DNA from: Cornus controversa
Taxonomy: Eukaryota > Streptophyta > Magnoliopsida > Cornales > Cornaceae
DNA: 64,000 nt
Direction: 5' to 3'
Assembly: GCA_026545225.1 (NCBI GenBank)
Contig: CM048849.1
Coordinates: 53,576,836 to 53,640,835, forward strand
The first letter of the stretch is position 1. Every line of letters begins with the position of its first letter. Position numbers and translations under genes: made by a program. The notes below the pieces were generated by a model, which had not been told where the DNA came from, made no database searches, and saw nothing but the letters and a program-made list of their open reading frames with translations. Below are positions 1 to 64,000 of the stretch, in pieces.

Positions 1-1400
1 AAAGTGTGGAAAGTGAAAAAAAATGAGATTAAAAAATGTGAATATAAATTTTAATGAATTAGAAAAAACATAAGAAAATATTTGTTTTAGGTGTGTGGAA
101 AAATTCTTTAAATGTGTGGAAAGAAATTTTAAATTTGTGGAATCTACTTTAAAAGTGTGGAAAGTGAGAAAAAAATTAGTCTAAAAAATGTGAATATAAA
201 TTTTTTTTATTTTTTGTGCAAAATAAATCTTTCAAATGTGCCTAAGAGTTCCAAAAAAAATTGGAAAAAAAAAAAATTTGTTTGAAGTGTGTGGAAAGTA
301 CTCTAAAAGTGTGGAAAGTGAAAAAAAATGAGATTAAAAAATGTGAATATAAATTTTAATGAATTTTTTGTGCAAAACCATCTTTCATATATGACTAAGA
401 GTTCCTAAAAAAATTGGAAAGAAAAAACATAAGAAAGTATTTGTTTTAGGTGTGTGGAAAAATTCTTTAAATGTGTGGAAAGAAACTTTAAATTTGTGGA
501 ATCTACTTTAAAAGTGTGGAAATTTAGAAAAAAATTAGTCTAAAAAATGTGAATATAAATTTTTTTTATTTTTTGTGCAAAATAAATCTTTCAAATGTGC
601 CTAAGAGTTCCAAAAAAAATCGGAAAGGAAAAAAATAAAAAAAATATTTGTTTTAAGTGTGTGGAAAGTATTTTAAAAGTGTGGAAAGTTAAAAAAAATG
701 AGATTAAAAAAATTTTTATGAATTTTTTGTGCAAAAACATCTTTCTTATATGCCTAAGAGTTCCTAAAAAAATTGGAAAGAAAAAACATAAGAAAGTATT
801 TGTTTTAGGTGTGTGGGAAGGTAGTTTAAATGTGTGGAAAAATACTTTAAATGTTTGGAAAGAAACTTTAAATTGTGGAAAGTGAGAAAAAAATTAGCCT
901 AAAAAATGTGAATATAAATTTTTATGATTTTTTGTGCAAAATACATCTTTCAAATGTGCCTAAGAGTTCCAAAAAAAATTGGAAAAATATAAATAAATAA
1001 AAATATTTGTTTTAAGTGTGTGGAAAGTACTTTAAATGTGTGGAAAGTGAAAAAAAATGAGATTAAAAAATGTGAATATAAATTTTAATGAATTTTTTAT
1101 GCAAAACCATCTTTCATATATGACTAAGAGTTCCTAAAAAAATTGGAAAGAAAAAACATAACAAAGTATTTGTTTTAGGTGTGTGGAAAAATTCTTTAAA
1201 TGTGTGGAAAGAAATTTTAAATTTGTGGAATCTACTTTAAAAGTATGGAAAGTGAGAAAAAAATTAGTCTAAAAAATGTGAATATAATTTTTTTTTATTT
1301 TTTGTGCAAAATAAATCTTTCAAATGTGCCTAAGAGTTCCAAAAAAAATTGGGAAAGAAAAAAAATATATATTTGTTTTAAGTGTATGGAAATTACTTTA
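1..1400. repeat. satellite-like tandem array with two alternating subunits
   Basis: The same set of words recurs in order: GTGTGGAAAG, then AAAAAATGTGAATATAAATT, TTTTTTGTGCAAAA, a CATCTTTC/AATCTTTC word, and CTAAGAGTTCC. The full unit starting GTGTGGAAAGTGAAAA begins near 4, 309, 679 and 1038, giving periods of about 305-370 bases. Each unit holds two related halves, one with 'ATATGACTAAGAG' and one with 'AATGTGCCTAAGAG', so the array looks like a two-part higher-order repeat. It probably continues left of the window. Short Lys-rich reading frames inside it are by-products of the A-rich repeat, not genes. Confidence 0.85.
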
Positions 1401-1797
1401 ATAGTTTGGATATCATAATTTGACATGAATTATAAATATCATAATTTTTTTTTCTTAAGTCAATAATAGCCTATATTATACTCATATTGAAGCTCTCGGA
1501 ATATACTATTTAAAAAAATTAGTTTCATCAAAAAATATTATTTGTGATAAAAGTTATGAGCTTTTAAGTGAAAAGAAAAAAAATGAAAGTATATGATTTT
1601 CGGATTACAACACCATACGGCACCATCCGAATACCGCAGACGATCCAGGTTCCCTTTAAACATGTGCAGATAAATCATCCTCCTCATTGTCCTTCATTCA
1701 ACTATTTAGCATCCCTGTTCCTTATTGAAGTAACAGAAACAATAAATATAGGGATTATTATATATACATTAAGTTTTGGATAGCAATTTACTATCTC
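1401..1797. other. unassigned AT-rich spacer
   Basis: This spacer lies between the satellite and the next repeat. A 71-codon open frame at 1568-1783 has locally higher GC (about 1605-1730) than its surroundings, but the peptide matches no family I recognise and no splice or start context supports a gene. Confidence 0.4.
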
Positions 1798-2379
1798 ATT
1801 GAGGCAAAGTCTTTTTTTTTTTTTTTTTTTAAATGGAGTTGATCCGAAAGATGAGGTGTACATAAAATTTACTGTGTAATTTAATATAATACCCAATGTG
1901 CCCTTTATAACTTTGAATTGTTATTTTCTAACATTATAAAATTTTAACTGTGTAAAAGTTTTACTTCATGGATGAAAAACTTTTACTGCATGGTATTATA
2001 ATTTTATTGCACAAAATCTTTGGCATTGCTTTATTGTCATTTGTTAACCATGTAAAATTTTAATTGTATGTAAAACTTTTACTTCATGGTGTTATAATTT
2101 TATTTCAAAACCTAAGACATTGTTTTATGATTTAGAATTTTCATTTTCTAACAATGTAAAACATTAACTATACTAAGTAATAGTTTTTTTTTGCATGAAT
2201 GCAAAAATTTTACTATTTTATGTTATAATTTGACTGCACAAAACCTTAAATAGAAAATGATAAAAATAGTAAAAAAGAGCACATTGGGCATCACATTAAA
2301 TTGCACGATAAATTTTCATGTACACGTCACCTTTTGGGTCAACTCTATTTTTTTGAGAAAAACAAAACTTTGACTCAAT
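1798..2379. mobile_element. non-autonomous TIR DNA transposon of about 0.58 kb
   Basis: The left end reads ATTGAGGCAAAGTC, then a T tract, then GGAGTTGATCCGAAAG and a stretch ending CCCAATGTGCCC. The right end, reverse-complemented, reads ATTGAGTCAAAGTTTT, then AGAGTTGACCCAAAAG and CCCAATGTGCTC. The inverted arms are therefore about 100 bases with several mismatches. The interior contains imperfect copies of a word like AAACTTTTACTTCATGGTGT. I could not find a clean target-site duplication, so the exact ends and superfamily are uncertain. Confidence 0.6.
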
Positions 2380-2668
2380 CAAATGTTAAATTGTTCTCCA
2401 AAACTGAATGTATGTATAATAATATCTATAGTATTTTTAGATATGTCATATATTGAATGGAGTAGTTTATTGCCCTTCAGGTCATTTGAGTCGGTTGTTA
2501 GCTATTTTACACGTCCAAAATTTTATTGTGTTTAACTGCAAAAAGAGTAGGTTACAAAGAACCAACTAGAATATTGCTTTGCTCTTCTTCACTATCCCCT
2601 AGCTTCTTAGTTGAACTTAAATAGATAAAACATAGCAATGATATATAATATGGTGAGAATGAGGTCTT

Positions 2669-2672
<4 letters not shown>

Positions 2673-2743
<71 letters not shown>
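2673..2743. repeat. compound (CT)n(TA)n microsatellite
   Basis: Uninterrupted TC dinucleotides run from 2673 to about 2717, followed by TA dinucleotides to 2743. It lies just 3' of the minus-strand X8 gene, in its likely 3' UTR or downstream flank. The 290 bases before it hold nothing I recognise. Confidence 0.95.
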
Positions 2744-2854
2744 CATGCTTCTAATTCGCAGCAGTGCTCCCTTGAACTCTGCAAAGTGTGTTGGTGATTG
2801 AGGAAATTGCCATCTCGTTGCCGAGAGAGAAAAATGAACTTTGTTCCCATCAAT

Positions 2855-4062
2855 TTAGAGAGAATTTGCTGCAAAAAGCGAGAGACAAGTTGCCGCGAAA
2901 AGCAGCAGTACGCTGTGCAATGTGGAGTCTGCTGAGCTTGGGGTCCCTATTGGTTCTGAACCATAATCTGTTGGTTCACTTGGGGTGGCAGGATATATTG
3001 ATGAGCTTGGGGTGGTAGGATTGTTTAATGAACTTGTGCTGCTGTAAAATAAACGAACACAGATTAATTTGTTTTTCATTTGCTTTCCTTTCTTGCAATA
3101 GAATTGAAATTAGAAGTGGTTAATTTGAAGAATTTACCTAGGTGTTGTAGTGGGTGCTGCATAATGACAGTTTCCTGAACCTGCAATAATGCCAAAGAAG
3201 ATTGGAAATTAAAATACACCATTGATATATATATATATATACTTCAAATATTTTCATCATGGGGACAATTGCAAGTATGGGCATTATTCTGGAAAATGTT
3301 GTAAGAAATGGTAAAAGTGAGTCTTGTGAACGCATCTTATCTTACTTGGGTCAGTGTAGGTAAGCTGTGCCACTCCTCCAAAAACACAGCTAGTGGGAAC
3401 TGGATTTTTCTGGTAGTAGTTATTGAATGCATATGAAGCATGATCATGAAACGTGTTTGGGTTATAACAGCTCGCACCGGTTTGAATTGCTGAGCAATCT
3501 GCACCTCCATAGCCACAGGCATAGTCAAGAGCTACCTGTAAAGCAGTCTGCGAAGCAGTTGGGCTTGCAATGCACCAAGCCCCACTTGATGAGGCAGGGG
3601 TGGTTGTAGTCGGAGTGGGGGTGGTGGTAGTCGGAGTGGTGGTGGCGGTTGGTGGTGGCGGGCTTGTTGCTATGGTTGGAGTTGTTGTAGTTGGTGTTGC
3701 TGGGATGATAATTGGAATAGTTACTGGTGTGGCATCAAGTTGGGTAGTGAAATTTAAAGATGAGAAGAGTGTTTGATTTTCTTGATAGATTGTTTCGGGG
3801 GAAGATTTCTCGGCAATGCCTAAATCTGAAGAAAGCAAAAAAAAAGGATCAGTTATATTCTTTCTTACCTTTTCGATCTTTTCTCTACAAGAATCAAAAC
3901 ACGAAAGGAACTTAAAATCAAAACCTGCAAGAAAGTGAAAACAACTTGAATTGAGAGGAAGCTAGACACAAGAGGAAGAAGATGGAGGAATTGAAAATCA
4001 CCTGGAATGAAAAGAAGACTCAACAGGAATAACATGGAACATTGGAAATCTCTAGCACCCAT
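2855..4062 (-). CDS. X8 (CBM43) domain, GPI-anchored callose-binding-type protein
   Basis: Coding exons on the minus strand: 4062-4002, 3825-3346, 3180-3138 and 3041-2855. All junctions are GT-AG and the phases join to 256 residues. Residues 1-25 form a signal peptide (hydrophobic FLLSLLF core). Residues about 50-100 are a Thr/Pro-rich linker. The X8 domain (about 103-188) starts at AWC and keeps six cysteines in the contexts WC, AC, DC, SC, SC and NCHYA. The tail is Ser/Pro-rich and ends in a hydrophobic segment, as expected of a GPI-anchor signal. Proteins of this build (PDCB family and related X8 proteins) bind callose (beta-1,3-glucan) at the outer membrane face or plasmodesmal neck. There is no glycosyl hydrolase domain, so an endoglucanase role is unlikely. 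Calling it a true PDCB rather than another X8-GPI protein is inference. The exon-4 acceptor is a tandem CAGCAG. Confidence 0.9.
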
Positions 4063-4210
4063 ATCTCTTAATTACTTTTACAAGCTGGTTCTGGATTATC
4101 TACTTTGCTTGGACCTATGATAGGACATAATGTGGAGATTTTTCAAGCAAGAGAGACACCAATTAATGATATAGTTGCGAAAGAGAGATTATCTTTCTTG
4201 CATTGGTTTA

Positions 4211-4223
4211 GTATATATATAAA
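4211..4223 (-). promoter_or_regulatory. probable TATA box of the X8 gene
   Basis: Read on the minus strand the site is TTTATATATATAC, about 150 bases upstream of the start codon at 4062. That leaves room for a leader of about 120 bases. The position fits a plant TATA element; no transcript evidence is available. Confidence 0.45.
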
Positions 4224-5079
4224 GTTGGAAGAATCAAAGCTTTCTTGGATTGAAGGACAGAGGGGGGAGGGAATATAAGAAAACTTGAGAAAGGAGGCAT
4301 TGGGTAGTTTGAAACTGCAAGCAAGAGGAGGTGCCAAAATAGGAAAACAGTGGATGATCAGAAAGAAAAGGGAAAAGAGGGATTGATATGCTTGGAATTT
4401 AAATATGATATTTGTGCTGATTTAAGTTATAGACTTGTAGTAGTTAATGTAACTGTGATGTTGTGGTATTTTCCTCTCTCTCTTTTATGCTTCTCTTTTA
4501 CTGTTTTATGGTACTAAATCAAAAGCTAAAGGTGGAGACACATCATCTGAAAATAAAAATAAAAAACTGTCCTTCCTTGTGTCTTCATCTTAAAGAGTTT
4601 GCAAAGATGCAAATTCCATAAATATAAAATAACAATTGCATGGATCAAAAGCATTTCAAGATCATATAGCTCAATTAGTACCGTCCTCTAATCTGGATGA
4701 CACAAGCATAATCCATCATTTATCGTCGGTCAATAAGCAATTAATATATATATATATATATATATATATTAATCAATCATTCAAAACAGTAAAAATCAAG
4801 TTAATCAAAGTTCCTGTTTCAGCCTTTCAAATGAGTTGGCAGGTTCCTGTTAGATTTTGATAGCTTTAACCTTTCTTTCTTTAGTTGAAACTTGAAAGGA
4901 ACCCAAGAACCTCCTACTCGCACAATTTAGATAAATGTTACCTAGCTTGAAGAAACTATTTCATGTGACTAACAAAACTCGTGTCATTTTTGTACTCAGA
5001 ATATCTGCATTCAACTCTCTAAATCTCTCTAATTTACTACTTTCGCTTTTTCAATAGTCATGTCTGTATTTTTTCAGAG
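4224..5079. other. upstream flank of the X8 gene
   Basis: AT-rich DNA with a (TA)n tract at about 4744-4769. No coding exon, RNA gene or transposon end was recognised. It probably contains the promoter region of the minus-strand X8 gene. Confidence 0.4.
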
Positions 5080-6180
5080 CCATGTCAATATTTTCAGTTA
5101 TCCAGATTTTGGCTCACATTGACCTCTCCGAATTATCGCTAGCCAAAAAATAATAATTTTTTAAATTTTTTAATTTTAAAATATTTAATTAAAATTTTTA
5201 TTTTTAACTTTTTGCAACGGCTATATTTCAAACGGCTATATTTTTAACGACTATATTTTTCATCTTATATAAACACATTCATTTGGTCATATGAGAACCA
5301 TCATTACATTTATCTCTTTCATTCTCCATTTTTTTCAATCTCGAATTTCCAATAGCTTCGTTATCACGAAATTTTCCTTTGTCAGACTCTAATTCATCAT
5401 CATCATCATCTAAAATGACCCTATTCACATGATGATGCAACAAAATATAGACAACTACAATATGCTTCTGAATGCAGTGACATCGGAGATAGTCTAACAA
5501 GTCTTTCAACTGTCTAAAAGATGGTACATTCATCTCAACCAAGAGGGAAGCCACCAGCTGCTAATGAAAAACTACTTTGATGAGAATTGCACATATACAC
5601 CAGCCAACTAGTTTTAGCAAATACCCATTTATTTTTGCGGCACAAATCTATTCTCGCCAACGTCATATTCGCAACAAATATATAAATACGCAGTCGAGGA
5701 AAGATTTGATAGATAATTTGTGAAACCGCTCTGGTGATGAAGACCTATATTTCATGTTGTATTTTTATGCTTTTATAATTTATGTTGAATTTTTATGCTT
5801 TTATGTTATGAAGTTTTATGTAATAAAAGTTTACATAATACAATGCTTTCCAATTTTAACAATATTTTAAGCACTTTTTTCATTATTTGTTAAAAATAAA
5901 TAAAAATTTTGGGCCATTATTGGCCTATATAGCCGTTGAGAAATTTTATTTAAAATTTTATTATTATTTTATTTCAGAAAATAGTTTTTTTGGCCAATAT
6001 ACCAATTGCCAAACAGTCCCTAGCGACTATATTGGTAGAGATATGTCTTAAAAAAAAATTTTAAGAAAAACAAAAATATATATAACCCAAAAACTTTTTT
6101 GCCATTTTCCGAGAGCCAAACAGGTCCTTAGCCAACGGTCAAATGTTTTTGACCGTTGGTGTGTGGCCTTCATGCGCCTG
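5080..6180. mobile_element. probable PIF/Harbinger-like non-autonomous relic
   Basis: Near 5213-5262 there are three copies of a word like ACGGCTATATTT followed by CATCTTATATAAACACATTC. Repeated ACGGCTA words ahead of a TATA-like site are common in plant PIF/Harbinger elements. Near 5930-6140 are CCATTATTGGCC, AGCCGTTGAG, GCCAAACAG and GAGAGCCAAACAGG words, like element tails. A 91-codon minus frame (5554-5279) has an Asp-run and no recognised domain. The ends are eroded and no target duplication was found, so the limits are approximate and the family is an inference. Confidence 0.4.
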
Positions 6181-7035
6181 ATAAAAAAAAAAAAATCAGG
6201 TGCAACTCACTCACCTAATAAAATATAAAAATAAAAATAAAAAAGGTTCGGCCTGCATGCAACCTTCCCCAATCGGAGAAAGGCTAATTTCCCCTGCCCT
6301 CATATGGGGCTCACAAGTACAATGTAAACATGGCCTAACCAAAACAGATACAAATCGGACTCTCATAGAACCCAATGAAAATGCTCTTATAACTTCAACA
6401 ATTTAGAAGGTGAACTTTGACGCAATTGTAAAATTGTTCCATTGTAATTTAGAAGTTATGGCTCAAAACAAGTAAACCACCCCTTCCCATGCAAAAATAA
6501 AGTTGCATAAATCTAATATTCTCCTCGGATTTGCCCATTTTAACTTGAACAATTTATACAAACGCTAAATGCCAAGAATCACAATAGTTACGTTGTAGAG
6601 TTTTACCAAAGGTGAAGTGGTCTCATCAAATGTTTATGAACTGTTATCAACTCTTTATGTTTTTAATTGCAATTGTTTTTTGTACAATTTCAGTAATGCT
6701 CCGATGTTTAGTCATTGCGATCTTTGAAGTTGAATTAAGTGAAAGGGAAAAAAACAAAATTAAAATAAAGCAAAGAAGAATTAAATGGTATATTCCATTG
6801 CATGGAATTAGATATTTGAAATTTGCACACCAATTTCAATTCCAAGATTCTAATTCTATAGAGCGGAACACAATTAAAAAAAAACATGACTGAAAAGAGA
6901 CATTGTGGTGAATTATCAATTTTAATACTCCCACTGAATTGTACGAGTTACTTGTCAAAAAGAACTTATACATGAGTTTATATTTGATCTAATTGCAAGA
7001 ATTAGGAGTCCTCAGATTAGGCTGTGTAGGAATTG
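6181..7035. other. unassigned intergenic DNA
   Basis: Low-complexity and AT-rich sequence with short open frames (6200-6406, 6612-6893) that have no recognisable motif. No gene or repeat end is supported. Confidence 0.35.
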
Positions 7036-7043
7036 GGTTTTAG

Positions 7044-8430
7044 CATGGTTGTTAAAATCGCGATTCGGATCGTAGAATCGTACGATTCTACGATCCAAAA
7101 TGTCAAAAACGAGTTGAATCGTATCTGGATCGTTCGTTGTGTGGAATCGGCGTAGAATCGGTAGAATCGGCCGTAGAATCGTAGAATCGTACGATTCTAC
7201 CGATTCTACAAAATACCCAATTTTGGGCTCTTTTTACTGGGCCCTTTGTGTTAAAATGGGTCTAATTTGATTATGTTATTATTTTGGGTAATATATTATA
7301 AAGGCCCAATGCTCATTTAAGGACTTAAGGCCCAATCGTTATACAAATCACATAACTTACATAATACATACAGTCATATATATTTATAAGTTATAAGTTT
7401 ATAACTTATATACTCAAAGTCAAAGCCCCAAATCGAAGAAGCCCCAGTCCAGAGAAGCCCTAGATTTCGCGACGACTGAAGACCACTCGAAGACTTGCGA
7501 GTTGCGACCTGCGATCAGCGACCCCTGCGATCGGCGACCCTTTGATGACCTGCGATCGGCGACCCTTTGATGACCTGTGATCGGCGACCCTTTGATGACC
7601 TGCGATCGGCCATTTGCACTATCGACGATGGAGTGACGGACGACTCGAAGCTCCCATTCGAAGCTTCTCTTTTCTTTTTTCTGGAAGTCTTGAAGACTTG
7701 CGATTGTCGACCTCCTACCGCTCCGGCAACGTCTAGCAGCACTGACAAAAGTCACAAAAGGTCTCTCATCACTCTTCTTTGTTTCATATCTTTTACTTCA
7801 GTCATCAGTCGCTAGTAAAATATTTCAGTCATCAGACTGTTCACTTCGGGTGTATTTCCACTTCTCTCCTCTGTTTTGAGTTTTGATTTTGCAAGTCTTT
7901 TCTCTTCTATCAAATTACATGGTCTGTTTTGCATCTTAATTCTATTGTAGTTTGTTCTTGTTGCTGGACTACTGTTTTTTTTTTTTTGTTAAATTGCTTT
8001 GAATTTGGGTGTCTTTGCTGCAAATTCAAAGTTGTGACTTTTCTATTGTGGTCCTATAAATTGATTGGTTGATGTTGGTCATGATACTGATTACTGAGTT
8101 TTTCGTGGACTTTGTGTAATTGTGTTCCAGTTTGAAACTTTGGACTGAATATGCACTTTTGGTCATTGTGAAATACTGTTTCTTTTGGTTGTTAAATACT
8201 TAAAGTGGTTTGAATTTGGGTGTCTTTGCTGCACTTTTGGACATGTAGTTTTTAGATTCAAACTTTAGTATTAGTTTGTTATATTTTAGAGGTATCATTG
8301 TTTAAAAAGTTAGTTTGAATTGTATTTCTACTAATTTGGTAGAATCTTACGATTCACGATCCGATTCTACGATTCCGATTCTACGGAATCCAAAACGATC
8401 TAACGTAGAATCCCGATTCTGACAACCTTG
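7044..8430. mobile_element. hAT superfamily non-autonomous transposon, 1387 bp
   Basis: The left end is CATGGTTGTTAAAATCGCGA and the right end reverse-complemented is CAAGGTTGTCAGAATCGGGA. They are flanked by the perfect 8-bp duplication GGTTTTAG at 7036-7043 and 8431-8438. An 8-bp duplication with CA-starting ends fits hAT. Both subterminal regions are packed with GTAGAATCG / CGATTCTAC words, likely transposase binding repeats. The interior at 7420-7760 is GC- and CpG-rich, resembling the 5' region of a hAT gene, but no BED-finger or hAT dimerisation domain is present, so it is an internally deleted copy. Confidence 0.85.
7524..7610. repeat. 25-bp tandem repeat inside the hAT element
   Basis: About 3.5 near-identical 25-base units, each containing GATCGGCGACCC and TTTGATGA. 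A partial, more diverged unit precedes them from about 7507. The array keeps overlapping frames open on both strands (for example minus 7755-7420), which explains those frames without a gene. Confidence 0.9.
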
Positions 8431-8438
8431 GGTTTTAG

Positions 8439-9085
8439 ACATCGGTGAAAATGGAATTTGAAATATTAACTTCTGAATCTCCCACTGCTAAAATTCAAGT
8501 GATTCACAAAACGTGAAAACCAAGGGCGATCATGTAGAACATGGGCTGCTTGAGTATAAACTGATTGTGATTATTGTCCCTTTTATATATGGATAAGAAC
8601 CAACTGGTGACTGGTTTGTTTGGTGGATGTGATAAAAATGTAGGTGAGGCTTAATTTCTTTGGCAATGTTGGTGACAATTTATTTTCTTGAAGCACCGTA
8701 CCAAACACAATAACCATATGTGGGAAGTACATAATTAGTTAAACTTGTTATTTAGAGCATTTCTTAATGTTAATTGGACTCAAAAAGTCATAAAATCTTG
8801 AATCTCCGTCACTCAAACTTCCACATAAATAATCACAAAGTAAACATTCAATTTGTAGTTATACACACAAGACAATTGACATGAAATCTCTCTCTCTCTT
8901 TGGAAAATGAACTTCTTAATCGATTACACATGTATATCAGGGAGTTGTATATTCTACCAACATTTAAGTCAAAATTTAAGTTAAAAAGAATATTAGGGAA
9001 AAAGTGTAAAGCGTAGTTATAAGATATACTAGTATATTTTTCAAGTTCAAAAATATATATTGTATATAAAAGAGCACTGGCAAAA

Positions 9086-9117
<32 letters not shown>

Positions 9118-9792
9118 AAGAGAAATCAAATAATTCATATAAAAGTATATATTGTATATGTGTTCATATCTAAAAGGCATTGGCTACTTAATAATTCTAA
9201 TAATGTATGAATTATGGTTATTTAATTTAATGAAAAATAGAAAATGCTAAAAAATTTTGCCCAACTTATGAACAAAAAAAAAAATTAAATAAATATTTAC
9301 GATTTAATACATATTCATATAATATCGCAATAGAAAAATGAAATACAAACTATGAAGTTCACATTGCAAAACAGAGGGAGGAAAAGAAAAAAGAGGCTTC
9401 CAATTTACCGAAACAACGCAACACTGAAGTGCGTGATGAGTTGTGATTTGTGAAATTTTGATTTGATTACTCAGCGAGTGGTATCAACGCTCCTTGAGAG
9501 CGAGTGCGTAATTTCATAAAATATGAGTGTTTATCCCGTAAATTTCAAAGTATTGTATTCTTGGTCTTTGCGTTTTATTTAAAACTTCCCACGTATGCTC
9601 TGCACAAAGTGGATGACCTACTCAACGGTTTTTATATTTACAGTATATTTGTATATTTTCACATCTTCCCACAAGAACCCTTTCTTTGCTGCTAATATGT
9701 ACTGTATATATCATTAAAATACATGTCTTTTTATAATATTATAAATAAAAAAATTACTTATTTAAGTTAGTCAAACGACTCAAATATATAAA
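8439..9792. other. AT-rich intergenic DNA
   Basis: Includes a (TA)n tract near 9094-9115 and short A/T-biased frames. No gene, RNA or transposon ends recognised. Confidence 0.4.
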
Positions 9793-10887
9793 CAAAAATT
9801 ACTCATATTATTCACCCGTGTCATGCTTATTACACTTACTCTTTTCTACTCTGACATATTACACTTATTTCCTCTCACTATCATATTTTAGCGGTTGTAA
9901 ACGAAAAATATAAAATTACTAATATGTCATTTACACTTACCTTCCCTCTATAATGACTTATTACACTCAATACTCCTGTATTTTATAATATTACACTTAC
10001 TCCTCTCTAATTTAGATGTTTGTAACAAATACTCCATTATCATTAATAACACTAATTGTCAGTGATGGTCAATGATAGTGTAGCCAAATTTAAAGATTTG
10101 TATGACAAAAATACTCTTCAAATATTTGTAGGAAAGCTTTTGTTCTATGTTACTTGTGCAAAAAGACAAATCTAACCCCAACTAAAGAAAATACAAAAAT
10201 TATTTTCTTTTACATATTTACCTTTCATCTTCTCTTTCTCTCTCTAAATCTATTGTCAATTTTATATCTATATGCACATCAATATATCCTTTAGTTTTAG
10301 TCCTTGTTCGCTTTCTATTATATTGATTGTCGACTCAGATAATGGCATCATAATGATGAATAATGAAAACTAATAAACTTTGGAGTTTATATTTATTCTA
10401 GGTGTTTAACATATACTGCAAACAAAATGTAATGAGTTTTAATTATTTGAAACGTTTCAACCTTTATGATTTATAAAAATATGTGTGAGGGTACGTATAA
10501 TGTAATTGTGACAAAATAATTTTTAGTTAAAATTATTTACACAATAATAAGGGCACAATTATAATTTCACATTTTTGTCATAAAAATCTTCAAATTTGGT
10601 CATACAAGCATTGGCTATATCTGACAATTAATATTGTTGACGATAATGAGGTATTTACTACAAACATCCAAATTAGAGGGGGTAAGTGTAATATTCCAAA
10701 ATACAAGGATGGTGAGTGTACAATATATAGGGGAGGTACGTGTAAATGGCATAAGAGTAATTTTACATTTTTCGTTAACAACTGTTAAAGTATGTTAGTG
10801 AGAGGGGAGTAAGTGTAATATGTCAAATTAGATAAGAAGTAACCGTAATAAAGTCAATCTAGAGGAGAGGTAAGTGTAATTTGCCCT
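9793..10887. mobile_element. long-arm foldback (TIR) element of about 1.1 kb
   Basis: The stretch 9793 to about 10130 reappears in reverse complement at about 10560-10887. Shared words include ATATTACACTTA, TTTACAC, TTGGATGTTTGTA/TTAGATGTTTGTA, ATTAATTGTCAG/ACTAATTGTCAG and GACAAAAAT. Arms of about 330 bases enclose a spacer of about 430 bases. Flanks ATATATAAA (9784-9792) and ATATATTAT (10888-10896) could be a decayed 9-bp duplication, which would suggest a Mutator-like origin. There is no transposase. Confidence 0.75.
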
Positions 10888-10896
10888 ATATATTAT

Positions 10897-12169
10897 GGTC
10901 TATTATATTTTTAACGTCATAATTGTCCATTTCCATTAAGGTTATGACTCTTGACTCGAAAATAAAAATTCACTTATCTTCTCACTCCGCATAGAAATGA
11001 AATATCTTAATAATCATATAATATTTGAGTTAAAGCAAGCTATTGAACTAATTAAGGCAAACAATATGAAAATATATCATAACTCTATGAATTATTAAAC
11101 CCTTCCAATTTTCATGAAAATGGCGGATTTTTTTTTCTTCAGAATATATTATATATACATATATATTATTTTTTTATTTTGAAAATAATAACTTGAGAAA
11201 GGATCGATGATTAGAATGAAAATGTATCTAATTATGATAAAAAAATATTTGGGATGAAAATAAAATAATCTCTACAATCCATAGTAAAATTTAATTGAAT
11301 TGAAAATCAAAGAAAAATCTATTTATTTTTTTAAGGGTGAGAAAAACTTAATTTTACTTAAATAAAAACTCTATTATATAGTTCAATACGCAAGTCAAGG
11401 AAAGATTGTTTGATTTAAGAAGATGACATTTATAAATTATATTATTATGTGATTAAATTTACTTTTAATTATTATATAATATATCTTACATATATTTATA
11501 GTGTGTGTATATATATATACTGAATGTAATTTCAATTCGAGAGAGAAAAAAATTTGAGAAGGAATTCAAGAGTTCTAACCTTAATTAAAAAAAAAAATTT
11601 ATAATATTAAAAATATGAGAACCAAGTATTATGTAGTTTATAGACTCTTTTATAAATTTTATTTACATAAAAAAGAAGTGGGGTGATGAGTGGAGCTTTA
11701 ATATCATCCGCCTATGTATATTATATTTATATATGATGAGATAAATATTGTTTTATTTTCATTAACATTTTTGATGGTAATGTGGGATACTATAATGTAT
11801 CTGATACTTCCACTAACATGTTAGTTGACAATAATTACAGTATTTTTGTGATTCAATTTTGAAATCATAATAGCATGGAGATTGGAGACATTGCAAATGT
11901 TTAAATTCAAACTATAAAGTGAAAAACTAGCCTAATTATCATTTGTTACTCCCAAAATAAAAATTACACAGAGTTTTTAGAGAGAGAGAGAGAGAGAGAG
12001 AGGGGCTTTTCGTGAGGAAAGAGGAGAGAAATTTCAGATATCTTCTCATCGCGGCGGATTCTACAGCAGAGCAGTTAGAGAAGGAAGGAGTCACGGAGAG
12101 AGAGAGAGAGAGAGAGTGAGAGGGGCAGTTGTTCTTTAGATCTGAGATTCTAGAGAGAGAAGAGAGAGT
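10897..12169 (+). other. upstream flank and 5' leader of the GIP1-like gene
   Basis: AT-rich to about 11940, then a purine-rich stretch with (GA)n runs at about 11979-12002 and 12097-12118, close ahead of the start codon at 12170. GA-rich leaders are common in plant genes; the transcription start was not located. Confidence 0.5.
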
Positions 12170-15100
12170 ATGAGTAGCAGAGGAGGAAGCCGCAACAGTG
12201 GTGGCGGGTTACAATCGATTCCGTCATCGTCAAGAAAGATGGTTCAGAGCTTGAAGGAGATTGTAAACTGTCCCGAACAAGAGATCTACGCTATGCTCAA
12301 AGAATGTAATATGGACCCTAACGAGACCGTTAACAGGCTTCTCTCTCAAGGTTTAGCCCTCTTATATCCTATCTCTCTCTATCTCTCCGTTTTCCTCTTT
12401 ACTCTCTCTTTACATATATTTGTTCCTTTTCCGGATTTTTTCTGGCTCTGATTTTACTGTGTTTGGCTGCTGAGAAATCTGGGAGAAGAAAAGGAAATGT
12501 AGTCTTGAATCTTACGTCGTACGTTGTTAAGGTCAACTATACGTGGAAGTTGATGTTTCTCCTACTCCATTTTCAGCAATTTACACAGTTTCTCCCTCAT
12601 ATAATCTTAAAAAATATCCTTTTAATTAATTTCCAAAAAAATCCTTTTTGTTAATTACCGAAAAAAATCATTTTAGTTGTTTTTTTTAGGGTGCTGAATA
12701 TTGAAAAACTTAAAATTGTGAACCTCACGTTAAATGTTGTGTGCTTTTATGTATTGAGATTAAGCTTATTAAGATTTTTTCCCCTTCTTTTTAATTGAAA
12801 AATTGTAACAAAGTAGCTTTTAGACTGTGTTTGCTTCACCCCCTCCCATTTTCTGAGTAACAAACAGGCTTTTAATTCTTTGTCCTGAAAAATATCATTT
12901 CATGCATTTTATATAACTATTTGTGAAGGGTTTGATATTAATTGCATATTTTTGTCCCTTGATCTTCCACACACAAATGTGCATCTTGTATATGTATCTA
13001 TCCCTGCATATTCTCCGGTGTATTTCTTTCATCTGTCACTTTCCAAGTTTAATATGCTTAAAAGTTATTCCTTTTCTTGGCAATACCACATTCAACAAAA
13101 TGACAAGTGCTCATTAATGTTTGGCTTTGTGTTTACAAGAGATAAAAACACTTTTGTTTTGAAAATTAATTTTTAATCGTGTTTGGTAAAGAAAGTACCT
13201 GTTAGTGGTAATGATTTTGGCCTAGTAGAGCTTTTAGGCAAAGCTCAAATTTGGATCTTTTTGTAAGTAGAGGTAAAACTTAATAAATAGAGTCTATTTG
13301 TTAGAAAAGAATTTTATGAAAAATGCTTTACCAAGTCGCGAAACACTATCTAATTTTCTTGAGGGCACTTTTTAACAGTTCTAAATAAAAAAGTGTTTAT
13401 TACAAGTTATTCTTGAGAGCACTCTTTAACAGTTCTAAATAAAAAAGTGTTTATTACAAGTTATTCTTGAGAGCACTTTTTAACAGTTCTAAATAAAAAA
13501 AAGTGCTCATTACAAGTTAGTAAGTTACAACAATGCCAAATGTACACTTATTCTTAAGATTTTTGAATGTAATTAGCCTAAAAGTAGTGCCAGGTTTGGT
13601 TTGTTGGACATTATGATTTGCATTGCATCTTCGCTATTGAAGGGAATTTACTCTTTAAATGTTGGAAGTACTTTTGGAATTGCAAATAGCTAAATTAATT
13701 TTATGACATTTGTGTTGTTGCTAGATAGAATGATTGTTTTGTTCCAAGTATGTATTTCTACCTCTCACTTGTTGGGACTACAGATAGCCATTGGATTGTA
13801 CTGGCAATCACTGCCATTCCTTTTTTTCAAGATGTTGCAGGCTTGATACCATGTTGACTAGCTTTACCTAATAAAATATGCTTCTATATAAAGCATTTTA
13901 TTAGTGCTATCACCTAGCTCAAGGGCAACAATTCACCCTGTTCCATGCGCCAGAAAGGAAATTGGTAGCCCCGATATTTTTGCGGGAGCACATGCTTAGA
14001 CCAAGCGAATCAATTGTTTGTTGAAGCAATTAATTAATATGACACAAAGTCAAACATTAGAAATGGAGGCATCTATCTTCCATTCTTCTTTTCCAACTTC
14101 CTCATTCTTCTACTAATCTTACTTAGCGTAACTATCTTTTTCTTGTTGTTGTCTCTAACATGTATGTGGGATTTTAAACACTAAGGGCCCGTTTGGGAAC
14201 CATTTTTGCTTCGCATTTTTTGTTGCAGGTAGTGTACTGTAGTGAAGCAAAACACCGTTGGGTAACTTTTGTTGCGATTTGAATAGTACCATGTTTGTTG
14301 CCGAAAAGAGGCCCAAATCTAAAACAAAAATTGGTGTGTCCAAATGTTTTTGCACTGTAGCAAAAACACTGTAGCGGTGAACAATACCAAAAAATAAAAA
14401 ATAAAAAAATTAAAAACTCTAGGTGGTCTTTTTTAACTAGCCATTTCATTTTTCAATTTTGTGACACTTTTTTACCAAACATGTTTTCATGTTTTTGCTT
14501 TCAAAAATCTTGCAACAAATTTTACGTTACTTCCAATCACTATTGAACACACTCCACAACAAAAATGATGTTTCTGTTTCGGATGAAATCGTTTTCGGTT
14601 CCCAAACAGGCCCTAAAGCTTTGCAGAACATAGACAATTGGTGCTTGCTTTCTGTTCTTATTTTCTGTTCTTCTTATCTTTATTTCTATTTATTTATTTT
14701 ATTGGTTTGTGTGTAGGAAAGAGGTTGGGCAGAACCATATAGTGTTTACTTTTGATAAGGCCAGCACTCACTGGTCACATTAATCAGGGATTTCCTTCAG
14801 GATCAAAGATTCATATTCTCCATTGGCAGCCCTAGCTTGTACTATGAACCAAAATGGCCCTAGAGTTTTGAGTAATAAAGGCCATTACCTAGTGTGGTTC
14901 CCTCCCATTAATTGATGGTTCTGGGAGTGGCTTGTTTGCATAAAGCGACTGCCTTTAGACTCCAATCAGCATTCTCATGCTTGGCAACTTGACTTTTATT
15001 GTTGTTGCAAGCAATGGTCTTAGAGTGTTTGCATTGATATAAAGTAAAAAATTTCTATCCACATAAAGAGTATGAAATATGTTTGGCTAAAAAGAATAGT

Positions 15101-18100
15101 GTAACATGTGGAGTTTGGAAGTGCTCAGGATCACTCTCTTATATTGAATGTATTATTCATGCTTATCATAATAGGAAATATGGAATGATGAAGAAACTAG
15201 TCGCTATATAATACAGATGAAGGCCATTATCTAATTTTTGTGCATCTTGCATGGGGCATCGGGATGGGAAGGCTGGGGCAGATCTTAACTTTGGTATTAT
15301 TTTTACACAAGCGGCTGTTCTTAGACTCAAACTCACATATTTACACTTTGTCAGCAAGAGGTTTTACTGTTTCACCAAGCAATGGGTTAAAAAACATCAA
15401 ACTTTGATTTGGCACAATTGTAGAAAATTAGAAGCATTTGTGTAGTTTGCTGGTCCCATATTGAAATAGCATGCTATTTATGTTTTCCGAAGTCTGAACA
15501 TGAAGTGTATTTATTTTAAAGTGTGCTACTTGATGGTTCAAACATGTGAACATGAGTGTTGGCTTTGGTCAATAGGGCAAATGCGTCACATACTTTAGCA
15601 TCTTTATATTCTTATAAGTATTTCTGTTGCTTCAACTTTATTCATGGCTGGATCTATTAACAAAAACTACTTAATTGCTGGCTACTAGCCTTCTAGTTAT
15701 TACTTCTAACAATTATCAGTGTTTCTCATTTTCTCTCATTTTTTCCTTATTACTTTAAGGTGAGTTGCATTGACATTATTTCCATATTGTCGTGGGCTGT
15801 CAGCTCCAGTATCTAATGCTAATTTTTGTATCTTAAGAGGTGCCCCACCAAGGGAAATTATAAAGCCGAAATCACTATTACATTCTTGTTAATATTCAAA
15901 CTTATTTCTAATTCGAAGTTTATCATTGTTTAGATCCTTTTCATGAGGTGAAGAGCAAACGAGAAAAGAAAAAAGAGGTGCGTGGATCTGGAAAATGCAT
16001 AAGATTTATATTTTGTATTCGTCGATAGTTAACTCTCTTTTCTGTGCTGGTTTCGATGTTTCTGCTTTGAAATTGCAGCGTCTTAAAATATCCTGCCTTT
16101 GTCAATCATCATAATTATCCTGGCCTTTATCTAATATGTGTTTTTTTATATGTACACTTTTATTAACTGGTCAATATTGTTTATGTACATATGTATTAAC
16201 TAGTCAATTTTATTTCTTTTTATTTTCTTTTCCATTTTAAATTAGTGGTTCATTTTTTAGCCCCAATGTTGGAGAATATACGATCATTATGTTACATATT
16301 TTACTGCATATAAGGAGCCTGTGCCTTATTTTTTAACTTATGTTTTACTTTGTGTGGAAAATGATCTTGGTAAGGCTTATTGAAACTCCACTTGTTTTAG
16401 TTTGCTGCCACTGTGGTTGTTAAAGTGCTTCTTATTATTCGTTCAGACAAAGGAAACAATAGAATCTAGGTCTCGTGGTGTTAGTAGCACTTCAAATCGT
16501 GGCAATAGGGGTGCTTCAGACCGTTACACTGGACGTAGTGGTTCAACTCAATTCAGCGTTTCTGGTATGTGCATGCTGAGATGCAATTTTAGGCAAGAGC
16601 TCATATTGTGCATTGTTGGAACTTACTGTTGATTTTGATAAACATGTTCTCACCCATTACTTCCATAATCAGAGTTCGCTGCTTTGCACGGTAAACCTGC
16701 GTACAAGAAGGAAAATGGAATAAATTCTTATACAATTTCTTCATCTTTGGCATCTGGAATGGCAGGAAATAACATGAATCAGAGACCTCAAGCCCTCAGG
16801 TTGGTAATCAACTTTTGTTAGAACCTCAAATTGCTGCTGCATTTATGTATTTGTTAATTCAGGACTTGGTTTAATGCCATAAACTTACTGCTAGTGTGAT
16901 CCTGCTAGTGTTAAATGCGATCCTGCTAGTGTTAGCTCTCTTGAGGACCACTGTGGTTGTAAAGCAAAAGAAGTATATACTTGAAATGGGAACCAAAGAC
17001 AACTACATAGTAATGTCAAGTTGATACTGATAGGTTCCTTGGTTATGTTCTATACTCTAGTTCAATTAGACACTGACTAGCAATGTGGCAAACACTAGGC
17101 AGTAAGATGGAAACTAAAGGCACCTACTCAATAATGTCCTGCCTACACTGCTAGAGAGGGAAAGTCTGTAATTTTTTAGCTATTGAATGTGTGTGGAACT
17201 TTTCTATTTTTTGAATGTGGACTCAAACAACCCATCCTGGAGCAGGTTACTTTCCTCTCTCTGTCTACATATGTTTTTTCCCCATCTCTTTGCTTTAGAT
17301 TTCACCTTCTTATTTGCTGACTTTCTATTTCTAGAGACCCATTCATGGCCCTGATCAAAACCAAAATCTGACTTATAAGCTTGAACTATACTGTCAGAAC
17401 TGCTAACCTTCTCACCCTTTGCTATGTTCGTTTCTTCTGCTTAATGTATGGATCTTCTAGAAAGGAAAAGGAAATTAGGTTAAAAGTTGAATGGTGTTCT
17501 AAACATTTCAAAAGAAAAATTCAGTTAGTTTTCATTTTCTACAGCTTCTGTAGTACTGGTATTTCATTTTCTGTTGACATGTTTAAGTCATGCTAGATAT
17601 ATAAGTTTCAGCCCAATCAAATTATTAATCTTTGCTCCTGTATTTGGAGTTTTGACGTGTAAAAATTATTGATTTGTTCCCATTCAATATGTTGAGTTGC
17701 TCCTGTAATTGTTCCCAGTTTGAGTTGTGTTGCTGTCTAAGTTTCGTAAATAGAACCTCAATTTGTTGAGGAATGATCTACCTATAACTAAAGACATGAA
17801 GAAGTGTAGAAAAGGGGGCTGTTGTTTGTTTCAGTGGTTTTTAATGTTTGAACATCAGCACCGTTGATGTAAGTTCTAGCCTCGGAGCAGTCACTTTTTG
17901 GAATATCAAAGGTTATGTCTAACTCGAGTCTTCCCTCCCAAGACCTTGCTGTAGCGGGACCAGAACTAGGAAATGTTTCTTTTGTGTCCCTAAGAAGTAT
18001 ATAAAAAAAAATTTCACAGATTTTTTTTATGTGAACGTTGAGATGGATGTGTGCAGCAAGACTAGAAAGGATAGAATTAGAAATGATCAACTTTGGGAGA

Positions 18101-21100
18101 TGGTTGGAGTAACACAAATTGGATATAAAATGAGAGAAATTGGTTAAAATGGTTTGGACCTGTGCAAAGAAGACCTTTAAATGCGCCAGCTAGGAAAAGT
18201 GACATAGTCCACATTGAGGGTAATACTAGGGGAAGAGGAAGACCAAAGTGAACGTGGGTAGGTAGTACTAGGGGAAGAGGAAGGCCAAAGTTAGCGTGGG
18301 AAGAGTTAATAAAGAAGGATATGATAGCATGTGGTTTGACTGAGGCTATGGTCTTAGATAGAGCGGAATGGAAACATAGGATTCATGTAGCCGACCCCAA
18401 GTAGTTGGAAAAAGGCTTGGCTGATGTTGTTGTATTACAGATTTTTTAATGCAATTATTATATCCATCATTTTTTATGAAAGCTGCTTGCCTATCTTCTG
18501 TCTGTGAGGCTAATTTTATTCTTTTACATGTATGATATCTGTAGCAGCGATTCTATTACCATCGAAAATAAAGGTTCGACAACAGGTACAGTTGATGGTA
18601 TTTCGTCATCTTCACAGCCTTCTTCTGGATATCAATCTGCCTGGTTGGGGGTCCCAGGTCAAGTATCAATGGCTGATATTGTTAAGATGGGTAGGCCACA
18701 TGGGAAGACTTCAAGCACATCATACCCATCTCATCACTACGTTGATCACAACCATGTTCAGGCACCTCTACCCACTGCATCACATCACGACTTGCGTTCT
18801 TCTGAAGATCATGCTTCTAAGGTGTCAGAGAGAACTTTTGAGCCTGGAGTTGGTGCAGGACATCATGTTTCTCCCAATGATGAGTGGCCCTTGGTTGAGC
18901 AGCCACCAGCTACTATTGTGCCCTCTGTGGTGGAGCCTCTTGCAGATTCTGAGCTGCATGCAAATCAATCTAACATGCCCTTTGATAGAAGTAACTGGCA
19001 CTCACAGTCCCAAACAGATACGGTTCCAGCACAAGAAGATGGTGCTGTTGAAAATCTTAGTGCCAACCATGTTGGATCTGCTTCTGTGTCTGGTAGAAAG
19101 ATGCAGGAGGATAATAGAGGTGCATCTCATTTTGACAATGACTTGTATAAGAAAACGGATTCCTACCAGCCTCACGGACATGCTTTTGAGCATCAGGAAG
19201 GTGACTAAATTGCTCTAATTTTCACTTTGGCCTGCAGTTCTATTTTGCTATTAATTTTAAAGCACACTATTTACAATAATTGAAATGAATGTTGCATTTT
19301 GATTGGAGTGGTAGCATCTTGAGGATTACTTTAACTTCTAAAACATTGTTGAACTCTTTCTATTGTTTCAACTAACCTTGATGCAAATTTAATATGTTGA
19401 TTAAGATATGTTTCATATATGCAATCCACAGTTTTGAAAATGGTATTTGTAGTTTAATACTATCACATGAAGTTTGTTAATTGTGTTTGGAAATGAGTCT
19501 CCTTTCATTTTTTTAGAACTATTATCTTTACTTGACTACTTTTTCTCCTTTTTTTTCTGGGCTTCTTTTTTGTGTGTGTGTGTATGCTATTTTTTCAGTC
19601 GTATTTGTGTGACATTAGAAGGGTACCCACTGGTGGTAAATTGAAATCTTGGTATGGCTGAAATGACTTTATCATCACAGCTAGCTGGGACTTTATAGGA
19701 AGTTGCAATACACAGATGGATCTGTGGGAAACATATGGTAAATCAAGAGGATAATAGGAAGAACAGAGAAATCAGCAAATTTTCCAACTATCTTTCCTTT
19801 TTACTCGGCTCTGGCTGTACTTTGAAATAGTTTTAAACCAGCAGTTGTTGTGTCTGAGTTAGAAACTTGCCGGCTGTGTCTTTGTCCCAAGTGCCAAGAT
19901 CTGTTTATATGCTTATACATTGGTGTAGGTAGCATGTCCTGGTAATCTGTGCTGAACTTATTAATTATTATGACTACGCTTTGATTGTTGTATCACATTT
20001 CACACATTTCAACATTACTCCTTCAAAAATGATTCTACAAATGTATGTTTTGATCCACGGAGTGAAAAATTGGTTAAAGATTTACTAATTTTCCCAATTT
20101 GAAATTCTGCTTACCTGTGATATGGAAGCAATTATTATTTGTTTATTAATTACTGACTTATTATACTCTATTTTATCATTCTTTACTTCAATATTGGTGG
20201 CAACTTAGATTTGTTTTCTCCATCAATTCTTTTCAGTTGAAGATGTTGGTGGCTCAGTGTCATCAGTGACTGCAAATTTGCAGCAATTAAATATACAGAA
20301 AGAGGATTGGGGGCCACCACCAGAAGAGGATAACCCTTCTGTTGTAATTCCAAGTCACCTGCAAGTCCAAACTGCAGACTGTTCACATTTGAGCTTTGGT
20401 AGCTTTGGGTCTGGTATTAATGCTGCTGCTTTTTCTGGGCCGTTTGCATCTATGCCCTTGAAAAGTAACTTGGAAGAGGAATCTGCAGATGCAGATGCAG
20501 ATACTTCATCAATTGGGCACTTGGAAGCCAGGTATTCTTTTCTTCAGCAGTAGTAGTTGCTTTATTTTACTTGTTGGTTAATTTGTATTCTGTCTAATAA
20601 TATTTTTCCTTGCAGAAATACCGAGTACTATGGGGATGAGCCTCTCAGAACTGTCTCAGATGGAAATTTAGTTAATATAACTGCTACAAGTGTTGGGAGT
20701 TTTGATTCAACTTGTGCTTCACAACCAGAATTGTTGAAACAGGAACACCCTGAAGCGACACACGGAGATCATTATTCCTTTCCTTCTTCTACTCCTGGTT
20801 ATTCTTTTGAAAATTCTCAACAGTTGAACACTGGATTGCCTCACCAGACAAGCTCTCAGATGCAGAATCTTGCTCCTTTCTCGAGTGTAATGGTAATAAT
20901 TAATCAGGCATTGTGTTGCCTTGAATTTTGCAAACTTAGTGATTTTCACATACTTGCATGCCATTGGTATTTTAAGGAGGATCTTATTTGTTTTAAGAAC
21001 ATATTAGAACTGAAGCAAAAAGTTTCATGATTTAAACCAGCATTTAAATTGTCCAGTAAGGGGTGGATTGGGATCTAGAAACTTGAACAGTAGCATTGGC

Positions 21101-24100
21101 TTTTATGATTGGAGCTGTGATATTCACTATGGCGTTAGGTGAATCAGTCACAATAGAGGGAATTGTGCTCTAATTGGTGCTGTTACTTATGCTGCTGCTA
21201 GATTGTCAACTTCTACGAAAGAGGAAAGATAAGAAAGGAGGATTGAACCAAGATGCATCTTTAGTAGGATACTGAGACTTTCTCAATATTTAGGGATTTT
21301 CTTTTTTACGAAAATTATAGTACACACATACTCATAAAGACAAGACAGGGGACACCTTTGGAACTCAAGTCAAAGTTTCCATTCCATAATTGCAAACAAG
21401 AAGTCCAGCCCATCAACTCCACTCCCTTAATTCCTTGAGATTAGAAGAGTACTCTTGCTGTAAATAGATCAAAAAGGACCTTCCAAACTAGATCATCCCA
21501 CTGTGGAGTAGAAGGTTGTCACCCACAGAGCACAATCACACCACAACTGAAAGAGACGGACTCGCCATGGTACATTCTATACAGAAGTTTCGGCATTAGT
21601 ACAAAACAGTCTACGTGGACCACCAAGCCTTGTAAAAGTGGTACTACTGGCCCCGCATGCGAGATGATGTTGCTGAGTATGTGAAGACGTGCCTTGTTTA
21701 TCAACAGGATAAGACAGAGCAGGACAGACTAATTGGTCTTGCTTTTTGTGGATTCTTTGATTCGATTTCTTGTGTGCTTCTCTTTCCTCTCTCTCTCTCT
21801 CTCTTTTTCGGGGTGGGGGGTTTCTGGTGGTGTTGGGAGTTTTGCCTGCTAACTGCATGGATGACCTATTCGCACTCAAATTAACCCGATTTTCTGTAGA
21901 CAAACTGAGACTTGGGATGGGTTGTGTGCAGACATGGATACAGCCTTACAAGATCAGGCATAATGAGTTCCCAAATCCTGTACCCTGGAACACTGGAAAT
22001 ATAAGTGACTGAAATTTGTTTTGTCGAGCAGGTGTGAATATAATATATTTATGTTTCTGGATGTGTACATGTTTGTGTGAATGAACTCAAAATTATTTGA
22101 GTAGCTATGTGAAAATGCATGTGCCACAATAGTAGTATATTTGTGCATCACAATATATCAAAAGTGGAAAAGTATTGACTTTGTAAATAGGCTAAATATA
22201 AGGCAAGGGAAGGTTTACCATAACTTTTAATTAATGTTGAAATTGTTGTGAACACTTGCCACTCGGTTGATGTCTCCCAGGATGGCGACCAGAGGAAACA
22301 CCAATCAAGTAAAGGGGCAGCAACTAGCATGGCCCATCTTTGTTGACAACAAATGCTGGGACGCTTGTGCGTGTGTGTGTGTGTTTAATGTACTGCTGTT
22401 GACAAAGATTACATGTATGCCCTGGTGTAGATCTGTAATCTGAAGGTGTGGGTTGGGTTTTGAACTTTTGACGTTATAAGTTTCTTTCATATTCTATCTT
22501 CCGTACTGTCTGATCTCGTGTTGTCTTCAATAAAAATCTTGTGCTCTTGACTGTCTAGCAGGTTGTGTCACTTCAGTTACATAAACTGTTGTTCTTATTG
22601 TTGCTGCATATATAATCTTGCTATGCATGCTGCTGTGGCTGTGTCTTATATGATTGCCCTTCTGTTGTTTATTATCCTTTTTTTTATTCCTAACTGAACT
22701 CAAGAATAGAGTAATAATATTCTGTTAATCCTCACTCCATATGTTTTTTGTGACAGCAAGCATATACAAACTCGTTACCAAGTACTTTGTTGGCAGCAAC
22801 TGTTCAGCCTGTAAGAGAGTCCGATCTTCCTTACTCACCATTTCCAATTACACAATCAGCGGCCACAAAATATGGCAACACAGTGTCCTCCATAAGTGGT
22901 TCAACCATTCCCATGTCTGAGGTATCTCACCTGCATTAATTTGCTACAATATTCCTAGAATTTTAAATTTATGCTTAGATCAATGGGTCCTTTTGTAATG
23001 ATGACAAATCTTTGTTCAGTTTCCCGATTAGAGAATAGAGAAGAAACATGGCTTTGTCTGTGGATTAGAAATTTGTAATGGTCAAATAGAAATTGGTTGA
23101 TGGTGTGCATGCTAATACCAAAACATCCATTTTTAAATTCATGTAAGAAGCTATTTTTGACTGATTAAAATTATAGATGAACAATTTGTTTGATTCATGA
23201 AACCTTCTTGCCATTTAGCTTAATCTAAGGACTATTCCCGTGTCCTGATTTCTTGTATCACAGCCCAGGACTGTGTATATTTCAGCTTTCATTTCTTGTC
23301 CTGATTATGCCTTGAATTTGGACCTAGTCACCTTCCTAGTGGTGCAGTCATTGGTTTTTGACATGCATCACGGAGTTATTATAGACAACATTTGCTTATG
23401 CAAATATTTCAACAAGACTTGCAGAGATTCATTTTCCTCTTATCATTTTGATCATATCATATCATGACTAAGTTTATCATATCTTGACTAGCTACACAAA
23501 AAAACGTGAATTTACATTCACTGTTTGTGTATTTGTTTGTGGTTTTGTATTTTTTTCTCATCCCTCGGGAACAGATCTCTCTGAAACAGATCTCAGAAAG
23601 ACATGGCAATAAAGGACATGGACATTGAGAGGGCATTTTACAATAATAGATAGTGTGTACTGACTTGTGAGTATACACACACCTTATTTAAGCATGCTAA
23701 GAGACCCCAAAAAGTGAAGTGGAAGTGAAGATATGGCTGCCTTTGTAATTCAAAGTCTTTCTAATTTTTGCCTGGACTATTCTTGGAGCGTTTATCAAAA
23801 TCCAGCTTCGTTGAGAGTCACTATTAGAGGAGGATACCATCCATGAGTAGAAAATAGCAAGCTAACCTTCCAATCTTTGAGAATGAGATACGAGGCAATT
23901 GCTTTAATATTCTAGAGATTGAAAGCTAGAGAGAACTAGTTGCTAATCTTTGCTGGTTAGTCTATAAATCAAAAGGTAGATTGAAAATTATAGTTTTTCT
24001 AAAAATTTGGCTGTTCCTTTTACTTAGAGGCCATAAGCGCACTGTGTTTCTATCCAGAAACCTCTTGAACCACCAAATCCTGTATAGAGTGTCTAGAAGA

Positions 24101-27027
24101 TGAAAAGATATTTCTTTATTGGTCTCCATTGTTTATGTATATAATAAAATAATGATTGGCCATCGTCCGAAGTTTATCCTTGTGGTTGATGGGTAGATCA
24201 TTACCTACAGACGCCATAGCAGTTCTTGGTTCATTTAGGAGCTGGTAATTTATGAGACGCATTCTCTTCTATCTCTGACTCTTAGGTGATTGATCCAAGT
24301 GTGATCAAATAATTGCTTGTGGTTTGTTGGTCCTTAGGCCTCAAAGTATTTTTGACTCCCTTGATAATACTAATAGTCATCTCTTATCCAGGAATCTTTT
24401 GGTTGCAAAGCATCTAACCTTGTCTTAACTTATCTAATCAGTATTCTAATTGAAAAAGATGAAGGATAGGGGATTGTAGAAGTCTTCAGAATGATTAAAT
24501 ATAGAATTATAAGCTGACAAAATATTGATTACGATCTACCAGCACTGAGAATATGGTCAAGTTGTTCAGGCTTGGATTCCAGTAGTGGGGAAATTCAGTG
24601 TCTTGGAGTTTCCAGTCACTGATATGACCTAGGAAGCACGGGTATGACCTAGGAAGCACGGATACGAACATGGGACACGGGTACGACACGATACAAACAC
24701 GATGATACTACAAATCTCAAAAAAATAGGACACAAATTCTGAAATGGTACGTCAAAAAATAATAATATAATATACTTATCAAAGAAGAAAATAGTATTTT
24801 ATATATATATATATATATAGTTGCTCATTTTATCCATATAATCATGAATGAAATCACTAATATGGATCTTAGAACTAGATCTTTGTTGTTTTCGTTTTTA
24901 ATTTTTTTCTATTATTTTTCAAAATAACCCATAGTATATTTTAAATTGCATTGAATGCCATTCTTCTAAGAAAAATAATTATAAAACTAAGTATCCCAAA
25001 TGTGTCCTTGTAATGTCCATGCCGTGTCCAACCAAAAAATAAAATATTCAAATTCCAAGGCACTTGCAACCATGTCCAACACGTGTTCGAGCCATGTCTC
25101 ATGTGTGTCCAATATTGCCACGGCACTGTAGGAGAAGTGTCCATGTTTTCTAAGATATGACTGTCCCCTAAATGCTTACTTATTATTCAGAAAAAAAATA
25201 AAAGTTTTTCTTTTATCTTCATTAGCTGTTAAAGAAAGCAAGACAATTACAACCTCCATTGCAGCAACTTTGCCTCCAAGCTCATTATCTGACATCCTAC
25301 TATTAGACAAACTAGTCAGTACATAATTCCATATTAGATTGGGAGAATTTGAAATCATATGGTCAATACTGAAATTCACAATGAAATTATCTTGATTAGC
25401 ACGAGACTTACTTACTTTTTGAGGCAACCACAGATATATATAGGCCTATCATTTAAATGATGACTAGGGTGTCAATTCATGATTTTGTCCCATGCATCCA
25501 CGCAAGTATTGAACTGTCAGTTTTTTGTTTGACCACTTAGGGGTGACATCTTTTATTAACTACCCAACTCATTTGTTGCCTTCATTGCCTTCTGTTGGCA
25601 AGTACCCTAAGTTGTACTGTATTAAGCCTCTAGCTGCAGCGTGCAACTCCCACCTGGTTTGCTGGGGATCTATGTTTCTACAACACACTTCCGGCCTGGA
25701 AGGAAACAATATGAATAAAATTCATGCCAGATTTGGATGCGGCATCAGGAAAAAAAGAGTCATTAATTTCTGTTTTATGACGCATTTGAATTGAGTTAAT
25801 TTTGTTTGTATTAGCACTTTTAAAGGGATCTATATATTTGCACATGCATGATCAGTTCTGAGATTTTTTTTCTTCAAATTGTTCAATTTCTGTTGTACTT
25901 TCAAATCCATTGTTAGAAAATGAAAATGGAGTTGGATTTATTGGGACACATAATTTTGACCATAGTATTTTTGTACTTAATGCCCTACATCTATGACTTG
26001 CCAAGTTAAAACTTTATGTACCACAAGAGAATTGTGCAACATGAATGTGGTGTTTTTATAACTGGAAAAAGAGCAGTTGAATCCAAACTCCCCCCCTCTT
26101 TGTTAACTTTTCTGATTATTTCTTATGCACATGCAGGCTCTGAAGACATCTAACTTTTCAACTCAGCCATCTCCACATATCCCGCCAGGAAGCAGTGTTG
26201 CCACAGAACCTGTTCTACCTCAACAACTTGCGATGCATCCATATTCCCAACCCACTCTTCCCTTGGGACCCTTTGCCAATATGATTAGTTATCCTTTCTT
26301 TCCCCAGAGTTATACATATATGTCACCTGCTTTCCAGCAAGCATTTGCTGGTAACAGCACGTACCATCAATCTCTGGCAGCAGTACTTCCACAATATAAA
26401 AATAGTGTTTCTGTGAGCAGCTTGCCTCAATCTGCTGCTATTGCTTCTGGTTATGGTGCCTTTGGGAGTTCAACCAGCATCCCAGGCAACTTCCCCATGA
26501 ATCCGCCTGCTGCCCCAGCCGGCACGAACATAAGCTATGATGATGTTTTAAGCTCTAGATACAAGGACAGCAGTCATTTGATCGCTCTTCAACAGGTAGT
26601 TACTCCTGGAAATTTGGAAACTACATTAAAAAAAAGTTTAGGGTCATTGAAGTGTGGCAATTCTTTAATCTTCTTTTTCTTTTTTGTTGTCTCATGAAAT
26701 TAATGAATTCTTTTTCCTTCTTTCCTGTGATTTGTTCAGAATGAGAATTCAGGTATGTGGGTTCATGGACCTGGTTCCAGAACAATGCCAGCTGTTCCAG
26801 CTAGCACGTATTACAACATTCAGGGTCAGAATCAACAGCCGGTTGGATTTCGGCAAGGTCAGCAGCCTTCACAGAATAATGGAGCTCTTGGGTACCCTAA
26901 TTTCTACCATTCTCAGAGTGGAATGTCACATGAACATCACCAACAAAACCCTAGAGATGGCTCCCTTGGTGGCTCTCAAGGCCAACCTTCTAAGCAGTCC
27001 CAACAAATATGGCAAACAAGCTACTAA
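12170..27027 (+). CDS. GBF-interacting protein 1-like (DUF1296) protein
   Basis: Ten coding exons: 12170-12350, 15934-15977, 16447-16564, 16673-16799, 18548-19200, 20237-20531, 20616-20892, 22757-22921, 26137-26595 and 26740-27027. All introns are GT-AG and phases join to 868 residues plus stop. Residues about 20-80 form the DUF1296/GIP1 N-terminal domain (KMVQSLKEIVN, EIYAMLKECNMDPNETVNRL, DPFHEVKSKREKKKE), which ends in a basic patch. The rest is low-complexity, Ser/Gln/Pro-rich, with DWGPPPEED and SFGSFGSG motifs and a Gln/Asn-rich C-terminus. GIP1 family proteins are nuclear and in Arabidopsis enhance DNA binding of G-box bZIP factors; the same role here is inferred by homology. The length is normal for the family. 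Intron 1 (3.6 kb) and intron 8 (3.2 kb) hold most inserted repeats. The exon-5 acceptor is ambiguous (TAGCAG), giving one extra Ser or not. Confidence 0.93.
13356..13519. repeat. 54-bp tandem triplication in intron 1
   Basis: Three consecutive units of about 54 bases (54, 54, 56), each starting TTCTTGAG(A/G)GCACT and containing TTTAACAGTTCTAAAT and TTACAAGTTA. Few mismatches separate the copies, so the expansion is fairly recent. It lies within the first intron of the GIP1-like gene and is non-coding. Confidence 0.92.
14185..14613. mobile_element. Tourist-like (PIF/Harbinger) MITE in intron 1, 429 bp
   Basis: The left end is GGGCCCGTTTGGGAACC and the right end reverse-complemented is GGGCCTGTTTGGGAACC. 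The trinucleotide TAA lies on both sides (14182-14184 and 14614-14616). A 3-bp TAA/TTA duplication with GGGCC..GTTTGG ends fits Tourist-type MITEs. Open frames inside it (minus 14155-14449) are chance frames. Confidence 0.8.
15235..15390 (-). mobile_element. possible tRNA-derived SINE fragment (Au-like)
   Basis: On the minus strand the run GTTTGAGTCTAAGAACAGCC resembles the B-box/AAACAGCC part of plant Au-type SINEs. A second, more diverged match lies near 14860-14990 (GGAGTCTAAAGGCAGTC). No A-box, tail or target duplication could be fixed, so this is a tentative call. Confidence 0.35.
18030..18438 (+). mobile_element. L1-type LINE reverse-transcriptase 3' fragment
   Basis: Translation gives a run with KMREIG, LKWFGPVQRRPLNAPARKSD, GRGRPK, WEELIKKDM and LDRAEW-RIHVADPK, the typical C-terminal end of plant LINE ORF2. 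The frame is broken by a stop after KMREIG, with a frame change before LKWFG, and by a stop after the first GRGRPK. A short tandem duplication of the ACTAGGGGAAGAGGAAG segment lies at about 18222-18290. It ends in a GATGTTGTTGTATTA tail near 18438. It is 5'-truncated and dead, and sits in intron 4 of the GIP1-like gene. Confidence 0.85.
21600..21725 (+). mobile_element. Ty3/gypsy-type integrase zinc-binding fragment (fossil)
   Basis: A short stretch reads as the end of a gypsy integrase H2C2 region (YYWPRMRDDV-type, then EYVKTCLVYQQDKTE). Only this scrap is recognisable; no LTRs or other domains were found nearby. It is an old broken remnant inside intron 7 of the GIP1-like gene. Confidence 0.7.
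24629..25153. mobile_element. hAT-like MITE in intron 8, 525 bp
   Basis: It is flanked by the perfect 8-bp duplication GATATGAC at 24621-24628 and 25154-25161. The left end starts CTAGGAAGCACGG and the right end reverse-complemented starts TTAGAAAACATGGACAC (about 11 of 17 positions agree). Subterminal regions carry many GGACAC/CACGTG/CACGACAC words. The leftmost 20 bases, including most of the target duplication, are repeated in tandem. A (TA)n run lies at about 24798-24819. No coding capacity. Confidence 0.75.
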
Positions 27028-28733
27028 TCTTATAACGACCTGAATTTTCAGGGTCTTGTAATGAGTTTGAAAGTGGCCAATCAAGGCATTCCTGCGGATG
27101 AAATAATATAAATTTATAATGTTCCGAAGAGAACTTGAGTACTGGCTGCTGCCCTGTGCCTTGAGGTTGTATTCTAGGTATATCTCATCAGTTAATGAGA
27201 TTTAGGAACATGCGTGCTAATTTGGTTAGTGAACATTTTCTTTTTTCATGTTTTTTTCTTTGTTTTTTCCACTTATAGTGAGAAACTGTGTTCTGTTTCA
27301 ACACAGGAGAGTCCTTTGTACTATTGGTAATTGAATTTATGGCGAAGGCTTTATTTTATTGCCAATTGTGTTATTATCACACATATTTGGCTGTTTCTTA
27401 GAAGTACTTGTAGCTCATAAGCAATTTCCATGTACTCCTTTCCTTACCAGAAAGGAAAAATCCAAGTGAAATTTCAATCCTAATTTCGTTGGCTAATTAT
27501 AAAAAATTTGTCAAAGTTCCACCAAGCGAAGTTGGATGTGTCGTCATGTGTGTGATTACTCAATAATCACCAAATAGAATACAAAAGAATCATGAGACGA
27601 GCATTCCTTTATCTCTGCACAGAAGTTCTTCTTGGAAGCTAAACGTGGTTGGGAATTGTATGTCTACCATGGGTTTGGATGATTCATCCATCATACACCC
27701 TCATCCCAGAGTTCTTGTTCCTTTTTTCATTTGTGGTTGTCCAACATTTAACATTTGTTCATAATGAAAGAAATCATTATTTGTAAATTTAACTTAATAT
27801 TAGTTAATATAATTTTATTTCTAACTTTTAAAACAACTGTCACAAATTATGTTAATAACTACAAATAACATCTTGCCTGAAAAAAATAAATCATTAAATT
27901 CCAACCTTAATCTTATTTATATGAATAATATGTAGTTCGTAGGAATATAAAAGTTGATTTTATTTTATTTTATTGTATTTAGGGTTGCGAGTTACAACCT
28001 TTTCTCAAATTCCCTCAAACTAAATTCGGCTCTAACGTTATCTCATGATCTCAATTACCATTTCCATGCTAGTAAAATTTTAGGTGGAATTTGAGTTGTT
28101 CGGATGAGGCCAACCCAAGTTCCAGCTTTGTGAAAACCCTTAGGCACAAAAACTCCTACCACTCGAGACTTTGGCACAATGGTATATCCTTTTTCATTTT
28201 ATTTGAAAGAGTAAGCGCAGAAAACAGCCCTACGTCCCTTACTTCTTAAAATGTGCCTTGTTAGTCCCTAATTTTGAAAAGATGTACAAATACACCCTTT
28301 AGACCACTTTCCTCTCATATGTGTCATAAAGTAAATGTATATTTTCGGTCCCCCCCCCCCCCCCTCTCTCTAAAGCAGTACCTCTCTCTCTTTCATCTCT
28401 CTCTTTCTTACTTTCCAATCTTCTCTTTATTATAATAATATTAAGAATAGACATTAAAATTTGTAATTATAATTGTAAACAAAAATTGATGTGTAGCCCA
28501 ATTTCTTATTTAACTATTTAAAGATATTTCAATTTTTTTTTCAGCAATTGAATTTTTTTTTTATAACTTTAATTATTACATAATTAGTTTTTTTTTCCCC
28601 TAAATAGGAAAATAGTAAAAAAAAATTAAAAAATAAATAATAATATTTTATTTAATTTTATGGTATGTATAGTTTTTGTGGATTTTTTTTAAATTTATAT
28701 TTTGTGAAAGAAATTGTCTAACTTGAATTTGAA
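27028..28733. other. 3' flank of the GIP1-like gene and intergenic DNA
   Basis: The first 250 bases after the stop are probably 3' UTR. Beyond that the sequence is AT-rich, with a run of about 17 C at 28350-28366 followed by (CT)n. No further gene or recognisable element was seen. Confidence 0.45.
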
Positions 28734-28742
28734 TTGAATTGA

Positions 28743-29070
28743 GGGTTAAGTGAAAAAAACCTCATTGTTATATACAAAAGGTGTAAAAAACCCCCTTGAT
28801 GTTCAAATAACCTCCTACAGTTTTCAAATTGTGCAAATAAGGACAAATCATCAATTTGCCAGTATTGGAATTAGAAAATGACAAAAATACCCTTACAATA
28901 TTAAAAAAGAAAAAAAATAGAGAAGATGTAAGTGCAAAAAACACCTCACTATATACGGAATGTGCAAAAAATACCCTTACAATTTGGTATGTTCATGTAA
29001 CCCCCTACTAAATTACAGAGGTGATTTTTGCACATTATGTATATAGCGAGGGTTTTTTTGCACTTAACCC
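28743..29070. mobile_element. MITE with 9-bp target duplication, 328 bp
   Basis: The left end is GGGTTAAGTGAAAAAAACC and the right end reverse-complemented is GGGTTAAGTGCAAAAAAACC. The inverted arms continue through TATATAC, GGTG(T/C)AAAAA and beyond, about 100 bases. Flanks TTGAATTGA (28734-28742) and TTGAATTAA (29071-29079) match at 8 of 9 positions. A 9-bp duplication suggests a Mutator-like family. Non-coding. Confidence 0.8.
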
Positions 29071-29079
29071 TTGAATTAA

Positions 29080-29690
29080 TTAATTATAATTTAAATTCAT
29101 AATTTTGTATTCATTATTTCACTTAAACTTAAAAATAAGATAAAAAATAATTTTAGGAAACTGCTGATGAACTAAAAATCAAATATAGTAAAATTATAAC
29201 TATATATTATAAAGAGTAAAGCTTAAAATTTGAGATATTGAAAATTAATATGAAAATATTTAATAAAAACAAAACTTACAATTTTTTTATTGAGATTTGA
29301 TATGATATATTGGTTATAAAAAAGGAAATTTAGAATTTATAAATACTTTTCCCATACTTTTTTTTTACAGAAAAATGTTTTATCAATTTTAAAAGGTAAA
29401 CAAACAACATAAATAAAAAATATTTTTTGTTTAATTAGTTAAGAAATAAAGGGTTTTGTTATTGTAAGAGTATTTATTAGGTCTTTGCACAAAAAATCTA
29501 AGTGTACTATTCACTAATATTGCGTTTGGTATGCGAGAATGAAATGAAATGAAATGCAGTTGAAAATTGAATGAGAATAAAAATGGAATGGAATTGTCAT
29601 TTTCATTCTATTGTTTGGTTGCAAAAATGAGATAGAAATGAAATAAATTTTAAATTAAATTCTTCAAAATAACTCTCCTAGTAACAAATA
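29080..29690. other. AT-rich spacer
   Basis: Mostly A/T-rich. Near 29520 a TTGCGTTTGGTATGCGAGAATG word looks like one end of a MITE, but I found no matching inverted end nearby. No gene supported. Confidence 0.35.
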
Positions 29691-29696
29691 AATTAA

Positions 29697-30030
29697 ACTA
29701 ACAAAGGTCTGTTGGTGGTGGAAGAAGGTGACAATGTGGAGGTGGTGGCGGCGGAGAAAGGTGGCGATATGGTAGGGGTGGTGGAGGAAGGTAGCGATGC
29801 GATGTGACGATGATAGTGGTGGTGGAGGAAGGTAATGATGCGGAGGTGGTGTGGTAAGGGTGGTGGTGGAGTAAGGTGATGATGTGTAGGTGGTGGCGAT
29901 GCGATGTGGCACTGGTGGTGGAGGAATGTGGTAATGCGATGTGGCGGTGGTAGTGGAGGAAGGTGACGATGTAGAGGTCGTGGCGATGCAATGTGGTGGT
30001 GGTGGTGGAGGAAGGTGGCGATTTGAAACG
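29697..30030. repeat. GGT/GAA-rich minisatellite
   Basis: The word GGTGGTGGAGGAAGGT recurs with GATG/GATGCGATGTGG spacers at about 40-50-base intervals (near 29780, 29821, 29912, 29951 and 30003). Strand-biased purine/G content leaves long frames open on both strands (His/Ser/Thr/Pro-rich on minus). I treat those frames as repeat artefacts. Confidence 0.85.
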
Positions 30031-30162
30031 AAGTCGGGGCGAGTTCGGGGTATTTCGATTTACATATTTTTTAAGAAATACAATACAAGCTTGAACGAAT
30101 TTATGGTAATATATTTAAAAAAATCAAATAAAGAAAAATACTTAAAAATGATAATAATAAAA

Positions 30163-31093
30163 GGGAAGAGATATTCGTACTCTATTTTTCTACGTTTACA
30201 CTCCACTTCTCTTTTACTTTTAAATGAAATGACAAGAAGATCTCTAAATTCATTAATTTATTATCTCTTATTTTATAATATCATAATTATCATTTATACT
30301 ATAAACTTCAACATTTTTTACCTTCTTTATGGATAATTTTTTTCTTAGGTCATTATTTTTTTAGATATATATATATATCTTGTCAAAGGAGAAATTATTA
30401 ACAGATAACTTTTTTGTTAGGTCTTGTCAAAAGACATAATTTATTCTAACAAAGATAACTTTTTTTTTGGGTACCATAAAAAAAATACTTTATTCGATAT
30501 AAATAACTTTTTTTTGGGTATTTGGTCCTGTCAAAAGAGAAAATTTATTTAACATAGATAATTTTTTTTGGACCCATCCCTTTTTTTTTTTTTTTTTTGC
30601 GTACCATACTTTTTTTTCCGGTCCTGTCAAAAGAGATAATTTATTCAATAGAGATAACATTTTTTTAGGGTTTTTTTTTTTGCATAGTATATATATATAT
30701 ATATATTGTTCATGTCAAAAGAGATGATTTATTCAATAGAGAGAACTTTTTTCTGGGTCTTTTTTTTTTCAATTCATGTAAAAAAAAAGATAATTCTTTC
30801 AACAAGGATAACTTTTATTTTTTTGGTCCTTTCATAAGAAATAATTTATTCAACTTGGATAACTTTTTTTTTGGTCCCGTAAAAAATATAACTTTTTTGG
30901 AATTTTTTTTTTTACCTTATTAAAAGAGACTGAAAATATTAAAGATGGGAGATAGAGAGGAAGATATCTCAAAGGGTAGTTGTGTAATTTGAAAATTTAT
31001 AATCATTTCAGTTATAAAGTTAAGGTTAGAAATGTCATTTCTTTTAACCTGGAAGTGCGAACGTAGAAAATAGAGGTGCAAATATCGCCTCCC
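30163..31093. mobile_element. TIR element, array-filled family, copy A, 931 bp
   Basis: The left end is GGGAAGAGATATTCGTACTC and the right end reverse-complemented is GGGAGGCGATATTTGCACCT. The arms extend about 45 bases and share TTTTCTACGTT. TAATAAAA flanks both ends (30155-30162 and 31094-31101). The interior from about 30350 to 30920 is a degenerate tandem array: GTCAAAAGA(G)ATAATTTATT, then a short spacer, GATAAC, a T-run and GG-T, repeated about ten times at roughly 50-70-base intervals. It is homologous end to end to copy B at 38763-39683. No open frame of note, so it is non-autonomous; a Mutator-like assignment rests mainly on copy B's 9-bp duplication. Confidence 0.85.
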
Positions 31094-31101
31094 TAATAAA
31101 A

Positions 31102-34100
31102 ATGTTATTAAAATTTAAATTATAATAAAAATTATAGCTAATAAGAAAAATACTTATTATTAACGATGGACGGGTTTAAATTTTGGTGAGTTTTAAACTA
31201 TCTTTTCAAACTCACCCTAACCTAATTAGTATAATCCTAAATCTATTCCATTAGGGGCGGGACCTCGGCAGAGCGACTTGAATCGATATCCTGAGCCGTG
31301 ACTTGAAAATTTCAAGGATTGACAAAACCTTCATCCAAATTCGTGTCGGGCATAAACTGTCCGACACAATGCTCAGTCAGGTCATGTTACCGACTCCAGC
31401 CAGCACTAATGACGATCACTCCTTTTCCCACGACGCAATTTTGCTCAAGCCGTCTTTGACTCTTTGTTATGACATCGTACGATATCGGCAAAATGATAGT
31501 AATTGACGAGGGCGTTAGAGCAGTGGTGATTACCTAAAAGGGGTTGTCGTGGTGGTTGGTTCTAACTTACGCGCAAAAGTAACAGAAAGTAACGCGGATG
31601 TTGATTTGTGGTTAATGAGAAAAACTTGGATGCTAGCCACACAACCAAAGTTTTTTTGGTGGTTATGATTGGTTTGGTATTAATATTTATCTCGCAACGT
31701 GGCAATCATCAAATGGCCAATGTGTTGTCATTAGTGTATGGCGCTCATACCTGATTTATACCTCATTGATTTATTGTCCCCGCTTTTTCCCGAAATTTGA
31801 AAACCCTCTATATATTCAACTCATTCGAGCATTTATATTGTAGAGTTTCTTTACAAATTATCCAGGTGAGGTTCTGTGTGTATATATATATATATATAAA
31901 AATCATTTTTCTATAAATTATCCTACAACCAAGGCAACCAAGCCAATATGTTATATGATCTTTAATAGCAGTATTAGAACTGCTTGTTTGAATCTGTCTT
32001 TTATTTTCCTTATTCTTCAATATATATATATATGCAATTTAATGACAATTCAATATGTATGACAGCCCTTCATGGTATAAGGGGATTATGGAAATTCCTA
32101 GACAAACAAAAAAGTGGTATTAATTACATTAACTAAGTAATTATAAGTAATTATATAATATATGTTATGATTCATAATTTTTTTGTACTTCTGACTTCTA
32201 TTTTTTTTTTTCTAATTTATTTTTATTTTCATTTTCTCTTATCACATGTTATATATGGTATGCTTTTTCATTTAATCCATGCTTAAATTTATTATTGTTT
32301 ATTAATTTAGTAAAATATATAATTAATATGTCTTTTCCACAAGGTCAGCCACTTAGAATTTATAAATAAGCCTCCACTCGTGTTACTTGGTCTTAAAAAT
32401 TCACTTAAAACCCCATTTTTATTGAATTGTGTTGTACTCAAATAAGTAGAATATCGGCACATTTTTGGGCTTATGTGCGAGATGTAAGAAAATCCATGAG
32501 TTTGTTGCAATGCATCTGTGACTACATATCATGGGTGCAATTATCATTCACGATTGTGTTATCTTCATCCGTTCACGAATTTTTGGGATTAGGTTCACAT
32601 TTTTCAAAAGAAATGGAGAGCTTATACCTATCGGGAATGTCACATCATCAATACGCAGAGTTGACTTACTCGGGATCCACAACCTTATAACGTGCAGCAA
32701 GGAGGGGAAACACAAGATGTCCAGGTGATGGTTGTGTTCTACTTAAAAAATAGATTGAGATTATGCAATTTATTATCACTTGTGTTCTCCATTCATAAGC
32801 CTCTGATGGTTTTGTTTTACTAATGGATCGGAATTATTTGTTTTTATATGGCTCAGCAAAGCCCTATTCTGTTGCGATTTACTTGTATAATTGCTTTCAT
32901 TTATGTCTGTTATTCAGGGTTTTTATTTGCGTCATCAGGCACACTTAAACTTGTTCTGACATTAGAAAATTTTGGTTCTATGTGCACAAAAAACACCCAT
33001 ATTAATTCTTAAGAATATGGCCGTAAACATTTTCATTACATGCACCAAGTCAAATGGATGAGATCCCTCCTATTGTTAGCTAGATTTTAGTGCAATCCAG
33101 ATTCTTCCATTGATGCATTCGATAAGTAGTCGTATTTCAATTAGAACTGCTTGTGCATAAAATGATTTGTAGTACTTCTTGGAACACAAACAGCTGTTAG
33201 TTTGAGTGATATATCCTGCCACCATCAAAACAGAGAAATGTTTTAAGCATCAAAGAGATGGATTTTTCAGTTTGTTAAATGTGAGAGACTGGAATCTCAA
33301 AAAAATTTGAAATCCCAAATATTTACAGAAATTGCACTTAGATTTGTTATTATAATTGTTGAAAAGCTCGCATATGACCTTTAATGTTTCATTTTTTAAG
33401 TGTAGGGGGATTTAGTTATTAGACTCTTGTCAGGATTTTGATGAGTTGCTAATATATTCTGATTCTATAATATTTTTTTGTTTAATTTCAGTGGTGCATT
33501 CTCAAAGCCGTTATGCCAAATACAGATGCGTTAATTCTTATTCGTGGAATAACAATGTAATAAATTCTGATTATGTTTTATTGTATTCTGTAGTATTTTC
33601 GGTAGTGTATTTTGAAATCTTACATTTTGTTTGTTACTTTCAGGAATCTCTGCCTCCCCAAGATGCAAATGTTCTTTATTTTTACGATTTGAGTCTACCA
33701 CAAAAATCTGTCAAACAACAACTTCAAATGAGACAAGGGAGAGAATCACTGATTCCCGTGGATGCGGGGCACTATAGTAAGTATTCTGCAGTTTCTTCTT
33801 GAAGAGTTTGTCTATCCTCCCCCATAAGCTTTTTTTTCATCCATACCTTTGGTTACTGAACCACTGAGCACTATATAGAGTTTCAAACATTCTAGTGTTC
33901 TCTAGTATTTTGATTTTATACATTACATATTTTAGTTCGGGAGGGTAGACCAATATAGGGGTACACATCTCATTATATATTAGAGAAGTAATATACTCTT
34001 TTGACATGATGACACCAGCCTAACTTGTTCAAAATATGTAGATTTTGAGTGAGGACAATATTTTCTAGTTCTAAACCTCTTTGTTTGCACCAACACATTG

Positions 34101-34439
34101 GGGAAATGTGTTTACCCGTATTTTTCATGTCACCAACTAAATTTTCTAAACACTATTTTATTAGTGCTATTTCTAATAAATTTTCAGCAAGTTAAAAACT
34201 TATAATTTTTGTATATGTTTTATTGTGTAAAATTATAAAATATAATAAGAATAAAATATTTATAATTTTTTATCAATTTCAAAGGTCCTATCAGTGAGTG
34301 ATTCACCAGGACCCTTAAGCATTCCACTTTTTATGAGGGAGAAAAAATTTACATTAACAACCATAAAAATTTTAATAAAAAAAAGCTTATTATAAACTAT
34401 AATTGTCCAATTGTTTGTTAATGAAAATTCTAGTGACAC
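31102..34439. other. unassigned region, possible unknown gene fragment
   Basis: About 31240-31560 and 31620-31760 are less AT-rich than the surroundings, but code for nothing I recognise. Two candidate plus-strand exons bounded by AG and GT lie at 33492-33556 and 33644-33776. They join in phase into a peptide containing SRYAKYRCVNSYSW and then LPPQDANVLYFYDLSLPQ and ESLIPVDAGHY. Codon use looks protein-like, but I cannot assign a family and find no start or end. A frame at 32531-32728 (with ELIPIGNVTSSIRRVDLLG) might be a related upstream part. It could be a decayed gene. Confidence 0.3.
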
Positions 34440-34680
34440 AAATCACGATTGAAAATACGACAAACAAGAAAAGGATGATACCATCGGTAGATTGAAAACA
34501 CGACAAACAAGAAAAGAAAAGGATGATACCATCGGTAGAGGAGGGAGGATGATAAAGAGAAAATCTCAGCTACATGTATTTAAAAATGTAATATAATATT
34601 ATTATAATATTTGAGGCTAAGAGTAACGTTAAGGAAAGAAAAAGAGAAACGAAAAAAAAAAAAATTTGATCTGGCACTCT
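34440..34680. repeat. duplicated block I, left copy
   Basis: Partner of 46890-47230. Shared landmarks are GATGATAAAGAGA(GA)AAA, then ATAATATTTGAGGCT, GTAACG, GGAAAG/CGAAAG, GAAACG and a long A-run. A local tandem duplication of about 45 bases (GACAAACAAGAAAAG, GATGATACCATCGGTAGA) lies at 34448-34536. See also blocks 36306-36970 and 48907-49850. Confidence 0.6.
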
Positions 34681-34745
34681 CGGGTTTACTTAATTGCGGA
34701 ACAGCTGTGTCAATATTTGTTTGACACAACAAGCATTTATTTTTA

Positions 34746-34876
34746 GGGTAATGTTACTTAGACAGAATTCGTAAGCAGAAACATTTATATCCATTAGATG
34801 TATGTGGTAGGCTCCATCACATACACTCACCACATGGAATGTAAATATTTCTACGAATTCTGCCTGAGTATTATCC
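34746..34876. mobile_element. 131-bp hairpin MITE with 9-bp target duplication
   Basis: TTATTTTTA is present perfectly on both sides (34737-34745 and 34877-34885). The ends are GGGTAATGTTACTTAGACAG and, reverse-complemented, GGATAATACTCAGGCAG, followed by shared AATTCGTA. The whole element can fold into one hairpin. The 9-bp duplication points to a Mutator-like origin. Confidence 0.85.
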
Positions 34877-34885
34877 TTATTTTTA

Positions 34886-35147
34886 AAAGAGAAGTTGCTG
34901 ACATCATTGTTGATGTATATCATTCCTGTACTAAATGTCCTAAATGTCTTTGATAATTTATTTGCAATATTCTTTTAAAGAGCAGTTATTAAGTACTCGG
35001 AGATTCCATATTTATAAGAATTTCACAAATAATAAACTTTCACATTATTATAGGAGATAATATGAAATAGAGAGTTATTAGTGATGGAATTTTCTCCATA
35101 CACGGATGTCGGTGGTATTCAATTATTTCCCCACTAATTTGTACACT

Positions 35148-35194
<47 letters not shown>

Positions 35195-36305
35195 CACTAT
35201 TTTTGTCAAATCTTTCTAGGTCTTGATCAATATTTATGGGTTTTCTTTCATTTGGTTCCATAAGGCATCGATTGAGAACAAAATATTGAGCCAAAACTGT
35301 GTCCACCCGTGTAACCCGTTTAATAAATATGTTCTATAATGATACGACTTGTTGAATAATATTTTTAATCCATTTAACTTATATTGAGTTTCTCCACCCC
35401 TAAAAGTCTCTTTATGGGAGCTCCTTCATACAAGTTTGCGGCTAGGAGTCCCTCTAGTCCAATCAATAATCAATCTGAAGATTATATAAAAAATAAAGTA
35501 CATACCAATACATAAATTCTAAAATCAAACTATATAATAACTTTTGTATTGATATATAAACTCAAAAACATACCTTCAACAATTGAGAAGACACTATATA
35601 ATAAACAAATAAATTACAAATCATTGCAATATATATAACTATGTATATATAAGTTGTATAAAATCATAATATATGAATAACTCATGTCGTAATCACATCG
35701 TGTTATTAGTTAAATAACTTAAACTCAAACACAATCTAAATTTTGTGTGTCATGTTCGTGTCGACCTATTTATTAAACGTGTCCAATTTCACCGTCTTAA
35801 GATTCATTCCACCACCAACAACTACACGAGAACCAAGTTTTCTAATCTATGTTGGGTCTTCTTTAATCTGAAGGAAGATCCATGGACTCCGATTTCGAGG
35901 GTTCAATCCTGTTGCGGTTATGCCAATGCCTATGCAAACACCGTCAATCAATGGTTGCGTATTCGAATAGGTCGTTGAAGGACCGCCATAGTAAGGTGGA
36001 AGGACGTGTCGGGAGGGTCCACATGCTGGCGACGTGTGTTCTCTCTTAACTTTGTTGACGGGGTGTGAGTTAGAATTTTGTCAAAATCAATTTTGGGATT
36101 GTATTTCGCCCCAGACTAAATTTGGGATTTTTTGGAATTTAACCATTCATCGTTGTTTGTATATACGTTTGTGTGTGTATATATATATAATATAATATGA
36201 AGAATAGGAGGAGAGAAATTGGTTCTTGCACTGTGATTGGGATGTGCGAGAGAGAGAGAACTGTGCGTATATATAATATAATATATACACGCATATAAGA
36301 AAAGT
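34886..36305. other. AT-rich intergenic DNA
   Basis: Contains a (TA)n run at about 35146-35191. At about 35048-35115 there is a segment (TAGGAGATAA, GTTATTAGTG, TTCTCCATACACGGA) related to the loop of the hairpin at 53642-53785. About 35745-35980 is less AT-rich with a short frame of unknown meaning. No gene supported. Confidence 0.4.
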
Positions 36306-36970
36306 AGTGAAATGTTACTGCACGTTTATATGTTTGAAGGCATGGGAGTAGCACGTTAATATGGTTGCCTATTTCTTAGAACTCAATTAAGTTCACTTTC
36401 ACTTGGGTTTGTGCATACACTGTAATAATATAATAGGAATCATTATCTGTAGATAAGACACTGAACTGTTGACTTTTGGTTTTGATATGAACTGATTACG
36501 AATATGGCTTGATTAGAATTTCCATAACATCAATTATTCACCCTGGAAGTTTAAAAAATGCAAAGCTTTACGATTACCACAAACTGACAATACCGAATTA
36601 TGCAATTCTTTTCTTGGTGAGTGTCAGTGAGTAAGATTTTCGTTACCGTATTGTATTCGATCAAATCGAATAATCATTTTACTTCTGTTGTATTCAATTT
36701 CAATCTGCATAATCATTTTGCTTTCAAAGAGTAGCGTATTTAACCTCCAGATTGATTAGGAGTCTGAATGTTTGTGTGCATGCATACCATATATACACAG
36801 ATATATAGTAACAGCTACAATTATTTGAGGCAATTGAAATTTAAGCATTTTTAACTAGGAAATCTCAACTCAACCTATTATGTGAGATGAGACTCAAGCC
36901 CTATGCGGTGCATTGGTCAGCAGTATTAACTTGTTCAGTTTTGGAGGAATTTCCATAACATCAAATTTTC
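36306..36970. repeat. duplicated block II, left copy
   Basis: Colinear with 48907-49850 in the TPK intron. Shared words in order: GAAATGTTACTGCACGTTTA, ATATGGTTGCCTATTTCTTA, GACACTGAACTG, ATATGGCTTGATTAGAATTT, TATTCACCCTGGAAG, ACTGACAATA, CTGCATAATCATTTTGCTTT, CTCCAGATTGATTAGGAGTC and GCGGTGCATTGGTCAGCA. This copy has several deletions relative to the other, and ends at a GTTCAGTTTTGG word that in the partner lies inside an F-box gene 3' exon. Confidence 0.9.
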
Positions 36971-37157
36971 TTCTTGTGGTGTATAAAAAAAAGAAAACCA
37001 GAAAAATACAACCCAAAAATTCAGAAAAAAAGGAAATATACATGTAAAAAAGATTAGTATTTAAAGAAATTTAACTTAATCAGTAATTCTGATGCTGGTT
37101 AAGATTCAGAGCCATCAGTAAATAATGAAAAGTAGTAGATCTGGAAGGAATGAGGAG

Positions 37158-37622
37158 TTACGTCTTTCCAACCATTAGTAGAATTGCATCAGTAGCAGTG
37201 AATACGTCGGTGGGAAAGCCAAGAAGGCGAATAGACTGAGACCAACCCTTGGGCGGTGTTGCATGAGCTTCATCGCCTTCCACTATACTTTTCATCAGCC
37301 TAAAAATATCGTCCTCCGAAAAGGGGTTGGTTTCATCCATACATCTGACCTTCCGATAGAATTCAATGGTGGATAAATCTAGATTCTTACAATTCCAAAA
37401 CAATATCTCCCAACATGCACACTCCCACCAACGGCAAACCGCCGACACATTTACCAACAACTGTTGTCTCTCCTCTGAATTCCGGCCTACTAGCTTGAAT
37501 ATCATTATCAGAATATTTTGATCCATATCCTCCCATCTCCTCCTCTTCTTCTTCAATATCGGCAGTGGACACCAACCCTCTTGCTCTTGCTCTTGCTCTT
37601 GCGTTGGGTTCTCCGCATCCAT
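37158..37622 (-). CDS. F-box protein, first exon only (gene probably truncated)
   Basis: The frame encodes 154 residues from ATG at 37622. After a Gln/Glu run and a basic patch (KKKRRR), residues about 30-80 form an F-box: WEDMDQNILIMIFKL, then VSAVCRWWECACWEILFWN and LDLS. This is the type found in plant F-box/LRR (SKIP/FBL-like) proteins, which bind SKP1 and supply substrate choice to SCF ubiquitin ligases. Family members continue into LRR-like repeats, absent here. The frame ends just past GTTGGAAAGAC followed by GTAACT, which can serve as a 5' splice site, so the true gene probably continued into a 3' exon. That exon is missing downstream, where block II follows, but a matching F-box 3' exon lies at 49889-50205. 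Likely a truncated copy; it may still be expressed. Confidence 0.7.
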   Translation of the reverse strand: MDAENPTQEQEQEQEGWCPLPILKKKRRRWEDMDQNILIMIFKLVGRNSEERQQLLVNVSAVCRWWECACWEILFWNCKNLDLSTIEFYRKVRCMDETNPFSEDDIFRLMKSIVEGDEAHATPPKGWSQSIRLLGFPTDVFTATDAILLMVGKT

Positions 37623-38345
37623 GTCTCTCTAACAACTTAGGGCGGCTTGCTGGCTTGCTTGCTTGTTTGCCAGTTTTTAGGATTTATAGTGAATCCTAAT
37701 CAATTCCCAAAAAAACAAGGATCTATGCTTCTTTCTGCCGTGAAATAGTACTAGAAATTTTACAATCTTGTCCTTTTCTATTTATATTATAAGATATATC
37801 TAAATAATTTTTTTAATTTTATTCTTTAAAATATTAGAGTTATTTTTAGTATTATGAAAGATTTATTTATTCTTATCATTTTTCTTTAAAACTTTTTACT
37901 TTTGGGAGGATAGTATATAAGAGATTTGGAAGGATAAACTATTCTTTCAAATCACTCCTACTCCTTTCTTTTCTTTTACTAATGACAATCGAAACATAAA
38001 AAAATGCTATCATTCTCTTTCTTTTCTTTTCTTTTCCTTCCAATTTCTTCAATCCAAACGAGCCCTTAGGGTCTGTTCGGATGTTTCGAATTGGGCCACT
38101 GGACTTGGAATTAGAATTGGGTGGGTGGCCCAATTCCAAATTGATTGGAATATGTGACTTGCAGTGTCATAATTAATTGTATGATAATTAAGTTCTTGCA
38201 GTGTCACAATTAACTATATGTTCGAGTTTCTTGTTCGTTTGGTATTGAAGAAGTAATTTTTTTTGGATTTTATGAGACTACTAACAATCCAAATTAAGTA
38301 ATTAAGCTACTTACAAAAAAATATATCGATAAAAAAAATAAAACT
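37623..38345. other. upstream flank of the F-box exon
   Basis: AT-rich. A CGAGCCCTTAGGGTCTGTTC word at about 38058-38077 looks like back-to-back MITE ends, but no complete element could be traced. No other gene seen. Confidence 0.35.
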
Positions 38346-38355
38346 ATCTAAAGTA

Positions 38356-40243
38356 CAATAGTGATCTCTTGTTCACCGGTGAGCAAGAGAGTTTATTCAC
38401 ACATTTTATAGTATCTGTTAGATTAAATCTAACGGTCACATTCGAAACCCACCTTACTCCTTCCAAAAACTATAAAACCACTGTCTCTAATTTAATTTTC
38501 CAAAATTAATTGTTACCATTATTAAACAAAGGTAATTATCACAAAAATTATTCAAACCTTTTACTATATTATTGGAAGAACAGTGAAAAAAAAAACAGTG
38601 ATTTCCTATGTACTCTTGAGATGTGTAAACAAATATATCTCACCTCTACTGTTTAGCATATATTTTAGTATATATTCAATTAAATAGTACAGATAATTCT
38701 TAAATTTGCCTCGTAGATTATTTGTTTCACTACTAAATTCGTTGAAAAATTAAAAAATTGTAGGGAGACGATATTCGCACTTCCCTTTTCTACAATTGCA
38801 GTCCACTTACCTTTTTTTTATAAAGAAAATGACAAGAAGGTCCATAAACTAATTAATACATTATCATTTATTTTATAATACCACAACTACCTTTTATGCG
38901 ATAAAATTAAACTCTTTTTTACCTTCTTTAGTTTCTTTATTATGTTTTTTTTTTGGTCTTATCAAAAGAGATAATTTTTTTTACCTTTTTTACTTTCTTT
39001 ACTACTTTTTTTTTTTTAATCTTGTCAAAAGAGATAACTTGTTCATAGTTTTTTTTTGTCTTCTCAAAATGGATAATTTTTTCAACAAATTTTTTTTTTT
39101 GGTTTCTTCCAATAGAGATAATTTCTTTTTTTGAACCTATCAAAAGATATAATTTATTCAATAATGATAAATTTTGTTTTTTGGGTACTCTCAATATAGA
39201 TAGTTTATTCAATAAGAATAAAGTTTTTTATATACTTTTTTTTGGGGTCGTGTCAAGAGAAAATTTATTTAACATGGATAACTATTTTTTTGGGTACTTT
39301 TTAATTTTTAATTCCTACCAAAAGAAAATTTTATTTAACAGAGATATTTTTTTATCTCACAACAAAAGATATAATTTCTTCAACTGATATATATCTATAT
39401 ATATTTTGGTTTGTCAAAAGAAATAATTTATTAACATAGATAACGTTTTTGGGTCTCATAAAAAGAGAATTTTTTTTTGAATTATTATTTTTCGAGTCTT
39501 TTTTTTGATCCGATCAAAAGAGACCAAAAATATTAAAGATAAGAGACAAAGAGGATGTTTGAAAGGGTAGTTTAGTATTTTGAAAAAAGTTAATCATTCA
39601 CATGTGAAGTAAAGGTTAGAAGTGACATTTCTCCTACGATGAGAGTGCAAACGTAGAAAATGGGAGTGCGAATATCGCCTCCCAAAATTGTAATGTGAAT
39701 ATAATTTAAATTCTAAACTTTTTACTTTTTTTCTATTTTTTTTTTATCAAGATCTTCAGAATTACATATGTGAATTTTATTCATCTAAATTTACTATCAG
39801 TCATGGATGCTTTCTTTTTTATTTATTTAGATCTTTATTATTATTAGAGTTGATACTAATATCTATCATCTTTGTTAATCTTAGAGTTAAGACACTAAAA
39901 TGGATCAATCCAAAAAGGAGGAAAAAAAACTTTTAATAGTTTTCTAATGAAGGATTTATATATTTTAGAATATTTTAAATACATTTGTTTGAGGATTCCC
40001 ATTCCTTAGTGGTTTAAACATATTTTAGACATTTTAAGTACATTTTGAATGTATTTGTGGTAATTACATTTGTTTAACAATAGTAAGCATTAATTTTGAA
40101 AAATTAAATTAGAGAGAATGGTTTTGTGATTTTTGGAAAAAGAAAGGTAGATTTCAATCGTAATCGTTAGATTTAATCTAACGACTACCATAAAAGGCGT
40201 GGATAAAATCTCTTACTCACCGGTGAGCAAGAGATCACTACTC
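38356..40243. mobile_element. long-TIR element X, 1888 bp, interrupted by copy B
   Basis: The 10-bp duplication ATCTAAAGTA flanks it at 38346-38355 and 40244-40253. The ends are CAATAGTGATCTCTTGTTCA and, reverse-complemented, GAGTAGTGATCTCTTGCTCA, each followed by CCGGTGAG. The inverted arms run about 230 bases, through GTTAGATTAAATCTAACG and CTCTAATTTAATTTT to AAACAAA.GTAATTA. Removing the inserted copy B (38763-39683 plus one 9-bp duplication) leaves an original element of about 958 bp. No coding capacity. The duplication length fits a Mutator-like element. Confidence 0.85.
38763..39683. mobile_element. TIR element, array-filled family, copy B, 921 bp
   Basis: A perfect 9-bp duplication AAAATTGTA lies at 38754-38762 and 39684-39692. 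The ends are GGGAGACGATATTCGCACTT and, reverse-complemented, GGGAGGCGATATTCGCACTC. The interior is a degenerate array of GTCAAAAGAGATAATTT..TTCAA and T-runs, as in copy A, flanked by the same unique segments (ATGACAAGAAG left; AATATTAAAGAT and AAAGGGTAGTT right). It is inserted in element X. The end structure and 9-bp duplication fit a non-autonomous Mutator-like element. Confidence 0.88.
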
Positions 40244-40253
40244 ATCTAAAGTA

Positions 40254-41232
40254 AGTACTATAACGATATAAACACACACATGCACACTTTATAATCAGTT
40301 GATGTATTTTTATTATTTAATCCTACGACTATTTGGTTAAAACCATTGTTTTAGGAAACTATTACTATTTCAATTATAGTTAATTAGTCGTGAGGTGAAA
40401 AGACTATAATGGACTTTTCTTAAAAGGGAAAAAATCACTTTCTTTAATATTCTTTCAATATTTGGTATCTACATTCTCTCTCTCCAATTGACCTAGAAAA
40501 AAAAAAAAGCAAAGTGGTTTACAGTAAAATAGTGTTGTTCAACTTCATAAAGATTATAATGTGATAATGGTCTTGAAAAATCTCATGACAATAATAAAAA
40601 TAAAAATTAAAACCAAACTAAATTTTTTTTTTATATAAAGTTCAATATTGGTATGCACATTCTCTCTCTATAGGAAGATTAGGCGCCAAAATTGAGTCAA
40701 TAGATATGTGGAGAAGCAACGGTGTTTGGATCTCGATCGTATACGGTTGTATCCTCTGCTCAGCCTTGTATGGTGCCTTTGCCCAAGATCCCCAACTCGA
40801 ATTTTGTAGAGAGAGAGAGAACGTATAAACCAATATTGAACTTTTTATAAAAAAAAATTAAAATTTTAGTTTGGTTTTAATTTTAATTTTTATTGTTGTT
40901 ATGAGATTTTTCAAGACCATTATTACATTAGAATATGTTAATTTTTATGAAGTTGAACAACACTTTTTCACTGTAAACCACTTTTTTTTTTTTTTCTGGA
41001 TCAATTGGAGAGAGATAACGTACATTCCATATATTGAAAGAAAGTGATTTTTTCCTTTTAAAAAAAGTCCATTATAGTCATTTTACCTCACGACTAATTA
41101 ACTATAATTGAAATAGTAATAGTTTCTTAAAACAATGGTTTTAACCAAATAGCTGTAGGATTAAATCCGAAGGCTAGAGTTAAAAGTGTGTAAACTAATA
41201 CTTACTCACCGGTGAGCAGTTAAACATTATTG
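40254..41232. mobile_element. foldback element Y with arms of about 400 bp
   Basis: The interval 40254 to about 40665 reappears reverse-complemented at about 40810-41215. Shared words include CTATTTGGTTAAAACCATTG, GTTAATTAGTCGTGAGGT, CCAATTGA, AAGTGGTTTACAGT, GTTGTTCAACTTCATAAA, AAAACCAAACTAAA and AAGTTCAATATTGGT. The unique loop is only about 140 bases (40670-40805). The right end reverse-complemented, CAATAATGTTTAACTGCTCA then CCGGTGAG, matches the terminus of element X, so X and Y belong to one family. The left end abuts X and is not separately resolved. Confidence 0.8.
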
Positions 41233-41519
41233 TGTATATATAAATATACACTTTAGAAATATGGAATATGAGTTAATTTATAGTAATTGATTATATAAAA
41301 AGAGTTACTGGTGGACATCTTCCTGGTTCCACTTAATCTTTATTATAACTAGTTTGGCAATATTGAGCATAACCTTCCTAGTTACACTTAAATCTTTATT
41401 AAAGCTTTTGATACCATCATCATAAACAGAGTTGCAAAAGTATCCCTTATGATTTTAGCAATATTTTCAAAACTCAAGCTCTCCCTCAACTCCTAAAATG
41501 TTAATAACCACCTGCCTAA

Positions 41520-42404
41520 TGAGGGTGTATTCAATTAAGATTTTAAAAGTCTCGATGTATTCAATCTAGACTTTTAAAGAGTGCATGTAAATCAAGCTAT
41601 ATTCAATTGGAATTTTTAAATACCGAAGCCCATTACAAATCCAACATTTCTCCCATAGATTTTGGTGGACTTTTTTTTTCTGCAGAATATGAACAAATTT
41701 TCTCCATCTCAAGGTACACTCCTTTTCTCTCTCTTGGTTTTTATTTTTCACTTTTCTCAGATTCTCTCTCTTTCTATTGGATTAGGAAAACTTGTAAAAC
41801 ACAAATTTTTAAACAAGTTGATCAATCTCTCACACTATGGGAGGGATTAATCCATCTACACTGTTTGTTAAAGATCAATCTTTTAAGCTACATGAATTGA
41901 TCATAAGTCCAATTAATAATCCAATATAACCTAGGTTTAAGGTTCTCCAATTATCTATCTAATGATTTAACCTAGAGCCTATAAGTAAAGTCTGTACGTT
42001 TTTCTTTTCTTTTCATAATGTGTGTTGAAATCCGAAAAATGGTTGATATGCAATTTGTGTTCATCAAGTTACTTTATTATCCCATCTCTTTTCTGGGATA
42101 TTTGCATTACACAATAAGTTTTAGACAATATATCATATGATACATTATCCATTTTGCATAATAACTACTCCTTGAGCCATTTGTTTACTTGTACGAAAAA
42201 ATAGAATTCAAAGATACAAATAAATAAAATAGGTTGAAGAAATCAATACAAGTCTATAAAAATTTATCAAAGTCTCTAATAGAAGTCTATACAAATCAAT
42301 GAAGGTCTATAGTAGAAGTCTATTAAAATCCATGAATTCAATAAATCTATCACTTAAAAAATATGTTTCAAAATAATTTAAAATCCTAATTGACTATGCC
42401 CTCC
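41520..42404. mobile_element. Harbinger-type non-autonomous element, copy 1, 885 bp
   Basis: The left end is TGAGGGTGTATTCAATTAAG and the right end reverse-complemented is GGAGGGCATAGTCAATTAGG. TAA flanks both ends (41517-41519 and 42405-42407). It is a relative, in the opposite orientation, of copy 2 at 57271-58254, sharing CCATAGATTTTGGTGGACTT, TTTCTATTGGATTAGGAAAA and ACTGTTTGTT-type segments. Frames inside both copies give similar peptides ([10 protein letters not shown]) but have no known domain, and I treat them as non-genic. Confidence 0.8.
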
Positions 42405-42785
42405 TAAAATGTTTAAGAATTGAACAACATTGGTATTATATTTAAAGGTTCCTGCTGAAGAAACTATCGTCATTAAAGTTGAAAATGCTTGGTTGTATAT
42501 TTCATTCGTCACAAAAACATCATTTAGCCACGAACTTAGGTTTTGTCACAAAAAAATTTTGTGGACGCTTTCTTTCCCTTCCACAGGGACGGACCCACAT
42601 TGGGGTCAGTAGGAGCATCCGCCCCCAATCAATTTTTTTTTAATAGTATTATATACTTATACTTTTAGGACTAATTTGATATACAGGAATGGAGGTGGAA
42701 TGGAATGAATGGAATGGTCATTCCACCTCTGATTCTCTTTCTCTCGTTTGTTGTGCTACATTAAAAATGAAATGGTCATTCCTCC

Positions 42786-44625
42786 TAAGGGTGGCAAATC
42801 GTATCACATAGTTTGAACACGAACACGACCCACTTATTGAAGTGGTGACACGACACGCCCCATGTAAACTGTTTGCGAGTCTTTTATCAAAAAGAATGTC
42901 ATTATAAGGAATCAAATCCGAGACTAAAGCTAAATTAGTCAAACACTCATACCATTAATCCACCAATATTTTTTGTTTACAATTGTCACAACAATAATAT
43001 TTAATCTACAATAATAAAATTTTGAACTTAATAAATTTTAAAACATTAATTAAATTACAATAATATTTCCCCTTTCATTTTTAATATAACAAACAAATGT
43101 TATTATTATATTAACTAAGTAATTAAATCAGTAACACAATTTTCACTATCTTGAAATCAAATAAAAACATTAATAGAGCATTTAGAACAAACATTAAATA
43201 TATATCTCATTGAATCAACATATTTTTTAATTTATATTAATGTTGAAGTATTATTTAAAAAAAAATAAAGGAGTGGTTTAAGTTATATTACTTCAACTAT
43301 TATATGTTATTATATATATCGGGACAATAAAGAAAAAAACTTAATTTCATAAAACTAGATATTCAGATTAAATGGTTTAAACTTATCAATTATTCTAATT
43401 GATTTTGTAGACACTTAACTAATTAATCAGAATTTGAGAAAATATAAGAGAATAGTTTAATTTCTATTACTTATAACGATTACATGTTATACTATATATC
43501 TCGGGATACTAAAGAACAATTATGACCATCATTCATATATAATTAGATTTATATATCCACCACACACACACGCACGCACACACACACACACATACATATA
43601 TATATATGTGTCTCTTGTATTCCCATTCCAATCTTCACGTGAACATTGGTACATCATAATAAAAATTTTATACTCAAAGTTTTTAAAATCAACTAATAAA
43701 AAATATTATTCTCTTCAATAATCATCACTCTCACTCTCTTTTTCCATACATACAAGGCGTTATACTCACAACACTTAACTCACACCACTAGAATCTAGCA
43801 CAAAAAGTATATATACTATATATAACATATTTGTAATAACTCAAATTTTTCATAAAGACCGAAATTTATATAATTTTTCAATCGAGGATTAGATTGTAGA
43901 GACCGGTTTATTTTGATCGGATATTATTATTTTTATGTAATGGTGGAGACACACACACACACACATATATATATAGTGGGTGGTTTAGTTGATGATGACT
44001 AACATATTAGTTAGTTAATGCACCCATTTGTAACTTGTAAGCCTATGTGCTTGAGGGACATTAATAACTTTACATCAAATTTTTTATCATTTTGTATATG
44101 TTATTCTTATGATAAGGTTGTCTAGTGAACGACATAATTGATTAAAATAAATGATTTTCTTCTATAAATCATCATGTCAAGTTTTTATGGAGTGTGTGTG
44201 CCATATCTCAAGCATTGTAGATATTTTATTTTATTTTAATTTTTTTATATTTATCACAATTTTTTTATATTTATTAAAAATATATGTTTACATGTTTTTA
44301 ACATTTTAAAACAAATTTACAATATTAAGCTTTATATTTTTTACATTTTAAAATAACTTAATAAATATTAATGGGTTATGCGGGTTAACGGGTCGTGTTG
44401 ACACGACACGACCCATTAATTTAAATGGGTAAAGACGATACGACACGAATATCTAATCGGGTCAACCGTGTCAGTTTCGTGTTAGCGGGTCAAACCCGAA
44501 AATGACACGATTTCTTATTAAGTCTATCGTGTAGACACAATAAGGACACGAATATGATAAACCCAAACTTATACCGACTTATTTTGTGTCGTGTTAGCAT
44601 GTCGTGTCAAATATTGCCACCTTTA
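42786..44625. mobile_element. hAT-like non-autonomous element, 1840 bp
   Basis: The ends are TAAGGGTGGCAAATCGTATC and, reverse-complemented, TAAAGGTGGCAATATTTGAC. Flanks ATTCCTCC (42778-42785) and ATTCCACC (44626-44633) match at 7 of 8 positions. Subterminal regions are dense in CGTGTCGTGT / ACACGACACG words (42805-42870 and 44385-44610). The middle is AT-rich, with a (CA)n stretch near 43561-43592 and 43951-43965. No transposase frame. Confidence 0.8.
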
Positions 44626-44743
44626 ATTCCACCAAAATCATTCCTTTTCTTGAGTTATGGAATGACCATTCCATTCCCACTCATTATTAAAATCATCTTC
44701 TTTCTCTTCATTAATTTCTCTCTCTTTTACAAATCACTCTAGA

Positions 44744-44788
<45 letters not shown>

Positions 44789-45068
44789 GTTAATTTCTCT
44801 TTCTATATATATAATAGTATGTTATATACTTGCTACACGCCTATATACATATATTTGTCACATGCCCATATATATAACTTGTTATATTTTAAGTTGTGCA
44901 AAAAAAGTAAGTGTAGGTACAAAAAATTGCTTAGCTAATTAATGCTAATTAATTCAATACACACACCCAAAATAAAGAACACAATATCTTTTTAGAGAGA
45001 GATTTCAAGAGGTGGATTCCCGGATCCTTTTTATTCACATGTTCTTGGATATTTATACAAGTAGGAAT

Positions 45069-45782
45069 TAGGGATGGTAACAGGGCGGGTACGGTACGGG
45101 TTTGCCTAAACCCGTTCCCGCCCCGCGGCCTTCAACACTATTACCAAACCCGTCGCGAGTTTGAAACGGGATGAAATTTCAAAACCCATCCCTGCCCCAT
45201 TGGGAGAAACCCCACCCCGTCCCCGTCCCATTTAAAATTTCAAAAGGGGTGGGACGAGACGGGGCCCCTCCCCACAAAATTGTAACCACATCAAACATCA
45301 ATAAAAATTATTTTTTTCAAAAAATACGAGCCTAGTAAATAGTACCAAGTTTGATACTATTAAATTCAAAATAATATAACCCCTATTTAAGAAGTAAAAT
45401 GACAAGATTCCACAATTAAATAGCCTATTACAGAAAATATATTTCATAACTAAATAACTTAGTAACAAGTTTGATTCAACAATTAAAAGTGTTAATACAA
45501 CAAAAAGATAAAATGAAAACATAAGTCTTAATACAACCAAAAGTAAAATTATAATTTGTATATATATATATACATATAAATTTATTTATAATAATAAAAT
45601 ATATAGGCGGGGCGGGTACGGGGCGGGTTATTATAGAGTCCCAAACCCGCCCCGTACCCGCGGTGGGTTTTGATTTTTTTTCTCAAACTCGCCCCTACGA
45701 AAAAAAAAAGGCTCCCATACCCGTCCTAAACGGGGTGGAACGGGGTGGAAACTTGGCGGGGCGGACAAAATTGCGATCCCTA
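45069..45782. mobile_element. hAT element with TAGGGAT ends, 714 bp
   Basis: Perfect 8-bp duplication GTAGGAAT at 45061-45068 and 45783-45790. The ends are TAGGGATGGTAACAGGGCGG and, reverse-complemented, TAGGGATCGCAATTTTGTCC. Both subterminal regions are GC-rich with GGCGGG/CCCGCCCCG words, in contrast to the AT-rich core. A frame at minus 45843-45631 arises from these words and is not a gene. Confidence 0.88.
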
Positions 45783-46436
45783 GTAGGAATCCTAGTCTGT
45801 CTAGGACTGTAGTTCCTTTATTTGCAGTTATCTTTACTCTCAAGAATTTGAATTCTTTTTGAGTTTGTACTTGTAGGATTGAACTATTTTAGCCTTTAAA
45901 TGAGGGCGATTGGGACTTTTTATGGGACGTCTAGGCCCTTTAATTTCATCGGCCCAGCCCTTTGGGATTTCTATTGATACTTGGACTCAAGCCGACTTGG
46001 GTTTGGTCTGTTCGTGTATCAGTTCGACCACTGGACTAGGCAAGAATTTTGCCCTCACAGTAAGGTTCTTGTTTTATCACTTTTAGTTTTTAATAAAGTA
46101 TTAATTTTTTTCGTATAAAAGATTATATTAATCTTGACTAAAAGAAAAAGACTGATTATATTTTGATTTAGAAAGTTTTAATTGAATGGGTAATTTTTTT
46201 TTCACATGATAATTAAATTAAAGTTGGTCAAATATCTCATTTTTAAATCTGATTCTGTTTTACATGGAGAAGTACAACATGTTATAAGGTACTATCACTT
46301 CATTCCCGCATCATTATCTATCTACAGCCAAACATTAGAATAAGAATGACCATTCTATTCTATTCTCATTCTCATTTCATTCCCATACCATTTTTTTCTT
46401 GCGTACTAAACTAGTCTTTAGTATTATATATTTGTA

Positions 46437-46889
46437 TATGAGACCTTGGCCCCCCCTAAAATTACAAAAAAACCTACTAGGCCCCCCTTAATATTTTTTT
46501 TTAGATCTCTCTCTCTTTTCCCCTCTCTTTCTCTCTCTATATCTCTAAAAACAATTTTAAAATAATAAATTCATATAATTTTTAATAAATTAATTAAAAA
46601 ATTATAAAGTAAATGTTTCTTTTTTCAATAGAATTATTACGACAGTTTGAATATATATATATATATATTTGTTAAATATCGCATCCTCACTAAAATTTTC
46701 TGAATCCATCATTGCCCCTTCCACATTTTACATAAACATCCACTTAAATCATAATTTTCACACTTTTAAAATTTTTATTTTTTATTTCACATTTCCACAT
46801 ACTTAATCATAAGACTTTAAAGGGATGAAACTAGAAATAAATCTTGATCTTAAGTTGATTTTCGTTGGATTAGCTTCTAGTACAATATA
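46437..46889. other. AT-rich spacer upstream of block I'
   Basis: Contains CCCCCC words near 46450-46486 and a GAATCCATCATTGCCCC word near 46702. Together with GACGGACCCACATTGGGG near 42588 these may be two halves of one older repeat split by the composite element. Nothing coding seen. Confidence 0.3.
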
Positions 46890-47230
46890 ATCGATATCAA
46901 AATATTGGAAGTGGTTGAAGACACCAAAAATATCACTGGCGATGAAGGAAGAGAGAGAGAGAAAGAGAGATGAGGGAAGATGATAAAGAGAGAAAATTTA
47001 AGTTAAATGTACTAAAAAAGCAAAATATTTTGAATCACAAAATTTATTTTTTACAATAATTATTTTTGAGCGTTAGATTAAATTTTTTGTCCGTTATTAT
47101 ACTAAGTTTTTATAATATTGATATAAATATATAGATATAGATATATAAAGATTATAATATTTGAGGCTTACCGTAACGGTAACGAAAGAATAAAAGGAAA
47201 CGGAAAAAAAAAAGGGGTCAAGCACAACAT
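46890..47230. repeat. duplicated block I, right copy
   Basis: Related to 34440-34680 (shared GATGATAAAGAGAGAAAA, ATAATATTTGAGGCT, GTAACG and GAAAGAA words). It lies upstream of the TPK start codon and may form part of its promoter region. Confidence 0.55.
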
Positions 47231-47718
47231 GACCCGTTTACGGCATAAGATCCCAGTCCATTGCCGTTAGGATGAGAAGCGCACGGAGTACAGTAGTACT
47301 TGCTTTGACCAAAATGCGTGTGAATGCGGTAGTTCCTGTGCTGGTCTTCTTGTTAAAACTCCTTTCAATTCTTTACCCTCTCTCTCTCTCTCATCGAGCT
47401 AAAAGACTATCTGTGGACTTGTGAGTTATTTTGATACGAACTCGAATCATCCAATCGAAGCATCAAAGTGCTTAACCCCACTCTATTTATCTTGCAACTG
47501 TTTGACTATCTTTCCATGAGCTTGTTTTATCGTTGAAAGAGTTCGTTTCTGTTATGTTCTATACTTCTAATCATCATCCTCACTGTCTAAACCAACCCAT
47601 CACAAAACCGCTTCATCCTCACTATCTAAACCAACCCACATCACAAAACCGCCAGCAAACCGATCATTTTTTTTTTGGTATTCCGGCTGACCAAATAGCG
47701 GTTTTCCGGCGCACCTAG

Positions 47719-50700
47719 ATGGAGAAAGAGCCACTTCTTCCATATGTCGTCAGCCCCAGAAGGCCACACCCATCACCACCACCACCACCACCGCTACTCT
47801 GTCCCCTCCCAGAGAACGATGAAATCTCTATTCCTCTCCCTCTAACCCCATCAGAACTCAAAGACCGCCTAATCTTTGGACCCTCCTCCTCATCCCCCAA
47901 AGACCCCCCATCTCCAATTGTTGATTCCCTGCTAACCTCAACCCTGAACTCCCCCAAATCTTCCACCTCTTCTTCAAATCCCACAAACACTAACCCTGAC
48001 CCACAAAATCAACAGTCTTGGTTGATTGATCCCTTTTATTCATGGACCAAAAGCAACCTCCACAGGTCGAGAACCGCCCCGGCTATGGCGGCAATCAACG
48101 ATGTCATCCACTCCTCGGTGCCAAAACCGCCTCAATTCACCTCTTCATCAATCGTTCGTCAGGCTTTTGTGCTTTTGGTAATTTATTTGACTCTTGGCGT
48201 GATTATCTATTGGTTTAATCAGGATGATTTTAACGCAACTGACACACACCCGGTTGTTGATGCTTTGTATTTTTGCATTGTGACAATGTGTACAATTGGG
48301 TATGGTGATATTACTCCAAATAGCACTGCCACACAGTTGTTTTCAATAATGTTTGTGTTGGTGGGGTTTGGTTTTGTTGATATTTTGCTTACTGGGATGG
48401 TTAGTTACGTGCTTGATTTGCAAGAGAGTTATCTTTTGAGGACTGTTAAAGCTGGGGGAGACCATAATATGCCGAGGTCATATATAATTGATGTGAAAAA
48501 GGGGAGGATGAGGATTCGGATGAAGGTGGCCTTGGCATTGGGAGTTGTGGTTCTTTGTATTGGAGTTGGAACGGCTGTTATGCATTTTGTTGAGAGGCTT
48601 GGATGGTTGGATTCATTTTATCTTTCGGTTATGTCGGTCACGACTGTTGGATATGGTGACAGGGCATTTAAGTCCTTGCCTGGTCGGATTTTTGCATCTA
48701 TTTGGTTGCTTGTGTCGACCCTTGCTGTTGCTCGGGCCTTTCTTTACTTGGCTGAGGCAAGAGTGGATAAACGGCATAGGATGATGGCAAAATGGGTGCT
48801 TGGTCAGGATATGACTGTTTCCCAGTTTCTTGCAGCTGACATTGACAACAATGGTTTTGTGAGGTAAAGACATCCCTTTTTTTGTTATTGTTATTTTAGT
48901 AAGTTGTGAAATGTTACTGCACGTTTATATGCTTGAAGGCATCGGAGTGGCACATTAATATGGTTGCCTATTTCTTAGAACTCAGTTAAGTTCACTTATG
49001 ATTTTGAAATTGCTTTGCAACAGTCCACCAAACCCAAGTTTGATGGTAGGTAAACTTATATTTCATTTTCAAAATTTTTAATGCGCATACACTGTTAGAA
49101 TATAATAGGGAATCATCATCTGTAGACAAGACACTGAACTGCTGAGATACTTATATCTTTATAAAGGAAAATAGGTTGTGGCCTGGGTTGGAATATGAGT
49201 GGGCTTTTGCCACTTTTGCTTTTGATATTTGGATTACTGTCAACCACATTGTTGCTTGCTGTTAGAAGTTCCTTTCTGTTGAGAAAGCTTACAGAATATG
49301 GCTTGATTAGAATTTCCATAACATTAATTATTCACCCTGGAAGTTTAAGAAGTGCAAAGCTGGTGATATTTAGGTTTATAATTGCTCAATGATGTACTGT
49401 GAAATGTGAATGAGATTACGATTACCACACACTGACAATATCGAATTATGCAATTCTTTTCCTTTTTTTAAAATTTTGAAATCATCATCCAGAACCTTTT
49501 CATTTTTCTCTTTTTCTCTTGGTGAGTGAGTTAGATTTTCGTTTTCGTATTGTATTCAAATCAAATAATCATTTTCCTTCTGTTATATTCAATTTCAATC
49601 TGCATAATCATTTTGCTTTCAAAGAGTAGCGTAGACCACGTCTTTAACCTCCAGATTGATTAGGAGTCTGAATGTTTGTGTGCATGCATACTATATAGAC
49701 ATAGATAGTAACAGCTACAATTATTTGAGGCAATTTGAAAGTTTAGCCATTTTAACTAGGAAATCTCAACTCAACCTATTATGTGAGATGAGACTCAAGC
49801 TCTATGCGGTGCATTGGTCAGCATTATCAGAGAAGGACTTCATTTAACATTCCAAATGCTCTCTCCCCCGCCATTTCATATGGTGGTACTAAGTTCCTTG
49901 GGCGGCTTCCAGCTCTTTTGATCGATCATAAACAAGTTTTGTTCGACAGTATAACTTCTTCAGTTTTGGGAAACTCTTGACTAGGCCAACTGAATTTTCT
50001 TTGCGCAGCTTCACATTCATGTCCAGAATGACCAGATATTCAAGGTTATTCCAGATCGTTGCCATGGCTGTGTAAGATCCATATGCACGGTATTTTACCA
50101 AGTGTCACGGATGTGACCTCTTTCCAGTGACTAATTGCCAACAAAAAGCCCCTTCTGGTCAACCGCAATTTGTCTCCAAAAATGATTTTTTGGATATGAG
50201 GTGTTCTGCAACATATAAAAGAAAATGAAAATTGAAAGCTAGCTTGCCAATGGTTTGGCAATGAACCAAAAGAGTTCTTTGAGAAAATAAACCATAGAAA
50301 GTTTTTTTGCAATCTCAAATCAAATTTGGAAGATTTTCAAAGTAAGCATCCCTTATCTTGGACTATAAAAACAAGGTCATGTAATGGACATAGAGGGACT
50401 GTTGAAACTTTGATGAATCTATGGCCCTTCTGATGATACACTGAGTTTCCCAAGACAAGGAAAAACACGACAATCACACCACACAATTGTTGCTTTTCTT
50501 AATTTGAAGATTTTCAACTCACCATTCAATATCAAATTTTGGCAGGCCCTCAATCTGAAATCTGCTCAAGCCTTCTTCAATCTTAAAGGTTTGAAGAATT
50601 CTCACTACAACCGGTTCAACATCTAGCTTTTGTAACCCTTGTATTCAAGACAGACAAGGAACAACACAACAATCACATCTACTTACTTTTCCTCTCTCAA

Positions 50701-52797
50701 CTCTGAAGTCACCTATGATTAGCTGACGTCTTTAAAATTAGTTCTTCCCAAGACCTGTGGCTTTGAGAAAATTCTACGTCTCGAGAATATGTTCCTGGTT
50801 GAGAAGTGATGCGAAATTACTGTTGCCTCAGAACTCTTAACACCCTGCTCACAAATACGAAGCTGACATTTAGTATGAGAGTGCACAAGGCATGACAATT
50901 AAACATCTCATAGCTGTCTTAAATTTTAACTTGCCCTGCCTTAAGAGGACTGTCCACCATATGAATGGATGCCATGAGAAAGTTGTGCCGATGCTTCAAT
51001 GTCTCTCCTAGCCTGCATATGCACGAAAACAAAACAATTTGGCTTCAATATTAACATATAAACATAAACTATGCATATCCAAGACATAAGAAGACTTGGT
51101 TGCTGGTCCTGGTGGGGGTGAATGAGCGAGACTAACTTGTCCTTGCATTTTCCTTTGTTACTTTGGCTAGGAGGTACCCTTGGGGTATTTTCAAATTTTC
51201 TCTAAACTCTTTACGTACACAAGGTCTAAAGGAGCATGTACTGACTTGCAGTGGTAGTCTAATACTGCTTTCTCCTATTCTTCTTTGGTCTTCCAATCGT
51301 ATGCTTCGTCAAGGTAGGGAGGCTCAAGTGGGTCATGATCAACATCTAATCAAATGCTCTCAAAGTTGAGGGTGGATCATATCACTGTAGGACCTGAGAT
51401 ATGCCTTCTTTGGTCAGACACTGATGACAGTACTTCTTTGGGTCATCCCTGTTGTAACTTGTAAGAATTACAAGCAACCTGGCTGATTGCCCGATCTCTG
51501 TAGACACAGACACACCTGTAAGCCTAATTCACTACGAAAGATAAGCCTTTCTCCACAACTTCATACTCCACCCCGCCTAACACAACATGGACTCTTGCTT
51601 GAACTTATCAATCTTGCTTCTAACTTGAGAAGTACGATTATTATCTTCTTACGACTCTTTCATCAACTTCCTCTTAAGATGCTCTATGATTGCAAGTATA
51701 GGCTTGCTCCTATAATCTCCAATTTGACTGTTGATACATTCTATCAAAATCAAATGCATGTTGGACTATTGGGAAAGGGGTGTCTTCAGTTCTTATATAT
51801 GAGTTTGATTTAATCAAGCTGCTTGCGCGGTATTCTTAAGCCAATACACTGTTGCTCCTGTGGCTGCCCAAAAATAATTCCCAAGGTTCACTCTAGGGTG
51901 TTTAGCTTTGATATAGTTTCATATGCCTTGATAATACCTGTTATTGGAGTTTGAGAATTGTGAATTATTGCATCTAAGATACTCTGTCTATTAGTTATGA
52001 AACTAATGATTTTGTTTTGGCTCTGACTAAATCTATTAGTTAAGCAAACTAATGGTAAGTAACTTTGTCTGGCTGAGGTGAGGCATGGATCCTCCGTGGG
52101 CAATGCTTCCATGCATACTTTGTTGTCAAACTAGCATTCTTTATCCTTGATGTTTTGAAATTCAAGAATCAAAACTCTCTTCTATTATAACACCTTTCTT
52201 CAAATTACCACCTATCTTATTTCCTTTCATTCAATTTGAGATGCAAGCCTAGACAGTGGATTTTCCTTCCCCAACACAGAAATGAACCCCCTCATACACT
52301 CCTCGTCATTAGGCTGATAGATAAACATCCTCACTATCAACAGTTTGACTACCCCTAAAAAGTGCTCTATATCTTTTTTTTGTTTTTGTTTTTGTTTTTG
52401 GGCAAGTAAAAGTGCTCTATATCTAGATTACTGTTATGAAAGCTTCTTCTCATGGTCATCGCATAATCTCCACTTCACTATTGTTTTTGATTTTTCATTA
52501 CAGTCGGATAGCGTTTGGTTATCTACAATAATTTTATATTCTTATGTTCGTTTGAGTTAAAGTTCTTGTTGTAAATAGAATGAGGCTTTAGTGGGTTTTG
52601 AGGTTTTTCTTTTCTTTTTAATGTTTGTATGATATTCACAATTTCACAGTAGATCAGAATATGTTATATACAAGCTCAAGGAGATGGGAAAGGTCTCGGA
52701 GAAAGACATCTTGGAGATCTGCAAAAAGTTTGATCGGCTAGACACTGGCAACTGTGGGAAAATTACACTTGGTGATCTCATGGATAGTCACCACTGA
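47719..52797 (+). CDS. two-pore K+ channel, TPK (KCO) family
   Basis: Exons 47719-48863 and 52650-52797 with a 3.8-kb GT-AG intron join in phase to 430 residues. The start is fixed by an in-frame TAG immediately before the ATG. The N-terminus is Pro/Ser-rich with a mode-1-like 14-3-3 site RSRTAP (116-121). Two pore modules follow: CTIGYGD with its signature at about 192-197 and TTVGYGD at about 309-314, each between hydrophobic segments (FVLLVIYLTLGVIIYWF; FGFVDILLTGMVSYVL; ALALGVVVLCIGVGTAV; IWLLVSTLAVARAFLYL). C-terminal EF-hands lie at about 374-385 (DIDNNGFVSRSE, split by the intron) and 410-421 (DRLDTGNCGKIT, less canonical). Arabidopsis TPKs pass K+ mainly across the vacuolar membrane and are activated by Ca2+ and 14-3-3. 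It resembles the TPK3/TPK5 type in build; the exact member and membrane are inference. Confidence 0.95.
48907..49850. repeat. duplicated block II, right copy, in the TPK intron
   Basis: Longer partner of 36306-36970, colinear over most of its length and retaining segments absent there (for example 49145-49285). It begins about 43 bases after the TPK exon-1 donor and ends beside the F-box 3' exon fragment, so it probably represents DNA downstream of an F-box gene. Confidence 0.9.
49889..50205 (-). pseudogene. F-box/LRR 3' exon fragment in the TPK intron
   Basis: On the minus strand, TATATGTTGCAG ahead of 50205 is a good 3' splice site. The exon encodes FLLAISHWKEVTSVTLGK in one frame, then in another frame NNLEYLVILDMNVKLRKENS and SFPKLKKLYC, ending at a stop at 49889. 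The two frames overlap near 50046-50101, so a frameshift separates them. The LRR-like pattern (HWKE-TSLTL, LEYLVILD) is that of the C-terminal part of plant F-box/LRR proteins and would complement the F-box exon at 37158-37622. No F-box exon was found between 50205 and the end of the TPK intron. Confidence 0.65.
50206..52344. other. rest of the TPK intron, unassigned
   Basis: Mixed-composition DNA. Minus frame around 50520-50630 (with VVRILQTFKIEEGLSRFQIE) and plus frame 51487-51813 look slightly protein-like but match no family I know. About 51840-52110 is another segment with no recognised content. These may be debris of the F-box gene or an unknown repeat. Confidence 0.3.
52375..52407 (-). 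mobile_element. 33-bp retroposed tail with 17-bp target duplication
   Basis: AAAAGTGCTCTATATCT is repeated perfectly at 52358-52374 and 52408-52424. Between the copies, read on the minus strand, lies ACTTGCCC followed by an AAAAAC-rich tail. A poly-A-like tail plus a long target duplication is the signature of target-primed reverse transcription, so this looks like an extremely 5'-truncated LINE/SINE-type insertion. Confidence 0.7.
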
Positions 52798-53641
52798 GAT
52801 ATCGAAATGGAGTTGTGGCACCACATGGACTTGCCCTCACAAGTAAATATTGTCTCAGATTGAGCAGAGAGGAGGCAAGAGAGAGTTCTCTTGTTAGTTG
52901 TTACTACCAAATGGAAGAGAGGGTTAGTTTGTATGTTAATTGTACAGAAAGCTGCTCTTTTACCAAGTAAGCTGCCCGATCAGTTGATCTTTGTGTTGAA
53001 CGATCGTGACCATCTGATCAGAGTTAGCCATCTCTTCGGTATAATGGTGTATAACGAACAATTCTGTCATGGCCTCATGGGTACACTAATATTATCTATC
53101 TTCTGGACCGATTGTATTTCTCTTCATCCTATGAACTTTCTTCGTTATCTTCGAGTTCCGTGGGCATTGCGGCCTTAACTCAAGCCAACTAAATCCCTTG
53201 TAGGCGTGTTTGGCTGTATGAAATTGGAGCTTGAAATTAGAATCGGTGGAATTGAAGAAAATTTTGTTAATAAAAATGTAAATTTTCTAAAATTTCATCA
53301 ATTTTAATTCCAAGCTCCAATTCCGCATATCAGAACACAGCCTGTGTGCTTTGTTAGATTGTTAATTTAGCTTCTTTTTTTTTTTCTTTCTGGGTTTTAT
53401 TGAACCCTGATTCTATATTGTCTTGCCATTATTAAGTTAAAGATTAAAATGTTGCAAAAAACACAGAAACTTGCGTACGGCTTTATCCTGAAGGTTTGCC
53501 GAATGTGTAAATTGGAGTTTGAATACAAATTGGAGTCATCTGCGGCCAAACTTTAGGAATAGGATGCATTATGAAGGCGTAAAATAGTGCAATCATCAGC
53601 TCTCCTCAATTATTCACACTCGTCTCAAATAAATATCATTA
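52798..53641. other. 3' flank of the TPK gene
   Basis: A frame at 52891-53178 follows the stop closely and is probably 3' UTR sequence. At about 53202-53344 a small inverted-repeat MITE is likely: GGCTGTATGAAATTGGAGCTTG on the left, and on the right (reverse-complemented) GGCTGTGTTCTGATATG then GGAATTGGAGCTTGG. No target duplication could be settled. Confidence 0.45.
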
Positions 53642-53785
53642 ATTTTAACTCGAATCTATGTGGCAGGTGATATAATCTATTATTTTAGGAGATAAAATTA
53701 AATGGTAAGTTATTATTGGTGGGATTCTCCCCATATACGGAGTCTATATGGTATTATCACCTGCCACATAGATTCGAGTTAAAAT
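53642..53785. mobile_element. hairpin MITE with perfect 31-bp inverted repeats
   Basis: The 31 bases at 53642-53672 (core CGAATCTATGTGGCAGGTGA) are perfectly complementary to 53755-53785, with an 82-base loop. The loop (TAGGAGATAA, GTTATTATTGG, TTCTCCCCATATACGGA) resembles 35048-35115, so this is a dispersed repeat rather than a unique structure. The ends are not further defined. Confidence 0.75.
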
Positions 53786-54712
53786 TTGTGAAATAAAATT
53801 GTGACGTTTAGCATTTCTCTTATTCACATAATCATATGTAAAAACTCTGGACAGCTGTCTATCACTGGCAGCAACTAGCAAGCGTGTGTTTGTGTTTGAT
53901 AAGGTTAACAAAGAAATTAAAATGATTATGGTGGTAATGATTCCTCCTTCATTTACACTTCTCGAAAGTTTAATAACACAAGACAGCTCATTATGGATTA
54001 GAAGTACCAATTGCTGCTCATCACTTTACTGTTCCAATTATGAATTTTACTTGTTTATCAACTTTTGTGACTAAAAAAACTTACGATTGAACGCTAGTCA
54101 TTTACCATTTAAGAGGTAGAAAGTAATTTTCGTTTGTTACTTTATTCAGACTTAAAGGTCACAGATGAGTCGGAGTCGGAGTGAAATGATGAATTTATAT
54201 CTTTGACTCTTTGCCAATCAATTAGTATTTTTGGAAAAAAAATTACAAGATACATAAAATTTCAATATATATATATAAATAGAGCAACAAATATGTGTGT
54301 AGTATATGTGATGGTTGATTTAGGAAAGTAATATTCTGATTTCGGAAAATTATCTGGCATTCCATTTTTGTGCTATAATTCTTAGAATGCAAATATAAAT
54401 TTCATACAAAAATGAATATAAATACTCCGTAATATATAAGAGGGATTGATGAGATATGGTGTAACATGTAATTATATGACCATTCAAAAAAAAAAAAAAC
54501 ATGTGATAACATGCCATTAGGATCCTATAAATAATGTTCAGAGTTACTACATAGTACATACAGATTAACTTTCGTACAATCTACAGCACCCTGGTTGCTC
54601 TCTTCTTTCTCTTTTCTTTATTTATAATTTATTATTATTTTTTCTTTCTTCGAAAACAATAGTGCAACTACAATCAAACCACAACCACCGTCAACAATTA
54701 ACTTGGGAAAGC

Positions 54713-54751
<39 letters not shown>

Positions 54752-55089
54752 TGAGCATAGTAGAAAGAGAGATAGAGGGGGACGGGTCTTCCGACATTTT
54801 ATCAATTCTTGAAGCAAACGACGACGTGACTCTTTAACTGTTGCTTCAGATCTACCCTTCTTCGCTCATGTTACCATTTAAATCTTCGGTATATATGAAG
54901 ATGACTTTCTAGAGAGAGAAACGCACACACCACTCCATACATTCTGGTACTTCTTCGATCCACGCATCGATTCTTCTTTTCCTCTCTCTCTTCAATACCT
55001 AATGTGTATATATGACTGACTGTATGTTCATCATTCATTGATTGGATTTGTCTCTATTCAATATTTTACAGTTTCGATTTCGCTATAAC
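53786..55089 (+). other. upstream region and leader of the RWA gene
   Basis: AT-rich until about 54550, then pyrimidine/purine-rich. It has an uninterrupted (GA)n run at 54717-54746 and further GAGAGA words at about 54763-54776 and 54913-54920. It probably includes a 5' UTR of about 300 bases ending at the ATG at 55090. A leader intron is possible but not provable here. Confidence 0.45.
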
Positions 55090-58000
55090 ATGGTGGTTAC
55101 CGGACCTATAACACCTGGACAGGTATGGTTTTATTCTCTGGCGATTTTCTGAATGCTGAAAGATAATTACTTTTTTGACCACTGATTTTTGTAACACGGC
55201 CGTATATCTTTGGGTGGTTTTTATTTTTTAATTATCGAATATGAAAGATCGGTTTCTTGTGAATTTCGCGAAATGTCACGAGCCCTTGATCTGAAGAGTG
55301 CTACACCCACTCATTTTGTTATTTTGATCAACAAGAACAGTAAATGTACTGGTAGATTTGCCATATTTCACATTCATACGCACACTTAAGCACAAGCAGT
55401 AGTACATATATGTTCTTCTGAAGCTATGTATTGGTTAACGTCTAAAACTTATAAATAGGACTTATTAAGAAATTCAGCTTCTTAGTTCAATTTCAATATT
55501 CTTGAGTAAGCGTGATCACAGTGCTAAATCAACTTGGAGATTATTTGAGTGGGTGAAGTGAGTTGACTGCTCTAGCTCCTATGAAGTTTTTCTATCTAAT
55601 AGTATTTCGGTGAACATATATGTTTATGCCCGTACCTACTAATTCAGATCCAATGGCAGTTTTGCAAGTTCTGTGTCATGTTTTTGTTTTTAAAGTTCAA
55701 ATTTTTGCTTGCAGATTTCCATTTATTGTCTGTTTCAAGTAAGTTTTCCTTGCATATCAAGTGAAGCCTTCTCTTTCTAATTGTCTCAGGTGTCTTTTTT
55801 GCTTGGGTTTGTCCCCATTTTCGTTGCATGGATATATTCTGAGTTGTTAGAATATAAGAAGCCTTCATCTCCATCTAAAGTGTAAGTTTCTCTCTTCTAC
55901 ACGGATAGATACGAATTTTCTTGGCAGTGTATATTTTTAATCTTTGGTTTTAACTATAAACTTCTCTCTCTCTCTCTCTCTACACGCACACATACATCTG
56001 TCTTTGTCTTTGTATCCCGTTCTCTCTCTGCCCCTCATCTTTTTTTCTGTTCTTATTTTCATTCATTGTAGTAAGAATTTCATTACCAAAAAAGAAGAAA
56101 GTTCCGGATATTTTTGCATCACACTAACTGCCTCACCTGCAGCATGTTAGTTGACTCACATTCATTTCGACATGCGTGATTTAATTATATATATGTGTGT
56201 GTGTGTGTGTGCGCGCGTGTGCGCTTCCTTCTTTTTGTTTTTATTAAATTTTAACTAGACAATTCTGTTACCAGACGAGGTATGATTGCAGGAGTAAGTA
56301 AAATAAAGCACTCTAGTTATGTCATCATGGGTCTAAAGATACGGAGAACTTTGAAGTTTGTCTAATGCACTGTGGTTAAGAAACTTCAATTGAGTTTCCA
56401 TCTTCTTTTTTTTCCCCTTCCAATAGAATGGAGAGAGAGACAGAGAGACAGAGAGTTTGGAGATATCAGCTATGCAAAATAAGTAAGAGGATTTGAAATA
56501 GAATGCAAGATTAACTTAGAGGGAGTAAGATTAAATAGTGGTGGATAAAATGCCCAGTACAACAAATGGCCCATCCAAATTGAAATAGTAATCAACACTG
56601 CAGAAATGGATGAGCACAAATTGCGTGGGTTTACTTGTAACAATTATTTAAAACTTGTTTAATTTGAAGATAAGATTACTTCGATATTTGAAACTGAAAT
56701 ATAGAAGAATACACCATTTCATAGTAGTGAAAGGTGTAATATGAATTACAACTTGTATTTTAGGCGAGAAAGATGGGAAAGCTCGCTTTCCATTAACGAA
56801 ATGAAATGGAATGTGTACTTGTGAAGGGTGTAATGTGAATCACAACTTGTGTAGTTTTCCACAAGTCAGTTTTAGAAGGTGCTGTGTTGAATGTGTGAAT
56901 CGTGTGTCCTAAGTAGATCCTCATGATTGTTTTTTTGCTTGGAAGACCCTCATATGATGTAAAGAGATATTTCAAAACATGAGGTGCATGTGTACAATAG
57001 GAGTGAAAGAGAGCCACAACTGTGTGAGAGGTTGTGCAGATAGTTCAAGATATACAGTATTTTATATAGTTTCTATACTAGAATTAGGCCATCATAAAAC
57101 AAGCAGAAGGGAGAAGAAAGAAGCTGAGAAAGCATACTCTGGTTCCCATCAACTGAGCTTTTGTAAGCTTTTCTATTCATCTTATGCTTTCTTTACATCT
57201 TTGATATCATTAGAATGTTATGATATTGTGCCAGTAAATTTGAAAATTGTTGCACAATATAGTATACTTAGGAGGGTGTAGTCAATTAGGATTTTCAAGG
57301 ATTTTGAAAGACATTTTTTAAGTGACAGATTTATGTGGATTCATGGATTTTTATAGACTTCTATTACAAACTTTCATTGATTTGTATAGACTTTTATTAG
57401 AGACTTTGATGGATTTTTATAGACTTGTATTGATTTCTTTAACATATTTTATTTATTTGTATCATTGAATTCTATTTTTGCATACAAGTAAACCAATAGC
57501 TCAAGAGGTAGATATAATACAAAATGGATAATCTATCATCTGATATATTGTCTAAAAATTATTGTGTAGTGCAAATATCCTAGGAAAGAGCAGAGATAAT
57601 AAAGTAACTCACTTGATGAACACAAATTGCATATCAACCCTTTCTCAGATTTCAATCACATTATGAAAAAAGAGAAAAAAAAACTACAAACTTTATTTAT
57701 AGGTTTTAGATTAAATCATTGGATAGATAATTAGAGAACCTTGAACCTAGGTTATATTGGATTATTAATTGGACTTCATGATCAATCCATGTGGTTTAAG
57801 GATTGATTCCTAATAAACAGTGTAGAGGGATTAATCATCCCATAATAGAAGAGATTGATCAACTTGCCTGGAAAATTGAGTTTTACAAGTTTTCCTAATC
57901 CAATAGAAAAAGAGAGAATCTGAGAAGAAAGAGAAAGAGAAAAAAAGAGTGTACCTTGAGATGGAGAAAGGCTGATCGTATTCTGCAGGAAAAAAAGTCC

Positions 58001-61000
58001 ACCAAAATCTATGGGGGAAAGGTTGAATTTGTTATGGGCTTCGGTATTTATAACTTCCACCCTCAAATCCACTAAAATCCACCACTTAATGAAATCCTTT
58101 AAAATTTATGACTTTTTTAATACACCTAGACTTTTGTAGACTTTTTTAAAATCCTAATTGAATACCGTCAGATTTGTATGGATTCTTTAAGAGTCTGAAT
58201 TGAATTCACCTAGAATTTTGAAGTCTTTTAAAATCCTAATTGAATACACCCTCCTTAAATTTGGTCTAAAGGATGATACTTTCTATTTAATTTTTTTTTA
58301 TTTCTGACTTGTAGTTTGTCATCTAATGTTCCATGCTAGCATTGGCGCCATGCACATTTCACCACTTAATTAATATATTTCTATTGCTTTTTTTTTTGGT
58401 GCCAAGGTTCAATCACTTGTATATATGCATGGATATTGAAATTAATATTTTAAAATTAGTTTAATCAATATAAATAAAATATATTACCATTTGTCGTTTG
58501 CACAATCATATTGGTCACTTTGTATTATTTGTGTACATTTGAGATTTGAAAGTCATCTTTTAATACAACACTGTAAGGAAATGATTAGAAAAAGTATGAT
58601 ATCCAGATGCTTAATCTTAATCTTCTGATACTGAATTTCTGACTCTCTGGGCAGCAGTCATTCAGACATTAATCTGGTTGAATTGGGAAATGAAACGGTC
58701 AAGGATGAGGATCGTGCTGTTTTGCTGGAGGGAGGCCTCACAAAATCGGCTTCTGCGAAGTTTTATACTTCATCCATCAAAGTGAACTTAATTAGGTGGC
58801 TTGCTGTTTGATATGCTTCAGTGAAGTTTCATGTTAGTTCTCTTTGTAGGAGTCCTTCTTACCTTCTGCACCTCTTTATTTTCTAGGTTTCTAACACTGG
58901 ATGACACTTTCTTGCTAGAAAATCGAGCAACTCTGAGAGCTATGTGAGTCCCTGTTGTTTTGTTGTCATGTCGATGATAACAAACACTTGACAGCTCTTC
59001 ATTCTTTCTTATATATAATATTATAATTTTATGTAGGTCTGAGTTTGGGGCAATTCTGGTATATTTCTTCATATGTGACCGAACAGATATATTGGCAGAA
59101 TCTACCAAGGTGCTTTTATTTTTCTGGGTTGCATTTTGAATTTTCATTCATGAGTTCATTTACATTTTGTTTTGAAACACTTTCAGGGTCTTTTTGGTAA
59201 GTTTTAATCTTGGCTAATATTGCATAATGATTATGTTTATAATGCTGAAGTTGATCTGTTAGAATCTGTTGCATTTCAATAATCATCCCTGCTACAGAGA
59301 TACACACGTATAAGCTTGGGGATATAATGCAAATTGAAAATTAGAGTTTGGATATGGTTAATCCCATGTAGCTAATATATCCTGCCTCTCTCTGTGTGTG
59401 GTCAAGAGATTAATTCCTTGGACTTGGACCAGGTTATCATAAATTGATGTTACTCTACCAAGTGTATAGACATTGATGTTCTTTCTATCTTCTTTTTTTC
59501 TTTAGTTTGGGGTGTTTTGGGGGGAAGGGAAGGTAGGGGCAGACTGAAAAGTTTTGACTTGCGAGGTCAAATTAGTAGTATGGAACTAAAATTTTAAAAA
59601 ATGATAAAGTGTATAATGTTTTATTTACATTAGATTTTTTTTTTATAAAGTGGGTCTAAGAAAATTATTATAAAGTAAAAGTACTCCAATTTTGCATCTT
59701 AAACGAAATGAGCAGACTGAAATTATCAGTATTCTACGAGATCCAACAATATTGTAGAAAGATTCATATATTTCTTTCTATAATACTATATTTATTATTG
59801 TTATTGTAGTACATAAATTTTTATTGTATAATAAAGATACAGATCAATTTACAATTTCATAAATCAACAAGTGCATAAAATGGGAAGAAGAATAAGGATA
59901 GGGGTCGTATTTGGAATTTTTTGATCTTTCCTAAAACGTGGACTTCCAAAAGTAAGACCTAAAAAGTAAGTGTAAGGCTTAAAGAGAGAAAGGAGTAGCT
60001 TTTAGCAATGATGAGAACACCAGAGAGTAGAGAACTTAGTGGAATTCTGAGCTGTCACATGAGGTCTTCAAGTGTAGGCTCTAGATGAGGCAGAGGGGCG
60101 AGACTTCAGTAATCTCCCTTTTCGTCTTAATTACATCTTCATTCTACTTTCTTCTTCTTCTTTTTTTGATTCCCTTAAATCGGCCTAATTACTCATTTTA
60201 TACTACCCTACCATCAAATAAAGATCATAAATTTGAAGGAATTATCTCTTGATCATTGATTGATCAGTTGCAAGATTCCGGGGGATATGCCCATGTTAGA
60301 GAGGGTCATGATGAATTATTTAGCTTAATCGGGTAGGAAAGGCCAGGCATTTAATGTGACTGTAAGTAAAAGGAATCTTCATTAAATGCGAGGGCTCGTC
60401 GGCTAGTTCCCATTCCTTCCTCTCAGGAGATCACTCCACTTCCTCTGTGACATGTCGAAGAGTACTCATCTCACTTGGGCCACGGTGGGGAGGCCTGGGT
60501 GTGGAAAGATGATGTGCTATATATGTGGTGTGCTCTCTCCAAATGCTATGAGATCTTTTGGGATAAAACCCAAGAACAAAACCGTGCGGGCTAGGTCCAA
60601 AGCGGACAACATCATAACATGTGGTGGAGCGGGTCGTTAAAAATGGTATCAAAGTTGGACCTAGCAAGAGATGGGGGGGCGTTGAACAAGCCCAAACAGG
60701 TCAGCGAGGGCGTTGAGTCCCTAGGGAGGGTGACTGTGGCATCCCACATCGCCTGGGTGTGGAAAGAGGATGTGCTATATATGTGGTGTGCTCTCTCCAA
60801 ATGGTATAAGGCATGTTGGGGTAAAACCCAAGAACAAAACCGTGTGGGCTTGGCCCAAAGCGGACAATATCATACCATGTGGTGGAGTGGGTCGTTACAA
60901 TAACAACCCATGCTTTCTATCTTTTTATGATTAATATGTTTTTAAAGGAACATTCCTAAGATTGGGAAGGGATGTTATATTTATGCTTTACAGTCGTGTT

Positions 61001-64000
61001 TATAATGCAATAGGCTTGAACCTGCTGTAGATTTGATTTTTTTTTGGTGTTTTCCCTTGGACAGAAATACAACCGCGATCTTTTCCTCTTCCTCTACATT
61101 CTTCTTGTCATAGTTTCAGCAATGGCTTCACTCAAGAAACTTAATGACAAGTCAGCATTTTCTGGAAAATCCTTACTTTACCTTAATCGGCATCAGACAG
61201 AGGAGTGGAAAGGATGGATGCAGGCAAGTAATTTTGCAGAATTCATAACTTGCACTCCGTTTATATGGATAGTCATATGATTTTGGTTTTTGCTCATTGG
61301 AAAATATCAGCTTGAAGCCTGCAAAAACTGTGCTGTACATTACAATTTTCTGATTGAGTTGAATGTTAAATATTGTCCTTTTGCTGCTTTGTTCTATTTA
61401 TATAATGTACTTGTACACATTGTCTAGTGCAAAGAATTCCAAGTATATTTAAGGCTGTGTACATTTTCCTGCTGTATTGACAACAGGTCCTCTTTTTAAT
61501 GTATCACTACTTTGCTGCAACGGAGATATACAATGCAATTCGTGTTTTTATTGCTGCATATGTCTGGATGACTGGATTTGGCAACTTTTCCTACTATTAC
61601 ATCCGAAAGGATTTTAGCCTTGGAAGGTTTGCACAGGTAAAATTATTGATTTTGGACCATAATGTTATTTCACTTTATGATGTGATGATTACTTTTAATT
61701 GTATTAATTTAAGATTCCTTCAAATTTTTGTTGTCCTTTCTATGCAGATGATGTGGCGGCTAAATTTTCTAGTGGCATTTTGTTGTATCATTCTTAGCAA
61801 TGACTATATGCTGTACTATATCTGCCCAATGCACACGCTTTTCACTCTCATGGTGTATGGAGCCCTTGGTATTTTCAACAAGTATAATGAGATAAGATCA
61901 GTGATGGCTGTGAAGATTCTCACATGCTTTCTTGTGGTTATCCTGATTTGGGAAATTCCTGGATTTTTTGACTTTTTATGGTGGCCTTTAACATTCCTGT
62001 TAGGTCAGTGATCAATCTAATCGCTTTACCCTCATTTTATCATATTGGTTTCTTATAATGTATAATTTGGCAAAGTTAATTCCGAGCTCCATTTGGGTCG
62101 GGTCACTTCGTAATGTGAATAATTTTGAGGACAGTCAATTACTGATCTCTAGTTCTATATTTGTGGGGTTCGAGTTCATGGAACTTTAGCAAATTTCCAT
62201 GGATTTTCCTTGTTTTGCAAAACCCTGCTTTTTTATATGTGCTTTTGATGTTTTCTTTTAAATTACAATTTTTTTCATAGAAGTAACAAATTTTTTATAG
62301 TTTTTAAGGTAATATGTGATATCTTGAGAGTTAATAATGCTGTTAAATTGTTACTGTATTGGATTGAGTTGAACCCTGCAGAAAATGTTTTACTTGAGCT
62401 GGGTTTTTAAAGATATAAAATATGTTTGTACTTTGTGCCTGCTGGCACTAAGCACGTAAGTAATAGTTTTCTATGATGGCAGGATACACTGACCCTGCAA
62501 AGCCAGATCTCCCTCGATTGCATGAATGGCATTTCAGATCTGGGCTTGATCGTTATATATGGATCATCGGGATGATATATGCCTATTTTCACCCCAATGT
62601 AATTTCTTGAAGGTTCGTTTGCTTTGTAGTTGTTGCATTTTGGTTGTGCCAATGCCTAAAATTTAAATTCTTTTTAATATCTTAGGTTGAGAAGTGGATG
62701 GAGAAATTGGAAGAATCTGAAACCAGGCGGAGACGCACAACCAAAACATGCATTGTTGTGGTTTCCTTAGTTGTGAGTTGGATTTTCCTGTGATCATACT
62801 ATCACTGTCATTTGCTTGGATTTTCAAATGATCTTTGCTACTCCATATTTCTTTATTTTGTGGTCTGACTTTTTATACAAATTTAACCTTTTTAGGTTGG
62901 CTATTTATGGTATGAATTTATTTACAAGCTGGACAAGGTCACATACAACAAGTTCCATCCGTACACATCATGGATTCCAATAACGTGTGTATATATAATT
63001 CTTATTCTTATTTTTGTTTTACTTCATACTATCAATTTTGTTATTATTTTTATCATCATTTTTTTTCTGTAAATGATATTTTTTTTATCATTGTTATATT
63101 TTTGTATGAGAATTTTCCTGAGTGAAATTGTGGCATGTTGAGCATTTAGTTCCATACAATGCTCTCATCTAGTTTGCAGCACCTTACTCTCACCTTTCCT
63201 TTATTTTGATTTCAGTGTTTACATATGCTTGAGGAATTTCACTCAGGAGCTTCGGAATTTGTCATTGACTCTCTTTGCGTAAGTTCTAGTTCGCCCCACT
63301 TGGTTAAATCACACCTTTTTATAGTATTTACACAAAAGCATATTTATGGTCTGGGTGATTGTACAACTGCTCCATACTACTAGGTGGCTTGGCAAAGTTA
63401 CTTTGGAGACGTATATTTCCCAGTTCCACATTTGGCTGAGGTGCGTAATTTTTTTTTTTTCCATTCCCATTTTTACTTTGTCAAATCAGACCTGATTTTT
63501 AATTGAGAGGGATAGACTGGATACAGTCTACATGTAGTAGCTAATATTTCTACACAACTATAGCCATATCTAATATCTAATTTATTACTACTACATATGC
63601 TTTTTACTCAAGATTGTCATTTATTCACGGTTACATAATTCTTGTGAGCACAGAAATTGAGAGGAACAAAAGTAAATATTATTATTTTTTCTGATCTGAC
63701 AGGGTTTTTAAAGTAGGGAAACAGTGCTTTTGAAGCTAACTAGGTGCATAGCCTAATTACTTCCTGATTTTTTGTGCAGATCAAGCACGCCTAATGGACA
63801 GCCTAAGTGGCTTCTTTCTCTTATCCCAGAGTATCCTTTGCTCAACTTCATGCTAACAACTGCCATTTATGTCTTGGTAAGATTTTTTAAAAGTTCAAAA
63901 TTTAAAGAGCTAAAAATACTCTCATTCTAATTCTTTTGCATTCTGTTGTTATTTTGGCTTGCCTCTGTAGATATCCCATCGGCTCTTTGAACTGACCAAT
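55090..64000 (+). CDS. RWA: REDUCED WALL ACETYLATION (RWA) protein, 3' end outside window
   Basis: Fifteen exons: 55090-55122, 55790-55881, 58658-58795, 58887-58943, 59037-59109, 61065-61223, 61487-61636, 61748-62003, 62483-62598, 62686-62772, 62896-62984, 63216-63278, 63384-63440, 63780-63876 and 63971 to the edge. All phases agree, giving 499 residues of an expected 550-570. It is a multi-pass membrane protein of the Cas1p/10TM acyltransferase type. Recognisable family blocks: [130 protein letters not shown] and [10 protein letters not shown]. Arabidopsis RWAs are Golgi/endomembrane proteins needed for acetylation of wall polysaccharides such as xylan, probably by supplying acetyl groups; the role here is by homology. 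Intron 6 has a GC donor (CAG then GCAAGT). The exon-3 acceptor is a tandem CAGCAG. Introns 2 and 5 host transposons. Confidence 0.96.
57271..58254. mobile_element. Harbinger-type non-autonomous element, copy 2, 984 bp
   Basis: TTA flanks both ends (57268-57270 and 58255-58257). The ends are GGAGGGTGTAGTCAATTAGG and, reverse-complemented, GGAGGGTGTATTCAATTAGG. It lies in RWA intron 2, inverted relative to copy 1 at 41520-42404. It contains a repeated TAGACTT-type segment near its left end. The frame at minus 58072-57782 is the counterpart of the one in copy 1 and has no known domain. Confidence 0.85.
60447..60899 (+). mobile_element. TRIM-type LTR element (fossil) in RWA intron 5
   Basis: Two direct repeats of about 165-195 bases, at about 60447-60641 and 60735-60899, share GCCTGGGTGTGGAAAGA, GCTATATATGTGGTGTGCTC, AAACCCAAGAACAAAACCGT and CCAAAGCGGACAA, and end in GGGTCGTTA-type sequence. 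Right after the first is TGGTATCAAAG, a typical initiator-Met-tRNA primer-binding site; a purine-rich AGGGAGGG precedes the second. The internal part is under 100 bases with no protein, as expected of terminal-repeat retrotransposons in miniature. The structure looks complete but aged, judging by clear divergence between the two repeats. No flanking duplication was identified. Confidence 0.8.

Follow-up and report, generated by a model that had tools for sequence, protein, structure and literature searches.

DNA transposons of the Mutator superfamily (MULEs) are reported to have target-site duplications (TSDs) of 8-11 bp and terminal inverted repeats (TIRs) of 14-500 bp (PMC6446971). In Arabidopsis, the Mutator-related elements VANDAL21 and VANDAL6 are described as having degenerate TIRs and as encoding both VANA and VANC; the short motifs bound by VANC21 and VANC6 are arranged as tandem repeats in the non-coding DNA of VANDALs, and binding of VANC to these repeats is reported to lead to loss of silencing marks (PMC5735166, PMC10398659). 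The tandem repeats of Galileo have been stated to hold extra transposase binding sites, and the same source deals with Tetris of Drosophila virilis, a foldback element that its authors suggest to be Mutator and for which the account gives TSDs of 8-10 bp, internal tandem repeats of ~220 bp situated inside the TIRs, and no coding copy found (PMC4079207). Arrays that travel along with short non-autonomous elements have been described for the Xenopus MITEs Xstir and miDNA4 and for the (GTCY)n MITEs of Lepidoptera, a minisatellite is reported inside a short non-autonomous MITE of Porphyromonas gingivalis (PMC4596501), and in frogs, moths, bivalves, ants and rye a connection has been drawn between MITE repeats and satellites or simple repeats (PMC9659126).

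Two short elements, here called copies A and B, lie within a window of 64 kb (the whole stretch of DNA that was analysed; 33% G+C) which looks like plant nuclear DNA, judging from the genes in it; the family is known here from these two copies, both within this one window. They are like plant non-autonomous MULEs in having TSDs of 8-9 bp, TIRs in the MULE range and no transposase domain in the element, but differ in that the interior is mostly a tandem array and that no autonomous partner was seen in the window. With VANDAL21 and VANDAL6 they share tandem short-motif repeats in non-coding DNA of a (here most likely) Mutator-related element, whereas their TIRs are recognisable, they lack the motifs of VANC21 and VANC6, and no VANA or VANC gene was seen. 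Tetris is similar in its TSDs, in its lack of a described coding copy and in its internal tandem repeats; in A and B, in contrast, successive units start at intervals of 31-100 bp, in an array that the arms enclose. The MITEs of Xenopus, Lepidoptera and P. gingivalis are likewise short non-autonomous elements with an array, but their hosts and units differ, and the likeness is one of description, the superfamilies being either different or uncompared.

The A/B family is therefore one more example of a documented class, that of transposons with internal tandem arrays. The view, put forward in a preliminary description of this DNA, that an array-bearing MITE-like element would be of an unusual kind is not supported, because accounts of MITEs, foldback elements and Mutator-type elements with internal tandem repeats have been published. 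There is reportedly also a paper on minisatellites and transposons in rice. For the ends or the unit of the A/B family no printed match was found in the open-access literature: of six fragments taken from the ends and unit, a text search found just one, of 11 bases, in four papers that were unrelated by title.

Copies A and B, their ends and their insertion sites

We are fairly confident that A and B inserted long ago and belong to a single family of non-autonomous DNA transposons, for which the Mutator superfamily is the most likely home. When compared over their whole length the copies were found to be 64% identical (1065 columns, E=6e-54), and the coordinates first proposed for both proved to be exact; the accompanying remark that they keep a ‘nearly equal total length’ holds for the 931 bp of A and the 921 bp of B, as a comparison of n=2 copies only. 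Segments near both ends had been proposed to be common to the two copies and are so, the left ones being 69% identical (190 columns) and the right ones 78% (186 columns), values which indicate that the copies are old. In the layout that we propose for the element, inverted arms on the left and right enclose a T-rich tandem array of ~600 bp. The copies, their boundaries and the element that surrounds B are as follows.

30163..31093, + strand: copy A, non-autonomous TIR element, with inverted ends, a TSD and full-length similarity to B
30155..30162, + strand: left TSD of A, TAATAAAA, 8/8 bases equal to the right flank, low-complexity
31094..31101, + strand: right TSD of A, TAATAAAA, 8/8 bases equal to the left flank
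30163..30205, + strand: left TIR of A, 36/45 aligned columns matching the right end
31050..31093, - strand: right TIR of A, pairing with the left end of A over 36/45 columns
38763..39683, + strand: copy B, non-autonomous TIR element, with inverted ends, a TSD and similarity to A
38754..38762, + strand: left TSD of B, AAAATTGTA, 9/9 bases equal to the right flank
39684..39692, + strand: right TSD of B, AAAATTGTA, 9/9 bases equal to the left flank
38763..38803, + strand: left TIR of B, 35/41 aligned columns matching the right end
39643..39683, - strand: right TIR of B, pairing with the left end of B over 35/41 columns
38356..40243, no strand assigned: older TIR element, host of B, with 198-bp arms that are 82% identical and a TSD of its own

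The ‘45-bp ends’ of the two copies are imperfect inverted repeats of about 41-45 bp. Their end-pair scores (39 in A and 52 in B) were set against those of 2000 random window segment pairs, taken at a spacing similar to that in A and B, of which the highest was 30 and 0/2000 scored as high. An artefact of AT-rich DNA was rejected, as the end scores exceed those of these 2000 pairs and the array exceeds Markov shuffles. The 18-base end originally quoted for the family, GGGAGGCGATATTCGCAC, is exact at the right end of B but not at the other three ends, with 1 mismatch at the left end of B, 1 at the right end of A and 3 at the left end of A. A profile built from the four ends matched only those four places with E<1 in the whole window. 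Inverted left-right similarity continues past the outer 45 bp, up to about position 170. This inner-arm similarity is not significant within one copy (A p 0.051, B p 0.117); the four left-right comparisons summed to a score of 190, which was reached by 5/1000 and 7/2000 shuffles, compared with a summed score of 117 in direct orientation, and the best single comparison scored 60 (reached by 25/2000 shuffles, and by 0/500 AT-rich window segments). A single-strand DNA fold of A pairs both arms, with a z of -3.1 against 20 shuffles for a fold in which the outer TIR is included. Together this suggests arms of ~165 bp extending as far as the array, the weakest among the structural claims.

TSD lengths of 2 to 12 were compared. 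Perfect TSDs, which are absent from the preliminary description, were found to be 8 bp long in A and 9 bp long in B, and their sequences are different, which indicates two separate insertions. Among random window pairs, chance agreement was ~1 in 10,000 for 8-mers and ~6 in 100,000 for 9-mers. Copy B is nested within the TIR element at 38356-40243, which measures 958 bp once B and one TSD are subtracted and has a perfect 10-bp TSD, ATCTAAAGTA, at 38346-38355 and 40244-40253; B therefore jumped into an older element. Taken with the inverted ends and the partly collinear array, the separate insertions support the original proposal of a TIR transposon family with an array inside both copies.

Several other repeats were observed in the window. 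A minisatellite of the GGTGGTGGAGGAAGG type is found at 29713-30025, a short distance to the left of copy A, and a tandem array at 61-1410 has a 359-bp unit present in 3.7 copies, with 21-bp sub-repeats. A near-palindromic element at 40315-41166 has arms of ~355 bp that are 85% identical around a spacer of ~140 bp, whilst an inverted repeat at 9827-10851 has arms of ~285 bp that are 80% identical, with ~460 bp between them. Four pieces, 89-95% identical and in conserved order, are shared by 36302-36926 and 48901-49827, suggesting from this similarity that these may be duplicated or transposed sequence.

The collections that were searched for the family are bacterial, archaeal, viral and plasmid, so that a lack of matches there is of little weight for an element of plants. 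With a 24-position end pattern there were 0 matches in bacterial/archaeal genome contigs and 0 in viral contigs, a 22-base unit gave 0 in viral contigs, and copy A had no match among plasmids (BLAST, low-complexity filter on). A 15-base end pattern was found in 44 stretches of viral contigs; these were taken as chance, the best 10 of the 44 having E values of 0.006 to 0.15 against a profile of the four ends and 8/10 of them covering only ~20 positions around the pattern.

The tandem array and putative protein binding

The two arrays are located as follows.

30381..30954, + strand: tandem array inside A, with 9 unit matches; profile matches lie here too
38962..39542, + strand: tandem array inside B, with 11 unit matches; profile matches lie here too

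The unit is T-rich and ~34 bp long, and since it matches at 9 places in A and at 11 in B, the earlier wording that it is repeated ‘about ten times’ was fair; a match was defined by a score of at least 24, and the null, 50 Markov shuffles per copy, gave 0-2 matches each. The last unit match in each copy has a score of exactly 24, and a single reverse-strand match in the left arm of A (n=1, score 24) falls within the shuffle range. Tandem Repeats Finder detected arrays in both copies, with periods of 39-63 and 68-86% matches. The array was rightly called ‘degenerate’: its unit starts are spaced 31-100 bp apart, and the 20-mer quoted as the unit, GTCAAAAGAGATAATTTATT, occurs exactly 1x in A and 0x in B. 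Over positions 171-780, runs of at least 6 T number 16 in A and 15 in B, compared with 3 and 0, respectively, for runs of the base A. A unit profile was built from 17/20 units (all but unit B4 and the final unit of each copy) and gave 16 matches with E<0.05 in the window, all of them in A or B and on the + strand; outside A and B no profile match at E<0.05 was found within the 64-kb window, where the proposed seeding of satellites by such an array therefore finds no support. Outside the copies the profile scored best at 60250-60221 (- strand; E=0.08), ahead of the first unit of A itself (E=0.16).

A binding role for these units is possible in view of the action of VANC on VANDAL repeats and of the repeat sites in Galileo. 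By this analogy, the array might be a multi-site binding platform of a VANDAL/VANC-like or Galileo-like kind, kept as an aid against silencing or for transposition, a reading that we consider unlikely even with these published precedents (PMC5735166, PMC10398659, PMC4079207, as far as their descriptions go). The unit matches at E<0.05 are all on one strand, and columns 1-22 of the unit agree 83% with the consensus compared with 66% for columns 24-35 (18 units), which would fit such a role; but an agreement of 83% is about what would be expected from decay alone, given the 69-78% identity of the end segments, and so constraint on the unit is not demonstrated. Several of the units are, moreover, badly degenerate, and neither of the published motifs, that of VANC21 or that of VANC6, is present on either strand of A or B. 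Slightly less probable again is the proposal, also drawn by analogy, that there are TIR-bearing non-VANDAL MULEs in which the body is mostly a one-strand array, offering ~10 putative sites for a trans-encoded DNA-binding protein; for the A/B family this protein would be an anti-silencing or a transposase-accessory one, and the arrangement would be convergent with VANC-target repeats, on gene-less elements.

Superfamily and coding content

A probable assignment of A and B to the Mutator superfamily comes from their TSDs of 8-9 bp and from a TIR length within the MULE ranges: the duplications agree at 8/8 bases in A and 9/9 in B, and the TIRs are recognisable over 41-45 bp, with weaker similarity to about position 170. 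Elements of the hAT superfamily have short ends and TSDs of 8 bp. The main alternative, that the element is a non-autonomous hAT with an internal array, is improbable: it would accommodate the perfect, low-complexity 8-bp TSD of A, but the perfect 9-bp TSD of B and the long inverted ends of both copies, at 41-45 bp with traces to about 170, speak against it.

There is no ORF of at least 150 aa inside A or B, and the two stop-to-stop frames that lie in or overlap the copies (112 aa inside B, and 133 aa across the left end of A) have no Pfam match; from this, A and B would have moved in trans. The window contains 21 stop-to-stop frames of at least 110 aa, of which 20 were scanned with Pfam (the frame at 29698-30114 was left out), and no transposase domain was found in these 20/21. 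Pfam matches in four window frames were to X8, to an F-box-like domain (sub-threshold), to an ion channel (two Ion_trans_2) and to a Cas1-type acyltransferase, and a scan of the window with Rfam at gathering scores gave 0 matches. In the mechanism that we propose for a MULE of this kind, a transposase encoded elsewhere would have recognised the ends and moved the element together with its array, and both copies would have decayed after insertion.

Origin of the array

The unit consensus of A (8 units) and that of B (10 units) differ in 3/38 letters. In a scan with 6-base steps, A 241-420 and B 354-535 were found to be the reciprocal best-scoring array block, and blastn aligned them at 76% over 181 columns. 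Across the full array, no significant agreement in unit order was found between the copies (p 0.10, or 0.60 with the last unit omitted). Since one stretch of the array is still collinear, the element probably already carried its array when A and B separated. The simplest reading is that an ancestor shared by A and B already had the array, that the array moved along with the element, and that slippage, unequal exchange or deletion has since rearranged it; it may have arisen in the ancestral element itself, its size then changing through replication slippage or unequal exchange. Separate growth of the array in each copy was rejected on the near-identical unit consensus and the collinear stretch. 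That the array is an independent minisatellite, lying in two insertions by chance or grown separately after each, is very improbable: unit order as a whole does differ between A and B, but the two consensus sequences are nearly the same, no other part of the window matches the unit at E<0.05 (best outside, E=0.08) and a stretch of ~180 bp is collinear.

Another short transposon family is represented in the window by 41517-42407 and an inverted copy at 57268-58257. Its ends are like GGAGGGTGTATTCAATTAGGATTTT, its members are 86% identical over 41608-42407 and 74% over the outer piece 41517-41620, and each carries an internal 33-bp tandem repeat of ~2.8 copies; the copy at 57268-58257 has TAA on both sides, which is Harbinger/Tourist-like. 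The presence of two unrelated array-bearing short elements in one window suggests that arrays within short elements are not rare in this genome.

The A/B family is genuine, and as plant transposons go it is fairly ordinary. Should its units bind a protein, the sequence-specific anti-silencing of the VANC type would be extended beyond the VANDALs of Arabidopsis; and were the family abundant in its genome, it would offer a clear example of a transposon taking a tandem array from site to site.
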